Translations under genes and position numbers: made by a program
Assembly (NCBI GenBank): GCA_029975295.1
Contig: JARKPK010000184.1
Span: 1-64,000, forward strand
Reading direction: 5' to 3'
DNA length: 64,000 nucleotides
Source: Thermoguttaceae bacterium
Lineage (GTDB): Bacteria > Planctomycetota > Planctomycetia > Pirellulales > Thermoguttaceae
Notes under the pieces: model-generated
The model's database searches: none
Told to the model about the DNA's origin: nothing
What the model saw: only the letters and a program-made list of their open reading frames with translations
Part shown: piece by piece, positions 1-64,000 of the stretch
Numbering within the stretch: position 1 is the stretch's first letter
How the letters are laid out: each line of letters starts with the position of its first letter

Positions 1-558
1 CCTTTACGTTTTCCGGACATGTCGAGCCTCCGTTCAGAACGTTGAGAAGTTCCACCTCTCTCGTTAAATACGATCTGAACGCATGAATAGTTCGACAAGG
101 CCTTTCTGCAATAAAACTTGCGCGTAAGATTGTGGATACCCGCGGCAACTGAAGGGGGGTAGGCAGTCGGAACCATTCGCTTTGAACCGTCTTTGCCGTT
201 TTCCCGAGGCAATCGACTCCCATCGACTACTGTACATGCGCATCGCGCCGCAATTCTGGCCGGTTTGTGGAGTGCATCGATCTTGGGATCGGCGCAGCTT
301 GTTTTCGCGTCTGCTTCCGGGTCGGAGACCGTACCGCGGGCCGATCGCCAGCCATTGCGGCAATCCCGGAACACGACCATCGAGGCCGGGAGTGTCGGCC
401 ATCGATCCGCGGTTCACGATGCTGAGCATGGCACGGCCCAAAACGGCGGCCCGACAATTCGGCGGGACAATGCAAACAGGATTTTCTTTACTTGGACCCG
501 CGCCAGTGAAATAATGGCCGAAACGGCCGGAATCTCCGTTGGCGGGAGGATTGGACTG
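1..558. other. Gene-free leader region
   Basis: I see no credible gene here. The frame of the first gene stays open back to about position 193, but the extra residues look like translated non-coding DNA, and a good ribosome binding site lies only before 559. No tRNA, strong promoter or terminator was recognised. Confidence 0.5.
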
Positions 559-3500
559 ATGCGGCGCAGACCGTTGGTTCGAAAGGCGTTCGGGTCCGAG
601 GGATCGAAACCTATCCATCGCCCGGGTTGGCGCGCCGCCTGGACAGCCTCGCTGGCGGTTATGGCCGCCGTCTTTGGCGTTTCGGCGGGGGCCGACGAGC
701 CCCGCCCAGCCCAGGCCGACGCGCCCGCTGTGGCCGGCCCGGCTGCCGATCGGGTGGCGGTTTCTGCTTCGGAGTCAGAGTCATCGGCCCAACCGCAGGC
801 CCCGGCCACTGGGGCGGACGGCCAGACACCCGACGACGCCCGGGCCCGTCAACGCGCGGAGGAATTGGTCGAGAAGCTCGGCGCCCCCCAGTTTGCGGTG
901 CGCGAGGCTGCCGCCGCCGAGTTGGCCGCACTGGGTTTCAACGCGCGCAGCGCCTTGCTGGCCGGCATGAAGCATTCCGATCCGCAGGTGCGGCGCAGCG
1001 CGCGGTGGTTGATCGACCGCGTGGCCGAAGAAGACCTCAAGCGACGATTGGCCGCTTTCGAGGCCGGCGAGACCGACACCGCCAAGCTCAATCTGCCCTG
1101 CTGGAAGATGTTCGTCGAAGCCGTGGGCGACGACCCCGAGACCCGGCGGCTTTTCATCGCGATGCTCAAGGCCGAAGGCCCGATGATCGAGACGTTGGAA
1201 GCGGATCCGGAATCGGCCTCCGACGTTCTTTCGCAGCGCGTGCAAGCGCTGGTGCAGCGACTCGGTTCGGTGCGGATGCGGATCGTCAACGGGGTGCCCA
1301 CCGCGCAGATTGACGACACGTTCAAACTGAGCGAAGGCGCGTTGGCGGCCGTTCTGTTTGCCGCAGCCGAACCGCGTTTGAAATGGGGCGAGAACTACCA
1401 GAGCCAAATCTGGATTCAATCGCTGTTGCAGAACGGCGTGGTGCAGAGCGTGCTGCGCGACGAGCGGCCGACGCCGTTGCGCCGCTTGGCGGGCCGTTGG
1501 ATGCTCGGGCCGGTGTCGATCTACACCGTCCAACAGAAGCTCGCTACGGCCGTCGCGTTGAACATGCGCGAAGGCATCGACTTGGCTGTTTCCGCCATCG
1601 AAGCCGGCCCGCAGCCGTTGGGCCAACACATGATGCCGATGCTGATCGGCGCGGTCGGGCTGCTCGGGGGCAAGGAGCACGGCGCCATCCTCGCGCGGCT
1701 CCTGGAAAACGAATCGGTGCTTTTCCGGGGCCCGAACAATCGGCAGACGCAGGTGCGCGACGTGGCGTTGGCCTGGCTGATCGCCCTGACGGAACAGGAC
1801 TTCGCCGACTACGGGTGGGAGCAGGCGGGCCGCCAATTCAAGCAATTGGTGAAAACGCGGCAGTTGTACGTCAACCATGCGGAGTTCGCCTTCGCCAACG
1901 ACGAAGCCCGGCAGACAGCCCTGAAGCGATGGCGCGACTATGCCGCCGCGCACCCCCTGCCGCCCGAACCGAAACTGACCAAGGTGGAGATCAACCGCAA
2001 TCCGCCGGGCCAAGCCGCGCGCCCGACGGTGAAACCGGACGAGGGCGCCGCGCCCGCGCTAACCGGCATGAAGCTGCAACTGGCCGACCGCTTGCTTGTG
2101 CAATCGCTTTCCGCGGCGCGGCAATTGTGCCGCGACGGCCGGTTTGCCGAAGCAGTGCGGATACTCGATTCGGTGCTGTCGGCCGAGGAAGACTACGCCT
2201 ATCAACCGATCGTGCGGATGCCGCTGTATCGCTGCCTGAAGGCCGAGGCGGAAACCTTGCTGGCCCAGCTTCCGCCCCAGGGACGCGACGCCTATCGCCT
2301 GCAATTCGGGGCCGCCGCGCGGATGGCCCTCAGCCAAGCGATGATCGAAGGCGGAATCGAGGCGCTGGCCGCCGTCGCCGAACGGTATTTCTTCACCGAG
2401 GCGGGCGCCGAAGCGGCCTTCCTCTTGGCCGACAGCCTGCTTGATCGCGGGCAGGCGTTTCGCGCCGCGCTCTACTACCAACGATTGCGGACGCTTTCCC
2501 CCGACGCCGATCGCTTCGAGCCGGCCCTGTCGCTGCGTTTGACGGCCGCCTATTTGCAGGCGGGCCTCGCCGACGCCGCCGAAACCGCCGCGCGGCGGCT
2601 TGCCAATCGGCGCGAGGCGGGCGGGGCCGCCGAAGGAAAGCCGTGGATCATCGCCGGAGAGCCGCACGAGCAGTTCGCCCGCGCCGGCGAAACGCTGCGC
2701 TGGCTCGACGAGACCAGCGGCGAGCGTTTGTCGCGCGATGCGGTTTCGGGCTGGCTGATGCATCGCGGCGACCCGACCCGAAACCGCACCATCGACATCG
2801 ACGCCCCTTGCCTCGACAGCGAACCGCTGCTGCCGATGTTGAGCAATCCCACTTTGCAGCAACACGTAGCGGCCACCCGCAAGCGGCTGTACGACGACTA
2901 CCAGCCGGCCATTTCGCGGCTCTCTCCGCTGGTGGTCGGAAAGCTGATCGTCTTTCGCGGGGCCACGCATTTGCACGCGGTCGATTTCACCACGGGCAAA
3001 CTCGTTTGGGAGGCCGGCTTGGAAGATTCCTTCCGGCGGTTCCTTCGCGCCCAGGGCGATTCCGAAGCGGCGCTGAGCAGCCCCACCGTGGCCCGCGGCC
3101 TCCAGCGGCGATTCTTCGACGACCAAGTGTTCGGCGCGCTGAGCAGCGACGGCCGCTTCGTGTTCGGCGTGGAAGACGTTCCCTTCGGCTTCGGCCCGGA
3201 ACATCAGATGCTGACGATCGGGCCCGACGGGCGGCGACGGATCGACAGCGAGTCGGCGCGCCGGGGCAACCTGCTGACGGCCCACGATCTGACCACGGGC
3301 AAGCTGTGCTGGGAAATCGGCGGAGCGTCGGGTTCCGGGCTGCCGCTGGCCGGCGCCCGATTCCTCGGGCCGCCGCTGCCGTTGGGCGATCGGCTTTATG
3401 CCTGCGCGGTTGTCGGGCGGCAACGGGCGCTGGTGGAACTCGATGCGGCCTCGGGCAATCCGCGAAACGTGCTGAGCCTCAGCCTCGTCGATCCCAGCGA

Positions 3501-6500
3501 GACCGACGACGCCAATCCGGCGGCGGGCCTCGTGTTCATCGGCGGCGTCGTCCAGAACCAAATGGCCTCTCTCGCAGGAGCGAACGCGGCCATGCCCTCG
3601 TATGCCGACGGCGTGTTGGTTTGCCAGATCGGCGACAACCAATATGTCGCTGTCAACTTGGCGACGCAAAGCGTGCGATGGGTTTATCATCTCTCCGAAG
3701 CGGAAACCGGCCGCGCGACGAACATCTGGATCCGCCGCGCGCAATCGGCGCAGGCGTCGGCCGCCCAGGGGCGCTGGATCGAGGCCGGGGCGACCATCGC
3801 CGACGGCCGCGTTTTGCTCACCCCGGTTCAACTCGATGAGTTGATCTGCCTCGACCTGTCCGATGGGCGGTTCCTCTGGTCGGCACCGCGACGCGACGGG
3901 TTGTACGTGGGCGGCGCCGAAGACGGACGGGTGCTCGTCGTCGGACGCACTGCGGTTTGGGCCCTCGACCTCGATTCGGGCCGCGCCGCCTGGCAGCACG
4001 AACGGCTGACGCTGCCCGCCTCGGCCATGCCCAGCGGACTTGGGCTGTTGGCCGAGGGCAAGTATCACCTGCCGCTCAGCAATGGCGAAGTGCTGACGAT
4101 CGACTTGGCCCAAGGACGAGTCGCGGCTCGCGCGCGAGGAACACCCGAATCGCCGCCGGGCAACCTGGTGGCCGCCCACGACGCAGTGATCGCCCAAACA
4201 CCCGAAGGTTTGTGGCGTTTTGAAACCCTGGCCGGGCGCGACCGAAGGCTGGCCGAACAACTGGCCGCTCGGCCCGATGATCCGCTCTTGCTGCGGCAGC
4301 ACGGCGAAATCCTGCTGGCCCGCGGCCGCATTGCCGAAGCGGTTGAACTGTTGCAGCGTTCGGCGCGGTTGAAGCCCGCGCCCGAGACGCACCGGCTCTT
4401 GGTCGAAGCGGTGGGCGAGGGCTTGCGCACCGATTTCGATCGTTTCCGGCCGGCAGCCGAGCAGATCGAGCCGTTGGTTGGCACGGCCGCCGAGCGATCG
4501 CGGCTGCTGCGGCAGTGGGCGGCAGGCCTGCAATCCGCCCAGCGCTGGCGGCCTGCCTTCGAAACGTATCTCCGCTTGATCGACTCGATCGAGAATCCGC
4601 AAACGCTCGATCGCGAAGACGCCGGCTGCTCGGTGCAGCGCGGACGCTGGATCGCCGCGCGGTTGATCGAGGTTTGGCAAACCGCGCCCGAGGCCGATCG
4701 CAAGGAACTCGATGCGCTGGTCGTCCGCCGCATCCATGAAGCGGACGCCCCGACGGCAGCCAAGCTGGCGCCCTATCTGCGTTGGCACCCCGCGGCTCGG
4801 CCGGCGCTGCTGGCCGGCGCGGCTTCCCGCGTCTCCGGCGACCCATCGGCCTACGCGCCGAGCGATGAATTGCCGCTGATCGACATCGTGCGCAACGGCG
4901 ATCCCGCGGAGCGGCGCGAGGCGTTGCGTTTGCTGACCCTGCGGCACGCGGCGGCGGGCCGCGGCATGTCGGCGGCGGCCTATCTGCAATCGATCAGCGA
5001 CGAGTTGGGCGATCGGCCCGCCTTCGGCGAACAATCGGCAGCCCAATTCCTGGCGTCGCTGGCGCCCGATCACGCCCTAGCGGCCGCGTGGCGCCAACGC
5101 GAGGGTTGGCCGGCCGTCAAGCCGCGCGTCGAAACCATCTCCACCCGGCCGTCGGACTTAAACAACATGGTCCGGCCGCGATTTCCCGTGCAGTTCGACG
5201 ACGGGCTGACGGTGCGCGAACTGATGTGCGAGGTCGATGTCAGCCGAAGAACGCTTACCGCCTACGATCAGCGCGGGCGGGTGTGGTGGCAACTGACCGG
5301 GCTCGACGGCGTCGATTGGAACCTGATGAGCAACTACAACATGCGCTTCACTCAGGCCGTCCAGCGGGGCAACATCTTGGCCGCTTGGTTGGGCAACAAG
5401 GTCATGGGCTTCGACCTCGGCGTTCAGCCCGCGAAGTTGCTTTGGCAGCACGACGCAATGAAGAGCCTGAACCAGAACATGATGGCGATGCCGATGATGA
5501 TGCGGCAACGAATGAACCAGCCCGGCCCCGTCTTGCCGCAAGACGTCCTCCCGCTGGTGTTCAACTCGGCCGGAGTGTTCTTCGCCCAAGACAATCATTT
5601 GCTGGCCATCGACCCGGCCAACGGCGAAATTCTTTGGCGGCGCATCGACCTGCCTCAACAGCCGGTGCTCTTCGGCAGCTCGCGGGCGTTGCTCGCCGTG
5701 GGCGCCGACCAGGGCGAAGCGATGGTCGTCGATCCCTGGGATGGCCGCGAGCTGGCGCGCCGCGCAACGCCCAAGAGCAGCTTGTGGCTGGCCACCGAGG
5801 GCGAGCGCGTTGTCGTTTGGCAAACCGTCGGCGGCAAACGAGAGCTTTCTCTTTTCGATTTGCGCGATCAGGCCGTCGTTTGGCGCCGTGATTTCGACGA
5901 GAAGGCCCTGGCCGTCCCCGTGGCCAACGACGAAGCGGCCGTGATCGAGCCGCAAGGGCTGCTGACGATCGTATCGTTCGCCGGCGGACAAACGCGGTTC
6001 GAGGCCGCCCTGGCCGACGCCGCCAACTTCGACACGCTGTTGGTGCAACGATCGAGCGACGCTTACTATGTGACCGCCGGGCGCGAAGTGGCCGGCGGCA
6101 ACCGCATTCTCGTCAACGCCGGCTTCAACCCGCGATTGACCGGCTACTCGGCCGCGCTGGGTCGAGCCGACGGCAAGTTGCGCTGGCTGGTCGAGCTTCA
6201 GGAAGAGGGGATCGGCGCCGATCTGTTCCCCGACACGCCGGTGATGGTCTTCTACAGTCAATCGCAAGAGATCGTCCGCAATACCATGGTCTTCCGTTCG
6301 CGGCTGATGTGCCTCGACCGCCGCAACGGACGGCTGCTGTTCGAAACTCCCGATTCGACTTCGCAGCAGCAGCTTACGCGGCTGGAGATCGTGCCCGACC
6401 TCGAACGCCGCACCCTGGAAGTGCGCACCCTGGGCGGTTCGGCGCGATTCGATTACAGCGGCCCGCCCGCCAAGGCCGAGGGCAATGAACAGAAGGAATA

Positions 6501-6501
6501 G
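559..6501 (+). CDS. Giant exported HEAT / PQQ-like beta-propeller / TPR protein
   Basis: The predicted protein has 1980 residues. I start it at ATG 559 because GGAGG lies 9 bases upstream and the next residues form a basic stretch followed by a hydrophobic signal or anchor (about residues 24-45). A HEAT-like segment follows around 95-150. Helical, TPR-like regions lie near 500-680 and 1230-1290. Two blocks of PQQ/BamB-like blades lie near 780-1200 and 1550-1975, with repeats such as HAVDFTTGKLVWE and LAIDPANGEILWR. Such repeats build beta-propellers used for protein contacts; no quinone-enzyme active site is evident, so a scaffold or sensor role in the periplasm is more likely than dehydrogenase activity. 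It stands alone, convergent with sufS. The substrate or partner is unknown. Confidence 0.85.
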   Translation: MRRRPLVRKAFGSEGSKPIHRPGWRAAWTASLAVMAAVFGVSAGADEPRPAQADAPAVAGPAADRVAVSASESESSAQPQAPATGADGQTPDDARARQRAEELVEKLGAPQFAVREAAAAELAALGFNARSALLAGMKHSDPQVRRSARWLIDRVAEEDLKRRLAAFEAGETDTAKLNLPCWKMFVEAVGDDPETRRLFIAMLKAEGPMIETLEADPESASDVLSQRVQALVQRLGSVRMRIVNGVPTAQIDDTFKLSEGALAAVLFAAAEPRLKWGENYQSQIWIQSLLQNGVVQSVLRDERPTPLRRLAGRWMLGPVSIYTVQQKLATAVALNMREGIDLAVSAIEAGPQPLGQHMMPMLIGAVGLLGGKEHGAILARLLENESVLFRGPNNRQTQVRDVALAWLIALTEQDFADYGWEQAGRQFKQLVKTRQLYVNHAEFAFANDEARQTALKRWRDYAAAHPLPPEPKLTKVEINRNPPGQAARPTVKPDEGAAPALTGMKLQLADRLLVQSLSAARQLCRDGRFAEAVRILDSVLSAEEDYAYQPIVRMPLYRCLKAEAETLLAQLPPQGRDAYRLQFGAAARMALSQAMIEGGIEALAAVAERYFFTEAGAEAAFLLADSLLDRGQAFRAALYYQRLRTLSPDADRFEPALSLRLTAAYLQAGLADAAETAARRLANRREAGGAAEGKPWIIAGEPHEQFARAGETLRWLDETSGERLSRDAVSGWLMHRGDPTRNRTIDIDAPCLDSEPLLPMLSNPTLQQHVAATRKRLYDDYQPAISRLSPLVVGKLIVFRGATHLHAVDFTTGKLVWEAGLEDSFRRFLRAQGDSEAALSSPTVARGLQRRFFDDQVFGALSSDGRFVFGVEDVPFGFGPEHQMLTIGPDGRRRIDSESARRGNLLTAHDLTTGKLCWEIGGASGSGLPLAGARFLGPPLPLGDRLYACAVVGRQRALVELDAASGNPRNVLSLSLVDPSETDDANPAAGLVFIGGVVQNQMASLAGANAAMPSYADGVLVCQIGDNQYVAVNLATQSVRWVYHLSEAETGRATNIWIRRAQSAQASAAQGRWIEAGATIADGRVLLTPVQLDELICLDLSDGRFLWSAPRRDGLYVGGAEDGRVLVVGRTAVWALDLDSGRAAWQHERLTLPASAMPSGLGLLAEGKYHLPLSNGEVLTIDLAQGRVAARARGTPESPPGNLVAAHDAVIAQTPEGLWRFETLAGRDRRLAEQLAARPDDPLLLRQHGEILLARGRIAEAVELLQRSARLKPAPETHRLLVEAVGEGLRTDFDRFRPAAEQIEPLVGTAAERSRLLRQWAAGLQSAQRWRPAFETYLRLIDSIENPQTLDREDAGCSVQRGRWIAARLIEVWQTAPEADRKELDALVVRRIHEADAPTAAKLAPYLRWHPAARPALLAGAASRVSGDPSAYAPSDELPLIDIVRNGDPAERREALRLLTLRHAAAGRGMSAAAYLQSISDELGDRPAFGEQSAAQFLASLAPDHALAAAWRQREGWPAVKPRVETISTRPSDLNNMVRPRFPVQFDDGLTVRELMCEVDVSRRTLTAYDQRGRVWWQLTGLDGVDWNLMSNYNMRFTQAVQRGNILAAWLGNKVMGFDLGVQPAKLLWQHDAMKSLNQNMMAMPMMMRQRMNQPGPVLPQDVLPLVFNSAGVFFAQDNHLLAIDPANGEILWRRIDLPQQPVLFGSSRALLAVGADQGEAMVVDPWDGRELARRATPKSSLWLATEGERVVVWQTVGGKRELSLFDLRDQAVVWRRDFDEKALAVPVANDEAAVIEPQGLLTIVSFAGGQTRFEAALADAANFDTLLVQRSSDAYYVTAGREVAGGNRILVNAGFNPRLTGYSAALGRADGKLRWLVELQEEGIGADLFPDTPVMVFYSQSQEIVRNTMVFRSRLMCLDRRNGRLLFETPDSTSQQQLTRLEIVPDLERRTLEVRTLGGSARFDYSGPPAKAEGNEQKE

Positions 6502-6646
6502 AATATAGAACGGAGCGGATCGCAGCGCTGTCGCAAAGCGCCGCAGCGCCTTCGGCGGTGGCAGCAAGCCTGCGCGATGGCAAAGGAATGATCGCCCCAA
6601 GGTCGCAAAGCTCGATAGCAACTTCGGCCGAGGCGGCGAGCGCAAC

Positions 6647-7897
6647 CTATTTGCGTCGGAATACGGCCTTCGCCTTTTCGAGGGCCTCGGCCAACCGTTC
6701 CACTTCTTCAAGGGTGTTGTAGAAGTAGAAACTTGCCCGAGTGCTGGCCGACAGCCCGAGCCGCTGGTGCAGCGGCATGGCGCAATGGTGCCCGGCGCGG
6801 ACGGCCACTCCTTGGCGATCGAGCAGTTCGGCCGCGTCGTGAGGGTGAAGGCGGTCGATCGCAAAACTGACGATGCCGCCCTTGTGCCGCGGCTCCGGGC
6901 CGATGATCCGCAGCCCTTCAATCCGGCCCAAGGCGCGATGAGCCGCTTCGGTCAACAGCCGTTCGCGCCGCTCGATCCACTCCCAGCCGACTTGCCCCAA
7001 GTAGTCGATCGCCGCGCCCAACCCGATCACTTCGGCGATGGGCGGAGTGCCGGCCTCGAACTTGTAGGGCAGATCGGCGGGCAGGAAGCCGTCGAAGCGG
7101 ACTTCGCGGATCATGCTGCCGCCGCCCAAAAACGGCGGCATCCGCTCGAGCAAGTCGCGGCGGCCGTAGAGCACGCCCACTCCGGTGGGGCCGAGCATCT
7201 TGTGCCCGCTGAACACCAGCAAATCGCACCCGAGCGATTGCACGTCGCACGGCATGTGCGGCACGCTTTGCGCCCCATCGACGAGCACTTCGGCCCCGGC
7301 CGCGTGGGCGCGGGAAATGATCTCGGCCAGCGGATTGATTGTTCCCAGCACGTTCGAAACGGCCGTCAACGCAACCAGTTTGGTCCGCGGCCCCAAGAGC
7401 CGATCGAAGGCATCGAGGTCCAGCCGTCCGTCGTCGGTCAGCGGCACGTAACGAATCACCGCCCCGGTGCGCTCGGCCGTTTGTTGCCACGGGACGAGAT
7501 TCGCATGATGCTCCATCTCGGTCAGAAGAATCTCGTCGCCGGGGTTGAGGAATCGGTCGCCGAAGCTCCGGGCGGCCAAATTGATCGCCGCCGTGGCCCC
7601 CGAGGTGAAGATGATCTGCTCGGCCGAGGGGGCGCTGAGCAACGCCCGAACCTTCTCCCGCGCCGCCTCGAACAGTTCGTCGGCCTCTTGAGCCAGCGTG
7701 TGGATGCCGCGATGCACGTTGGCGTAGTGCCGTTCGTAGGCGGCCGTCATCGCGTCGAGCACCGCCCGCGGCCGCTGCGTGCTGGCGGCGTTGTCGAGAT
7801 ATGCCAGCGGTTTGCCCGAAACCTCGCGCGCCAGGATCGGAAAATCTCGGCGAAGCCGGGCGACTCGCGCCTCGTCGGATGCCGCCGCGCCGCTCAT
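6647..7897 (-). CDS. sufS: Cysteine desulfurase, SufS type
   Basis: The 416-residue protein is a PLP-dependent class V aminotransferase-fold enzyme that takes sulfur from cysteine for Fe-S cluster assembly. Visible hallmarks are the N-terminal YLDNAAST motif, the TEMEHHANLVPW cofactor region, the PLP lysine Lys233 in SGHKMLGPTG, and the catalytic Cys372 in RAGHHCAMP, which has the SufS (group II) spacing. Its start codon overlaps the sufU stop by four bases (ATGA), so the two are translationally coupled. SufU activates SufS by accepting the persulfide, so the pairing supports the assignment. No sufB, sufC or sufD is nearby. Confidence 0.95.
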   Translation of the reverse strand: MSGAAASDEARVARLRRDFPILAREVSGKPLAYLDNAASTQRPRAVLDAMTAAYERHYANVHRGIHTLAQEADELFEAAREKVRALLSAPSAEQIIFTSGATAAINLAARSFGDRFLNPGDEILLTEMEHHANLVPWQQTAERTGAVIRYVPLTDDGRLDLDAFDRLLGPRTKLVALTAVSNVLGTINPLAEIISRAHAAGAEVLVDGAQSVPHMPCDVQSLGCDLLVFSGHKMLGPTGVGVLYGRRDLLERMPPFLGGGSMIREVRFDGFLPADLPYKFEAGTPPIAEVIGLGAAIDYLGQVGWEWIERRERLLTEAAHRALGRIEGLRIIGPEPRHKGGIVSFAIDRLHPHDAAELLDRQGVAVRAGHHCAMPLHQRLGLSASTRASFYFYNTLEEVERLAEALEKAKAVFRRK

Positions 7898-8451
7898 CGC
7901 CGCTCCTCGCTGCGCCGATCGGTTCCGTCGCGGGCCCCGGCTGGCGCGGCGGCCTCAGCTCGGCCTCCGCCCGCGCCGCCAATCGCGGGCGCGGCAAGCT
8001 GATGGAGTTCGCCCAGATGGGCGTGCTGCGACTCCATCCGCTCGCAGTCGGAGATCCGCTGCGCCGCCTCGATCGGCGAATACACCGCCGCTTGCAACAC
8101 CTTCCATGAAAGCAGGGCGCACTTCTGCCGGTTGGGGGTCAACCGCACGCCGAACATCGCCAGCATGTCTTGCGCGGAGAACTGCTTCACCTCGTCGATC
8201 GATTTGCCGTCGAACCGCTCGACCAACATCGAGGCGGCCGCTTGGCTGATGCAGCAGCCTTCCCCGTCAAAGAAGATTTCGCGCATCTGGCCGTGATCGT
8301 CCACGTGCAATTCAATCCGAATCCGGTCGCCGCAGAGCGGATTCGAATCGGCATGGACATGGGTGCATCGGCTGCACCGACCGCGATGGTACGGGTCTTC
8401 GTAGTGCGCCAGTATATGATCTTGGTAGAGTTCTTCTTCGCTGCTAGTCAT
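7894..8451 (-). CDS. sufU: SufU-type Fe-S assembly sulfur-transfer protein
   Basis: This 185-residue protein has the zinc ligand set of SufU: Cys40 and Asp42 in NPLCGD, Cys66 in EGCCISQAAASM, and Cys111 in RQKCALLSW. SufU proteins act as zinc-dependent sulfurtransferases for SufS, and the adjacent overlapping sufS fits. The last 40 or so residues are an Ala/Gly/Arg-rich tail not expected in the family, probably disordered. The start has no Shine-Dalgarno sequence, and a promoter-like element lies directly upstream, suggesting a leaderless mRNA. Confidence 0.9.
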   Translation of the reverse strand: MTSSEEELYQDHILAHYEDPYHRGRCSRCTHVHADSNPLCGDRIRIELHVDDHGQMREIFFDGEGCCISQAAASMLVERFDGKSIDEVKQFSAQDMLAMFGVRLTPNRQKCALLSWKVLQAAVYSPIEAAQRISDCERMESQHAHLGELHQLAAPAIGGAGGGRAEAAAPAGARDGTDRRSEERR

Positions 8452-8459
8452 GGCAAGAA

Positions 8460-8488
8460 ACTATAGCGCGGCAGCCTACCCGCGACAA
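8460..8488 (-). promoter_or_regulatory. Candidate sigma-70 promoter of sufU-sufS
   Basis: Read on the minus strand, TTGTCG (8488-8483) is followed after 17 bases by TATAGT (8465-8460). Transcription would begin about 7 bases further, around 8453, almost at the sufU ATG (8451). There is no other room for a ribosome binding site. Prediction by eye only. Confidence 0.4.
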
Positions 8489-8691
8489 GGGGGCGAGCTA
8501 CGGGCGGCCCGAGGGGGCGGTTCATGCAACCGGCCGCTATTGCGGGGCGGAACCGAAAATACGCCGCGGCCCTTGCGCGGCTGGCCGACTTCCGCCGACC
8601 GTAAGTCGTTGCCCGGCCGCATCGATTTCCCGAGGATCCGTCATTTCGCCGACGAGATCGCGGCGCATCAACACCGTCGGCTGCACCGCCC

Positions 8692-9186
8692 TTAGCACCC
8701 GAGCACCTTGGCCGTGATCAGCCAACGCAGTTCGCCGCCGCCCCGGCTGGGCAAACCATCGAAGCGGATGGCGGCAATGGCCCCTTTGGCGAACCGGAGC
8801 CAGCTTTCGCCCCCGCCGGTCATCTCGGTGGTTAGGTGCGAAACGTCCGGAGCGTGCCCGACCCATGCCACCTGCTGATAATGCCGCGACTGCCGAACGG
8901 TCCAAGCAATCAGCGAATCCAGCTCGCCCCCCGGGAGCAACTCGTCGAGTTCGACGATTTCGGGCCGGCCCGGCACGCCTTCGGCCGCCAATTCCGCCGT
9001 CTGCCGACAGCGAACCATTGGGCTGGTGGCGATGATCTGCGGCGCGAATCCGCGCCGGGCGATCTTCTCCACCACCTGACGAAAACGCGCTCGCCCTTCG
9101 TCGGTCAGCGGCCGCTTACGATCGTCGGGCCAGTGTTCTTCATCATGATGGCCCGCCCAAGCGTGGCGGATGATAAACAGCTCCAT
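8692..9186 (-). CDS. SixA-like histidine phosphatase
   Basis: The 164-residue protein belongs to the histidine phosphatase (phosphoglycerate mutase-like) superfamily, SixA branch. The catalytic His8 sits in IIRHAWAGH near the N-terminus, TSPMVRCRQTA supplies the conserved arginine, and VGHAPDVS the second histidine. I chose ATG 9186 because GGGGAGGG lies just upstream and the family starts at this hydrophobic strand; an in-frame extension to 9315 is unlikely to be used. SixA proteins dephosphorylate phosphohistidine on phosphotransfer proteins, but the substrate here is unknown. It is a single gene between sufU and bioD. Confidence 0.85.
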   Translation of the reverse strand: MELFIIRHAWAGHHDEEHWPDDRKRPLTDEGRARFRQVVEKIARRGFAPQIIATSPMVRCRQTAELAAEGVPGRPEIVELDELLPGGELDSLIAWTVRQSRHYQQVAWVGHAPDVSHLTTEMTGGGESWLRFAKGAIAAIRFDGLPSRGGGELRWLITAKVLGC

Positions 9187-9534
9187 GCACCCTCCCCTTC
9201 TCTGTGCCGATGCGCCCACGGGCACCGCCCTCAAGCATGCTTCGCCCCTCAAAAAAAGGCTCTGCCTTGCCCGCCCGGCATGTTTTTTACACAGGGATAA
9301 CCCGTGGCATCGCACCGTTTTTACACGAAACTGAATGTTTGCCTTTTAACTCCAGAATATTCAGCGTCTCTGAGAGCGGCAAGCTGTTTTTTCTGCCAAG
9401 AACCCGGGCGCGCGGGCGAACAAAGGCGGCAGTTGGGGCGGCGGAAGCAAGGCGGCGGTATTGAGACGGTGACGAATCGTTGCAGGCAAGAGCGCCAAGC
9501 GATCTGCCGATCGCGTTACGACATTCCATACTAC
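9187..9534. other. Intergenic region between the SixA-like gene and bioD
   Basis: No gene is seen. It carries several A/T runs (near 9251, 9284 and 9390) and a small palindrome, AAGCATGCTT, at 9234-9243. It should hold the promoter of the SixA-like gene and the 3' end of the bioD transcript, but no convincing terminator hairpin was found. Confidence 0.4.
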
Positions 9535-10656
<1,122 letters not shown>

Positions 10657-10658
10657 TC

Positions 10659-12872
10659 ATGATTTCTCGGTGTCCCCAATGCGGCCGCGAGGTGGCCATT
10701 CCGCCCGGCGTTGTCGCCGAGGCCGTCGTTCGTTGTCCGATCTGTTCGGCGGAGTATCCGCTGGCCGACGCGTTGAGCCAGCTTCCGCCGTTGCTGATCG
10801 TCGTCGATCCGGTGTTGGCCGTGGCCGAGAGCTCGTCGGCCGCCGATGTGACTTCCGTGCAAAGCGCCGCAACGGCCGAAGAAGCGGCCTTGCTCGCCCA
10901 ACAACCGGTGGCCGAGGCGACCGAGGGCGAGGGCGCCGAGTCCGACCTGTTCGCTCCGGCCGACGAAGCGGCCGGGCTTGCCGAAGGTAAAGAAATCGAA
11001 TCGGTCGAAGGCGAGTCGTTCGAAGGCGCCCCGGCCGTCGATGAAGACGAAGAAGCGGTCGCTGCCGATCAGGCGGAAGGCGCTGCCGAAGACGAGGCCC
11101 TCGAAGAAGGCGACTTCGGCGTCGTCGGCGAAGAAGCCGAGGCCGAAGCCGAAGGGTCGGCCGCCCTGGCCGATTTCGCACGATTGCAAGAGGCGAAGCC
11201 CGAGCCTTCGACGGCCGCCAAGATGCGCCGGAAGAAAGGCAAGAACCCCGTTTGGCAACTCGGCGGCGTGATCGGCGGCGCTGTCATCGGGCTGTTCATG
11301 GGCTACTATGTGCTGAACTTCTTCTGGGGACCGCAGCACGATTACCTGGGCATCTGGTTGCCCGGCTGCCCTCATACGGCCAAACATCGGCCCACCTGGC
11401 TTGGCGGCGAAGCCGGCGCAGACCCCAACGGATCGAGCCAGGCCGGCGGCAAACGCAACTCGGCGGCCAAAAACGGGGCCGATCGGCGCCAGCGCGGCGA
11501 TCAGCAAAACGGCAAGCCGTCGGGCAAACCGGCCGACACCCCGTTGCCGGCCGATGCTCCCTCGGACGAGTCGCCGGCGACGGGCGGCACGGATTCGCCG
11601 GCAACAATGCCAAGCGACTCGGCGCAGCCGTCGCCCGCGGTTGACGATCCGACGAAGCCTTCGTCCTCGGCCGGCCAACCGGCAATCGATCCGCCCAGCG
11701 TGGACGTTCCGACGCTTGATCCGCCGAAGCTCGATACGCCGTCGCTGGACATGCCGAAAATCGACCAGCCGACGTTCGATCCACCGAAGATCGATTCACC
11801 GAAGCTAGATCCACCGAAGCTCGAAGACCTGATGCCCGACGCCCCGGCCATCGATCGCCCGTCGCTCGACGAACCGAAACTCGACATGCCCAAGCCCGAC
11901 GAGCCGAAGCTCGAACCGTCTGGCCCGGAGCCGGCGAAGCCCGATGAAACACCCAGCGACGAGCCCGGACGCATGCCCAACGACGAGTCGCCGGTGGCCC
12001 CGGGCAAGCAGCCCGGCAGCGGCGAACCGGCGGCCATGCCCGCCGATCCACAAGCCGAGGAGAAACCGGCCGACGAAAAACCGGCTTCGCCGCCGACACT
12101 GGATTCTCCGGTCCGGCCCGATCCGCCCGCAATGCCCGAGCCGGCCAAGCCGCCGATGATCGAGCCGCCCAGCAGCGGCGAACCCGGCGCGTCGCAACCC
12201 AAGCCGCCGGCAACCACGCTGACCGAACCGGCCGCCGCGCCCGACAAGGCCGCGGTGGGCTGGAAGAACGCTCCGAGCGCATCGACGGCCGAGCTGCAAT
12301 CGAGCCTGTCCGACGCTTGGAAGGTGTTCGGCTGCAATCGCTGCGATTCGACGGGCGTTGTGCGCGTTGACGGGCAGGAGCAGCCGTGTCCGGCCTGCCA
12401 AGGCAAGCCCCCGGCCGAGATCACTCCCGAAGTCTATGAGAAGCTGGCCGCGGCCGCCGCGCGCAGCGTCCATCTCGGCAACGGCGATCCCGAAGCTCTT
12501 GATTCGGCACGGGCCGAGGCCGATCGCTTCTTTGCCCAAGTGGGGCGATTGGGAGTTGCCGAGCAGTTGGGACGCCGGGCCGCCGAACAATTGCAGTCGG
12601 CCGATGGTCCCCGCGGCGGCGTTGTGTTGGCATGCGTGATGGGACGCGAGTTTTCGAAGGATGGTCTCTTTGGCGCTACGGTCGAAACGCTCGGCCAACC
12701 GCATCGGATCGGCGTCTTCTCGAATCGTTCGCTGGGAGTCGCGCCGGGAAAGAAGGTGATCTTGCTGGGCGATGTGATGGTCAACCCCAGTGAAAACTTG
12801 GCTGGCGCGGCGTTGAACAAGCCGTGGATCGTTTGGGTCGGCCGGGTGATCGAGATCGAGGAGTCTCATTGA
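10659..12872 (+). CDS. Membrane protein with N-terminal zinc ribbon and long proline-rich repeat region
   Basis: The 737-residue product is unrecognised beyond its domains. Residues 1-30 form a zinc ribbon with Cys pairs at 5/8 and 26/29. An acidic Ala/Glu-rich stretch follows to about 185, then one membrane helix around 200-225. Next come some 300 residues of Pro/Asp/Lys-rich sequence, with a run of short P-x-[LIV]-D repeats between about 345 and 425. Near 550-570 two further Cys pairs (CNRC and CPAC) resemble a DnaJ-type zinc finger, followed by a soluble C-terminal domain of about 180 residues. AGGAGG lies 10 bases before the ATG. The protein probably spans the inner membrane. Function unknown; similar layouts are seen in planctomycetes. 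Confidence 0.8.
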
Positions 12873-12985
12873 TTTCAATGCGGGCGAGGCCGCGCGGCCT
12901 TCGTTCAGCGGCAAGCGGTCGGCCCCCCGGTTGGCCCGATTGTCTTGAATTGGCGAACACCGAAAGCCGCCGCCGGGAGAGTTCC

Positions 12986-13810
12986 ATGCGAGTCTATCGA
13001 ACGGTCGGCGGCGCGGTGCTCGAATCGGATCGCGGCTGGTTCGAGATTCCCGGATTTCCGTGGGATCAGTGGTTCTGCCAAGACGATCCGCGCGACTGGA
13101 TCAACCATCGGCTCTCGGCAATCAGCCCCTTGGCGCTTCCGCCGGCGTCGATCGACTTGTGCGCGCCGATCGGCTCGCAGGAGGTGTGGGCGGCCGGTGT
13201 GACATACTATCGCAGCCGCACGGCGCGCATCGAGGAATCGGCGCAGGGCGGCGATTTCTACGATCGGGTCTATTCGGCCGATCGGCCCGAGCTTTTCTTC
13301 AAGGCCTCGCCCCATCGCGTGGTCGGTCCGCGTCAGCCGCTGCGGTTGCGCAGCGATGCGCGTTGGATGGTTCCCGAGCCGGAGCTGACCCTCTGCATAA
13401 ACGCCCAAGGACGGATTTTCGGCTACACCGTGGGCAACGACTTGAGCAGCCGCGACATCGAAGGGGCCAACCCGCTCTATCTGCCGCAGGCGAAGGTGTT
13501 CGACGGCTGTTGCGGGCTGGGTCCGTGCCTGCTGCTGACCGAAGAACCCCTGCCGCCCGAAACCGAAATCGCCCTGGCGATCGATCGATCGGGCGAAACC
13601 GTTTTCCAAGAGACAACCCGCCTGGAACAATTGCGCCGCTCGCCCGAAGAGCTTGTCGAGTATCTCTTCCGCGACAATTCGTTTCCCAAGGGCTGTTTTC
13701 TGTTGACGGGCACGGGTATCGTGCCCCCGTCCGACTTCTCACTTCGCTCGGGCGACTGGGTGCGGATTTCGATCGAGCCGATCGGCACGCTGGAGAACCC
13801 CGTCGCCTGA
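12986..13810 (+). CDS. Fumarylacetoacetate hydrolase family protein
   Basis: The 274-residue protein belongs to the FAH superfamily of metal-dependent C-C hydrolases, decarboxylases and dehydratases. The metal site is visible as PEPELTL and [12 protein letters not shown], followed by [15 protein letters not shown]. The segment [11 protein letters not shown]...[15 protein letters not shown] resembles the sub-group containing 2-dehydro-3-deoxy-arabinonate dehydratases, which act on sugar acids, but substrate assignment from sequence is unsafe. ATG 12986 is preceded by GGGAGA. It follows the zinc-ribbon gene on the same strand, 113 bases downstream. Confidence 0.85.
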
Positions 13811-13856
13811 AGCCGTCGGCCTGCCGCGCAGAGGCCACGCGGAACAAAAGCCAAAC

Positions 13857-13891
13857 TGAAGGCGCGGCCCATGAGTCGGGTCGCGCCTTCA
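13857..13891 (-). terminator. Intrinsic terminator between convergent genes
   Basis: A 14-bp stem (13857-13870 with 13878-13891, one G-T pair) encloses a 7-base loop. On the minus strand it is followed by a T-rich stretch (AGTTTGGCTTTTG), so it should end the transcript of the YHS-like gene. It may also act on the rightward FAH transcript. Confidence 0.65.
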
Positions 13892-13979
13892 CGCTTGAGT
13901 CGGAAGACGACCGCCGGCGACGGAAGCGGCAGAGGCGACGAGCCGACTTGCCGCGCAAGCGCCGCTTGCGCCGGCCTGT

Positions 13980-15587
13980 TCAGTTCGTGCCGATGAAGCG
14001 CCGCGCGTCTTGACGGAACTTGGCCAAATTGGCCGCGTTGCAGAACATATACAACTTGCCGTCGTAGGTGACACAGTAGTCCAACTGCCCGGGAACGCGC
14101 CGCGCCGTCTCGAGCAACACCACCGGGTCGCAACCGCCCAGGGCGGGCACATAACGATCGGGGTTGACCAAGAAGCATTCCCGCTCGACCGGACCGGCGC
14201 AGTAGTACGTGCGGCCCAAGTGCGTGACGGACCATTCGGCCTGGCCTTGCACCCATTGCTCGTTCTTGACCAACGAGACCGGGCAAAAACCTTCCATGGC
14301 CACCGCTCCGCGTCCGGCGACCGCCGGTTCGACCGACGGCGTTTCGTCGGCCGGCTGTTCCCCAAGCCCGGCGATCGGCGAGCGACGCCCCTCGGCAGCC
14401 AACGCGCTTTCCGACGGACTGGGATCGAGCAATTGATGATCAACGGCGCGAATGCCGCCCAGCGACATCCGCGCATTGGCAACCGAGTGTCGCTCGGCGT
14501 CGGCGGCCGTTTCGTCGGCTGCGGCCAAGGCGTTGGGATTCGCTTCGATCGAGTCGTGCGTTACCTCGGCAAACCCGCTCTGCTCGGCGCCGTGCTGCAC
14601 CGGGGCCGTCTTCAGCCCTTCGACCGCTCGCCGCAAACGCCACAGCGTCGAAAGCTGCTCTTGCGGGGCCAGCGACAGGCCCGACTCGTCGGTCGGCTCC
14701 GCCGATTGAGCGGCCAGCGGCTTGGGCGATTCGGCATGGCCCGAAACAGCAGCCAATGGTTGCAGCGTTTCCGCCAGCGCGGCGCTGGAGGCCGCAGGCG
14801 TGTCGGCCGCATGGGCCGGAACAAAAGGCGGCCGCGCGGAAGGGAAGGTCTCGGCTTGCAACGATTGCCCCATCGTGCCGGCGATCGGATGAGCCGGGGC
14901 AACCGCCGGCGACGCGACGCCCGAGGCCATATCGGCTGCCTTGTTTGCCGGCGAGGGCATGGGGACAGATTGGTTCGGATCTGGTTGCACACCCGCCGGA
15001 ACAGGCGATGCCGGTTGGAACGCTGTCGGATCGTTCGCCGCGCCGCTGGGCGGAACAGCGCGACCTTGCGGGTCTAGAGGCAGGCCCGGAGGCAACGGCC
15101 CGTTCGACGGCGGATTCAGCGGAGGCAGACCCGGCAGACCCGGCCGACCGCCGGGCGGCTGCGGCAGCCCCGGCTCGCCCGGAATGCCCGGCGACGGAAT
15201 CGTTCCGCCCGGAATGCGAATGCCGCCCGGGGGCAAGATGCCTCCCTCGAACGGCTCCGACGGGGGCAGCGGCGCATCGCCGGGCAACCGTTGCTGAGCC
15301 CGAGGCAGGGTCGGCGTCGGCTCGCCCGGAGGCGTCGGCAACCGCTCGCGCCCCAGGGATTGCGGAAACGTCTTGTCGGGCCGCGCTTGGCCGGGCCATT
15401 CGCGCCAACGTGTCTCGTAGTAGCCGAAGGAATTGGGAGCGACCGGGCAGGGGCTGTTCAGCCCGCACGCCTTCTGCTGCTTGACATTGGTGGCCGCCAT
15501 CGGAGGAGCGGCCTGGGCCGATGACATCAGCGTCAACCATCCGGCGACGATCGCCGCCGGCAGCGCCCAGTAAGTCGTCTTGCTCAT
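13980..15587 (-). CDS. Exported proline-rich protein with two tandem YHS-like repeats
   Basis: The 535-residue protein begins with a signal peptide (about residues 1-27, ending in SAQAA). A long Pro/Gly/Ala-rich low-complexity region follows. The last 100 residues contain two related units: CPVSLVKNEQW...RTYYCAGPVERECFLVNPDRYVP and CDPVVLLETARRVPG...KLYMFCNAANLAKFRQDARRF. These resemble tandem YHS-like domains (small Cys-containing modules tied to metal or redox proteins). GAGGA lies about 10 bases before the ATG. It lies just downstream of the Wza-like gene on the same strand, 96 bases apart. Function unknown. Confidence 0.75.
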   Translation of the reverse strand: MSKTTYWALPAAIVAGWLTLMSSAQAAPPMAATNVKQQKACGLNSPCPVAPNSFGYYETRWREWPGQARPDKTFPQSLGRERLPTPPGEPTPTLPRAQQRLPGDAPLPPSEPFEGGILPPGGIRIPGGTIPSPGIPGEPGLPQPPGGRPGLPGLPPLNPPSNGPLPPGLPLDPQGRAVPPSGAANDPTAFQPASPVPAGVQPDPNQSVPMPSPANKAADMASGVASPAVAPAHPIAGTMGQSLQAETFPSARPPFVPAHAADTPAASSAALAETLQPLAAVSGHAESPKPLAAQSAEPTDESGLSLAPQEQLSTLWRLRRAVEGLKTAPVQHGAEQSGFAEVTHDSIEANPNALAAADETAADAERHSVANARMSLGGIRAVDHQLLDPSPSESALAAEGRRSPIAGLGEQPADETPSVEPAVAGRGAVAMEGFCPVSLVKNEQWVQGQAEWSVTHLGRTYYCAGPVERECFLVNPDRYVPALGGCDPVVLLETARRVPGQLDYCVTYDGKLYMFCNAANLAKFRQDARRFIGTN

Positions 15588-15683
15588 CGCAGTCGGTCCT
15601 CGATAGATTGCTTCGTGCGGCCCGGACCCTGCGCGGGGCGTCGGGCTTGTTCATACCCGCATTTCCCGCGGGTTCAGGTCAAC

Positions 15684-16754
15684 TCAGGTGCTGCGGAACT
15701 TGTTGTACGAGCGGCCCAAGGTTTGGGTGTTTCGAATCGTCGATGCGCCCAACCCCACCACGCCGAAGATGCGTTCGATCGGCGCGATCATCTTGGCCAA
15801 CATGTTCGTGCTGGCAACCACCGGATCCTCGACAATGAATACGCGGTCGCCCGGCAGCAGTTGGTAGTTCGTGGCCGTCATCCCGCCGCGGGTAATCGCG
15901 TCCCAGTCCACCGGCAGATGCTGTTCGCAGCCCAACTCGGGCGGGCCGGGCCGGGCGATGTAGATCGTTTTGCTGGAAAGCTGCGAGAGTCCGCCGATCT
16001 GGCTGACAGCGTCGAGCACCGTTTCGTTGCCGGTGATCGGCAAGCGCACCACATTGTCGCCCAAGTTGGCCCCTTCGGTGATGATGTAGTACACCTTGCT
16101 GTTGTAGCCGGCCATGTCGAGCGAGACCTGCGGCGAATCGAAGTACTGCGCGAGCTGACGTTCAATCAGGTCCCTCGCCTCCGCCAAGGTCTTGCCGGCC
16201 ACATGAACCGTTCCGTATTGGCGCAGATTGATCGTGCCGTCGGGCGACACCAGGTAGATGCCCGAAACCGGCTGCGTGCCCGCCGACCGCGCCAAGGTGA
16301 CGGCCACCTCGGGTTGGGCCAGCACTTGCCGCAGATGTTCGGTAATCGCCCGCCTCGCTTCCTCGATGGTCAGCCCCACCACGCGGAGCGAACCGTAGGC
16401 CGCCCCCAAGTTCACCGTTCCTTCGGCCTCGATCAGGTAGTACCCGTCGATCGGCTGATCCAACAGCGTGCCCAATACTTGAACCTGCAAAACGTCGTAG
16501 GTCTCCAAGTGATAAGGTGGCAGCGGAACCAGTTTGAGAACGTCCACTTGCAGCAAATCCGGAGGCTCGATGCGATAGGCGGGCAGCGAAACCTTCGCCC
16601 GCTCCGACGGCGGCGCCATCGACGAAGCCACCGAGGGCGAGGCCGGCGCGTGGTAGCCGTCGAAAGAGCGGCAACCGCATAGAACCGAAATCGCGGCGGC
16701 CGCCACGATGGCAACCCAGGGAAGACGCCGCTGAGCACTTCGGGAGTTCGACAT
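15684..16754 (-). CDS. Polysaccharide export lipoprotein, Wza-like
   Basis: The 356-residue protein has an N-terminal hydrophobic segment and a lipobox (LCGC), so it should be an outer-membrane-directed lipoprotein. It contains the polysaccharide biosynthesis/export motif YRIEPPDLLQVDV, repeated almost at once as YHLETYDVLQVQV. Two copies of the following unit occur: DGYYLIEAEGTVNL...TIEEARRAI and SGIYLVSPDGTINL...TLAEARDLI. A SLBB-like region and a C-terminal segment ending near ERIFG follow. Wza proteins form the outer-membrane pore for exopolysaccharide. ATG 16754 gives the signal peptide; the frame continues upstream without a signal. The chain-length cassette at 30980-35797 would be a natural partner. 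Confidence 0.85.
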   Translation of the reverse strand: MSNSRSAQRRLPWVAIVAAAAISVLCGCRSFDGYHAPASPSVASSMAPPSERAKVSLPAYRIEPPDLLQVDVLKLVPLPPYHLETYDVLQVQVLGTLLDQPIDGYYLIEAEGTVNLGAAYGSLRVVGLTIEEARRAITEHLRQVLAQPEVAVTLARSAGTQPVSGIYLVSPDGTINLRQYGTVHVAGKTLAEARDLIERQLAQYFDSPQVSLDMAGYNSKVYYIITEGANLGDNVVRLPITGNETVLDAVSQIGGLSQLSSKTIYIARPGPPELGCEQHLPVDWDAITRGGMTATNYQLLPGDRVFIVEDPVVASTNMLAKMIAPIERIFGVVGLGASTIRNTQTLGRSYNKFRST

Positions 16755-17172
16755 GGTGTTACCCCGCTGCGACTGCTCGATTTTGTCGCCTCGCCCGCCC
16801 CAGGCCGTCACACGACAGCCAACCGCTGCCCCCCGAGGATCGGGCGGCAACGCAGACGGATCGAGCGCAACGACAAACTCGATTTAGACGATGTTGTCGG
16901 AATAATCGGCACAGCTTGCCAGGAACTTGAAGGTCAGTCGGGCAAGCGGCGAAAAGCTTCCGTATTTCGTTGAGATTGCCGGCGGCAAACGACAAAAGCG
17001 ACAACAACAAACTGCCCCATTCTTCCTGCTTTACCACACCGCCCCATCCAACCGAGACAATCGGTGTTGACTTCGTTGCTCCAGGTGACGATACTTGCAC
17101 AGCGCCGCGAAACCGGGACTGGCGGTCCGTGTTTTTCCCAAAGAACTCCCTGTGCAATAAGAACTTGAAGAG
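16755..17172. other. Divergent intergenic region between Wza-like gene and proA
   Basis: No gene is seen. The region should carry promoters for both flanking genes; the only reasonable rightward candidate is listed separately. Confidence 0.4.
17067..17095 (+). promoter_or_regulatory. Candidate sigma-70 promoter of proA
   Basis: TTGACT (17067-17072) is followed by a 17-base spacer and GATACT (17090-17095), giving a leader of about 70 bases before the proA ATG. Prediction by eye. Confidence 0.4.
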
Positions 17173-18447
17173 ATGACCATCGGCGTGGAAATCGATCTGG
17201 ACGACTATTGCCGCGACGTTGCCCGCCGCGCCCGACTCGCCGCCGACGCCCTGGCAACCGTCGGCGGGGGGCAAAAACAGGCGTGGCTGCGGCGTTCGGC
17301 CCGACTGCTGGCTGAAAGATCGATCGCGCTGACCGAAGCGAACCATCGCGATTTGAAACGGGCGCCCGAGTTCGGATTGAGCGATGCGGCAATCGACCGC
17401 CTGCGCCTTACGCCGGAGCGAATTGCGGCGATCGCCAAAGGCTTGGACGACGTGGCGGCCCTGCCGGAGCCGATCGGCGAAGTCATCTGGTCGTCGGTTC
17501 GGCCCAACGGCCTGCTGGTGCAGAAGGTGCGCGTGCCGCTGGGCGTAATTTTCTTCATCTATGAATCGCGCCCCAACGTGACGGCCGATGCGGCTGCTCT
17601 GTGCGTTAAGGCGGGCAACGCCGTGATTCTGCGGGGGGGGAAAGAGGCCGCATACAGCAGCGCGGCCATCGTGGAAATCATGCACGAGGCCGCCGGCGAA
17701 TGCGGCCTGCCGACCGATGCCGTTCAGTTGGTCGCCACGGCCGACCGCGAGGCGGTGGGCCGATTTTTGGCCATGTCCGACCAGATCGACCTGGCCATTC
17801 CCCGCGGTGGCGAGGGTCTGATTCGTCGGGTGGCTGCCGAAGCCAAGATGCCGGTGCTCAAACATTACGCCGGCAATTGCCATGTGTATATCGACGCCTC
17901 GGCCGAGCCCGAGATGGCCGAGCGGATCGTCGTCAACGCCAAGTGCCAACGGATGGGGGTGTGCAACGCAGCCGAATCACTGGTTTTCCATGCCGCCGCT
18001 GCCGATGGCCTTCTGCCGAAGATCGGCCGCGCGCTGGTCGAACGCGGCATTGAGGTCCGCGGCGACGGCCGCACCTGCGCCCTGCTGCCCCAGGCCAAGC
18101 CGGCGTCGGAAGAAGACTATTATGCCGAGTACCTCGGCCCGATCGTCTCCTGCGTCGTAGTCGATTCGTTGGAGTCGGCCGTCGCGCACATCAACCGCTA
18201 CAGCTCGAAGCACACCGAGGCGATCGTCACACGCGATTGGGACGCCGCGCGGCGATTCGTCGCCGCCATCGACAGCTCGGCGGTGATGGTCAATGCCAGC
18301 ACGCGATTCAACGACGGGGGCGAGTTCGGGCTCGGAGCCGAAATCGGCATCAGCACCGACAAGTTCCATGCCCGCGGGCCCTGTGGAATCAACGAACTGA
18401 CCAGCTACAAATACGTCGTCTTCGGAGAAGGCCAAGTGCGGCAGTAG
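17173..18447 (+). CDS. proA: Gamma-glutamyl phosphate reductase (glutamate-5-semialdehyde dehydrogenase)
   Basis: The 424-residue enzyme reduces gamma-glutamyl phosphate with NADPH in proline synthesis. It is full length and has the aldehyde dehydrogenase fold, with VPLGVIFFIYESRPNVT, KAGNAVILRGGKEA, the active-site Cys264 in QRMGVCNAAESL, and the C-terminal ALGAEIGIST-like segment FGLGAEIGISTDKFHARGPCGINELTS split over two motifs. No proB is adjacent, so the pathway is scattered. The fliM gene follows on the same strand after 153 bases, with its own ribosome binding site. Confidence 0.96.
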   Translation: MTIGVEIDLDDYCRDVARRARLAADALATVGGGQKQAWLRRSARLLAERSIALTEANHRDLKRAPEFGLSDAAIDRLRLTPERIAAIAKGLDDVAALPEPIGEVIWSSVRPNGLLVQKVRVPLGVIFFIYESRPNVTADAAALCVKAGNAVILRGGKEAAYSSAAIVEIMHEAAGECGLPTDAVQLVATADREAVGRFLAMSDQIDLAIPRGGEGLIRRVAAEAKMPVLKHYAGNCHVYIDASAEPEMAERIVVNAKCQRMGVCNAAESLVFHAAAADGLLPKIGRALVERGIEVRGDGRTCALLPQAKPASEEDYYAEYLGPIVSCVVVDSLESAVAHINRYSSKHTEAIVTRDWDAARRFVAAIDSSAVMVNASTRFNDGGEFGLGAEIGISTDKFHARGPCGINELTSYKYVVFGEGQVRQ

Positions 18448-18600
18448 CGGGCGCTGCGGCCCGAACCGCCGCGAATTGATCCTCGGAACGATCGTGCCGC
18501 GGGTGCGCGGGCCTGGGCCTGCGCCGATCGGCCTTGTGCGGGCCGGTTTCGTCGCGGCGCGCGTCTTCCGAATTTTGAACGATCGCGCAAGGATGCAACG

Positions 18601-19653
18601 ATGTCCGGCGATGTGCTGACCCAAGCGGAAGTGGAAAGCCTGTTGCAGGCCATGGCCGCCGGCGGCGGCGAGCCCGCCCCGCCGATCGCTCCGGTTCAAG
18701 CCGCAGCCGCGCCTGCGGCGGCCGCCCCGCCCCCGCCCCCGAAAACACGCGAGAAGGTAACGCCCTACGACTTCAAACGCCCGGAGCGCGTGGGCAAAGA
18801 GCAGATGCGGGCGCTGCAAACCCTGCACGAGGGGTTCGGGCGCAACTTCGGCGCGGCGCTCAGCGCCATGTTGCGGAGCATTGTCGAGGTGAAGCTGACC
18901 AGCGTGGATCAGCTCACCTACAGCGAATTCGTCTTCAGCTTGGAGAACCCCACCTGCTTCAACTTGCTCAAGGCGGAACCGCTGGAAGGCAATCTGATTC
19001 TCGACATCAGCCCTTCGATCCTCTTCCCGATCATCGATCGAATGCTCGGCGGCGGTCGCGAGGGCGGCCCCTTGGCCCGACGTCCGCTCACCGAGATCGA
19101 ACTCCGCCTCGTTTCGCGGATCACCAACTTGTTCCTCAACGAACTGCGCCACGCTTGGGAGAACGTGCTCGACCTGAAGCTCGAAGTCGTGCGCGTCGAA
19201 AGCAATCCGCAATTGGTGCAGATCGTGCCGCCCAACGAAGTGGTGGTGCTGATCAGCTTCGAGCTGACTTTGGGCGACTTGCGGGGGATGATGAACATGT
19301 GCATCCCCTACAATTCGATCGAACGGATCGGCACCAAGCTCTCGGCCAACAGTTGGTCGGCCTACGGGGCCCGGCCCGCCACGGCCGATTCGGTCAAGCA
19401 GCTAAGCAGCACCGTGGCCACGTCGCTGGTGGAGGTGCGGGTCCGCTTGGCCCAAACCCAAATCAGCACGGGCGAGATGATCGGGCTGCGCGTGGGCGAC
19501 ATCATCACCACGCAGAAAGACGTTCGCAGCCCGCTGGTGGTTTCCGTCGAGGGCGTGCCCAAGTTCCGCGCCTTCGCCGGCGTGTTCAAAGGGCACCGCG
19601 CGATCCGCATCGACGGGATCATCCAAGACCCGGTCGAAGCCCTGGGAGAATAG
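18601..19653 (+). CDS. fliM: Flagellar motor switch protein FliM
   Basis: The 350-residue protein has the FliM layout. The N-terminal CheY-P binding motif LTQAEVESLLQA comes first, then an Ala/Pro-rich linker (about 20-45). A CheC-like middle domain follows (KTREKVTPYDFKRPERVGKEQMRALQTLHEG split by strands; SPSILFPIIDRMLGG), then a C-terminal FliN/SpoA domain (about 265-345, with VGDIITTQKDVRSPLVVSVEG). FliM sits in the C-ring and reverses motor rotation on binding CheY-P. AAGGA precedes the ATG. No other flagellar gene lies in the window. Confidence 0.95.
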   Translation: MSGDVLTQAEVESLLQAMAAGGGEPAPPIAPVQAAAAPAAAAPPPPPKTREKVTPYDFKRPERVGKEQMRALQTLHEGFGRNFGAALSAMLRSIVEVKLTSVDQLTYSEFVFSLENPTCFNLLKAEPLEGNLILDISPSILFPIIDRMLGGGREGGPLARRPLTEIELRLVSRITNLFLNELRHAWENVLDLKLEVVRVESNPQLVQIVPPNEVVVLISFELTLGDLRGMMNMCIPYNSIERIGTKLSANSWSAYGARPATADSVKQLSSTVATSLVEVRVRLAQTQISTGEMIGLRVGDIITTQKDVRSPLVVSVEGVPKFRAFAGVFKGHRAIRIDGIIQDPVEALGE

Positions 19654-19766
19654 CCCCGCCGGCCCCCGCAGCCGCCCGTTGTTTGCGCGGCCGGTCGCGC
19701 AGGTTCCATGAGCGGCGCGGCGGAGCATCGCCCCTTGCTCTCGGCGGTTCGCCGCGTTCTGCCGGT

Positions 19767-20348
19767 TCAGGCCGAGCCGAAACGTTGGCGGACAAGTTGG
19801 CGGGCGTCGTTCAACCAACCGGCCCGCTGCTCCGCCGTGCTGAGAATGACGGACTCGAAATTGCGGCGCACGAAATCTTCGACGCCGCAGAAGCCGAAGA
19901 TGCACGTCTTCCAAAGGTTCTCCAGCGGATCGCCGTAGAGCGCCAGTTCCTGATCGCGCGGGGTGTTCGAGGTGGTGAACACCACCGCCCGCCTGCCCAC
20001 CAGGCCCGGAATCAATCCCTGCGGTCCGAAGCGATAGGCCTCGCCCTGGCGAACCACGCGATCGACCCAGCCCTTGAGAATCGCCGGCGGTTGGCCCCAC
20101 CAATTCGGATGAATGACGACGTAGCCGTCGCACGACATCAATTCGTCCGCATGGCGACGGACCACCGGATCGAGCCGCGGCTGCTTAAGCAACTCTTCCT
20201 CGCGCAAGATGGGATCGAACCCCTCGGCGTACAGATCATGAAAGATCGTCTCGTGGCCGTCGGCCCTCAATTGCTCGACAACCGCCTGCGCAATCGCATG
20301 ACAGAAACTCCCAGGCCGTTGATGACCGAGCACCACCAACACTTTCAT
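19767..20348 (-). CDS. Flavodoxin-fold NAD(P)H oxidoreductase (quinone reductase / KefF-MdaB type)
   Basis: The 193-residue protein begins with the flavodoxin-fold strand and phosphate loop VLVVLGHQRPGSF and carries GYVVIHPNWWGQPPAILKGWVDRV, the signature of NAD(P)H dehydrogenase (quinone) flavoproteins such as MdaB, KefF and NQO1. These bind FAD or FMN and perform two-electron reduction of quinones in the cytoplasm. AAGGTGA lies about 8 bases before the ATG. An 18-bp tandem direct repeat begins 22 bases upstream of the start, suggesting a dedicated regulator, perhaps responsive to quinones or oxidants. Confidence 0.88.
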   Translation of the reverse strand: MKVLVVLGHQRPGSFCHAIAQAVVEQLRADGHETIFHDLYAEGFDPILREEELLKQPRLDPVVRRHADELMSCDGYVVIHPNWWGQPPAILKGWVDRVVRQGEAYRFGPQGLIPGLVGRRAVVFTTSNTPRDQELALYGDPLENLWKTCIFGFCGVEDFVRRNFESVILSTAEQRAGWLNDARQLVRQRFGSA

Positions 20349-20370
20349 CGTCGTTCACCTTGTTTCGCTA

Positions 20371-20406
20371 ACTGAAGGATAGGCGTTTACTGAAGGATCG
20401 GCGTTT
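20371..20406 (-). repeat. 18-bp tandem direct repeat upstream of the flavodoxin-fold oxidoreductase
   Basis: Two adjacent copies (20371-20388 and 20389-20406) read ACTGAAGGATAGGCGTTT and ACTGAAGGATCGGCGTTT, differing at one base. They lie immediately upstream of the leftward oxidoreductase gene, where an operator would be expected. No regulator gene is next to it. Confidence 0.6.
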
Positions 20407-20489
20407 TCGGCTTCATCGGCCGGGCAGACCGTTCCGCCCCTGCCGCCGCGCGGCCGCGAGCATCGGCCGTCGCACGCCCCCAAATGCGA

Positions 20490-21068
20490 TCAGCGCTTGG
20501 TCTTCTTGCCGTCGCCGTTGCGGGCCGACTGCCCGCCGCCGGCCGAGCCGGGCTTGGCGTTCTTGCTGTTGCGCGCGCGATCGACATTGTCGCGGATCGT
20601 ATCGCGCTGCCGTTCGCGCAAGGCAAACGCCTTCTCTTTGTCGGCCTCGGCCTTCTCCTTGTCGCGGAGCACGTTGCGGTAGAGCATCGAACGCTGATCG
20701 TACAGGTAGGCGTCGTTCGGGTCCAGTTCGATGGCCTTCGTGTAGTCGGCCAACGCGTCTTGCGGCCGACCGATCTCGCTCAGGGCCACCGCACGCCATG
20801 AATAAGCGTCTTTGTATTTCGGGTCTTGCGCGATGGCGCGGGTCAACACCTCGACCGCCTGGCTCTTCCGCCCGTCCATCAGCAGCTTCTTGCCCTCGTC
20901 GACCAACTGTTTGACCCCCGGGGCGGGCTTATGCTTGGCGGGAGCGCCCCCCGAAGGCGGCGCGCCCTGCCTGGAACAACCAGCGCACAGCGCCAATAAC
21001 ATCACCCCGGCCATCGCGGCCTTCCGCGAGGCAATGCCTTGAAACACCGTCATCGAAAACCTCTTCAT
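20490..21068 (-). CDS. TPR-repeat lipoprotein
   Basis: The 192-residue protein has a signal peptide ending in the lipobox CAGC (cysteine near residue 31). Two or three TPR-like helical hairpins follow (about 50-130, for example AYSWRAVALSEIGRPQDALADYTKAIELDPN in two pieces). A charged helix rich in Lys/Glu/Arg and a basic Gly/Ser-rich tail end the protein. GAGGGG lies 5 bases before the ATG. TPR lipoproteins commonly scaffold envelope complexes; no partner is evident here. Confidence 0.8.
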   Translation of the reverse strand: MKRFSMTVFQGIASRKAAMAGVMLLALCAGCSRQGAPPSGGAPAKHKPAPGVKQLVDEGKKLLMDGRKSQAVEVLTRAIAQDPKYKDAYSWRAVALSEIGRPQDALADYTKAIELDPNDAYLYDQRSMLYRNVLRDKEKAEADKEKAFALRERQRDTIRDNVDRARNSKNAKPGSAGGGQSARNGDGKKTKR

Positions 21069-21928
21069 CGCCCCTCAGAAAAGCAACGCATCAATGCCGA
21101 CAAGCCGGCGGGCGGGCATCGCCGCGAACTGGTCGTTGCGTTCCCCTTCCGACGGTTGTTGTTCCGGAACTCCCCGTCGAAACGTCAAGCCATTGCGTGT
21201 TCGCCCCCGCGGAAAACACGGACGCCACGGATTCGATCGCCTTGCTTCAGCGCGAAACGCGTTGCGGACGGGTGAAACTCGCAACCCGCCTTCTCATTGC
21301 GACTGTTGCCGATTGTCCGTTCGGGATGAACCTGGTTCGTTCCAGACGAAACGGGCGCGAACGGCCCCGGGCCGCAAGAAAAGACACAATGCCGACGTCC
21401 GCATGCGACCGCTGAAACAACCGCCGCAAACAACGCCGGCCCAAACGCGAACCGCGCGCCCCGCAACGACCAAACGCACTCACGGCCGAATGCGCGCCGC
21501 GCGGATCGGCGGCCTGAAACCGACGACGGCCGAAAGCCGCCCAGCCGCGACACCCACAACCCAGGCCCGCAGACGAGAACCCGCCACGTCTGCCCAACAA
21601 TGCATCCTTAGAAAGGCCATATTGATCGCGGCGGACCTTCGGTCGGCAGAATCCGGCCTGCCGTCGGTCCGCCTTTCAACAGCGTTCTTCCGAGGCGCAA
21701 TTCACGCCTATAAAGTGTACTTTCCCCGGTCTTTTCCGGCCAGGGGCGGGCACAGGCGGCTCTCGGGGCCACCGCGCGAACCGCTGCCGCCCATCGCTGC
21801 GATTTGCACTGCCAAAGGCCCCCGTTCAGGGGCGAATTCAGACGTGTCTTTCCCCGTAGTGCAAACGAGCGGCCGTAGAGAAGCTCGGGCGAACCGCGCG
21901 CGCAGCAGCAGCAGCGGCTTCCCTCGTA
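21069..21928. other. 860-bp gene-free region
   Basis: Several overlapping open frames run through it, but all are Arg/Pro/Ala-rich, lack ribosome binding sites and resemble no family. A TATAAA hexamer lies at about 21711 without a matching -35 element. The region separates two leftward genes and should contain the promoter of the TPR lipoprotein. Confidence 0.45.
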
Positions 21929-23680
21929 TTATCGCTGCCCGCGAACCAGCAACGGGCGGTGCAGGTCGCCCGGGGCCGACGAGGCAGAGGCCACCGCGCC
22001 GCCCAACGGCCCCGCGGGCGCGGCTGGGGCCGCAGCGGCCGAGCGCGCGTCGGCAAGCGACACGGGCGTCGCCGTCAGCGGCGCGTTCCCGCCCGAGGCC
22101 GCCAGGGCGTTGCCGGCCCGCAACGGTTGTTCGAGCTGCGGCCGACTCTCGGCGTAGAGTTGTTGAAAGAAGGCGGGCGACACGCGATCGAGCACGATCA
22201 CTTCACTTTTCGCCTGGGGGTCGCTCCTCGGCCGAACCACGCAGATCACCTCTGCTCCGTCGCGCAACCGCTTGCGCAACTCTTCAAGGGCCGCCTGCTC
22301 ATGGGGCGTCAACTCGCCCGTCGGCGCGGCAACAGCGTTCGACGGCACGGCCACCGATCCGGTTGGCGCCGACGCAGCCGATGATGACCCGGCAAAAACC
22401 AGCGGAAGCCGCGAAGGCGGCGAAGCGTCGGCCGCTGCCGGCGCCGAATTGCTCGGGCCGAATCGGCCGGCCGGTCCGGCGGCCTCGGCCGGCGCAGCGG
22501 TCGATGCGCCCGGAGTTGCCGGCGCGGCGGCAAGGGCATCGGCCGAGCCGCGTTGCTGATAGACAAAGGAAAGCCGATTGCGGTCGAGTATTTGATGAAC
22601 GGCGGGCAAGCCCGAGTAAAGCCCCTCGCGCAGTTGCGGATCTCGGGCGTTGCACACTCCGATCAACAGGCCATCGTCGGTGAACAGTCCCCCGCCGCTG
22701 CGCCCCTCGACCGATTCGCCCGCGATCGAAACGTTGGGCCAGTTCAAATAGCGATCGACGGCTGTAATCCGGCTTCGCAACAAGGTGGCGTCGGCGCCGT
22801 GGTTGCATCCGCAACTGATCACCGGATCGCCCGGCCCGACACGGTAGCCTTGCGGCGCGATTCGGGCGGCGGCCACCGGGCCATCGACTTCAATGCTCAG
22901 CACGGCCACATCGTTGTTCAGGTCGAAATCGATCAGGCGGCCGGGCGCCGTCTTGCCGCGATTCGGGCCAAATAGATCGACCTCGATCTGGCCCTTCCCT
23001 TGCGAGTCGCGGAAGATATGCGCGCAGGTGACCACCAACGCTTGCCCCTGCCGCGCATCGACGATCGTGCCCGTCCCTTTGGAAATGCCCGTCTGATCGA
23101 CGACCCGCAGCCGCACCGTGGCGGCCAGCAGGCGGTCGTCGCTCGGGTCGGCTGCTGATCCGCCGATCGGGCCGCCCGAATTCGCCGCCGACCGAGCCGG
23201 CGCACCAACGGCCGTCAAGCCGGCCGCCGGCCCTGCCGACCCGAAGGGATCGCGGGCTGTTGCCGGCGCGGCCCCAGAACCGCCCGAAACCGGCGCGTTG
23301 GTTGCCGGAGAATACGCGCCGGCCGGCGAAGAATAATCATTGACCGGCGCCGCTGCGCGCGGTGCAACCGCCGACGGCGGCGCGGCGCGCTGAAACATCT
23401 GGAGCAAGCGGTCGGCCGATTGCGCCCCAACGGCCCGGTCAACCTCGCGGCCGTCGGCCAGCATCACAAAGCAAGGAATCGATGTGACGCCGAACGAGCG
23501 GGCCACTTCCGGCCGTTGCTCCACATTGATTTTTTGGACCGGATAGCCTTGGGCCATCAGTTGTTGAACAACCGGGTCCATCGCTCGGCAGGGCGGGCAG
23601 CGGTCGCCATAGAAATCGAGAAGAACTGTTTGGCCGGCCGAACAGACGATCAGCCCCAAAGCCGCGGGCAGGGCAAGCAT
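21929..23680 (-). CDS. Secreted thioredoxin-domain / trypsin-like serine protease fusion
   Basis: The 583-residue product starts at ATG 23680, which has AGGAGGG 6-7 bases upstream; the longer open frame is basic and family-unlike. A short hydrophobic segment (about 2-15) is followed by a thioredoxin domain with redox motif CPPC at 28-31 and cis-proline at 69. An Ala/Pro/Ser-rich linker comes next (about 103-180). The trypsin-like domain has a complete triad: His221 in VTCAHIF, Asp257 in DLNNDVAVL and Ser328 in EGRSGGG. The tail is low complexity with a short folded block near 480-530. The signal-like segment lacks basic residues, so export is probable rather than sure. Both domains look intact. 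Confidence 0.82.
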   Translation of the reverse strand: MLALPAALGLIVCSAGQTVLLDFYGDRCPPCRAMDPVVQQLMAQGYPVQKINVEQRPEVARSFGVTSIPCFVMLADGREVDRAVGAQSADRLLQMFQRAAPPSAVAPRAAAPVNDYSSPAGAYSPATNAPVSGGSGAAPATARDPFGSAGPAAGLTAVGAPARSAANSGGPIGGSAADPSDDRLLAATVRLRVVDQTGISKGTGTIVDARQGQALVVTCAHIFRDSQGKGQIEVDLFGPNRGKTAPGRLIDFDLNNDVAVLSIEVDGPVAAARIAPQGYRVGPGDPVISCGCNHGADATLLRSRITAVDRYLNWPNVSIAGESVEGRSGGGLFTDDGLLIGVCNARDPQLREGLYSGLPAVHQILDRNRLSFVYQQRGSADALAAAPATPGASTAAPAEAAGPAGRFGPSNSAPAAADASPPSRLPLVFAGSSSAASAPTGSVAVPSNAVAAPTGELTPHEQAALEELRKRLRDGAEVICVVRPRSDPQAKSEVIVLDRVSPAFFQQLYAESRPQLEQPLRAGNALAASGGNAPLTATPVSLADARSAAAAPAAPAGPLGGAVASASSAPGDLHRPLLVRGQR

Positions 23681-24193
23681 CGCAACCCTCCTGGTTGTGC
23701 GTTCGGACGTGCTGGCGCGCGAAGCGGCGCCCGTCGTTGCAGACGGGCCGACGGCTCGGGCCGACGCAGCCTGCGTCGCCCGCGCCCTGCGCTTCCCGCG
23801 TCGGGTCGTGTGTCCGAACTCGGAAATCCCTTTCCTCAAACCGATGCGCGCCGGCCGGTGGTGGTCGTCTGTCATCCGCCGGGCGGGCGGCCGCTTGCGG
23901 GTTCGCGGCGCCTTGGCTCGATGATTCGCCCGGAAACGTCCATCACCAGAAGCGCGACCGCCTCGACGGCTCGTTCCCCAGCGGCCGCTTTCGCGGGCGG
24001 CAAGGTCGAGATGGCGCGGCGGGGGCCCCAGGGTCGGGCCGCCTCCTGTTGCGTCCCTGATCCGGGGCATTAGGCCGGTATTCTGACCGTTCTTGCCGCT
24101 TGACACAATCCCGGTTTTCGCAGTTTTTCAGGCGGGTGCGCTGCAAAGCGGGCTTGAGCCGGCTCGCCGCGTTCGGGTATCTTCTCGCCCCCG
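23681..24193. other. Divergent intergenic region
   Basis: The region between the thioredoxin-protease gene and the rightward hypothetical gene holds no credible gene. It must contain both promoters, but no clear -35/-10 pair stands out. Confidence 0.35.
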
Positions 24194-24667
24194 ATGGAGT
24201 ACGACATCGCCCCGTTCAGCCGGCAGTGTGCGCAGTCGGGCCGAGAATTGCGGCCGGGCGACTGCTATTACAGTGTCGTGGTTGACCAGCCGGGCGGGTG
24301 GAAGCGGCTCGACTACGGCGAAGAGGCGTGGACCGGTCCGCCCTCGGATTGCGTCGCCTGGTGGAAATCGCGCATCGAGCCGGAAACAGCCGCCCGACGC
24401 CGCTGGGCGCCCAACGATGTGCTGCTGCAATTCTTCGATCGATGGGCCGACCAGCCCGATCAGGCCGACATCCGCTACCTGCTCGCGCTGCTTCTGGTGC
24501 GACGCCGTGTGATGAAGATCGAAGACGAAAAGGAAGACGCCGCCGGAAGGAAGACCACGGTTTTTTATTGCCCGCGGCGCGACCAAAGCTACGAACTGCC
24601 GGCGGTTCTTCCCTCGGAGACCCGCGCGGCCGAAATCCAAGAACAACTGGCGGCGCTGTTGCAATGA
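24194..24667 (+). CDS. Conserved-looking hypothetical protein
   Basis: I do not recognise the family. The 157-residue product is soluble, without signal or membrane segment, and has a normal amino-acid mix unlike the shadow frames around it. Cysteines at about 12, 24, 53 and a later YCPRRD motif could bind a metal. WxGPPSDCVAWWK and the helical segment RYLLALLLVRRRVMKIEDE are distinctive. No ribosome binding site is obvious before the ATG. It precedes the Tat lipoprotein gene on the same strand by about 200 bases and may be co-transcribed with it. Confidence 0.65.
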   Translation: MEYDIAPFSRQCAQSGRELRPGDCYYSVVVDQPGGWKRLDYGEEAWTGPPSDCVAWWKSRIEPETAARRRWAPNDVLLQFFDRWADQPDQADIRYLLALLLVRRRVMKIEDEKEDAAGRKTTVFYCPRRDQSYELPAVLPSETRAAEIQEQLAALLQ

Positions 24668-24871
24668 TCGCGCCGCGACGGCTTGCCCGCCACGGCAACC
24701 GCGCCGGCTGGCCGCCGGCGCTGCCCTCGCCCGAGGAGCGGGGAACGGAAAGCAGAGCAAGCCGCCAACCAGAACGATCAACGCAGCCGGCGCCCTCGGG
24801 CGAAGGCGCGCAGCAAAGCAGTCTTTTTCGGCAGGCAAACCGAATCGACGTTTCATAAGGGAACCGCAGGC

Positions 24872-25762
24872 ATGATCGAGTCGCGGCGAGACCTGCTGAA
24901 GACTCTGCTGGCCGTGGCCGTCGCCGGCTGCTCGGGTTGCAAGTGGCTGCAAACCAATCCCTTTGCTCGGCCGCCGCAACTGCCGCCCAAATTGCCGCTC
25001 GAACCGTCGCTGGCCCAGGTGGTCGAAGTGGTCAACGCGAACAACGGGCGGATCGAGTCGTTCTCGACTCAGAACGCTTCGCTGAGTTCGCCGGGCTTGG
25101 GGCCGACGCTTCGGGCGAACGTCGCCTTGCAGCGTCCGCGATCGTTGCGGATGCGGGCCGACTTCATGTCGTCGCCCGAAATCGACCTGGGCAGCAACGA
25201 ACAGGGGTTCTGGTTTTGGACGAAACGCGGCGAGCCTTCGGCCGTTTACTGGTGCCGGCACGAAAGCTACGCCGCCAGCCCCGCCCGCGAAATGATTCCG
25301 ATCGAGCCGCTGTGGCTGGTCGATGCGCTGGGGTTGGCCGTACTCGACCCTTCGCTGCCGCATCAGGGCCCGGCGCGGCTGCCGGGCAACCGATTGCAGA
25401 TCGACACCGTCTTCCAAACGGCCGAGGGACCGGGCCGACGGATCATGGTTGTTGACGCCTCGCAGGGCTGGATTCTCGAACAGCGGCTGCTCAGTGCGCA
25501 GGGCATGCTGCTGGCCGCCTCGAACACCGGCAACCATCAGCAAGACTATCTCACCGGGCTTTGGATGGCCCGCACCGTTCAAATCCAAGTGCCGCCAGCC
25601 AAGCTGAGCTTCCGGCTCGATCTGGGGCAAGTGCGAATCAATCAGTTGCTCGGCGATCCGGCCGAGCTATGGGCCGTGCCGCAATACCCGGGCGCTCCGC
25701 TGGTCGATATCGGCCGCCCGCCGGCAGGCGTGCCGGCAACACCGGTTGGCGGGTTCTCCTGA
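24872..25762 (+). CDS. Tat-type lipoprotein with LolA/DUF4292-like beta fold
   Basis: The 296-residue protein starts at ATG 24872. Its leader combines a twin-arginine motif (SRRDLLK, residues 4-10) with a lipobox (VAGC, residues 17-20), so it is probably exported folded and then lipidated. The body, with alternating strands such as LRANVALQRPRSLRMRAD and GFWFWTKRGEPSAVYWCRHE, resembles the half-barrel of LolA/LppX-type lipid-binding proteins, though this is fold-level similarity only. The longer in-frame start at 24683 is not credible. It is convergent with the radical SAM gene. Confidence 0.75.
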   Translation: MIESRRDLLKTLLAVAVAGCSGCKWLQTNPFARPPQLPPKLPLEPSLAQVVEVVNANNGRIESFSTQNASLSSPGLGPTLRANVALQRPRSLRMRADFMSSPEIDLGSNEQGFWFWTKRGEPSAVYWCRHESYAASPAREMIPIEPLWLVDALGLAVLDPSLPHQGPARLPGNRLQIDTVFQTAEGPGRRIMVVDASQGWILEQRLLSAQGMLLAASNTGNHQQDYLTGLWMARTVQIQVPPAKLSFRLDLGQVRINQLLGDPAELWAVPQYPGAPLVDIGRPPAGVPATPVGGFS

Positions 25763-25818
25763 ACTCCGCCGGCCGCCGCGACCGGCGAATGAGGGCATCG
25801 GACCGCCTCAGTGCGCCG

Positions 25819-26721
25819 TTACGGGAAGACGAGCACAGGCAGCCGCGTTTCTTCCCGAATGCGATCGGCCATCAGCCGCAGATCGTCCGCCGAGATCGGG
25901 CCGACATTGGTTTCCGTCGGCGGACGAGCAATCGTGTGGAGTTGAATCGCCTCGATCCGGCCTCCGCCGGCGACAATGTCGCGGAGGCGGCCGATGTAGG
26001 CTCGTGTTTCGCCTTCGTCGGGGCCAAAGCCGTCGATCGTCATCGCCAGCGTTTGAATGACGATCGGCCGTCGCCGGGCCGCCTCGCCTAAGTTCTCCAA
26101 GATCTGCTTCCACGGGATGCGGCTGCGTGACACGCGGCGGTAGTATTCCTCCGTGCCGGCATCGAGCTTGGCCCACACGCACCCGCCCAGTTCGTCAAGC
26201 AATTCGAGCCCGCGGCGCACGCGGGGCAGGTGCAACAGCGCGGCATTGGTGATCAGCACCAGCTTGAGCGATTCGGCGGCTGCCTGCCGACGCACTTCGC
26301 CGAGCAGGGCCACGACCTCGGAGAACTGCGGGCAGGCCGTCGGCTCGCCGTCGCCACTGAGTGCAATATCGCTGAGCCGCCGCCAACCCTCGGGCACGGC
26401 GGCGAACCGGGGCTGGGCGAAAATCTCGCCGCTTTGCACGGTGCGAATCGTCTGCGTCAATTCGCTGCGGAGCGATTCCAAGTCGATGGCTTCGGCGCAG
26501 GCCGGCTCGTCGTCGGGCTGACTGCGCGACGTCCTCTCGCGCGCCACTTGGCAGTACACGCAGCGAAAAACGCAGCGTTTGTTCGGGCTAAGATTCACCC
26601 CGATCGACACCCCGCCCGACCGCCGGCTCACCACGGCATAAACGTAACGGTTTTGGGCGAACTGCCGCGAGTGATCGGCGAACGGATCGGCCGCGCTGGT
26701 GTTGGGCGCTTCGTTAGGCAT
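25819..26721 (-). CDS. Radical SAM protein
   Basis: The 300-residue protein carries the 4Fe-4S/SAM motif CVFRCVYC after NLSPNKR, then LSGDGEPT, a glycine-rich SAM-contact motif. The remainder continues the radical SAM barrel (VLITNAALLHL, VWAKLDAGTEEYYRRV, IQTLAMTIDG). The pattern resembles a stand-alone radical SAM group related to MoaA/wybutosine-type enzymes; the substrate is unknown. Its ATG lies inside the end of the upstream Gfo/Idh gene (8-base overlap), so the pair is translationally coupled. Confidence 0.85.
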   Translation of the reverse strand: MPNEAPNTSAADPFADHSRQFAQNRYVYAVVSRRSGGVSIGVNLSPNKRCVFRCVYCQVARERTSRSQPDDEPACAEAIDLESLRSELTQTIRTVQSGEIFAQPRFAAVPEGWRRLSDIALSGDGEPTACPQFSEVVALLGEVRRQAAAESLKLVLITNAALLHLPRVRRGLELLDELGGCVWAKLDAGTEEYYRRVSRSRIPWKQILENLGEAARRRPIVIQTLAMTIDGFGPDEGETRAYIGRLRDIVAGGGRIEAIQLHTIARPPTETNVGPISADDLRLMADRIREETRLPVLVFP

Positions 26722-28033
26722 CGAACTTCCACGGTTCGCGCATCGGCCGCGAGAGAAAGCGGTTCGCCTCGTCGTCGCCGGGAAAGACCTCAGCCTGCGG
26801 ATCCCACTTGAGCTTCCGGCCCAACTTGACGGCAATGTTGGCCAAGTGGCAAACCGTTGAAACGCGATGGCCGATATCTACGGGGAAATAGGGGTCTTTG
26901 CGACTCTTCACGCAATCGAGGAAGTCGCGGTGTTCGCCGCCGGCGTTGGTGTAGAGATGCAGTTCGTTCGGGCCGATGGCGCTTTTGAGAATCTCTTCGC
27001 TGCTTGCCTCTAGCCGGCCGCGCCAGCCGCGGTTGCCCACCCAGCCGTCGGTGCCGATGAACTTGATGCTCGGGTTGCCCGGCGTGCAGGTCATCGTCAC
27101 TCCATTCGCGTAGCGGAACGCAACATCGTAGTCCTTCACGGTGTTGAACAATCCGCCTTCCCAGTGCGTGCCTTTGCCTTCGATTTCCACCGGGCCGGTC
27201 CGCTCGGTGTCGTTCGCCCATTGAGCGGTGTCGAACAGGTGGGTTCCCCAGTCGCAGATGATGCCGCCGGAATAGTCCCAAATCCAGCGAAAATTGAAGT
27301 GGCAGCGATCTTTCGTATAGGGCGCAAAGGGGGCCGGGCCGAGCCACATCTCGTAATCGAGCTCGGGCGGTACCGGCTGCGGCTCGGGATTGCCCGGGTG
27401 TACGGGCTGCTTCGGCAAGATCACTTCGATCCGTTGCAGTTTGCCGATCCGCCCGTTGCGCACCAGCTCGGCCATGCGGTGATACACGGGAATCGAGCGA
27501 TCTTCGGTGCTGGTTTGAAACACCTTCTTGTGCTCGCGAACCACCTGGACCAAATACTTGCCTTCGTCGATCGTCAGTGTGGGCTTTTCGCATTGCACAT
27601 CTTTGCCCGCCCGAACCGCCATCACGCTCATCAGCACATGCCAATGGTCGGGCGTGGAGATCATCACCGCGTCGATGTCGCGGCGGGCGAGGATGTCGCG
27701 GAAATCCTTCACGGCGGCGCAGTCGGTGTTGCCGTATTTCTCGTTGACCTTCTTCTGCGCCTCGGCCATGTGGTTGGCATCGACATCGCAAACGGCCAGC
27801 ACCTTTGCGTCGGGCTGTTCGAGATACGCGCGCAGATTCCAATGAACCCCGTGGCTGCCCGTGCCGATCATGCCCACAGTGATTTTCTCGCTTGGGGGCA
27901 CGGCGCCGTCTTTGCCTAATGCGCTGCCCGGCGCCACGCAGGGCGCGGCCACGGCGGCCATCATCGAAGCGGCGGCCGACCGCCGCAGGAATTCGCGACG
28001 GGCAAGCCGACCTTTGTTTCTCGCCGTTGTCAT
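26714..28033 (-). CDS. Tat-exported Gfo/Idh/MocA family oxidoreductase
   Basis: The 439-residue protein begins with a twin-arginine signal (RREFLRR at about 12-18, hydrophobic stretch to about 40). The Rossmann nucleotide-binding loop GMIGTGSHG is at about 53-61, the NAD(P)-sugar motif CEKPTLT near 150, and the Gfo/Idh C-terminal domain follows with GTHLFDTAQW. These enzymes oxidise or epimerise sugars with NAD(P) and are heavily expanded in planctomycetes; export via Tat with bound cofactor is typical. GAGGA precedes the ATG. The downstream radical SAM gene overlaps its stop by 8 bases. Confidence 0.92.
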   Translation of the reverse strand: MTTARNKGRLARREFLRRSAAASMMAAVAAPCVAPGSALGKDGAVPPSEKITVGMIGTGSHGVHWNLRAYLEQPDAKVLAVCDVDANHMAEAQKKVNEKYGNTDCAAVKDFRDILARRDIDAVMISTPDHWHVLMSVMAVRAGKDVQCEKPTLTIDEGKYLVQVVREHKKVFQTSTEDRSIPVYHRMAELVRNGRIGKLQRIEVILPKQPVHPGNPEPQPVPPELDYEMWLGPAPFAPYTKDRCHFNFRWIWDYSGGIICDWGTHLFDTAQWANDTERTGPVEIEGKGTHWEGGLFNTVKDYDVAFRYANGVTMTCTPGNPSIKFIGTDGWVGNRGWRGRLEASSEEILKSAIGPNELHLYTNAGGEHRDFLDCVKSRKDPYFPVDIGHRVSTVCHLANIAVKLGRKLKWDPQAEVFPGDDEANRFLSRPMREPWKFDA

Positions 28034-28475
28034 TGCGTCGTCCTCGTGTCTTCGGTGGCGTTCTATCTGCCTACGGAATGCTCGAATCGCTTCTGCGACG
28101 AATCACCTCGCCCGAATCGCCAGTGGGGACGGCTGCGACCGGCCGAAGCTCCACGCGCCGAGCCTCCGCGTTTGGTTCGCACTGCCGGATTTCGGCTCTG
28201 CTCAGTTCGACGGAATGGGCTGTGGTGGGTTGCGCTTGCCGCCCCCTAATCGGCGGTTTGCTCAGCGTCGCGGGGGGCGGCCGTTGCCGAGCAGTCGGCG
28301 ATCAGTATAACGCGCGGCCGTCGCCGGTTGCAAAGATTCCGCGCCGTGCAGAACTGGGAATAGCCCTCGGCCTCGTTGCATTACTGATCTTCGGGGCCAT
28401 AGACTGTTAGTCGGATCACAACGGCGCGGCGAACGAGTTCGCCCGCCGTGCAATCGCACCTGGAGAGGAACCCGG
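28034..28475. other. Divergent intergenic region
   Basis: No gene is seen between the Gfo/Idh gene and the HtrA-like gene. A rightward promoter candidate is listed separately. A single half-site, CACTGCCGG, resembling the repeat in the GT9 gene lies near 28178 and may be chance. Confidence 0.4.
28284..28311 (+). promoter_or_regulatory. Candidate sigma-70 promoter of the HtrA-like gene
   Basis: TTGCCG (28284-28289), a 16-base spacer and TATAAC (28306-28311) give a plausible promoter, with a leader of about 160 bases before the ATG at 28476. Prediction by eye. Confidence 0.35.
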
Positions 28476-30050
28476 ATGAAGCAACCTGCTCTGGCAAGCA
28501 CGGCGCTCGCCGCTTGCGCGGCCCGATGGCCGATGGCGCGCATTGCGATCGTTATCGTCGGGTTCTTGTTGCCGGCGTCGAGCAATGCGCCGGCCGCGCA
28601 GCCGCCGGTGTTGTCGCCGCCGACCAGCGGTCTCGGCCCAGAAAACGGCGATCGGCCGAAGGGCCCTGCGGCCGCGTTGGCAACGGCTGCGGCGATCGAG
28701 GCGGCCGTGGTCGATGCGATTGCCGCGGCAGAGCCTTCGTTGGTGGCGGTCGCCCGCGTTCGCACCCCCGGCGGGGCCGAACGGGCGTTCGAGTTGCGGC
28801 CGGACCCCTTCGGCCGTCGGGCAATTGCCCCCGCCCCTGCCCAACCGACCGATCCCGACTTCATCCCCAACCAATTCGCCTCCGGCGCGGTGATCGACGC
28901 GCGCGGGCTGATCCTCACCCACTATTCGATCGTCGGCGATGACTCGGAGTATTACGTCACCTCGAACTCGCGCCGCGTCTACCGCGCGCGCGTCGTCGGG
29001 GCCGACCCGCGAAGCGACCTGGCCGTGTTGGCCTGCGAGGGCGAGCAAGAGCGGTGGAAACCGATCACCCTGGGCGATGGACAATTGCTCCGCAAGGGCC
29101 AGTTGATCATCGTGCTCGGCAACCCCTATGCGATTGCCCGCGACGGGCAGCCCTCGGCCTCGTGGGGAATCGTTTCGAATCTGCATCGCAAACTTCCGTA
29201 CGCGCAAGACGAGGCCGGACTCCAGCGCAGCCTGCACCAGTTCGGCGCGATGGTGCAGCTCGATACGAAGCTGCCCGTCGGCTCCAGCGGCGGCGCGGTG
29301 ATCGATCTTCAGGGGCGGATGGTGGGCATGGCCGTCTCGGCCGGCACGGCGCCGGGCTTCGAAGCAGAGGCGGGCTACGCCATTCCCGTTGACGAGCCGT
29401 TCCGCCGCGCCGTCGAACAACTGCGGCACGGCCGCGAGGTGGAACACGGCTTTCTCGGCGTGCAGCCGGTCAATCTGGCCCCACACGAACGGCTGGCGGG
29501 GCTGCGCGGGCTGCGCGTTGATCGCGTGGTGCCGGGCACGCCGGCGGCGAAGGCGGGCGTGCGGGCCGACGACTTGCTCACGGCCGTCGATGAGATCGAG
29601 ATTCACGACGCCGACGAACTGGTGTGGGCCGTGGGCCGCCTGCCGGTCGAATCGAACGTCCAGTTGCAGATCGTCCGCGACGGACGGCCCCGAGTGTTGC
29701 AGGCAGTCCTCGGCAAGTATCCCGTGCGGGGACGGGTAATCGCCACCGCGGCCAAGCCTCAGTGGCGCGGGCTATCCGTCGATCACCTGACGATGCTGCT
29801 CGATGCCGATATCCGTTCGCGCGGACGGCTGCTGCCCGTGGCCGAAGGCGCGGCCGTCGTTGCCGTGTCCGAAAATAGTCCAGCCTGGCGCGCCGGACTG
29901 CGGCGGGGAATGCTGGTTACGCACGTCGAGCAGCAGGCGGTGGACGGCCCCAAGGCGTTCTACACGGCTGTCGAATCGCGGTCCGGCGCGGTTGTTTTGC
30001 GCGGCTATGCCGAGGGCGAGCCGCGAGAGTTCCGCGTCGAGGCGCCGTAA
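28476..30050 (+). CDS. HtrA/DegP-like serine protease with two PDZ domains
   Basis: The 524-residue protein has an N-terminal hydrophobic signal or anchor (about 20-40). The trypsin-like domain has a complete triad: His149 in LILTHYSIV, Asp181 in DPRSDLAVL and Ser271 in PVGSSGGAV. Two PDZ-like domains follow, one near 325-405 (GFLGVQPVNL...GTPAAKAGVRADDLLTAVD) and one near 435-520 (SENSPAWRAGLRRGMLVTHV). HtrA proteases degrade or refold damaged envelope proteins, the PDZ units gating access. GAGAGGA lies before the ATG. It is convergent with trpF. Confidence 0.92.
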   Translation: MKQPALASTALAACAARWPMARIAIVIVGFLLPASSNAPAAQPPVLSPPTSGLGPENGDRPKGPAAALATAAAIEAAVVDAIAAAEPSLVAVARVRTPGGAERAFELRPDPFGRRAIAPAPAQPTDPDFIPNQFASGAVIDARGLILTHYSIVGDDSEYYVTSNSRRVYRARVVGADPRSDLAVLACEGEQERWKPITLGDGQLLRKGQLIIVLGNPYAIARDGQPSASWGIVSNLHRKLPYAQDEAGLQRSLHQFGAMVQLDTKLPVGSSGGAVIDLQGRMVGMAVSAGTAPGFEAEAGYAIPVDEPFRRAVEQLRHGREVEHGFLGVQPVNLAPHERLAGLRGLRVDRVVPGTPAAKAGVRADDLLTAVDEIEIHDADELVWAVGRLPVESNVQLQIVRDGRPRVLQAVLGKYPVRGRVIATAAKPQWRGLSVDHLTMLLDADIRSRGRLLPVAEGAAVVAVSENSPAWRAGLRRGMLVTHVEQQAVDGPKAFYTAVESRSGAVVLRGYAEGEPREFRVEAP

Positions 30051-30143
30051 ACCGGCTGCCTCGCGGCTTGCGGTGAAGGCGTCCGGGCAACCGAGGAAGC
30101 ACTCTCTCGGTGGAAAAGGCGGCGGCCGACGCGCATCGGCCGG

Positions 30144-30803
30144 TCAGGTTGAATTCATTGCGGCCGTAGCCGCAGCCACGAAGGCCTTCATCGCTGCGTG
30201 ATCCTTCACGCCCGGCGCCCGCTCGACCCCGCCGGCCGTATCGACCGCGGCTGGCCGAACTCGTTCGATCGCCTGGCGCACATTGGTTGCGTTGAGCCCG
30301 CCGGCCAGCACCACCGGCGGCAACGAGCGATCGGCTGCCAAAGCCGCGGCCGCGTCCCAGTCTGCCGTTTGTCCCGTGCCGCCATACTGCCCGGCAACGG
30401 CGGCATCGAGCAGAATCATTCTCAGCAAAATCCCCTGCCGCCGGCACTCGGCCACATAGTCGGCAATGTCGGCGTGCGCGCGCTGATGACACGCAAAGGC
30501 CTTGATGAGCGGAAGGTCGGCCAGATGAGCCAATTGCGCCGCCGTTTCGTCGCCGTGCAGTTGAATGGCTTGCAATCGCAGCCTTGCGGCAAGCATGTGG
30601 ATGAAGTCGGGCAGGGCGTTGACGAACAGACCGACGCGCACAACGCCCTCGGGCAAGGCCGCCGCCACGGCTTCGGCCCGCCGAGGATCGAGATAACGCC
30701 GACTGCGAGCGTAGAAGTTCAGCCCAACCGCGTCGGCCCCGGCGGCTGCGGCCGCCACGGCATCCTCAACGTTGGTAACGCCGCAAATCTTGACCCGGAA
30801 CAT
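30144..30803 (-). CDS. trpF: Phosphoribosylanthranilate isomerase
   Basis: The 219-residue TIM-barrel enzyme catalyses the Amadori rearrangement of N-phosphoribosylanthranilate in tryptophan synthesis. It has the catalytic Cys in VKICGVTN at the N-terminus, IQLHGDE, the catalytic-Asp region LLDAAVAGQYGGTGQTADW, and the phosphate motif LAGGLNATNV. The last phosphate motif reads DTAGGVE rather than the usual DxSSGVE. I start at ATG 30803, next to the conserved strand; upstream in-frame ATGs at 30830 and 30821 are possible. No other trp gene is nearby. Confidence 0.93.
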   Translation of the reverse strand: MFRVKICGVTNVEDAVAAAAAGADAVGLNFYARSRRYLDPRRAEAVAAALPEGVVRVGLFVNALPDFIHMLAARLRLQAIQLHGDETAAQLAHLADLPLIKAFACHQRAHADIADYVAECRRQGILLRMILLDAAVAGQYGGTGQTADWDAAAALAADRSLPPVVLAGGLNATNVRQAIERVRPAAVDTAGGVERAPGVKDHAAMKAFVAAATAAMNST

Positions 30804-30979
30804 ATCGCCCGTCTTTCCCATCCCCACCAAGCGGCAGCCTCCGCCAGTTCGTCTATCATGGCAAACTCAAGCAATCCTTCCAAGTCGGTCGATTTGAAAT
30901 CAATGCCCATTCTTCCGGGGCGCACGATCGTTTGGCCTTGTTCCATGCTCTTGTTGGCCGGCCACGGCCGGAGTCGTCG

Positions 30980-32623
30980 ATGTCTCAGTTCCTCGGACGC
31001 AAGCGGGATTGCCTGTGGCCGACCATCGCGGCGGCGGTCGTCTTGCTTTTCACTGCGGCCGCCGTTTTCGGGCTTGGGAGGGCCTTCTTGCTCTCTCGTC
31101 CGGCGGTGGCTGTCGCCGAGCTCACGCTGACCGAGCCGCTTGCCTCGGCCAACGGAACCGATGCCCCGACGCCGCTGCAACTCAAGGCGATTGAACGTTG
31201 GGTGGCCGCGCAGGCAAGTGACGATCCACCAGCCGAATCCGTGCTGGATCGGGCCTTCAGGCCGGCCGTTCGTCCCGCTTCAAACGGCTTGATTGCTCGC
31301 CCCCATTCCGAAAACGCTGCGGCGAACACCTCCTCCCTGCCGGCCGACGCCGCCGCGCTGCCCGCCGACGAATTGCCAGCCGGCTTGCCAACCGCCGATT
31401 CAGAAACACTTGCAACCGACTCGGCCGACAGCGCCTCCTCCGATCCTCTGGCAAGCAAGCTCGACGAACTCGGACTGCCCAGTGCGCTGACGCCCGAGGA
31501 CGACTCGAATCGAGCTTGGTTGACGGTTCGAGCCGAGTACGCCGCGGCCCAACATGCCGTCGCCGTAATGCTGACCGCCCGCGCGCCGCAAGCCGACTTG
31601 GCCTCTTCGACCGCGGAAAAGGCCGCCAAGCGCTACGCGAGCTATGCCGCGCAACGATGGTTCCGCGAGGCTCAAAGCGCCGACACCCAAGCCGAGGCCG
31701 AATTGCTGGCCGCCAAGAAAGAACTGAAGTCGGCGGAAAACCGCCTTGCCGAAGCGATTCAAAAGAAGGAGGCCCTCGAAGCGGCGGCTGAACAGGCGAC
31801 CGAGACGGCATGGTCGCCGAATTCGAATCCGGTGCCGGCCGATCGGCCGACCGCTGACCAATCACACAGCGAGCAAGTACCCCATCAGCCGAATGCCGAA
31901 CCGCAGGAGCCCGTCGAGCGTTTGTCGTTGGGACGTCAAATCGAGGTGCTCAAACTGCGTCGCTCATGTTTGCTCTGGCAACTAACGCCTAAACATCCAC
32001 AGATTGAATCGCTCGATCACCAAATTGCCGAGCTCGAATCGCAATTGGCCGAGCTCCCGCCCGACTCGCCGTTGATCTGGTCCGTCGAGGGAGCAACGCC
32101 GAGCGATGCGGGAGCTTCGGGCCAAACGCCGGCGCCGGCAAACAGGGTGGCGGGCGCCCCCCCGCTGCATGGCAGCGACAACCGCGGCGAGGCCGACACC
32201 CAAGAGCCAAACGGCGCGGCGGCGAACCCAACCGCTTCGACCGCGACGGAAACCGACGCCCAGCAACTAATGGCCGAGCTCGCCCGGGCAGCGGCCGCGC
32301 TCGAACAAGCGGAAAAACGCGTCGAGCAGGCCGAGCAGCGCCGGCAGCTTTGCCGCTTCGCCCTGAACAATCCCCCGCAAAGCACGCTGGGACCTTTGCG
32401 CGTTAGCGATCCGAACCAACTGTTCCACACGCTGGCGCGTTGGCCGCTGGCCGCGCTCGCCGGCGGAAAGGCGATTCTTCTGGCGGCTCTGACCTACGTG
32501 GTGTTGACGGTCTGGGCTCGGCGGCGACGGGCGGCCGTCGTGGTAACCTCCGTCGAACAATTAGAGCAACTCTCGCCCCTGCCCGTCATCGCGTTGGCCG
32601 CGGCAGACAGCGGACGTTACTAA
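30980..32623 (+). CDS. Wzz/GumC-like chain-length determinant protein
   Basis: The 547-residue protein has membrane helices near both ends (about 12-40 and 475-500) flanking a long periplasmic region rich in Ala/Glu/Gln with predicted coiled coils (AELLAAKKELKSAENRLAEAIQKKEAL in pieces; AELARAAAALEQAEKRVEQAEQRR). This is the topology of polysaccharide co-polymerases (Wzz, GumC), although the core Wzz motifs are weak. GGAG precedes ATG 30980. The two following genes encode an ExeA-type ATPase and a BY-kinase-like protein, the same trio found in XrtA/PEP-CTERM exopolysaccharide loci, which supports the assignment. Confidence 0.65.
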   Translation: MSQFLGRKRDCLWPTIAAAVVLLFTAAAVFGLGRAFLLSRPAVAVAELTLTEPLASANGTDAPTPLQLKAIERWVAAQASDDPPAESVLDRAFRPAVRPASNGLIARPHSENAAANTSSLPADAAALPADELPAGLPTADSETLATDSADSASSDPLASKLDELGLPSALTPEDDSNRAWLTVRAEYAAAQHAVAVMLTARAPQADLASSTAEKAAKRYASYAAQRWFREAQSADTQAEAELLAAKKELKSAENRLAEAIQKKEALEAAAEQATETAWSPNSNPVPADRPTADQSHSEQVPHQPNAEPQEPVERLSLGRQIEVLKLRRSCLLWQLTPKHPQIESLDHQIAELESQLAELPPDSPLIWSVEGATPSDAGASGQTPAPANRVAGAPPLHGSDNRGEADTQEPNGAAANPTASTATETDAQQLMAELARAAAALEQAEKRVEQAEQRRQLCRFALNNPPQSTLGPLRVSDPNQLFHTLARWPLAALAGGKAILLAALTYVVLTVWARRRRAAVVVTSVEQLEQLSPLPVIALAAADSGRY

Positions 32624-33022
32624 CACAGTTCACCCACGCACCCAACTTGGTCGAATGAAAACGCCCGTGCGCCCAACTCGGGCGAAGGAGTAATGACCGC
32701 AAACAACGCGAAAACAGCGTGGTCCCACGCGAACGCACGCGGGCTAGTCCGAAGAGCGTCAAACGTGCCGAATCGCGATTCTCCACCGTGAATCGGTGCG
32801 AGCGCGGTGGAACAACCATCGCCGGCTGGGGAGCTTGCCGCCCCACGCGGCCCTGCGGCAGAAATCACGGGCGGAAAAAGCGGCATCGCTTATCTCCGCG
32901 GCAACTCTTTGCCGAAAGGAAATGACGGACGAAAGCCGCGCGCTCGGCCTGCGCGCTGAAATAGGCAAGACTGGCAGCTTGAGCAGGCAGGCCGTGCCTC
33001 GCGCAATCAGGGTAAGCCGGAA
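32624..33022. other. Intergenic region inside the chain-length cassette
   Basis: No gene is seen in 399 bases. A 6-bp stem (32662-32667 with 32679-32684, 11-base loop) could stop transcription after the Wzz-like gene, and two imperfect copies of a roughly 24-base sequence lie at about 32634 and 32666. The ATPase gene may therefore have its own promoter. Confidence 0.3.
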
Positions 33023-34561
33023 ATGTATGAGACCTTTTTCGGAATGAATCGTCGCCCGTTCGCGGCCTTGCCGCAGGTCGATCAGTACGTTGCGGTGGGC
33101 GCCATCGAACAAGCCCGCTCGACGCTGACCCGATGTGTATCGCGGGCCGAGGGCATTGCCATGGTGGTTGGGCCCTCGGGCACCGGCAAAACCTTGCTCG
33201 GGCTCCTGCTGGCCGCCGAGTTAGGAATGCAGATGCGGGTCGTCGCGCTGCCGGGCGGACGCTTCACGTCGCCGCGGGCGCTCTACCAGGCCTTGCTCTA
33301 CGAGTTGGGCAAGGCCTACCGCGGGCTGGACGAAAGCGAGGCCCGACTGGCCCTGAACGACTACCTGTTGCGCGACGACGATTGCTCGGCCGGGGTACTC
33401 GTGCTGGTGGACGACGCGCAATGCGTCGGACTGCGCTTGCTGGACGAGCTTCGGGCTTTGACCAATCTGGGACGCGCCGGCTTGCCGCTGGTTCGTTTGG
33501 TGCTGATCGGCAACCGCCTGCTCGAAGAACGCCTTTCGCACCCCCGGCTCGAATCGCTCTCGCAGCGCATCACCGCGCGATGCTACCTCGAATCGCTGCC
33601 GCGCCACGAAACGCAGCAGTATATTCAGACCCGCGTGGGCTACGCGGGCGGCAACGGGCCGGCGATCTTTCCCGAGGCCGCCTGCGCCGCGGTCCACCGC
33701 GCCACCGATGGGGTGGCCCGGCTGGTCAACCAAGTGTGCGATCATGCCTTGCTCTTGGCCGCCGCCCGCGGTCAGTCGGCGATCGATCCGGCGCTGGTCG
33801 AAGAGGCCTGGGCCGACCTGCAACAGTTGCCTACGCCGTGGAACGAAGACTCCTCGGCCGCGCCGGTGGGCAACAGCATCGAGTTTGGGACCCTCGACGA
33901 CGATGAACCACTGCAATCGGTCGATTCGATGCCATCGCATTCCCGGCCGATGACCGACCAAGCGAACCTGGACGACAGCGATAATCCGTTTGCCGCCGAG
34001 GACGATTCCGGTTGGTTCGAGCCGTCGGCGCGCGAGCCGGCCGCCGGGCCCGACGAGCCGAGCCGCGAGGCCAAAGATTTCGCCGCGTTTTCGCCCCCGC
34101 CGGCTGGATCGCTGGGACCATCGGCCGAATCGTTTCTCGACGACGATGAAGACGCGGCGATGCGGGCGGAACAAGAGGTGGACCGGATCGAAACCTACCT
34201 GAGCGAGGTGGACGACCAATTCCGCCCGTCTGGGCCCAAACCCGAGGTTGAACTGGTTTTCGACACCGCGCATCAGCCCTTTGCCGAACCCTTCGCCTAC
34301 GAAGAAGAAGTGCCCGATCGCTACGTGCCGCGTCCGCACCGATCGGCCGTCCGGCAATCACCTGAGCCGGCCGAATCGGCTGAATCAGCCTCCCAGCCGC
34401 CGCCCACCGTGCCCATGCGTCCGAGAACCGATCGGCCCGACTCCGTGCTGATTGTCGAGGAAGGTTACGGCGACCCAACGCCAACGCCACCCTGCCGCGT
34501 TCGGCCGGTGCGCCGCAACGAATTGGCCGATCTGTTCACCCGGTTGCGGCGCGGGCAATAG
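33023..34561 (+). CDS. ExeA/GspA-type AAA ATPase
   Basis: The 512-residue protein starts with the family-typical MYETFFGMNRRPFA. It has a Walker A motif GPSGTGKT (50-57), a Walker B VLVLVDDAQ (125-133) and a sensor arginine region (LIGNRLLEERLSH...LSQRITARCYL). The AAA core ends near 270 with LVNQVCDHALLLAA; the remaining 240 residues are acidic, Pro-rich and probably disordered. This family includes the XrtA-associated ATPase of PEP-CTERM exopolysaccharide loci as well as ExeA of type II secretion. No peptidoglycan-binding domain is seen. AGGGTAAG precedes the ATG. Confidence 0.85.
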   Translation: MYETFFGMNRRPFAALPQVDQYVAVGAIEQARSTLTRCVSRAEGIAMVVGPSGTGKTLLGLLLAAELGMQMRVVALPGGRFTSPRALYQALLYELGKAYRGLDESEARLALNDYLLRDDDCSAGVLVLVDDAQCVGLRLLDELRALTNLGRAGLPLVRLVLIGNRLLEERLSHPRLESLSQRITARCYLESLPRHETQQYIQTRVGYAGGNGPAIFPEAACAAVHRATDGVARLVNQVCDHALLLAAARGQSAIDPALVEEAWADLQQLPTPWNEDSSAAPVGNSIEFGTLDDDEPLQSVDSMPSHSRPMTDQANLDDSDNPFAAEDDSGWFEPSAREPAAGPDEPSREAKDFAAFSPPPAGSLGPSAESFLDDDEDAAMRAEQEVDRIETYLSEVDDQFRPSGPKPEVELVFDTAHQPFAEPFAYEEEVPDRYVPRPHRSAVRQSPEPAESAESASQPPPTVPMRPRTDRPDSVLIVEEGYGDPTPTPPCRVRPVRRNELADLFTRLRRGQ

Positions 34562-34717
34562 TCCTCGAAAAAACCAAACGTCATTCAACGACTCTCGCAA
34601 CACGCCCCACCTGTCGCGTCGGACAAGCAACACATAACGCCCACTGGAAACGGACCGAACAAGCCGTCAACCCATCGGATCGCCGATGCGGAACAGGAAA
34701 CGAAAAGGCACATTGCC

Positions 34718-35797
34718 ATGGGCCGCCTGCTCGATGCCCTCCGTCGCCTCGAACAACGGCAAACAGCCGACGGCGCTTGCACCGCCGCGCCCAAGGCCGA
34801 ATGGGTCGCCGCCGAGGCCGCATCGGCCTGCCAGTCCCGGGGCGAACAGCCGGAACCCCGTCGCGCTGCCACCGATCAGGTGCTGGCGGAATTGATCGAC
34901 ATCGGGATGGCCGCTCGCCAGGCCGCGCACGCGGCAGAACATCGACCGGCGAAACAACCCGTTGCGATCGGCGCTGAACTGCCCGGCGCGAGTGACACGG
35001 CGATATTGCCCGGTGCGAGCGCTGCGGTGATACGGCCCGGCGCAAGCGTCGATCGCGGCGAGACAATGGAACCTCCTCAGGCCGAAACGGAACCGCCGAC
35101 AACCGATTGGGCAGCGTGCGATTGCGATTCACGGCATTCCGATCGCCCCGAGTTCTTCGAGCCCGCCGCCGGGGCGCCAACCGCGCCCCGAATGGCTGCC
35201 GAGCAAGAGTCGGCCGCTGCAACGGAACCGATCGACGAGTGCGAACTGGTCGAGCCTTGGGAACTCACGGCATGTTCCTCGCCGGCGGAATTGTCTTCGG
35301 TAGCGTCCTCGGCAGACTCGGCATCGGCGGGCGCAGTTGCCTGTGAGATGAGCGCGGAGGCCGTCCCCGTAACGGAACGCGAGGCCGGCGATCGGACCGA
35401 CTGGGATGGGCGTTGGGATCAACTTGCCGCTGCGATCACGGAACGCTGGGGCGACGCCCTGCCCGCCGTTCTGTTGATCGCGTCGGCGGGCGATGGGCCT
35501 CGGCCCGAATGGTTGGGCGATTTGGCCCGGCGGCTCGAGACATCGGTGGGCACGGCCGTGGCTGTCCGCACAGCGGGTGAAGTAACCGTCGGCGATCTGC
35601 TCAAACTCCGCCGCCGCCATCAACTCACCCTGATCGCCGCCAGTCCGACCGACGCCGATCTCGCAACGCTTGCCGCTGATTCCGACGGGGCCTATCTTTG
35701 CGTCCGCCTGGGCCGAGATCGGGTTGGCGACATCGAACAAACGGCTGCGAAGATCCTCGCTCCCGGCGGTTTGATTGCCGGCCTGATCGCTCAGTAG
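34718..35797 (+). CDS. BY-kinase-like protein lacking Walker A (putative pseudokinase)
   Basis: The 359-residue protein starts MGRLLDALRRLEQR, as do several exopolysaccharide tyrosine autokinases. A long low-complexity region (about 15-225) includes three PGAS-containing repeats. The C-terminal 130 residues follow the BY-kinase/ParA-like strand order. VLLIASAGDGPRPEWLGDLARRLE (251-274, two segments) stands where the P-loop should be but has no GKS/T. LTLIAASPTDADLATLAADSDGAYLCVRLGR (303-333) stands where Walker B and the following strand lie, without the catalytic aspartates. No tyrosine cluster ends the protein. It is therefore probably a regulatory, non-catalytic relative. Confidence 0.6.
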   Translation: MGRLLDALRRLEQRQTADGACTAAPKAEWVAAEAASACQSRGEQPEPRRAATDQVLAELIDIGMAARQAAHAAEHRPAKQPVAIGAELPGASDTAILPGASAAVIRPGASVDRGETMEPPQAETEPPTTDWAACDCDSRHSDRPEFFEPAAGAPTAPRMAAEQESAAATEPIDECELVEPWELTACSSPAELSSVASSADSASAGAVACEMSAEAVPVTEREAGDRTDWDGRWDQLAAAITERWGDALPAVLLIASAGDGPRPEWLGDLARRLETSVGTAVAVRTAGEVTVGDLLKLRRRHQLTLIAASPTDADLATLAADSDGAYLCVRLGRDRVGDIEQTAAKILAPGGLIAGLIAQ

Positions 35798-36175
35798 GCC
35801 GCGCGCTTGGTCCGGCGAGTGTTCAGCAGGCCGCGCCGTTGCCGGGTTGTCGCGTCGTGCCCGGCTTGCCCCACCGCCGCCCTGGCCGCAAAGGAATGAG
35901 CGCGGTGCGATGAGCCGCCCGGGGCCCCGAACGACTCAGTTTCGGCAGACGTTCTGCCCGCGACTCGTCTGCGTCCTACCACACAGCCCACGAACGGACG
36001 GCGAACAGACCACGAAGCGACTCGTCGACAAAGGCCCGAACCGCGGGCCGCCGGCACGCATCTCTACGGGAAGATTAGACAGCGCGGCCGTGCAACCGCG
36101 ATCGTTCAACGGACTGTCAAAGAGGGCATTCCGAATCTTACGCCGGCTTGCGCGATGGCAATCGACCCGCCCTGA
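35798..36175. other. Convergent intergenic region
   Basis: The region between the BY-kinase-like gene and the TolC-family gene has no credible gene. GC-rich inverted sequences occur near 35800-35845, but none with a T-tract. Confidence 0.35.
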
Positions 36176-38620
36176 TCACTGCGTATGGGTTCGGGTTTGC
36201 GACTCGCGCGGATCGATCCAGCGGATGCCGCTGCCCACAGCCCGCAGCGGATCGGCAGACTTTGCGGCCGGTTCGGCCTGCGGTGCTGCGTCGCGGGACG
36301 GGGAACGACCGGCCCGATTCGACGATGGAGCAAACGCCGGTGTCGGCGCCGCTTCCGCATGGCCGGCCTGCCGAACTCCGTTTCCATTCGAGTTGGTCCA
36401 ACCGTCGGCGGTGGTGGCCAAGCGCGCCGCGGAGCCCACGCCGCGAGGCTGCCATTGATCGCTGGGCGCCCCGCGATGGCCGGCGTCGTTCTGCGTGGAG
36501 TCGTCGGGGCTGGGCGGGGCCGGCATGCGCGAAGCGGGCCCAACCTCGGGCGAGCTGATCTTTCGCGGAGTCGGCCGACCGCTCGAGCCCGTGGGGGTCT
36601 CGATCAATCCCGGTTCGCCCGGTGGAAGCATCTCGAACATTTCGCCTTCGAACAGCGGGCCGCCTTCGGGCGCCGCATGAGCGGGCGTCGGGTGGAACTC
36701 GACTCCCGGGCCCGGCTGCTGCTGAATCGCACCGCGGCTGATCGGCCCAGGCATGGCGAAGCCGTAGTCGAGGTACATGCTGGCGTCGCGTTGGCGGGCG
36801 CGGCGGCGCGCGTCGAAGTAGGCCTTGGCCGGCCAGGGACCTTCCGACAGATACACCCCGTTGTACTCCAACAGCGAACCTTTGCGGTAGTGAACTTGAG
36901 CGATCGCCTTGTTGTAATCGACCAGCGTGCGATAGTAGTCGCTCTCGGCCTCGGCCAAGCGGCGCTCGGCGTCGAGCACGTTGGTCAGCGTGCCGTCGCG
37001 GACGCCCGCCCGATACTTTTCGCGAGCGGCCTTCACTTCGTCACGGGCGGCGATGCGGCGATTGTAGTTGGTTTGCGCCTGCACCAGCGTCGATTCGAGT
37101 TCTCGAATCGCATAACCCAACTGATGCGACACTTCGAGTTCGGCTTCCTGCAATCGGGCGCGTTCGCGGGCCAGCAACAACTGGGCGTTGCGCACACCGG
37201 CCATTTCGCGGCGGAACCCCAACGGCATCGAGAACTCGACGCCGACGAGCCAATCGGCGAAATCGCCGCTGGTCAACGATTGATAGCTGTTCGAGCCGCG
37301 TTGGCGGAAGTCGCCCGTGCCGCCGTGCGACTCGATCAGCTCTTCGCCCAACCCGATCCACTGGTAGTTGGCCACCAGGTCCAATCGCGGCAAGAGGAAG
37401 TTCTTCGCCGCAATCAGTTCCAACTCGCGGCGCTTGACCAGCCAGCGGTGCTCGCGCAACTCGCTGCTGCGGGCGATGGCTTCGCCCAGCGATTCGGTCC
37501 AATCGAACGCCACTTTGGCGGTGGTCGGCTCATCAATCGGCCGAATCAATCGGCCGTCGCTGGTCGCCAACCCCATCAGGTAGCGCAGTTTCGCCTCGGC
37601 TTGGTAAAGCCCGGTCAACGCCCGTTCAACCGCCGCGCGGAAGATGAAGTATTGGTTGCGCGCCTGGGCCTCTTCGTGGGCGGCGAAAGAACCGACTTCG
37701 AGTTTCAAATTGGCGTCGCGCCAGTTTTGCAGGTTCGCGTCGCGGCCGGCGATGACCGCGTCGAGTTGCCGATAGGCGTAGTACACCTCCCAGTAGGCCG
37801 TCTCGACGTCGTACACCAGGTTGCGCACCGATTGCTCGAAATCGCACAGGGCGATGTCGGTGTTGATCCGCGCCAACAACACGCCGTTGTACACGCCCGG
37901 CTGGTTGCTCGGACCGGCAATGCGATTGAACGTCACGCCGAAGCCCTGCAACAACGGCTGCCGCACCTCGGCCTTCAGAGCGGTGGTCCAATCGCTGGGG
38001 TAAGCCCGCGTCAGGCTGTTGCTGTCGAGATACACCCACGAGTGCGAAAGCGAGGTCGTTCCGCCCGTGGCGTTCAGCTTGCTCAACTGCCACTGGAACG
38101 TGCCCTGATCATCTTGACGGACCGAGGGGAAGATTGGGTTGGAGATGTTGTTCCGCGGTTCGGTGAACTTCTCCCAGCGATTGATAAAGCGGAATTGGGC
38201 GTCGAAGGCCGCCAGGGCCGCCTCGACGCCGCTTCGCGGATCGCTTTCGGCCACGGCCGGATCGTAGATCGAGGCCACCGCGCCGGGGCTGCGCACAAGG
38301 AAGTCGGGCGGGCCGATGATCGAGCCGCCGATCGACTTCATCACCTTGCTGTTGGCCAGGGCGATTTGCACGGCCTCTTCCAGCCGCAAATCCCAAACTT
38401 CCTTCGCGTCACGATTCTCAAGCGAGAACGGGCGGGTGGCCCCTTCTACCTCGCCGAGTGTTTGGGCATCGACGTCGGGATAGTCGATCTCCGTGGCCTT
38501 GCCCACGTAGTGCGACAGATCGCCATCTTCGAACAGATAGAACGGCTGCTGCGGTTTGCATCCGAGAACGCCAACCGCGAAGATCAAGCCCAAAAGAAGC
38601 AGGGGGGACGGCCGTTTCAT
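36176..38620 (-). CDS. TolC-family outer-membrane lipoprotein
   Basis: The 814-residue protein begins with a signal peptide and lipobox (VLGC, cysteine near residue 21); ATG 38620 is chosen for this. Residues of about 80-580 form the outer-membrane efflux protein repeat, with long helices (EEAVQIALANSKVMK, NLVYDVETAYWEVYYAYRQLDAVIAGRDAN in two parts, ARDEVKAAREKYRAGVRDGTLTNVLDAERRLAEAESDYYRTLVDYNKAI in parts). The last 200 or so residues are Pro/Ser/Ala-rich and unusual for TolC. TolC-type trimers form the outer-membrane channel of tripartite export systems; no pump or membrane-fusion gene is adjacent. Confidence 0.88.
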   Translation of the reverse strand: MKRPSPLLLLGLIFAVGVLGCKPQQPFYLFEDGDLSHYVGKATEIDYPDVDAQTLGEVEGATRPFSLENRDAKEVWDLRLEEAVQIALANSKVMKSIGGSIIGPPDFLVRSPGAVASIYDPAVAESDPRSGVEAALAAFDAQFRFINRWEKFTEPRNNISNPIFPSVRQDDQGTFQWQLSKLNATGGTTSLSHSWVYLDSNSLTRAYPSDWTTALKAEVRQPLLQGFGVTFNRIAGPSNQPGVYNGVLLARINTDIALCDFEQSVRNLVYDVETAYWEVYYAYRQLDAVIAGRDANLQNWRDANLKLEVGSFAAHEEAQARNQYFIFRAAVERALTGLYQAEAKLRYLMGLATSDGRLIRPIDEPTTAKVAFDWTESLGEAIARSSELREHRWLVKRRELELIAAKNFLLPRLDLVANYQWIGLGEELIESHGGTGDFRQRGSNSYQSLTSGDFADWLVGVEFSMPLGFRREMAGVRNAQLLLARERARLQEAELEVSHQLGYAIRELESTLVQAQTNYNRRIAARDEVKAAREKYRAGVRDGTLTNVLDAERRLAEAESDYYRTLVDYNKAIAQVHYRKGSLLEYNGVYLSEGPWPAKAYFDARRRARQRDASMYLDYGFAMPGPISRGAIQQQPGPGVEFHPTPAHAAPEGGPLFEGEMFEMLPPGEPGLIETPTGSSGRPTPRKISSPEVGPASRMPAPPSPDDSTQNDAGHRGAPSDQWQPRGVGSAARLATTADGWTNSNGNGVRQAGHAEAAPTPAFAPSSNRAGRSPSRDAAPQAEPAAKSADPLRAVGSGIRWIDPRESQTRTHTQ

Positions 38621-39378
38621 GGCAGCATCTACCTCAAGGAACACGCGCGTTGGCGGCGACGAATGCCGTCGCCGCGCCCATACCGACGCTCGCGATTCCC
38701 CCCCTCGCCGGATCACGGCCTGCCTGTCGTGCGCCGAAGCGCGCGACGAGCCGCAGAAAATCCGGCAAGGCTGTTATCGGCAGCGCAATCCGCAAACTTT
38801 TGCCATTCCTCCCAATCAAACCGCAAACACCCCCTCCTTGAGACCCCAGGAAGAATAGGGAAGCAAGACAAGGCTGATCCACGGCCAATTCAGCACTGCG
38901 CCGCCCGAACGATTCCTTGCGTTCGCGCGTTGGAGCTGTTCGGCCCCTACCGCCAGAGCCGCGTTGGGGGCAAGAGCAGCATGAAAATCGCAACTGAATG
39001 CAGCAACTGCACTTAAGCAATTCGCTCCTCCACAGTGACATTTAGCGAGATCGATCGGCTGCTGCGGCTGTGCGGCAAGTTTGCTTCCCAAATAAAGGGT
39101 CGTGTTTCAACCGATGGCATCGTCGCAAGATCGAACGCCACTAGTTGGCAGGCAGCTCGAATCGGCATGCTGGACCAGCCGGCCCGCACAAAACGAACAA
39201 GCGGAATCTCCACTGTTTAATGAATAAACTTCACCATCGCTGCTAGCCGACTAAACCCAAGTGAATCCCTTTCTGCCCGGCATCCATCGAGTCTTCGCGA
39301 AGCGCTGAGGCCGGCGCCCTGCGGTGTGCAAACGCCCGAGGCGGTTCGGTTTCGCGCGAATCCAGAGGGACGAGCAAC
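38621..39378. other. 758-bp divergent intergenic region
   Basis: No gene is supported between the TolC-family and GT2-like genes. The 38950-39260 part is less GC-rich than its surroundings and is the likely promoter zone, though no strong -35/-10 pair was found. Confidence 0.4.
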
Positions 39379-40419
39379 GTGCCGCGTCTTTCGATTGTCA
39401 TTCCTGTTCTGGGCGATCCTCAGCAGTTCGAATCCACGTTGGTTTCGGTGTTGGAGAACCGACCCGACGACTGCCAGATCATTCTTGCCCTGAACCGCCC
39501 CTACGACGATCCGTATCAGCTCGATGGTGAAGTGGAGTTCGTCCGCCTTCCGCGCAAGGCGGGCTGGGCCGACGAGTTGAACGCCGCCTGGGCCGTGTGC
39601 CGGGCGGAGATTGTGGCCGTTTTAGCGTGCGGCGCCGAAGTGACGCCCGATTGGACCGAGGCGGCTTTGGCCGCCTTCAGCGATCCGCTCGTCGCCTCGG
39701 CCGCTCCGTTGATCGTTCACGATCCGCAACCGGCCGAAGCTGGCCGCCCGGCGCCCGGCCATTCCCCACAACCCGACCAATGGCAAGACGCCGGCCCCGG
39801 CAACGAAGACAAGCCAGCCGACATTCTGCCGATGGCGGCGCCGCGCCGCCTCGCGGTGGTAAGCATGGGGCTGGGCTGCGGCCTTGCGGGCGAGGTTTAT
39901 CGGTTGGCCGAAGGCCGACCCGCGGAAGGCCTGCGGCGTGGCGAACGACCGATTGGCCCCGATCCCTTGGCCGGCTTTTTCCGGCGCCGCGCGGTCGAGG
40001 CCGTCGGCGGTTGGACGGCCCTGGGCGGACCAACCCTTTGCCACGCCGATCTGGCCCTGCGGTTGCAACTCGCCGGCGCGCGGTGCGCAGCCTTGCCCGA
40101 ACAAGCCCTACGGTTCTGCCTGGCATCGTGGGAGAATGAAAACCCGCTCAGCCGCGGGTGGCGGCGCGAGCGGTTTTTCTGGCGTTGGGCGTCGCAACGC
40201 GGACGATGGGCCGGCGCGATCGCCCATCTCGGCCTGTGCGTTCTGCGAGGGGCGGCAGGCATTGTGCGGCCCGCCCTCGCGTGCGAAATGCTCGGTCGTA
40301 TGGCAGCCCTGTGCGCGCTGCCCTGGTCGCAGCTTTCGCCGCCGGCAATCGATCCGGCTTCCATCGCCGAGGAATCGTCGCTGCCGACGCTTGGCGCCGC
40401 CGAACGCCGCGCTGCCTGA
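39379..40419 (+). CDS. Glycosyltransferase family 2-like protein
   Basis: The 346-residue protein begins with the GT-A strand RLSIVIPVLGDPQQFESTL typical of GT2 enzymes. The start is GTG 39379, with GAGGGA 8 bases upstream. KAGWADELNAAWAVCRAEIVAVL matches the usual substrate-binding segment in two parts. The metal-binding DxD that should follow is replaced by ACGAEV, and a 60-residue Pro/Gly-rich insertion follows. A later GFFRRRAVEAVGGW resembles the GT2 acceptor region. It may be inactive, or use another metal ligand. It sits alone, convergent with the helix-turn-helix gene. Confidence 0.75.
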   Translation: MPRLSIVIPVLGDPQQFESTLVSVLENRPDDCQIILALNRPYDDPYQLDGEVEFVRLPRKAGWADELNAAWAVCRAEIVAVLACGAEVTPDWTEAALAAFSDPLVASAAPLIVHDPQPAEAGRPAPGHSPQPDQWQDAGPGNEDKPADILPMAAPRRLAVVSMGLGCGLAGEVYRLAEGRPAEGLRRGERPIGPDPLAGFFRRRAVEAVGGWTALGGPTLCHADLALRLQLAGARCAALPEQALRFCLASWENENPLSRGWRRERFFWRWASQRGRWAGAIAHLGLCVLRGAAGIVRPALACEMLGRMAALCALPWSQLSPPAIDPASIAEESSLPTLGAAERRAA

Positions 40420-40520
40420 GCCGGCCGACCGGCCGACTTCGCAGAAGCGGGCAAAACCACCGCGGCCGCGACCGGCCCATGCGAACTCCGCCGCGAAAGC
40501 TGTCGGCAACGCGCCGAGAC

Positions 40521-41651
40521 TCAGCCGGTGCGCATCAATGCGGCCGACGCCCCGCGGCGCTCGCGCCGCGAAGAGGCTGCCGGTTCGACCGCCCCTTCCG
40601 CCCCCCGTCGCGCCGCCGGATAGAAGAGCTCGACGGCCGCGAGGAATTGAGGCATGGGCTTCGCTTGCTCAGACTCATCGTTCTGCCGAGTCAACTTGCC
40701 GAGCAACTCGTAGCTCAGATGCCGGCCGTTGGGCCAGCGAACCACCATGATGTCGTTGATTTCATTAAGAAGCTGATAGACGCGCGCACGCGTCAGGCCC
40801 ATCCCGCGGGCGACCTGCCGAACGCTGGTGATCGGCCCTTGGAAGCCCAACCTCGTTTCCATCAGGCGCACGATCGGTTCGTTGGCGTCAATGCGCACCT
40901 GATCGCACAACGGGCGAACGTAGTTTTCCAACAACGATTCTTCGGTAAGCGCTCCGGCCGACTGAAGCTGCCGTTCGACCCACCGTTCCACTTGATCGAT
41001 CAGCGCGGGATAGAGTCGAACGACCAAGTGGCGCTGCGCTCCCATGCCGCCAATCACCGCATGCAGTCCGTGAAACACTTCGAGGATCGCTCGAACGCGC
41101 TTCTCGCCGTGGGTTTTTTGGTCGCGGATTTGTGCGAGCGTTTGATGGGCATATTCGCCGAGAGTGCGATTCCAAATGACGCGGGTCATTTGGCGCAAGG
41201 TGGGCGCAAAGCGTCCCAGTTTTTCACCGCCCAGCCCGTGACGGACCACGCTGGTTCGCCATTGGTCCCAAACAAGCTCCGACACATGAGAGAAGTCGAA
41301 TCCATCAGAGTGTTGTTGCGAGATCGTTGCGGTGGCGGCAGCGGGCGAGCTCTGCGGCAGGTCGTCCGGGGCGGTTTGAACCGCCCGCGAAAGCAGCATG
41401 ATCAACGAGCCGAGCTTCTTCCGCCCCACGCCGGCGGTGGCCGCCAACGAGGAGAACGGGGTTTCGATCAGCTCCGCCAAGCGCCGGCCCAAAAAGGCCA
41501 AGGGCAGTCGGCGGTCGGACGGCAGGGCCCAATGCGCCAACGGCTTTTCTCGGTGAGCGCGATACTCCGGCGCCTGCAAAACACGCCGGAACTGATCGAA
41601 TTGGTTGACCAGGTGCAGTTCTTCCACCGATCGGGTGTTGCTCACGTGCAT
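40521..41651 (-). CDS. Planctomycete-type helix-turn-helix protein of unknown role
   Basis: The 376-residue soluble protein begins MHVSNTRSVEELHLVNQFDQF, which I believe is conserved in planctomycetes, though I cannot search. Near residues 62-88, PFSSLAATAGVGRKKLGSLIMLL resembles a helix-hairpin-helix of the RNA polymerase alpha C-terminal type. Near 280-315, VRQVARGMGLTRARVYQLLNEINDIMVV resembles a winged helix or sigma region 4-like helix-turn-helix. A DNA-binding or transcription role is therefore likely, target unknown. The C-terminal 40 residues are basic and low complexity. AGGAT precedes the ATG. Confidence 0.75.
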   Translation of the reverse strand: MHVSNTRSVEELHLVNQFDQFRRVLQAPEYRAHREKPLAHWALPSDRRLPLAFLGRRLAELIETPFSSLAATAGVGRKKLGSLIMLLSRAVQTAPDDLPQSSPAAATATISQQHSDGFDFSHVSELVWDQWRTSVVRHGLGGEKLGRFAPTLRQMTRVIWNRTLGEYAHQTLAQIRDQKTHGEKRVRAILEVFHGLHAVIGGMGAQRHLVVRLYPALIDQVERWVERQLQSAGALTEESLLENYVRPLCDQVRIDANEPIVRLMETRLGFQGPITSVRQVARGMGLTRARVYQLLNEINDIMVVRWPNGRHLSYELLGKLTRQNDESEQAKPMPQFLAAVELFYPAARRGAEGAVEPAASSRRERRGASAALMRTG

Positions 41652-43222
41652 GAAACGATCCTGCTTTGTACTTCGCAGACGATTGAGGCGGAAAACACCA
41701 ATCGCCTCATGCGGCGCCCCGTCGGGTCAACGATGCGCTTGCATGCGCAGCGCCGAACTGCGAAGGACGGCTTTCGCGGCCCCCGCCGGCCGAACCCGTG
41801 TGCCGAACCCAAACCGCGACGCGCCGCCAAGCCTTACGACGTCGAAACGCCATCGAAGCTCAGCCGGCCCGTCCGATGGCCTGAACTTCGGCCGCGAACA
41901 GTCCTATTCCGGCAATCACACCAAATCACACCACCACCCACGATCGCGCAAACCGCGCAGAGGGCCCGCCGCAATGAGCCCGTCCGGGGACGACCGATCT
42001 CGGAGCGATGGCCGACGTTCGCCGCTTGCCCTGCCGGCCGCGCAGGCGATCGTCGCGCACGCATCCCGCATCGCTTTCAGCGGCAGCGATCCGTTGGCCG
42101 AATCACCCGACACGCACGCGCCTGCAAACCAAGCCGATCCGTGTCCCAACGATTCGCCAGATTCAATCGGCTTTCTTGCCGCCTTCGAGAACAGGCGTTG
42201 TTCTCGACCTCCGCAGCGATGCTCGGTCGATCTGATCAGATATACGCAACCAACACGTTTGCTGATCGCAGATCGATTAACATTCTTGCATTGTCGGCAA
42301 ACGGCGGTCAAGTGTTTTGCCGCAATTCAAATGAAAACGCATTTCCTCCCTCTTGACGTTTTCGTTATTTCTGCCTGCTCAAAACTCGCACGAGTCGTTT
42401 CTGCCGAACGCGGTCGCAGCAACAACAGAATTGCCGAAACGCAAGCGCGCCTGCGCACAATCGCCACAAACTCGAACGCGGCCCAAGCGGGCGAAACACG
42501 CAATGGGCCGCTTTGCCGCACCGGCGGCCGTCACCGTTTATGCGGACCTGTTCGTTGACGCTCATTTATTGATGCTCGGAACGATACGGCGTCGCGTGCG
42601 CGCTTTCGTGAAATCTCCACGACCGAAACTCGAGGGAATCGCTCGCGGCGTTGTGAGACGAGAAGCAGAAAATCTTGGCTGTCCGCCGCGACAATCGCAC
42701 CTCGAACAACCGATTGGCCGCCGCCGGGCCGACCGCTCCCGAGTTGAGCCGGCGTCGTTGCGGCTCTCGGGCCAACGACGCAACACTACGGAAACATTGC
42801 CAACGAATGCCTGCCGCCGCATCCGGGTTGCTTCTCGGCGATTCTTGGAAGCGTTCTTGTCGGTCTCCCGCAAGCAAGCCCAAGGTCCCCCTCACCCCGG
42901 ACCTTGAAACGGCGATCGACACGTCGTGCCGTTTTGGTCGGCCGACAAACCGAGACGGCAAAACCCCGGAGTGAACCCCTGAAAGACACCACCAGCGAGG
43001 GGCAGATGGCAGCGTCGCTGGGCCGACCGTCTGAACGGAGGCCGACACTCTGCCGACATGCGGGCCGACACCGGCCGACCGTCGGCCGGTTCTCCGATCA
43101 GGCTTTCCCGAGGCGCCGGCCCGCACGAAAACGGACATCCCTGTGCGCCGGCGAGTAAAACAAGAAAAGGCGAGAAAAAACGGTGTGGCGTCGCTTTGAC
43201 AGATTTGGTACGGTTCCGTGTC
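41652..43222. other. 1.57-kb gene-free region
   Basis: This is the longest stretch without a supported gene. Open frames exist but are Arg-rich shadows without ribosome binding sites. The part from about 42230 to 42400 is noticeably more AT-rich than the rest of the window and has a small inverted repeat (AAATG...CATTT near 42330). Near 43010-43100 short GCCGACA-type words recur. No tRNA-like cloverleaf was recognised; an untranslated RNA cannot be excluded. Confidence 0.45.
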
Positions 43223-44119
43223 ATGAACGGCTCTTGGGCGATGGCACTGGCATTGGTGGCGGCAACGCTGTTGGGCGGTTGCCGGCTGCCGGGCTACGAT
43301 GGTCCGGTGTCGCAATCGGTGGCCACCAGCCGCCAGTTCGCTCGACGAGGCGTGGCCGCTCTCGAACGCGGCGACCCGCTCGAGGCCGAGCAATGGCTGG
43401 CCAAGGCGGTGAAAAGTTGCCCGGGCGACTCCGAACCGCGGCGGCACTATGCCGAAGCGCTTTGGCAACGAGGCCAACGCGAACAGGCGTTGGCCCAACT
43501 GCGCGAGGCGGTTAAACGGGCAGATGAAGACCCGGTGCTCCATCGTCGCTTGGCGGAAATGTGCCTGGAGATGGGCCAGGTGGACACGGCGCGCGAGAGC
43601 ATCGAACGCGCCATCGATTTGAATCCAAAATCCGCGGAATCTTGGGCCGTGCGCGGTCGGGTTCTGCGATCGACCGGGCGGTTGCGCGAGGCCTTGGCCG
43701 ACTTCCATCGCGCCCTGGGGCTGGCGCCCGACGACCGCCAAGTGCTGCTCGACGTGGCCGAGCTTCATCGCCAACTACAGCAACCGCATCGGGCGTTGCA
43801 AGCCTTGCAAAGCTTGGCCGAAACATACAATCCGGGCGAAGAGCCTCAACAAGTGCTCTACCTGACCGGATTAGCGCAATTGGCCCTGGCCCGCTACGAC
43901 GACGCCGCCGAATCGTTGGCCGTCGCCGCACAGCGCGGGCCGGCTCAGCCCGAGTTGCTCTATCGCTGGGCCGAGGCGCAATGGTTGTGCGGACAGCCCG
44001 ATCAGGCGGCTGCCACCGCCACCCAGGCCCTTCAGGCCGCGCCCGATCATCAACCCAGCCGCGAGCTGATCCAGCGAATCGAGCTGGCGCGGGCATCGTC
44101 GGCAGCAACGCTTCGCTAA
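43223..44119 (+). CDS. TPR-repeat lipoprotein
   Basis: The 298-residue protein starts at ATG 43223 with a signal peptide and lipobox (LGGC, cysteine near 20). About six TPR-like hairpins fill residues 35-285 (for example RRHYAEALWQRGQREQALAQL and SWAVRGRVLRSTGRLREALADF). The family often scaffolds outer-membrane or secretion complexes. No clear ribosome binding site precedes the ATG, and a TTG 18 bases upstream is an alternative start. A short C/G-rich stem followed by seven T (44151-44157) after the stop may help termination. Confidence 0.8.
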   Translation: MNGSWAMALALVAATLLGGCRLPGYDGPVSQSVATSRQFARRGVAALERGDPLEAEQWLAKAVKSCPGDSEPRRHYAEALWQRGQREQALAQLREAVKRADEDPVLHRRLAEMCLEMGQVDTARESIERAIDLNPKSAESWAVRGRVLRSTGRLREALADFHRALGLAPDDRQVLLDVAELHRQLQQPHRALQALQSLAETYNPGEEPQQVLYLTGLAQLALARYDDAAESLAVAAQRGPAQPELLYRWAEAQWLCGQPDQAAATATQALQAAPDHQPSRELIQRIELARASSAATLR

Positions 44120-44530
44120 CGCCCGGCCGGCTCTCAACCGGAAAACGCGCCTTTTTTTCGCACGAACTCCACAGCGAGTCCGTTCACGACCGAGCGAGCA
44201 GCCCGGCGGTGTTGCAACGTCCAGCGGCCGCCGGGCCTTCCGGCTGCCGCGCGTGCAGCCGCCGAGCCCACCAGCCCGGCGGGGGTTGCCGACAGGGGAA
44301 TCCGGGCGGCGGACGGTGGATGAGGCAAGCCCATCGCCGTGCGATAATCCATTATTATCTAAGATGTTGCAACCCAAGGCTCGCGGCACTGTCGCCGGCG
44401 GGGTAGAATTGGCTATATTGGTATATGGCATGTCAAGACGCGGCCGAACTGCGTGGATCAGGTCAGCAGCCGGCCGGCGGGGTGGACCGTCTTCCCCATC
44501 GACGTCGAACGCGGCGTTCGGCGCAACTCC
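44120..44530. other. Leader region of the phoH operon
   Basis: No gene is seen. An AT-rich patch at about 44340-44430 stands out, with a perfect inverted repeat GATAAT-CCATT-ATTATC (44343-44359) and -10-like words TAGAAT and TATATT near 44403-44418. This is the probable promoter zone of the phoH-pgpH-ybeY operon. Confidence 0.45.
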
Positions 44531-45508
44531 ATGGAACAAGCGTCGCTCTCGGTCGTTAGTTCGCAAGCTCTGACCACGTTGTTCGGCGTGTGCGACCAGC
44601 ATGTGCGGAAGCTGCGCACCGCGTTGGGCGTAAAGATCACGGCACGCGACGGTTGCGTGCAAATCGAGGGCGAGGGGCCCGCGGTGGCCCAAGCCACGGC
44701 CGTGCTCGAACAGTTGCAGGCGCTCGCCTCTCGGCATGGGACGATCGAGCCGGAGGACGTGCTGCGCGTGCTCGGTTCGGTGCAAGAGGGCGAGCCGTCG
44801 CCCGAGGCCGTGCCGATCGAAGTGTTCAAGGCGGGCAAAAAGATCCGCCCGAAAACGCCGGGGCAGGCTCGGTACGTCGATGCGATTCGCGGGCACGACG
44901 TAGTGTTTTGTTGCGGTCCGGCGGGCACGGGAAAAACCTATTTGGCTGTGGCCACCGCCATTGCCGCCCTGCGGCGCGACCGGGTGAAGAAGATCGTGCT
45001 GGTCCGCCCGGCGGTCGAGGCCGGCGAGAGCCTGGGCTTTTTGCCCGGCGACCTTCAGGCGAAGATCAATCCCTATCTCCGCCCGTTGATGGACGCCGTG
45101 CGCGACATGATCGACCACGAGGCGCTGAAGCGCTATACGGACGAGGAAGTGATCGAGGTGATTCCGCTGGCCTACATGCGGGGGCGAACGCTCAACGAGG
45201 CGTTCATCATTCTCGACGAGGCGCAGAACACCACCGTGGCGCAAATGAAGATGTTTCTGACCCGAATGGGCATGGGCTCGAAGATCGTCGTTTCCGGCGA
45301 CATCACGCAGATCGACCTGCCCCATAAGAGCCGCAGCGGATTGGTCGATGCGCTGCAGCGGCTCGACGGGATCGAGGGAATCGCCACCGTCAAGTTGACT
45401 CGCGCGGACATCGTGCGGCACCCGTTGGTGCAGCGGATCGTCAATGCCTACGACGAGTCGCAGCCGCGGCGAAGCACCGGTCCGGCCCTGCGCCGGCGAG
45501 ATGGGTAA
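44531..45508 (+). CDS. phoH: PhoH-like ATPase (YbeZ type)
   Basis: The 325-residue protein has a short N-terminal KH-like region (about 10-70) and a PhoH ATPase domain. Walker A GPAGTGKT lies near 132-139, VLVRPAVEAGESLGFLPGDL follows, Walker B IILDEAQNTT lies near 229, and SGDITQIDLP near 256. PhoH/YbeZ proteins are RNA-linked ATPases that work with YbeY in rRNA processing, and ybeY is two genes downstream. ATG 44531 is chosen by family alignment; a GTG at 44453 is possible. The stop overlaps the next start by 8 bases. Confidence 0.93.
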   Translation: MEQASLSVVSSQALTTLFGVCDQHVRKLRTALGVKITARDGCVQIEGEGPAVAQATAVLEQLQALASRHGTIEPEDVLRVLGSVQEGEPSPEAVPIEVFKAGKKIRPKTPGQARYVDAIRGHDVVFCCGPAGTGKTYLAVATAIAALRRDRVKKIVLVRPAVEAGESLGFLPGDLQAKINPYLRPLMDAVRDMIDHEALKRYTDEEVIEVIPLAYMRGRTLNEAFIILDEAQNTTVAQMKMFLTRMGMGSKIVVSGDITQIDLPHKSRSGLVDALQRLDGIEGIATVKLTRADIVRHPLVQRIVNAYDESQPRRSTGPALRRRDG

Positions 45509-47936
45509 TCCGATGGCCGGCGGCGTACAACGACGAACGCGATCCGAACGGGTGGCCGCTCTGGAATTGCCTCCCGGGCAATGGGAGCGCGCGTGGGAGA
45601 ATCTGTCGCGGCGCGATGTGCTGGGCCGCGTCGGGCTGGCCTTCCTGGCCGCCGCCCTGGTGGTCGGGCTGATCGGGGCCTGGGATCCGCCCTTCGCCTA
45701 TCATGTGGGCGACGTGCCGTCGCGCGACATTATTTCGCGGGTTTCGTTTCAACGGGCCAATCCTGAGAAAACCTTGCTGGCGCGCCACCAGGCGGCCGCG
45801 CAGGTTCCCTATTGCTACACGCAGGATCCGCGACCGATCATCGAGCTGCGCAAAGAACTGCGCAACGCCGTGGCGCAACTGACCGCCGCCGAAAGCCTGG
45901 ACAAAGCCGATCCGAAACTGCTGGAGATTTGGCGGCAATTCGAGGGAGAACCAGTCGAGGGCGGCGCGCCGCCCACCCCGGAAGACCGCGAATCTCGCTT
46001 CCGCCGCTTTCGCGAGCAGTTTGCCGGGCCGGAGAATTTGGCCCATTTGGATCGGGCCCTGGCGGTGGCCTTCGCCCCGTTCGAGCAGCGCGGGTTGCTC
46101 GATTCGCCCTCGGCCGAGTTGGGCCGCGGCAATCCCGACGAGGTGATCGTGCGCCCCCGCGGCGCGCCCGAGCCGCTGCTTCGCGTGAAGCTGGCCGAGG
46201 TGCTTTTGGGCGATAAGTCGGCCGTGCAGCAAAGCCTGCGCACGCATGTTCCGCCCGACGAAACCGCCGATCTGTTGTTCAACTGGGTCAAGCCCCGCCT
46301 CACGCCGACCCTTGACGTGGACTTGGAGCAAACGGCCGCCGCGCGGCAAAAAGCCAGCGAGGCCGTGCCCGAAGTCACCGACGTGTTCAAGGCTGGCCAG
46401 TTGTTGGTGGCGGCCCGCGATCCGAAGACCGGCCAGCCGATCCGGCTGTCGGCCGAGCAGATCGAACTGCTGCGGCTGGAAGACCAAGCGGCGCAGGTGC
46501 AGCGGACGGCGGGCGAGCAACTCGTTCGTGCGCTGACCGCCTTGGCGTTGATTTTCGTGATGTTCGTCTTGTGCGGCGTGTACATGCGCTATCGGCAGCG
46601 CGGGCCGCTCGATCGCGTGTCGCGATTGCTCACATTGATCGTTCTCGCCGCCGCCACGGTGGGCGCGGCCAAATTGCTCAGCGCCGACCCCTGGCGCGCA
46701 GAACTGATCCCGCTGCTGCTGTTCGGCATGACGATGTCGGTGGCTTACCGCCAAGAGTTGGCCCTGGTGGTCGTTACGGTCATCGCCGTCATCGTCACCT
46801 TGGCGGCCGGCCACGACTTGTACGAGTTCGCCCTGCTGATGTCGGTGACGACCGTGGGCGTGGTCAACGTGGGGCGGATTCGCACTCGGCGGAAGCTGAT
46901 TTATGTGGGCTTGGCTTGCGGCGCGCTGGCGGCCGTTCTCGATGTCGCCATCGCGTTGCTGAACAATCATCCGTTGAACGTCTTTCTGTTGACTGATGCC
47001 GCTCGCATCGGCCTGTGGGGCTTGGCCGCCGGGTTCTTGATGACCGGATTGCTGCCGTTCATCGAACAGGTGTTCGGCGTGCTGACCGACTTGAGCTTGC
47101 TCGAACTGGGCGACGTTTCCCATCCGCTGCTGCAAGAGCTGGTTCGCCGAGCGCCGAGCACCTACAACCATTCGCTCACCGTCGGCTCGATTGCCGAGGC
47201 GGCAGCCGAAGCGATCGGCGCGCGCGGGCTATTCGTTCGCGTGGGAGCGTATTTTCACGACATCGGTAAAATGCTCAAGCCCGGCTACTTCGTCGAGAAC
47301 CAGGGCGCCGAGGGCAGCCGCCACGAAGGGCTCGTGCCCGCCATGAGCACGCTGGTGATCATTGCGCATATCAAAGACGGCTCGGACTTGGCCCGCCAAT
47401 ACCGGTTGCCGCAGCCGATCATCGACCTGATCGTCCAGCACCACGGCACGACGCTGGTCGAGTATTTTTACGATCGCGCGCACGAGCGGAGCCAAACCGA
47501 TCCCAACGGCGACGAGCCCGACGAAAACCTCTTCCGCTATCCCGGCCCGAAGCCGCAAACGAAAGAGGCCGCCGTGCTGATGTTGACCGACGCCGTGGAA
47601 AGCGCCAGCCGCACGCTGATCGATCCGGCCCCGGCGCGGATTGAAAGCCTGGTGCGATCGATCGCTGAACGACGGTTGCACGACGGGCAGTTCGACGAGA
47701 GCGGCCTGACGCTCCGCGAGCTGCGCACGATCGAAAAAAGCCTGGTGATGTCGCTGATTTCCATCTACCACGGACGAATCAAGTATCCCGAACCGCGTGG
47801 AGAGGCTCGCGGCGAGTCGCGCGGCGAGCCGGCTTCGCAACGGGCGGCGGGTGCGGCGGCGGAAGACCAGCACCAAAGCGACGTTGCGGCCGCGCCGGTC
47901 ACCGCGCCCGCCGCCGCGCCCGCCGCGCGAAATTGA
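45501..47936 (+). CDS. PgpH/YqfF-type 7TM receptor with HD hydrolase domain
   Basis: The 811-residue membrane protein has one N-terminal helix (about 45-65), an extracellular region (about 75-350) of the 7TMR-HDED type, then seven helices (about 360-560). A cytosolic HD domain follows with HDIGKM (near 590), HHGTT (near 655) and a late Asp. The family member PgpH hydrolyses cyclic di-AMP, but the ligand here is unproven. The C-terminal 50 residues are Ala/Gly/Arg-rich. ATG 45501 overlaps the phoH stop; ATG 45513 is an alternative. Occurrence between phoH and ybeY is a widespread bacterial arrangement. Confidence 0.9.
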   Translation: MGNPMAGGVQRRTRSERVAALELPPGQWERAWENLSRRDVLGRVGLAFLAAALVVGLIGAWDPPFAYHVGDVPSRDIISRVSFQRANPEKTLLARHQAAAQVPYCYTQDPRPIIELRKELRNAVAQLTAAESLDKADPKLLEIWRQFEGEPVEGGAPPTPEDRESRFRRFREQFAGPENLAHLDRALAVAFAPFEQRGLLDSPSAELGRGNPDEVIVRPRGAPEPLLRVKLAEVLLGDKSAVQQSLRTHVPPDETADLLFNWVKPRLTPTLDVDLEQTAAARQKASEAVPEVTDVFKAGQLLVAARDPKTGQPIRLSAEQIELLRLEDQAAQVQRTAGEQLVRALTALALIFVMFVLCGVYMRYRQRGPLDRVSRLLTLIVLAAATVGAAKLLSADPWRAELIPLLLFGMTMSVAYRQELALVVVTVIAVIVTLAAGHDLYEFALLMSVTTVGVVNVGRIRTRRKLIYVGLACGALAAVLDVAIALLNNHPLNVFLLTDAARIGLWGLAAGFLMTGLLPFIEQVFGVLTDLSLLELGDVSHPLLQELVRRAPSTYNHSLTVGSIAEAAAEAIGARGLFVRVGAYFHDIGKMLKPGYFVENQGAEGSRHEGLVPAMSTLVIIAHIKDGSDLARQYRLPQPIIDLIVQHHGTTLVEYFYDRAHERSQTDPNGDEPDENLFRYPGPKPQTKEAAVLMLTDAVESASRTLIDPAPARIESLVRSIAERRLHDGQFDESGLTLRELRTIEKSLVMSLISIYHGRIKYPEPRGEARGESRGEPASQRAAGAAAEDQHQSDVAAAPVTAPAAAPAARN

Positions 47937-47968
47937 TTCCATCAGAGGCGATCGACGGACTCCCATTC

Positions 47969-48541
47969 ATGGCCATTCGAGCGAGCCGCGCCCCTCGGCG
48001 CCCGCCTGCCCCCGCCGCATCACCCTCGAAACCGATGGTGACGATCGTCAATCGGCAGCGCGCCGTGCCGGTTCCGCGTCTTGCGGTCGATCGCGGCGTG
48101 CGGTTGGCGCTCAGTCGCGGCGGCGTATCGCGCGGCGGCGTGAGTGTGGCGATCGTTGACGACGCGGAAATCGCCCGCGTCCACGGCCAATTCCTCAACG
48201 ACCCGACGCCGACGGATTGCATCAGTTTCGTATTCGAATCGGGCGACGGATCGATCGACGGTGAAATCGTCGTCAGCGGCGAAACCGCGGCTGCCGCGGC
48301 CCGCCGTTTCAGCTGGACGGCCACCGACGAATTGCTGCTCTACGTCGTGCATGCCGCGCTGCATCTGGCCGGCTTCGACGATCAATCGCCCGCCCAGCGC
48401 CGCGCCATGCGACGGCAAGAACGCTTGGTGCTGGCCGAGCTTGGCGTTCGTCCGGCCGACGCTCAGCGCCGCGCGGCGCAGAAGCGTGCGGCGCACAACC
48501 GATCGGCGCGAAACCGCGCCGGTTCAAAGCGGCCGCCTTGA
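47969..48541 (+). CDS. ybeY: Endoribonuclease YbeY
   Basis: YbeY is a metal-dependent single-strand endoribonuclease needed for 16S rRNA 3'-end maturation and ribosome quality control. The protein (190 residues from this start) has the core VAIVDDAEIARVHGQFLNDPTPTDCISFVFES in parts and the metal motif HAALHLAGFDD, in which the usual third histidine (HxxxHxxxxxH) is aspartate. Both ends carry Pro/Ala- or Arg/Ala-rich extensions. The start is uncertain: TTG 47933 overlaps the pgpH stop, ATG 47969 is used here, and ATG 48035 is next to the conserved core. Confidence 0.85.
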   Translation: MAIRASRAPRRPPAPAASPSKPMVTIVNRQRAVPVPRLAVDRGVRLALSRGGVSRGGVSVAIVDDAEIARVHGQFLNDPTPTDCISFVFESGDGSIDGEIVVSGETAAAAARRFSWTATDELLLYVVHAALHLAGFDDQSPAQRRAMRRQERLVLAELGVRPADAQRRAAQKRAAHNRSARNRAGSKRPP

Positions 48542-48660
48542 GAACCGAACGGCCCGCCTCTTCCGACCAAGCGATAGAACGGCGATCGCCCGCGCGGATG
48601 CCCCGGACCGTCGCCGTGCAGCGTGCGTTGAACCGCGGTGATTTGCGGCCGCAAGCCCAA

Positions 48661-50151
48661 TCAGCCCGCGCCGACGCCGCGGTCGAAGGCGTCTTGATCG
48701 CGCTGGTAGAGGGCGAAAACCGACTCGAACACCCCACTGGGGATGCGCCACTGCGGTTCTTCATCGGAGTGGGCGTTGCAGTGCGCGGTCAGCACGCGAA
48801 ACATGAACTTGAACAGATTTCGCGGCACACGCAATTGTTCGAAGGCCGAGATCAATCGCTGCCGATCTACGGGCGGCTCGAACCAGTCGAGCAGATGCGG
48901 ATCGGACCCGGGCGCGGCGCAGGCCTTCAGTCGGGCGACGGCCAAGTCGTAAAGCGCTTGTCCGGTCCACGGCAAACCGCGAAGCATGTTCTGCTTGTCG
49001 AGTCGGGCGCGCTGGCGGAACTCCTGATCCTCGCGGTCGATCAGACGCTCCAATTCGATCGGCAGCAGGATCTTCAGCCCGAGTCCTTGGTGTTTGAGCA
49101 ATTTGTTGTCGAGCAACGGCCAAACGAACGCCCGCATCAGGTCGGTGGCGCCGTTGATCAAGTAGGGCTCGTCGACGCGATCGACCACGACGACGACGCC
49201 GGCGACATCCATCGCCCGAAGCACGCCCTGCAACTTGGCCAGCAGTTCGTAGCGGTCGTCGGTTCGGGGCTGGGTGGGCAGCGGGCGGCCGACCGTGTTC
49301 CGCCGCCCGAGCCGATTGAGCATGCGCCGCAGCATTCCGACCGGCTGCTTCAAACAGCGCGTGTTGCCGGCGATGCGCCATGCCTGATAGGCGCCGCGGG
49401 CGAAGTTCCACAGGCGGGGCAGCCAGCCGGCAGCGGCCGCCGCGTAGGGCCAAGGAGTCAACAGCAACGACCACCATCCGCCCAGCGCCACGGCCGCCAG
49501 AACCGCCGCCGAAACGCCGGCGCCCACGGCCCAGTCCCAATACGATTCCCATAGCTTCAGCCCCAAAGCGATGCGAAGCCGGTTGAAGCGATCGTCGCGG
49601 TTTTCGGCAGTGGATTGATCGTAGCAAGCCGCCAGCAAAAGGAAGTCGCGTTTCTCCGACGGCGAGAGGCGATCGAGCGGCAGCGGCTCGTCGCGCGAGG
49701 CGGGATGCCTCGCCTGCGTCACTCGAAGCGCCCGATCGACCAATTGAGTAACCGCCAGCGAGAGCATGGCATCCATGTGATCCCAAAGCCGCCATTGGGC
49801 CAAGGTGCGGTCGATGCGCCGGTTGAGCCAGCCCATCTGCTCGCGAAAGCGATCGAGGAACGGGTTGAAATCGTCGTAGGGAACCAGCAACACCTGCGTG
49901 TGCGGGTTGTCGGCGTTGTGATCGGTCAGTTGCCGGGCGATTTGCAGGCGGAGCGCCGTTTTGCCCGAACCTTTCTCGCCGAAAACCACGGCGGTGGAGG
50001 GTTCGCGGGGATCGCCGTAGATCTTGTCCCAGGCCGGATGACGCACACTGGTCAAACAACCGGTTTTGAAGACCAAGTCGGTTTGCGCGTCTTCGTCGGC
50101 GAAGGGATTAGCCGCCAGTCCGTGCTGTTGGAGAAACTGCTGGATCTTCAT
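48661..50151 (-). CDS. KAP-like membrane P-loop NTPase
   Basis: The 496-residue protein has a Walker A motif GEKGSGKT (58-65) and a Walker B-like VVVVVDRVDE (about 319-328). Between them, around 205-248, are two hydrophobic membrane segments (WAVGAGVSAAVLAAVALGGWW and LLLTPWPYAAAAAGWL). Membrane helices inserted inside the P-loop domain are the hallmark of KAP NTPases. A C-terminal helical region with ELERLIDREDQEFRQRARLDKQNM (two segments) follows. KAP proteins act at the inner membrane and some are plasmid- or defence-linked; no effector is adjacent here. Assignment rests on architecture. Confidence 0.7.
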   Translation of the reverse strand: MKIQQFLQQHGLAANPFADEDAQTDLVFKTGCLTSVRHPAWDKIYGDPREPSTAVVFGEKGSGKTALRLQIARQLTDHNADNPHTQVLLVPYDDFNPFLDRFREQMGWLNRRIDRTLAQWRLWDHMDAMLSLAVTQLVDRALRVTQARHPASRDEPLPLDRLSPSEKRDFLLLAACYDQSTAENRDDRFNRLRIALGLKLWESYWDWAVGAGVSAAVLAAVALGGWWSLLLTPWPYAAAAAGWLPRLWNFARGAYQAWRIAGNTRCLKQPVGMLRRMLNRLGRRNTVGRPLPTQPRTDDRYELLAKLQGVLRAMDVAGVVVVVDRVDEPYLINGATDLMRAFVWPLLDNKLLKHQGLGLKILLPIELERLIDREDQEFRQRARLDKQNMLRGLPWTGQALYDLAVARLKACAAPGSDPHLLDWFEPPVDRQRLISAFEQLRVPRNLFKFMFRVLTAHCNAHSDEEPQWRIPSGVFESVFALYQRDQDAFDRGVGAG

Positions 50152-50378
50152 GGGTCCGCCGATGATGGTAAGGTGTCGCCGAGGCCGCTGCGGGCCGAAT
50201 GATCAGCAATCAACTTCCCCGCGACCGCGGCCGTTGCCCGAGGAAGCGCTGTGGGCCGACGTGCGATCGTCCTTCGCCGGGTCGAGGCGCCGCGTCCGCC
50301 ATCGGCCGACGCGATTGAAACTCTTGCCGCCGCCGTGCGCCTGGGAGCGATGCGCCGTCGCCGAGCACGTCTCTCCCG

Positions 50379-51776
50379 TCAGCCGCCCGAGGGCGCGGCC
50401 GGCGGCGCAGGCGCCGAGCCGTCGGTTGCCGGCGGAGTCGGCGGTACGGCAGGGGGCGCCGGTGTGGGCGGCCCACTCGGCGGCGCTGCCCCGCCCGGCG
50501 TCGTTGGCCCGGCTGGTGTTGCTGCCGGCGGGCGAGCGCCTCCACCCGGGGCAGCGGCCGGCGGGCGATTCGTTCCGCTTGGGGCCGCTGCCGGTGGTTT
50601 CGGACTATCGCTCGGCCCAGGCTGGCCGCCGTCCTTCGTGAGCACCACGTAGAAAACGACCCCCAGCACGATGACCGCAACGGCCAACACTACAACCAGA
50701 GCAAGCTGAAGCGTGCTGTTCGAGCGACGGGGCAAAACCACCTTCGTGCCCGAGGCCAAGGCCCCTCGGCTCGTCTCGACTCCCAGCGCAGCGAAGGGAC
50801 TGAGTTGCGCCGCCGGGTTGAGTTGCGGGAAGACCTCCGCAGCCGTCCTCCAATCGCGCCAGCCTTCGCGCCAAACGAGTGAATCGCCGGCGATCCGATT
50901 CTCGGCCAACCATTGACGCATGGCGTCGGGACCGGCCGGTCCATACTGCCCGCCCGCTGCCGGACGAACATACCAGACCGCGGCGCCGGCTTCGATCAAA
51001 GGATCCGTCACGGCCGCCGCCGGAAGGGTTGCCGCCGGCGACATTGCGGCCGAAGCCAGCCCCCCCGCTGCCGCTCCCGCTGGAGCCGCCGCACCGCCCA
51101 CGGCAGCCATCGGCGCAGCAGTCCCGGCCACCGGGCCAGCGCCCATCGGATTCAACCCCGCTGCGGCATAAGAAGCGTAAGGATCGACGGCCGGCGAGCC
51201 GGCAGCACCGATCGGCGTTGTGCCGACGCCGGCGATTGCGGCCGGATCGGTTGCCACTGACGACGGATGGATCGGCGATGGCGACGCGGCAACGGCTGAA
51301 GGATTCACGTTGGCATGCGCGGCCACATCGGCGTGAGCTGCGCCGCCGGAATAAAGAGAACCTCCCATCGGCCCCATAGGCGCCGAGGCATATCCCCCGG
51401 CCGCAGGCGAAGCGGCCCCGGGCAACGTCGGGGCCGTGGCGGGCGTTCCGCTTGCGGGCCACGCAGGCGCCGCCTGATAGCCCGGCGCCGCTGGTATTGT
51501 GGGATCTTTTGCCGGCGAAACCCCGCCGGGTGCGCCCGGAACACCGGGAACCGCCATCGGCGCGCCGGGAAGGGGGATGCCCGAGGGGCCTTGGCCCGCC
51601 AGGGCCGCCTCTCCCATGGCTGCGGCCGCCTGCATTTCTTCGCGCGTGCTCGGACGGGTGCTTTGCAAGGGAATCTGGATTTTTGCTCCGCAGTAGGGAC
51701 AGATGCCGCGTCGGCCCGCCTGAAACTCCTTCACATTGAGTTTGTGCCCATTGGGGCAGTAGAAGCGGATTCCCAT
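50379..51776 (-). CDS. Zinc-ribbon / GYF_2-domain membrane protein
   Basis: The 465-residue protein begins with a zinc ribbon (Cys7, His11, Cys26, Cys29). A Pro/Ala/Gly-rich region (about 35-265) follows. Next is a GYF_2-like domain (about 268-322: VWYVRPAAGGQYGPAG...MRQWLAENRIAGDSLVWREGW), then one membrane helix (about 353-376) and a final Pro/Gly-rich tail. GYF_2 modules bind proline-rich peptides and are common in membrane proteins of planctomycetes. GGAG lies about 10 bases before the ATG. The layout echoes the gene at 10659-12872. Confidence 0.75.
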   Translation of the reverse strand: MGIRFYCPNGHKLNVKEFQAGRRGICPYCGAKIQIPLQSTRPSTREEMQAAAAMGEAALAGQGPSGIPLPGAPMAVPGVPGAPGGVSPAKDPTIPAAPGYQAAPAWPASGTPATAPTLPGAASPAAGGYASAPMGPMGGSLYSGGAAHADVAAHANVNPSAVAASPSPIHPSSVATDPAAIAGVGTTPIGAAGSPAVDPYASYAAAGLNPMGAGPVAGTAAPMAAVGGAAAPAGAAAGGLASAAMSPAATLPAAAVTDPLIEAGAAVWYVRPAAGGQYGPAGPDAMRQWLAENRIAGDSLVWREGWRDWRTAAEVFPQLNPAAQLSPFAALGVETSRGALASGTKVVLPRRSNSTLQLALVVVLAVAVIVLGVVFYVVLTKDGGQPGPSDSPKPPAAAPSGTNRPPAAAPGGGARPPAATPAGPTTPGGAAPPSGPPTPAPPAVPPTPPATDGSAPAPPAAPSGG

Positions 51777-51958
51777 GTCCTACGACTCCGTGCCGGTCGT
51801 CGCACTGAATAGAAACAACACCCAGAAAGCCGCAACGGACGCCCAGCGACGGCGAGGGCGCGGGCATTTCGTCTGCGTCGCTTCCGGTCGTTTGTGGTTT
51901 TGCTCGGGAGGTCCGGCCGTCGTGCGGAAATCGCAACGCCCTTGGCCACCATAGGTTT

Positions 51959-51988
51959 ATTATAGCTTCAGGCCAAAGCGACTGGAAA
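51959..51988 (-). promoter_or_regulatory. Candidate promoter of the zinc-ribbon/GYF_2 gene
   Basis: On the minus strand TTTCCA (51988-51983), an 18-base spacer and a perfect TATAAT (51964-51959) form a sigma-70-like promoter, leaving a leader of about 175 bases. Prediction by eye. Confidence 0.45.
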
Positions 51989-52069
51989 GCGAAAGCTGAG
52001 GAGATTCGGCGCTGTCAACCGCCACTGTCCGCCCGAAAACCCACCGATCGCGGCCTTATTGGTTCCCGC

Positions 52070-52140
52070 GGCAAACAACCCCACCGCCTCCATCCATCGG
52101 TTCCCACCGCCCGCTTCCACCACTGGGGCAAACAACCCCA
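52070..52140. repeat. Direct repeat GGCAAACAACCCCA
   Basis: Two identical 14-bp copies lie at 52070-52083 and 52127-52140, 57 bases apart, each associated with a nearby GGTTCCC word. The second copy also forms a short stem (TGGGG...CCCCA). Function unknown. Confidence 0.5.
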
Positions 52141-52732
52141 TTTGGGCCCGCCGCACCAACGAGCCGGCTTATTTAGGGCCTTTAGGCAGATTGAGCAGGG
52201 ACGATGGAATAGATCAGCAGGGCGCAGCCCGACTGCTCGTTGCTCGGGCGGATCGCAAGCGCGCCGCGATGAATACTGGCCATTTGATGCCCAGAATGCC
52301 AACCCAACGGGGGCGAGCAACCACCCGGCCGTCTTCTGCCGAGAAGAGGCGAAGAGTCGATCCTCTGACAATCGCACCGTCGCTCTGCCGAACAATCGGG
52401 CATGCAAGGCAAGCGGTTTGGCTGAAAGAACCGGCGTTGCGTCGTTTTGCCGAAAATCTCTACAATCGTCGCTAAACAGAGATGCACTCTGTGGAGGAAA
52501 GCGGAAGCCGACGCAACGAAGCGGGCGAATGCGCGTTTCGCACGATCGAGCTGCCTTTCTTTTCCGAGGTTTGATTAGGTTCGCTCGATATCTCGGCCGT
52601 TTGCATTTGTTCTGCGCCTTCGAACCGAGCTATTGAGCGCGCAGGGGCCGGCGATTGCGCGACTCTTCATCGTTCAAGGCGACGGAGAGGCAGCCGATTC
52701 GTTTCGATGATCTCGCTGAGGATGTTCGTGCG

Positions 52733-54043
52733 GTGAACGTGCTTCTGGTCCGGCTCAGCGCCATCGGCGACGTGGTTCACACCGCGCCGCTGGCCTGCGC
52801 GCTGAAAGACCACTTGCCCGATGTCCAAATTACCTGGGTGGCCGAACGGCCCGGGGGCGAATTGCTCGTCGGGCATCGGGCCATCGACGAGCTGATCTTG
52901 CTGCCGCGGCGATTCCTTCGCTCGCCGGGCGAAATGCTTCGGCTTGTGCGCCGCTTGCGGCAGATCGGCCCGCAGGTGGCGATCGACGCCCAGGGATTGA
53001 CCAAAAGCGCACTGGTATGCCGGCTGAGCGGCGCGAAGCGGCGCATCGGTTTCGGCCGACCCTGGGGCCGCGAGATCAGCCGCTGGCTGAACAACCAGTG
53101 TGTGGACACGCATTCGGTGCATGCCGTGTTGCGGAACCTGGAACTGCTCCGGCCGTTGGGCATCGAGTCGCCCCAGGTCCGCTTCGACCTGCCGGAGCTG
53201 CCCGCCGAGACGGCCTTCGCCGAAGAACTGATCGCGCAGCTCGGGCTTTCGCCCCAAGTGATGAGCGACCTGCCGTGTGCCACTGCCGGCTTGTCCGGCA
53301 GTGCAAACTGTTTGGGTGCGACTGCGGGCTCGTCCAAAAGTGCGGACCACTTGGGTGCCACGGCCGGCTTGTCCGGCAGTGCGAGCCGGGCAGTGAGCAC
53401 TGCCACCGTCTCCTGCGGCAGTTCAGCCCGCAACGATCGGAATGCCGGAAACTCAATCGAATCAACCGGCGATGAGGCCCTTCACGCTTCGTCGAGCGAT
53501 TCGCGCGGCCGACCTTTCAGCCCGACCCGAACAAAGGGCGATTATGCCATGATCACCGCCGGGGCCGGCTGGGAATCGAAGCGTTGGCCGGCCGAACGCT
53601 TTGCCGCGGTGGCCCGCCACTTGGCCTTGCACCATGGCGTGCGCGTGCTGCTGATTTGGGGCAACGAGGCCGAGCGGGCGTTGGCCGAGCGTGTGGCTCG
53701 CTCGTCGGGCGTAGTCGAAGTGCAGCCCGCCCCAAGGCTCACTCTGCCGCAACTGGCGGCCGTGGCGCGCCGTGCGCAACTGTTTGTCGGAGGCGACACC
53801 GGCCCGCTGCACATCGCCGCGGCCGTCGATACCCCCTGCGTCGGGCTTTATGGCCCATGGCCTGCGGCCGGGCACGGCCCGTTCGGTCCGAAGCACATCG
53901 CCGTGCAAGTGGAATACCTCGAAGGCTCGACCCGCCAGCGCCGCCGAGCGTCGCGCCGCTACATCGAGTCGATCACGGTCGAGGCGGTTTGCGACGCCTG
54001 CGACCGCATCCTTCAACCCAACACTGTTAGCCGTAGCCGATAG
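52733..54043 (+). CDS. Glycosyltransferase family 9 (heptosyltransferase-like)
   Basis: The 436-residue protein has the GT-B fold of ADP-heptose transferases. The N-terminal domain has VLLVRLSAIGDVVHTAPL and AIDAQGLTKSALVCRLSGAKRRIGF in parts; the C-terminal domain has GAGWESKRWPAERFAAVA and the nucleotide-sugar motif FVGGDTGPLHIAAAVDTPCVGLYGP in parts. GTG 52733 is the start, with GAGG 11 bases upstream. Between the two domains, about 90 residues of Ser/Ala-rich sequence contain three 13-residue repeats encoded by palindromic 39-bp DNA units. Such enzymes build lipopolysaccharide inner core. A radical SAM gene follows after 12 bases. Confidence 0.9.
   Translation: MNVLLVRLSAIGDVVHTAPLACALKDHLPDVQITWVAERPGGELLVGHRAIDELILLPRRFLRSPGEMLRLVRRLRQIGPQVAIDAQGLTKSALVCRLSGAKRRIGFGRPWGREISRWLNNQCVDTHSVHAVLRNLELLRPLGIESPQVRFDLPELPAETAFAEELIAQLGLSPQVMSDLPCATAGLSGSANCLGATAGSSKSADHLGATAGLSGSASRAVSTATVSCGSSARNDRNAGNSIESTGDEALHASSSDSRGRPFSPTRTKGDYAMITAGAGWESKRWPAERFAAVARHLALHHGVRVLLIWGNEAERALAERVARSSGVVEVQPAPRLTLPQLAAVARRAQLFVGGDTGPLHIAAAVDTPCVGLYGPWPAAGHGPFGPKHIAVQVEYLEGSTRQRRRASRRYIESITVEAVCDACDRILQPNTVSRSR
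53277..53393 (+). repeat. Three tandem 39-bp palindromic repeat units inside the GT9 gene
   Basis: Units begin at 53277, 53316 and 53355, exactly 39 bases (13 codons) apart. Unit 1 forms a perfect hairpin: CACTGCCGG (53281-53289), 5-base loop, CCGGCAGTG (53295-53303). Unit 3 is nearly identical, unit 2 is decayed, and a further degenerate copy may lie at 53395-53430. Each unit encodes a variant of ATAGLSGSANCLG, so the reading frame is kept. Confidence 0.75.
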
Positions 54044-54055
54044 GAATCGCCGATC

Positions 54056-54991
54056 ATGTCCTCCACGCTCGACATCGCCGCCCGTTCGCAGCCGACCGCA
54101 ACCTCTTGGTGGGCGCGTTGCGCCGGCCGAGCGGTGTGCGGCGGGCTGGGCGCGGTCTATCAGATCGGTCTGCCCGCCTTTCCGCCGCTGGTCCGCATTG
54201 AAACCACCAACGCCTGCAACGCGCAGTGCATCATCTGCCCGCACCGCCGCTCGCAAAGGCCGGCCGCGCGGATGAGCGACGAACTCTACGCGCACATCAT
54301 CGACCAATGCGCCCGCGGCGGCTGCCGCGAAGTGCATCTGCACAATTTCGGCGAACCGCTGTTGGATCGCCGCTTGCCGGAGCGCGTGGCCCTGGCCAAA
54401 CAGCGCGGCATCGGCAAAGTGAAGATTTTCACCAACGGTTCGCTGCTTACCGAAGAGCGGTCGGCCGCGTTGATCGAGGCCGGGCTCGACGAGATCAAGA
54501 TCAGCTTCGACGGGGCCACGGCCGAGGAATTCGAGCGCATCCGCACGCCGCTGAAGTTCGACACCGTGGTCGAAAACGTCCGGCGGCTGGTCGAGCTGCG
54601 CAACCGGCGCGGCGCGGCGCTGCGCATCTTGGTGGCCTGTTGCAGCACCCAAGACAAGCAATCGACGATGAAGCTGTTGGAGGATTCGGTCGATGGGTTC
54701 TCCTTCGGGCGGATCCACAACTGGTCGGAGGACCAGTGCGGTCGGCCGCGCTCGCAGGTGCGCAAGCCCTGCTCGCGGTTGTGGCGCACGATGACCATCC
54801 TTAGCAACGGGGCGGTCGCGCTGTGCTGCCTCGACTACGACGGCCGATGCCTGCTCGGCCATGTCGATGAGCGAACGTCGCTGGCCGACCTTTGGCGGGG
54901 CGAGGCCTACGCCCGCGTCCGCCGTCTGCACCACCTGGGCCGCCAAAACGAAATCGACCTGTGCCGCGGCTGCTCGAAGGCCTTCGTGTGA
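54056..54991 (+). CDS. Radical SAM / SPASM-domain protein
   Basis: The 311-residue protein has the radical SAM motif CNAQCIICPH (about 60-70), the GEP-like motif NFGEPLLD, and later barrel strands (KIFTNGSLLTEE, EIKISFDGATAEEF). A C-terminal SPASM-like region follows, with Cys residues in KPCSRLW, ALCCLDYDGRC and LCRGCSK for an auxiliary cluster. SPASM enzymes modify peptides, sugars or other substrates. Membership in a GT9 operon suggests envelope glycan or lipid modification, but this is inference. TAGGAA lies about 9 bases before the ATG. Confidence 0.9.
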   Translation: MSSTLDIAARSQPTATSWWARCAGRAVCGGLGAVYQIGLPAFPPLVRIETTNACNAQCIICPHRRSQRPAARMSDELYAHIIDQCARGGCREVHLHNFGEPLLDRRLPERVALAKQRGIGKVKIFTNGSLLTEERSAALIEAGLDEIKISFDGATAEEFERIRTPLKFDTVVENVRRLVELRNRRGAALRILVACCSTQDKQSTMKLLEDSVDGFSFGRIHNWSEDQCGRPRSQVRKPCSRLWRTMTILSNGAVALCCLDYDGRCLLGHVDERTSLADLWRGEAYARVRRLHHLGRQNEIDLCRGCSKAFV

Positions 54992-55034
54992 GTTGGTTCA
55001 CAGCGATCTTGTGCCCGATAAAAAGGGGTCCGCC

Positions 55035-55451
55035 ATGGACAACACTCTGCTCGTCGTGTTGATCGTTTGTGCCGCGGTGGTTTCGGCCCTATTGATCGCC
55101 GGGTTCGTGGTATTTTTGCTCTATCTGCTCAGCAAGGGCGGCTGGGGGCGATTGAAGCAGCGCTATCGGGTCGAACAGCCGCCCGGGGGTACGGTCATTC
55201 GGCGGCAAACGGTCAAGATCGGCATGGTGACGTTCAAGCAATGCGTTACCGTCGGTATCGCCGACGAGGGCCTGTATCTGGCGATGTGGCGCACCACCGT
55301 GCTCATTCCGTGGAGCGAGCTTTCGGCGGCCGGCGAAACGACGCTCTTTTGGCGGCGCGTGCCCGTGCTGGGTGTGGGGCAACCGCCGATCACCACCCTC
55401 ACTTTCGAGCACGGGCTGATCGAGAAGATGCAGGCCCACTTCGCCGCCTGA
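55035..55451 (+). CDS. Small membrane protein of unknown function
   Basis: The 138-residue product has one N-terminal membrane helix (about 5-30) and a cytosolic or periplasmic beta-rich domain of about 100 residues (TVIRRQTVKIGMVTFKQCVTVG, TVLIPWSELSAAGETTLFWRRVPV). I do not recognise the family. ATG 55035 is preceded by AAGGGG. It is 43 bases after the radical SAM gene and is probably the last gene of the GT9 operon. Confidence 0.75.
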   Translation: MDNTLLVVLIVCAAVVSALLIAGFVVFLLYLLSKGGWGRLKQRYRVEQPPGGTVIRRQTVKIGMVTFKQCVTVGIADEGLYLAMWRTTVLIPWSELSAAGETTLFWRRVPVLGVGQPPITTLTFEHGLIEKMQAHFAA

Positions 55452-55586
55452 CGGGCACAGGCCGAAGATCGAGGGCGTTTCTTCCCGGCGCGGCAGCCTT
55501 CGTTGCTTCCCGGTGAAAGGGCGGGCAGAGCATCCCGCAAGGCAATAATCGCGCAACGTCTCCAAGATGCCGCATCACGCGCGTTG

Positions 55587-55611
55587 GATGGAACGAGCGG
55601 ATCGTTCCATC
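55587..55611. terminator. Hairpin between convergent transcripts
   Basis: A perfect 10-bp stem (GATGGAACGA at 55587-55596 with TCGTTCCATC at 55602-55611) with a 5-base loop lies between the rightward GT9 operon and the leftward PAP2 gene. It is followed only by GTTGTTGG rather than a long T-tract, so it may be a weak or bidirectional terminator. Confidence 0.5.
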
Positions 55612-55745
55612 GTTGTTGGACGCTGCTGCGCGGGCAGCGAATCCGATGCTCTGCCGCGAACTCGAAGCGACACCTGCGGAGCCTCAAAGGCGGCCGGCCG
55701 CGGCAAAAAGCGTCGGCCCGTGGAAGCCGGCTTGCCTGCAAAGCG

Positions 55746-56483
55746 CTAAACAGCCGCCGGGCCATCGATTGAAGGTGCGGCTGGGGCGGCGACGGCTGGG
55801 GCGCTCGATGCCGCCCAAATCCCTTCGAGCCGCGAGAACCAGCCGGGCAGCATTCCGTAACTGAAGAACGCTTGGCCGGCTATCAGCCCAAGGGCAACCG
55901 CAGCAAGCACATCGCTGGCGAAATGACAGCCCGAATCGATCCGTTGCAAGGCGACGCCGATGCCCAGGGCCCAGAACAGCGGGCGGCCGGCCGGGTAGAG
56001 TCGGCCCATCGCATAGGCCAACGCAATGGCTGCGCCCGTATGAGCCGAAGGAAAACTCTGTTGGGCGAATCCGCCCCCGCTGGGAAACCACCCGCCGAAG
56101 GTGTCCCACACATGCGCCGTGTCCGTAAAACAAAACCGCAGCGGGCGGGTTCGAGCGAGAAGCAGCTTGCACAGGTTGGCCGCCATGCCGCCAGCGGCCG
56201 TGCAAAGCACTACCCGCGGCAACAGCCAGCGGCGCGAGGGGTCGAGCAGGAAAACGGCGACGACCACCAACGCCGCCCCGCTGCCATGCCCGAACGGCTC
56301 GCACGAATTGAGCAAGCGGCGGATCGACCCGGGGCAGTGCTCGCCGAGGCACCACCGGGCCAGGTCCAAATCGATGCTCAGCGCCGCAACGGCGGCCAGC
56401 AGAACGACGCCGGGCGCGATCCACCCGCGCCATCCCCACGGAGGCGCGTTCCACAAGGCCGATTCGTTCGGTTTCGTATTCAC
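55746..56483 (-). CDS. PAP2-family membrane phosphatase
   Basis: The product (about 245 residues from GTG 56483) has five or six hydrophobic helices and the three PAP2 motifs: KLLLARTRP, SFPSAHT and RIDSGCHFASD. Members dephosphorylate lipids such as phosphatidate or undecaprenyl pyrophosphate at the membrane. The start is uncertain, as the frame stays open to a TTG at 56564 and no strong ribosome binding site was found. It could recycle undecaprenyl carriers for glycan synthesis, but the substrate cannot be read from sequence. Confidence 0.88.
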   Translation of the reverse strand: MNTKPNESALWNAPPWGWRGWIAPGVVLLAAVAALSIDLDLARWCLGEHCPGSIRRLLNSCEPFGHGSGAALVVVAVFLLDPSRRWLLPRVVLCTAAGGMAANLCKLLLARTRPLRFCFTDTAHVWDTFGGWFPSGGGFAQQSFPSAHTGAAIALAYAMGRLYPAGRPLFWALGIGVALQRIDSGCHFASDVLAAVALGLIAGQAFFSYGMLPGWFSRLEGIWAASSAPAVAAPAAPSIDGPAAV

Positions 56484-56641
56484 GGCGATGGCAAAGGCTC
56501 GCTGTTGTTCGCGGTGATCGGAAAGCCCAACGCCCTTTCGGCAGCGCGGGCCGCCAAAGCACAACGATCGTCGGGATTCTCGCCCGATAAGGAGAAGAGC
56601 GGTCGAAGCCGCGCTCGCCTTGCCTTAGGGCGCGGCGGGCG

Positions 56642-58900
56642 TCACTCGTCGGCGTAAACCCGCGTGCTTTCTTCTTTGACGACCGGCGTTTGCATGTCGT
56701 CGGTCGTCAATTGGACCCGCGCACGCAGATCGCCGGGACGCAGGGCCTGCACGCGCACGCGATAGACGGCATCGGCCTTGGGAGCCAGCCGCGCCAAGGG
56801 CTCGAAGACAACCTGGTTGCCCTCGATGGCGTAGCGGCTCGGCCCGTCGGCGGCCAGCGGTTTCATTTCCACCGGCAGTTGCACGTTGAGCCGCACATTG
56901 CCGGCCGCCTTCGACCCCTGATTGACCACGCGAATCTCATACGTCGTTTCCCCGTTGACTTCCACCGGGTCGATCGTGTCGGCCGGTTGGAAGTGGATCG
57001 CCGCAAGACCTTCGATCAGTACGGGCTGTTCTTTCTCGGCTGTTGCGCCGCGCTCGGCCGCGGTGCGGAGCTTCAAAGTGTGTTGCCCGGCCTCGACCGG
57101 CAGAGTCACCAGTTCCACGGCGCCGGTTTCGTTGACGGGCAACTCTTCCAGCCGCCAAACGACGGTTCGCGACGCCTCGTCGTAATAGCCGGCGTTGTTC
57201 GCGCTGACGAACTTCAGCCCCGGCGGCAACTGGGCCAGCAGCTCGACCTTTCGGGCGGGCGCCGTACCCGGATTGTGCAGCGAAACCTGATAACTCGCCT
57301 CGCGTTCGAGGTAACGTTTCTTCGGCCCATCGAGCGCCAGCACCAATTGCGGCGCAGTAACTTCGACCTGTTTCCGCGCTTCGGCCCGCAAATTGCCCTC
57401 GCCGCGCACGCCCAAAATGTTGACCGCCTGCCCGGGGCGAACGGCGGTCAGGGCCAGATCGAGCTGGCGGGTTTCGCCGGGGCGGAGCGAGCCGATTTCG
57501 TGCTCCAAATCGGCGCCGGCCGGATGCTGCAATCCGGCGGGCAGATGGGCTTCGATCACCACGCCCGAGGCCGCGCCGCTGCCCGTGTTCGATACGGTGA
57601 TCTGCATCACCACCTGATCGCCGATCAACACGCGGTCGGCCACGGCGGCGTCGATCGTCAGTTGCGGTTTGGTGGCGATGCTCCGCGCCGTCGCCTCGAC
57701 GGCGAAATGCACCGTCGCCGTGCTGCCCAGTTCGCCTTCCGCCACGGGCATCAGTTGCAGCTCGACGCTCACCTCGTCGCCGGGCTTCATCGCGCCCAGG
57801 GCCCAAACCACTTCGCCGTTCACTCCGCGGTTCGCCCGCGGGGTAGTTGACAGCAGCCGCATGCCTTTGGGCACCGTGTCGCGGATCTCCACGCCGGCGG
57901 CCGGCACCGGTCCAACGTTGCGCACGGCAATGCGATAGACGGCCGGCTTGCCCACTTGCACCTCGGCCGGCGCGAACTTCTGCAACTGGAGCTGCGGGGC
58001 TTGAAGCCCTTCGAGCTGTTTGCCGCCAGGCCGACCCGTGCCTTCGTCGCCCGTCGCCCCGCCAGCGTTCAGTTCCCCGCCCGGATCGCGGAGAACCGGG
58101 GCGCCCGTACCCGGTGGTCCAGCCGGCGCGCCGGGCGTCCGGGCGGGCACAGCCGAGGGCAAAAGACGTTCGTGGCCGGGCATCGGCGGGATGTCGCCCG
58201 AGGGAATCTCACCGCCGGCTGGCGGATCGGGCAATTGCCGGTCGGCCGAAGGGGAGTCGGTTCGCGCCCCCGGCATCGGGCCGGCCGCCAATTCGCCCGG
58301 CAAAACGCCCGGCGCGCCCGGATCGTTGGTCGGCATCATTCCCGCAGCACCGGGATCCAATTGCCGCGGGTCGGTATTGGTCGCCGCCGTGGTGTTCGAA
58401 ACCGCCACCGCCGGCGCATTCCGCGGCGGAGCGGAAAGCTGGTGTGGCGCAGAGCCGGGTTGGTTCCCGGCCGCCTCGCTCTGCCTGCCGGTTCGCACGG
58501 CTGCCCGCGACGACGCCCCTTCGACCGAGCCGTGGAATTGCGGCGGCGTGTACGGCTCAATCGCTTTGCTCGGCTGGGCCGACGAGGGCAGCGGGCGCGG
58601 CTCGAGTGCGGGGCCGGTCATCGGCGCGGGGCCCGCGGCAATCGCGGTCCCGCCTGATGCATCATCGGTGGGTTGGTCCATAGGGACATTGGCCGAGACG
58701 GGTCGGGCGAACGGGTCGCGCATGGCCGAGCTTGGGGTCGTACGCAGCGGGTTGGCGGCCGTTGCTCCTGCGGGCCGCATCGGCGCCGCCTCGCCCGCCA
58801 CGGCGGGATTTTCCGCTTGCCGCTGCGATTGGATGAGGGCCAATGCGGCGAAGATCGAAACCGTGGCCACGGCAGCCAAACTCAAACCCCAGCGTTTCAT
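56642..58900 (-). CDS. DUF11-repeat exported or anchored protein
   Basis: The 752-residue protein has an N-terminal hydrophobic segment (about 4-25) serving as signal or anchor. A Pro/Ala/Gly-rich region runs to about 300. Four DUF11-like Ig-fold repeats fill 305-745, for example YRIAVRNVGPVPAAGVEIRDTVPKGM (in two parts) and MQITVSNTGSGAASGVVIEAHLP. DUF11 repeats occur in large surface proteins. The extent of membrane retention is uncertain. GGGAGA precedes the ATG. Confidence 0.88.
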   Translation of the reverse strand: MKRWGLSLAAVATVSIFAALALIQSQRQAENPAVAGEAAPMRPAGATAANPLRTTPSSAMRDPFARPVSANVPMDQPTDDASGGTAIAAGPAPMTGPALEPRPLPSSAQPSKAIEPYTPPQFHGSVEGASSRAAVRTGRQSEAAGNQPGSAPHQLSAPPRNAPAVAVSNTTAATNTDPRQLDPGAAGMMPTNDPGAPGVLPGELAAGPMPGARTDSPSADRQLPDPPAGGEIPSGDIPPMPGHERLLPSAVPARTPGAPAGPPGTGAPVLRDPGGELNAGGATGDEGTGRPGGKQLEGLQAPQLQLQKFAPAEVQVGKPAVYRIAVRNVGPVPAAGVEIRDTVPKGMRLLSTTPRANRGVNGEVVWALGAMKPGDEVSVELQLMPVAEGELGSTATVHFAVEATARSIATKPQLTIDAAVADRVLIGDQVVMQITVSNTGSGAASGVVIEAHLPAGLQHPAGADLEHEIGSLRPGETRQLDLALTAVRPGQAVNILGVRGEGNLRAEARKQVEVTAPQLVLALDGPKKRYLEREASYQVSLHNPGTAPARKVELLAQLPPGLKFVSANNAGYYDEASRTVVWRLEELPVNETGAVELVTLPVEAGQHTLKLRTAAERGATAEKEQPVLIEGLAAIHFQPADTIDPVEVNGETTYEIRVVNQGSKAAGNVRLNVQLPVEMKPLAADGPSRYAIEGNQVVFEPLARLAPKADAVYRVRVQALRPGDLRARVQLTTDDMQTPVVKEESTRVYADE

Positions 58901-59847
58901 GGCGGTCGTCTCCCGAATCCATTCGGGCCAAAGGATTTAGCAAGGGTCGAAAGAGCAACGCACTAAATAAAGTGGCCCGCAACGGGCCGCCGCGCGGTGC
59001 AAGCCCACGCGTCAAGTCTGCGTTGTTCTTCCGAGGGTCAACGTATCGGATCAGCCCGTCCTGTGGCGGTGATCTTTACGGGTCGTCGAAAACCGACAAT
59101 TCTTCGGAGGGTTCCAGCGATAGGCGTCGCTACGGAAACCTCGCGCCGAGGAAAAATGCCGCGTTTATCTACCAAGTTGACCAAACCGGGGCAATGGCAA
59201 TTTGGGAAGATTCGGCGCAGTGTCGGAGCTTCTCGGCCGTTTGATCGGGCCAGCCATGCACCCGGGCGACCGGCCCCGAGAAAGCGCAGCCCCCCCCATT
59301 GAGAAGGGGCAATTTTTGGCAGCCTTGCCTACGCAACTTCTTTTTCTTGCGAGACTTGCCCCGATTTCTTGACAACAGCAATGGCCACGATTACGGTAGA
59401 GTCTGAGCAGTTTGCCCCGTTCGTCTCGAACGGCTTTGCCGCTAGCTCGTCACCGTGCAATTGCGCCCCGATGGGCAAGGCCGGGCGGGGAACACAAGTC
59501 AGCGACGAGCGCTGGGCGGGCGGCACCTGTTCCACTTATTCCGTTTTGCTTTGCGATCCTGGCCCTTGCTACCTCACGAGGCGTTTCTCTGACTTCGGCC
59601 GCGAACAGGCCTCGGGCGGATCGAGTCGGCAGCGTCGGCTCGGGTTCCGTCGCCGCTGGTCGTTCGAGTCCGCCGGCCTGTTGGCTCTCCTCCGGCGTTT
59701 GTCGAGCGAACTGTTGAAGTTTCGTTCTTCGACATCGCGTGGGGCGCCCCCCGACGGCATCTTACTGGTTGTGGCGGCAACCCCAGTTGCGGCCACCAGC
59801 GCGTCGAAGTCGCTTCGTGACATCAATCGCCTGCTCGGGAGAATCCC
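58901..59847. other. 947-bp divergent intergenic region
   Basis: The longer open frames here have poor starts and no family resemblance. The region contains a promoter candidate (59369-59397) and a perfect 7-bp hairpin just downstream (CCGTTCG-TCT-CGAACGG, 59416-59432), which together could give the PEP-CTERM gene a structured leader of about 440 bases. Confidence 0.45.
59369..59397 (+). promoter_or_regulatory. Candidate sigma-70 promoter upstream of the PEP-CTERM gene
   Basis: TTGACA (59369-59374), a 17-base spacer and TACGGT (59392-59397). The -35 is perfect and the -10 weak. Prediction by eye. Confidence 0.4.
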
Positions 59848-60744
59848 ATGATGGCTTTCCGTCTCGATTTCGTTCGTCGTTGGTCGATTGCGGCCTTGGG
59901 CATCGCCGCCTTGTCGTGGTGCTCGGTGGCCGGCGGTTCGTTTATTGTGATCGACGGCTTCGACGACGGCGGACGCACCAACGGGGCCGACCCGCTCGAC
60001 ATCGCCTGGTATCGGACAGTCAACACCGGATCGCTCGACGTGTTCTATGATTCGGGCGCGATGAACAGCAACGTGCTGCGGTTCACACCCAACCTCACGT
60101 TTGTCGCCGCCGTGGGCGTGCTGCCGACAACATTCTCGCTCGACAACGTAGGCGACTACATCGAGCTGTCGTTCGATTTCCGCTATCTCTCCACCCCGGG
60201 CAGCCAAACCAGCGGCTTGCGTTGGGGTATTTACAACGATGCCAGCACCCCGGCAACTGCCGACGACACCTCGTCGGCCGATCCAAATAGCCTAGCCTAC
60301 AACCACGCGTCGAAGAACGACTTCGGCTACTACTTCAATCTTTCGACCGGCACCGGGTCGACGGCCCACCAACTTTGGCGCGAGAGCGGCGGAACCGGCA
60401 GCATCACCGCCGGCACCGACCGGTTCCAGATCGGCGGGAACGAAACCACGCTGCCCAAAGTGGCCAACACCGCGGTGCATAGCGGGTTCCTGAGGATCAC
60501 GAAGACTGCTGCGGGCGTCAACCTCAAAGCTGGCGTTGACAACACCACCTACTTCGACCAGGAAACGACGAGCACGGTTTACACGTCGTTCAACGGCATC
60601 GCCTTCGGCAACGCCGCGAACAACCAGGTGATCTATTTTGACAACGTCCGGGTCGAGGCAGTGCCCGAGCCCGGCATGTTGCTTCCCGCCCTGCTGGCAT
60701 TGGCCGGCCTTGTCTATTACGCGGTCGGCCGCAAGTCGCGCTGA
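59848..60744 (+). CDS. PEP-CTERM sorting-domain protein
   Basis: The 298-residue protein has a signal peptide (about 1-31), a beta-rich body resembling exported lectin/jelly-roll-like proteins, and the C-terminal sorting signal VPEPGMLLPALLALAGLVYYAVGRKSR (shown in the last 27 residues: PEP motif, hydrophobic helix, basic end). PEP-CTERM proteins are processed by an exosortase and displayed with exopolysaccharide. No exosortase gene is in the window. GGGAGAA precedes the double ATG. Confidence 0.9.
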   Translation: MMAFRLDFVRRWSIAALGIAALSWCSVAGGSFIVIDGFDDGGRTNGADPLDIAWYRTVNTGSLDVFYDSGAMNSNVLRFTPNLTFVAAVGVLPTTFSLDNVGDYIELSFDFRYLSTPGSQTSGLRWGIYNDASTPATADDTSSADPNSLAYNHASKNDFGYYFNLSTGTGSTAHQLWRESGGTGSITAGTDRFQIGGNETTLPKVANTAVHSGFLRITKTAAGVNLKAGVDNTTYFDQETTSTVYTSFNGIAFGNAANNQVIYFDNVRVEAVPEPGMLLPALLALAGLVYYAVGRKSR

Positions 60745-60766
60745 TCGGCCGAGCGACGGAAGATTG

Positions 60767-60827
60767 CGCCTCGACATGCCGGCAGCCGAACGCCCGCGCG
60801 GCAAGCGGGCTGTCGCCCTTCGAGGCG
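60767..60827. repeat. Nested inverted repeats upstream of groES
   Basis: An outer 8-bp inverted repeat (CGCCTCGA 60767-60774, TCGAGGCG 60820-60827) encloses an inner hairpin (GCCCGC 60792-60797, 7-base loop, GCGGGC 60805-60810). It lies just after the PEP-CTERM gene stop and 76 bases before groES, so it may terminate the former or control the latter. It does not match the CIRCE element. Confidence 0.45.
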
Positions 60828-60902
60828 TCTTGCGACCCCCAAGCGAGCGTGCGACAATGCCGGGGTGGTTTCCGCTTGGCGTTTCACCCGAAGGGTTTCC
60901 CG

Positions 60903-61196
60903 ATGAAGCTCGAACCTCTGGGCGACAAAGTGATTGTCCGGCGCATCGAAGCCGAGGCGACGACGGCCGGAGGAATCGTTTTGCCCGAGTCGGCCCGAGA
61001 GAAGCCCCGGCAGGGCAAGGTGCTTTCCGTCGGCGACGGTGTACTGCGGCCCTCGGGCGTGCGGGCGAGTCCCCAAGTGGCTGAAGGCGATGTGGTTCTT
61101 TTCGGGCCGTACTCGGGCAGCGAAGTCACCATTGATGGACTGCCGGTGGTGATCCTCTCGGAGAGCGAAATCCTAGCGATCATCGACCCCGCCTGA
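60903..61196 (+). CDS. groES: Co-chaperonin GroES
   Basis: The 97-residue protein is a full-length GroES: PLGDKVIVRRIEAEATTAGGIVLPESAREK in parts at the N-terminus (including the mobile loop), then GKVLSVGDGV, DVVLFGPYSGSEVTIDG and the C-terminal LSESEILAII. It caps the GroEL folding chamber. ATG 60903 has AAGGG upstream. No groEL is next to it; planctomycetes often carry several separate groES and groEL copies, so this may be a paralogue. Confidence 0.95.
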   Translation: MKLEPLGDKVIVRRIEAEATTAGGIVLPESAREKPRQGKVLSVGDGVLRPSGVRASPQVAEGDVVLFGPYSGSEVTIDGLPVVILSESEILAIIDPA

Positions 61197-61684
61197 CCGC
61201 GCAGCCGGTTGAAACGGGGCGATCGCCCGGCACCGCGGTCCCGGCGCCAAGCCGGCGACGCAGGCCCTGGGCAATGCCTGTTCGGTCACCAGGCGAAGGC
61301 GCAACCGGTTCTGCGCATGCGTGTTCGGTCGGCGGAGGTGCAAACCGTTCGCCTTCGGGCCCACCAACGCCCGGAGAAGCAGCGCGATTTGCCCCGGCGG
61401 ACCGCGGGGCGTAGAGTGTTAGTAAGTGCGTTGTGATTCGATTGTTGCGTCGCGACGGCGCGCTCGCATCGGCGGCAGGGTGCGATAGCGCGGGCTGGAC
61501 GGCGCTCTCGACGGGTCGGCATGAGAGCCAACAAGCGGCCGCAGCGATCGGCCCTGCCCCTCGCGGGCGAGGGTCGTTTGCGGCGGTGGTGGCGGTGTTC
61601 TCGGACCGACCGCAGAGAGCTTTCCAACCGCGGGTCGCTCGGCTGTTTCCACGATTTGCGAGGTTGCTTGAACGAGGTGAGACA
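61197..61684. other. Intergenic region after groES
   Basis: No gene is seen. GGGCGATCGCCC (near 61217-61228) is a perfect palindrome without loop. A T/G-rich stretch near 61410-61450 (TTAGTAAGTGCGTTG) may belong to the promoter of the next gene. Confidence 0.35.
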
Positions 61685-62833
61685 ATGAGAACGAATCGAA
61701 CAGGTCTGATGTCGTGCGCGGTTGCGTTGATCATGGCGGTCGCCGCAAATGCCCTGGCGGCCGACCCGGCGGCGACGGCCAAGACCCAAGTTGATCCGCA
61801 ACAGCTCCAAAAGGTGGTCGAACGCGGCATCGAGTTCCTGACGACCAAGGGTCAAGCCGCCGACGGTTCCTACTCGGCCCCGGTGGGCGTGGGCGTGACG
61901 TGCTTGGCCACCACCGCGTTGTTGCGCCACGGCCGCGGGCCCGACGATCCGGCCGTGGCCAAGAGCCTCAAGTTGATGGAATCGTACGTTCAGCCCGACG
62001 GCGGCATCTATGTTAAAGACAGCTTCGTGAAGAACTACGAAACCGGATTGGCGCTGCTGCTGTTCAAAGAGGCCAACGCCGACAAGCGGTACGACGCCTT
62101 GATCAAGCGGGCCGACGGGTTCCTCAAAGGCATTCAATGGAACGAAGAAGAAGGCCACGACAAGAGCAGCTTCTACTACGGCGGCGCCGGCTACGGCCGA
62201 AAGGCCCGCCCCGACCTGTCGAACACGTCGTTCTTGATCGAGGCGCTTCGGGCGGCGGGCAACGGGCCGGACGATCCGAACATCCAAATGGCGTTGATCT
62301 TCGTTTCGCGGACGCAGAACCTGGAAACGGAACACAACACCACGCCCTTTGCCGCCAAGAACCCTGACGGCGGTTTCTACTACACCCCGGCGGCAGACGG
62401 CGAAAGCTTCGCCGGCACCACGCCCGAAGGCGGCTTGCGCAGCTACGGATCGATGACCTACGCCGGGCTGAAGAGCCTGATCTACGCCGGCCTGACGCGC
62501 GACGATCCCCGCGTGAAGGCCGCCGTAACCTGGATCCGCCGGCACTACACCCTCAAAGAGAACCCGGGGCTGGGCCAACAGGGGCTGTTCTACTACTACC
62601 ACACCTTCGCAAAAACGCTCGACGTGCTGGGCGAAGATCCGCTGAAAGACGATCAGGGCGCCGAACGCTATTGGCGGGTCGAACTGCTCGATCGCCTCAG
62701 CGAACTGCAACGCGAAGACGGTTCGTGGATCAATTCCGAAAAGCGCTGGATGGAAGACGACCCGAACCTGGTGACTGCCTACGCGCTGCTGGCCTTGTCG
62801 TATTGCCGGCCGTCGGCAGGCGCAAGCAAGTAG
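61685..62833 (+). CDS. Exported terpene-cyclase-fold (squalene/hopene cyclase-like) repeat protein
   Basis: The 382-residue protein has a signal peptide (about 1-26) and an alpha/alpha-barrel built of prenyltransferase/squalene-oxidase-like repeats (VGVTCLATTALLRHG, DGGIYVKDSFVKNYETGLALLL, GSMTYAGLKSLIYAGL, QREDGSWINSEKRWMEDDPNLVTAYALLAL, shown in pieces). The catalytic DxDD acid motif of hopene cyclases is not evident, so it is more likely a binding or unknown-function relative. GAGGTGAG lies 5 bases before ATG 61685. Confidence 0.85.
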   Translation: MRTNRTGLMSCAVALIMAVAANALAADPAATAKTQVDPQQLQKVVERGIEFLTTKGQAADGSYSAPVGVGVTCLATTALLRHGRGPDDPAVAKSLKLMESYVQPDGGIYVKDSFVKNYETGLALLLFKEANADKRYDALIKRADGFLKGIQWNEEEGHDKSSFYYGGAGYGRKARPDLSNTSFLIEALRAAGNGPDDPNIQMALIFVSRTQNLETEHNTTPFAAKNPDGGFYYTPAADGESFAGTTPEGGLRSYGSMTYAGLKSLIYAGLTRDDPRVKAAVTWIRRHYTLKENPGLGQQGLFYYYHTFAKTLDVLGEDPLKDDQGAERYWRVELLDRLSELQREDGSWINSEKRWMEDDPNLVTAYALLALSYCRPSAGASK

Positions 62834-62841
62834 CTGCCGCC

Positions 62842-62860
62842 CGAATGGACGGACCATTCG
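62842..62860 (+). terminator. Short hairpin after the terpene-cyclase-fold gene
   Basis: A perfect 7-bp stem (CGAATGG-ACGGA-CCATTCG) lies 9 bases past the stop. No T-tract follows, so termination is only possible, not sure. Confidence 0.3.
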
Positions 62861-62952
62861 CCCTCGCATCGCCGCTGCCGATCGGCCGTTTGTGCGCCGC
62901 ATCGGCCGCGGCCTAGGGGCGCACCGCCTGGTTCCAGAGGATCGCGTCCGTG

Positions 62953-64000
62953 ATGGTTCTTCGCATCGCCCGATCCCATCGGTGGTTGATCGCACTGATC
63001 TGGGCCGCAGCGATTGTTGCGGGCGGCCGGGCGGAAGCGCTTGCGCAAACGGTCGTGGCGCGGAAGTTCCGCGAAACGCCGCTGGCCCCGATGTCGGACG
63101 AGCTTCGAGCGTCGTCAATCGTCAGCGCCGATGCGCGGCACATTGCCTACATTCGGCGGACGGACTCGGGCGAAGCGGCCGTATTCGACGGCCGCGAAGA
63201 GCCGGCCTACGACCAACTGGCGGCCCTCGCCTTTAGTCCCGACGGCAAGCATCGGGCGTATGCCGCGCGGCGCGGTTCGTCGTGGCGCGTGGTGGTCAAC
63301 GGCCGCGAACAGCCCGAGTTCGACCGCGTTGGCCCGCCCGTGTTCGCGCCGGGCAGCAAGCGGCTGGCCTACGTGGCTCGGCCGAAGGGGACGGAGTCGC
63401 GCGTGGTGGTCGAGGCGCCCGGCGGCAACGGCAAACCCTACGAAGAGATCTTCGAAGGCGCGTTGACCTTCAGCCCCGACGGCGCTCGCCTGGCCTACGG
63501 GGCCCTCCGCGACGGGCGTTGGTATGTCGTCGATCAGGGCCGCGAGTTCGGTCCGTACGACTACCTGGGCTCGGCCACCGGCTTGGTCTTTTCGCCCGAT
63601 GGCAAGCGCCTGGCCTGGGCCGCCCTCACCGGGAAGCAATGGCGACTGGTGGTTGAAGGGGAAGCCGGCCCGGCCTACGACAACTTGGCCGAGGTCGTCT
63701 TCAGCGGCGACGGGCGGCGCATCGCCTATGCCGCCCAACGCGGCGATCAATGGATGGCCGTTGTGGACAACGCCGAAGGGCCCCCGCACCGGGCGATTGC
63801 CGAGGGGATGATGGCCTTCAGCCCCGGCGGCGGCTGGCTGGCCTACGTGGCCCAAACCGATGAACAATGGCAGATCATCGTCGGCCGGCAACGTTGGAAA
63901 TCGTTCGATTCCGTGCGGCAAATTCTCTTCAGCCCCGACAACAAGCGGCTGGCCGGCGTTGTCGTTTCCGGCGGCGCCGAGTTGGTGGTGGTCAATAATC
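62953..64000 (+). CDS. Exported beta-propeller (TolB/WD40-like) protein, truncated by window end
   Basis: The frame runs open from ATG 62953 (or the adjacent GTG 62950) to the window edge, giving at least 349 residues. A signal peptide (about 1-32, ending ALAQ) is followed by repeated blades with the TolB-type pattern (LAFSPDGKHRAYAAR, LTFSPDGARLAYGAL, LVFSPDGKRLAWAAL, ILFSPDNKRLAGVV). Such propellers usually bind proteins in the periplasm. AGAGGA lies about 11 bases upstream. The true C-terminus lies outside the window. Confidence 0.8.
   Translation, partial: MVLRIARSHRWLIALIWAAAIVAGGRAEALAQTVVARKFRETPLAPMSDELRASSIVSADARHIAYIRRTDSGEAAVFDGREEPAYDQLAALAFSPDGKHRAYAARRGSSWRVVVNGREQPEFDRVGPPVFAPGSKRLAYVARPKGTESRVVVEAPGGNGKPYEEIFEGALTFSPDGARLAYGALRDGRWYVVDQGREFGPYDYLGSATGLVFSPDGKRLAWAALTGKQWRLVVEGEAGPAYDNLAEVVFSGDGRRIAYAAQRGDQWMAVVDNAEGPPHRAIAEGMMAFSPGGGWLAYVAQTDEQWQIIVGRQRWKSFDSVRQILFSPDNKRLAGVVVSGGAELVVVNN

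Follow-up and report, generated by a model that had tools for sequence, protein, structure and literature searches.

The four 39-bp units within a glycosyltransferase gene of a Thermoguttaceae bacterium very probably represent a planctomycete REP element, copies of which came into the gene and have been kept there as harmless. The insert that carries them most likely has no function for the enzyme beyond being tolerated. The window analyzed here is a stretch of 64,000 nucleotides in contig C74 of the source genome (G000), a 5.01-Mb draft in 190 contigs.

The GT9 gene and its insert

The host gene, the insert and the repeat units are located as follows.

52655-54043, + strand: GT9 gene, heptosyltransferase I-like, 462 aa as listed
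~53252-53539 (residues ~200-295), + strand: lineage-specific in-frame insert, from orthologue alignment and pLDDT
53275-53304, + strand: REP unit 1; foot GTGTGC, perfect hairpin CACTGCCGG-CTTGT-CCGGCAGTG at 53281-53303, then C
53314-53343, + strand: REP unit 2, decayed; 24/30 identity, 5/9 stem pairs, no stable hairpin
53353-53382, + strand: REP unit 3; 29/30 identity, 8/9 stem pairs
53392-53430, + strand: REP unit 4, a remnant in the 39-bp register; 16/30 identity, mononucleotide-shuffle p 0.003

The protein matches Pfam Glyco_transf_9 in two stretches (E = 5e-42) and scores 171 bits against the NCBIfam model heptsyl_trn_I, under the 185-bit cut-off. The nearest folds to its AlphaFold model are WaaC (2h1f) and the GT9 protein 3tov. 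Since model confidence is low at residues 1-24, the real start may lie further in than the listed 52655, near 52736. In the PDB alignment, residues 178 and 294 of the query pair with WaaC residues 162 and 177, which places the insert between the two GT9 domains. The model agrees, with pLDDT above 90 in both domains and 26-45 inside the insert, bearing out the location that the first-pass annotation had given for the array. The insert is predicted to be a disordered linker between two Rossmann-like domains.

The first-pass annotation had also proposed a comparison with orthologues lacking the insert. In all 23 comparable orthologues of the same family, ~95 residues are missing at this point and the flanks are adjacent in the alignment. 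Two genomes rich in the same REP family (G004 and G058) likewise have a GT9 gene without the insert, so the insertion is specific to the source lineage.

The units begin at 53275, 53314, 53353 and 53392 and keep an exact period of 39 bp (13 codons) through 53430. A fourth, decayed unit after three clear ones had been described, and the identities to the genome consensus 30-mer (29, 24, 29, and 16 of 30) agree with this. A perfect 9-bp hairpin had been ascribed to every intact unit; it is present in unit 1 only (9/9 stem pairs), while unit 3 has lost one pair, unit 2 no longer folds and the remnant retains 3/9. Single-strand DNA folding gives -11.5, -1.8, -8.6, and -5.3 kcal/mol for units 1 to 4. 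With up to three mismatches allowed, the hairpin pattern is matched twice in the window against a chance expectation of 0.09. The previously given extent of 53277-53430 describes the repeat array well, and the whole insert is longer. No convincing second genome copy of 53388-53548, the segment following unit 3, was found (best other match E = 0.03), and the end of the insert, beyond unit 4, does not derive from a recognizable repeat. An Rfam scan of 52000-55000 gave no match.

If the gene were a pseudogene or the array an assembly error, its in-frame property would be meaningless. The source genome is indeed a draft, and several inverted repeat dimers lie near contig ends. Nevertheless, the gene is open over 462 codons, neither domain is disrupted and the conserved residues are retained; the in-frame pattern is also found again in other, independent genes and genomes. 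We regard an artifact or pseudogene as extremely unlikely.

A dispersed REP element

The first-pass annotation had named the absence of further copies in the genome as grounds for rejecting its reading. The exact CACTGCCGG-N5-CCGGCAGTG hairpin occurs 31 times in G000, as against none for a reversed-pattern control, and a similarity search finds 57 places with a recognizable REP. Neither this refuting result nor the other one named, the same insert at protein level in distant orthologues, was obtained. The 54 aligned copies (at least 25/30 matches) define a sharply bounded 30-bp unit, with information falling to near zero beyond both edges. The consensus is GGGTGC-CACTGCCGG-CTTGY-CCGGCAGTG-C, its GTGC foot is unpaired, and position 5 is C in 53 of these 54 copies. 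At a looser cut-off of 20/30, chance matches appear (95 matches against 30 for the reversed consensus); matches below ~23/30 were excluded from the evidence.

The copies lie on both strands as singles, direct arrays, and inverted dimers (REPINs). In G000, 15 of these are inverted heterodimers of 93, 103, or 120 bp, in which the stem CACGGCGGG is joined to CACTGCCGG. Inverted dimers in G004 measure 59-79 bp. The window array is direct, unlike the inverted dimer that is typical of the dispersed copies, and tandem duplication must therefore be added to the explanation. A pyrimidine precedes 38 of the 42 non-REPIN copies in G000 (p 3e-8); the preference is weaker in relatives (76/115). The pattern is sparse outside the order, and REPs are absent from the plasmid records searched.

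The stems are maintained as DNA. The search pattern leaves three stem pairs free, and these pair in ~96% of 118 distinct copies. Across the order, 18 stem combinations have 83% of the free positions paired, compared to 46% after shuffling (maximum 69%; none of 5000 shuffles as good). This covariation indicates that the hairpin itself is conserved while its sequence changes.

These observations bear on whether the array is purely a protein-level tandem repeat, grown by slippage within the GT9 gene and unrelated to mobile DNA. A direct array of 13-codon units in one reading frame is what slippage would produce. However, the same 30-bp DNA is found in intergenic positions on both strands, in inverted dimers and beside a RAYT gene, and its stems covary as hairpins across the order. 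The genome-wide copies and their arrangement refute an origin by slippage only, which we give virtually no weight.

Several features of the dispersed copies may be recorded here. Contig C5 carries a 96-bp direct dimer (REP, 36 bp, REP) both in an intergenic region (22033-22128, - strand) and inside a GT4 gene (22891-22986, + strand); the two lie ~830 bp apart in inverse orientation with similar spacers, as if cassette-copied. REPs or REPINs are also found close to the ends of contigs C14, C17, C157, C174, and C179, which suggests that REPs break the assembly and that the genome-wide copy number is probably underestimated. G004 contains a second REP family, GGTGCCACTGGCTTTGCCAGTG, arranged as inverted dimers of 59 bp and as short tandem arrays (L300:615-790; also L231, L282, L293, and L306).

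The RAYT transposase

A REP-flanked transposase gene is present in the source genome.

C85:1480-2205: RAYT locus with flanking REPs; Y1_Tnp match at C85:1841-2086, - strand; inverted REPs at 1480 and 2205

The protein scores 86 bits against NCBIfam REP_Tyr_transpos (NF047646), above the cut-off of 80, and its sequence resembles that of 4er8 (E = 9e-5). Its AlphaFold model (mean pLDDT 89) has the same entry, E. coli TnpA-REP on a REP hairpin, as the best PDB match (E = 2e-8). The HUH motif (EHVH) and the Y..NP motif (Y[IL]HxNP, here YLHENP) are conserved among relatives. G000 has one close copy, and the second, on C178, is only 37% identical. The named relatives of the transposase come mostly from planctomycete genomes. 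RAYT loci in relatives are flanked by REPs that keep the GGGTGCCAC or GGTGC start while the stems have changed, for example to CACTGCTGG, CACTGGCAT or CACTGGTGG types.

RAYTs and REPs also occur together. Across 246 genomes of the order, the odds ratio for co-occurrence is 6-33 (p 6e-13 to 5e-6) depending on the threshold, with phylogeny ignored. A RAYT relative is present in 18 of the 20 genomes with at least 10 REP copies. No RAYT was detected in the other two REP-rich genomes, which may have lost it or be incomplete.

The insert could be derived from REPs and yet owe its place to homologous recombination with, or gene conversion by, intergenic copies in the vicinity instead of RAYT transposition. 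The C5 dimer, with one copy intergenic and the other inside the GT4 gene, shows that whole cassettes are copied between sites. On the other hand, new sites have no homology beyond the element, a pyrimidine stands before most non-REPIN copies, REPINs of G004 lie in many unrelated genes and REP abundance tracks RAYT presence. Recombination as the means of placement is thus unlikely, though it deserves some weight for individual sites.

In-frame copies in other genes

The GT9 gene is one of many hosts. Further copies in genes were found as follows.

G000, GT4 transferase: 2 units between two GT domains, in frame
G000, Glycos_transf_4 protein: 1 unit, in frame
G000, MurA: 4 units in an 82-residue insert relative to PDB MurA
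G000, lipoate ligase LplA: 3 units read on the opposite strand, in frame
G000, chromate transporter: 1 unit, in frame
G000, leucine-rich-repeat protein: 2 units near the N-terminus, in frame
G004, HisG: in-frame REP between HisG and HisG_C
G004, 2-oxoacid dehydrogenase E2: in-frame REP between the E3-binding and catalytic domains
G004, thioredoxin-trypsin protein: in-frame REP between domains
G004, aminotransferase and cytochrome c assembly protein: in-frame REP
Relatives, DXS: in-frame REP between Transket_pyr and Transketolase_C
Relatives, AddB-like helicase, BlaR1-type protein, DUF7133 protein, and MMPL protein: in-frame REP

As in the GT9 gene, the repeats of LplA and the GT4 transferase are inserts in alignments. 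The host enzymes are often essential, and the sites are often domain linkers. Ten weak candidate host genes have no Pfam match and were left out of the count.

Copies were called intragenic by a coding test based on competition among the six frames. In G000 this test calls only the two GT4 copies, and the other hosts of that genome rest on Pfam, PDB, and orthologue alignments. In an unselected set of 85 G004 copies, 17 are called intragenic, and 14 of these are read in the same codon register (p 5e-5 against one third). Three copies break the register. The L262 REPIN, and probably that of L240, apparently lies just upstream of a start codon; L285 may be a genuine exception or only seem to be one. 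Most in-gene copies of G004 are whole inverted REPINs of 78 bp, or 26 codons, reading GATAGLSSSAGRNTRENTAGQASSGT or similar. All eight in-register dimers in genes have this length, compared to 33 of 55 others, a marginal difference (p 0.04) for a split chosen after looking at the data. One such REPIN, in an RNase HII-like gene, is common to G058 (L204) and G004 (L247), so the insertion has been retained through their divergence.

This retention, the position at domain borders in several enzymes and the expansion to 2-4 units in GT9, GT4, MurA, and LplA could reflect selection for the copies, whether because a flexible linker is useful or because an RNA hairpin slows translation from one domain to the next. 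Against such a role, the hairpins have decayed in two units of the window array (2 and 4), the host genes differ between genomes and have no common function, and every GT9 orthologue compared works without the insert. We therefore consider selection of the in-gene copies highly improbable and favor tolerance of the insert.

In an acyltransferase-like protein of the source genome (C5, L039:5307-6620, - strand), a low-complexity stretch rich in Ser, Ala, and Gly, GASSAATADTSKAAATGASSEASAG, contains no recognizable REP. Linkers of this kind may be old, decayed insertions.

Codon register and proposed history

All six frames of the REP unit are free of stop codons. The one register that nearly all in-gene copies use yields small flexible residues on both strands, GATAGL[SP]GSA in one direction and TAGQAGSGT in reverse; the other registers give peptides rich in Cys, His, Arg, and Trp or in Pro and Val. 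The simplest reading of this surviving pattern is a sieve, in which insertion may occur in any register and a floppy stretch of Gly, Ala, Ser, and Thr survives at a linker.

By analogy with E. coli TnpA-REP, the RAYT would bind the single-stranded hairpin via the GTGC foot, then cut and re-join it at a preferred site; a pyrimidine precedes most copies. This activity would seed new copies, as is thought for the E. coli enzyme. One copy or a direct array would have landed in the GT9 linker, with later tandem duplication of the 39-bp unit. Because the hairpin is open in six frames, any landing would leave the gene open if its length is a multiple of three. The copies that persist in genes would be those in the flexible-residue register, on either strand, at domain linkers or surface loops. 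Inside a gene, upkeep of the hairpin would end, and the copies would decay, as units 2 and 4 have done, with the reading frame kept. The earlier suggestion that mobile REP-like palindromes had settled in a linker with the frame left intact is supported by the dispersed copies, the RAYT, the in-frame copies elsewhere and the predicted disorder; mobility itself we infer, as we do transposition and protein function in general.

Relation to known systems

The elements have three of the features by which REP/RAYT systems are recognized, namely a dispersed short palindrome (20-40 bp), a REP-flanked RAYT and close inverted dimers. With E. coli TnpA-REP and REPtrons (PMC8266576, PMC6006769, PMC3733652), they share many short palindromes, inverted dimers, a REP-flanked RAYT and the HUH fold. 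They differ from both described superfamilies in the foot. GTAG REPs have their own unpaired foot, GTAG (or a close variant such as GTGG), whereas that of the planctomycete REP is GTGC. CGTC REPs have an unpaired CGTC foot and no dedicated transposase, unlike the present GTGC elements with their RAYT; repeats of the CGTC type are reported to lack a dedicated transposase (PMC10969869, PMC3733652). The combination of EHVH and Y[IL]HxNP motifs matches no single subclass row in Table 1 of PMC6006769.

REPINs as described by Bertels and Rainey (2011, PMC3116915) are similar in that two inverted REPs and a spacer form one miniature element. The REPINs of G000 differ in joining different stems, CACGGCGGG and CACTGCCGG, and the 78-bp ones of G004 differ in lying within genes as 26 in-frame codons.

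Insertion of such elements in coding sequence has precedents. Frame-preserving REP insertions inside RAYT genes have been described (PMC6006769). Intragenic REPs of several species lie in frame in unrelated genes, often as dimers or clusters, and are argued to be neutral in linkers in the main text of Di Nocera et al. (2013, PMC3733652). The families treated there are GTAG or CGTC, with the largest sets in Opitutus terrae and Rickettsia conorii, as opposed to GTGC here; that main text contains no GTGC-tagged family. Rickettsia RPEs are palindromes in frame in unrelated metabolic genes (Ogata 2000, 2002, as summarized in PMC10969869 and PMC3733652). The likeness lies in the in-frame insertion in unrelated protein genes, which is seen here too. 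RPEs are longer (~150 bp) and appear to belong to other sequence families; CGTC-type repeats reportedly have no transposase of their own, and here there is a RAYT.

The phenomenon of in-frame REPs is thus already known; the GTGC foot, the planctomycete RAYT lineage and the clear evidence for a reading-frame sieve are new. GTGC-footed REPs are nowhere described in the open-access papers searched, a result that speaks only weakly for novelty. It is possible, though somewhat less likely than not, that GTGC REPs and their RAYTs represent a third tag type, alongside GTAG and CGTC, with its centre in one planctomycete order. Their sequence would be translatable on both strands in one register as a flexible linker, and their REPINs would work, in essential enzymes, as a natural system for inserting linkers in frame.

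These copies show how a parasitic bacterial repeat can make its way through coding genes: the element is open in six frames, has one small-residue register and is tolerated in linkers of enzymes such as MurA, HisG, and DXS. Every insertion marks a permissive protein site. With its intact hairpins and RAYT, the system lends itself to in vitro tests, and its foot, GTGC, provides a natural test of the guide-sequence cleavage model for RAYTs. In that model (PMC8266576), GTAG is cut at CT or CA and GTAC at GA or GT, from which cutting at GC or GA would be predicted for GTGC.

IS200/IS605 elements have a Y...Q motif and several near-identical tnpA copies, whereas the present enzyme has YLHENP and one close copy. 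The class 3 TnpA-Y1 proteins of Planctomycetes (PMC6006769) come from the same phylum, belong to the same enzyme superfamily and are associated with many hairpins, but have a Y....Q motif and a CnGA foot in place of Y..NP (YLHENP) and GTGC. In other planctomycete groups, the hairpins on either side of RAYT relatives (L121, L124, L126, and L131) differ in stem and loop, and some of them start with a GTGCCAC-like foot.
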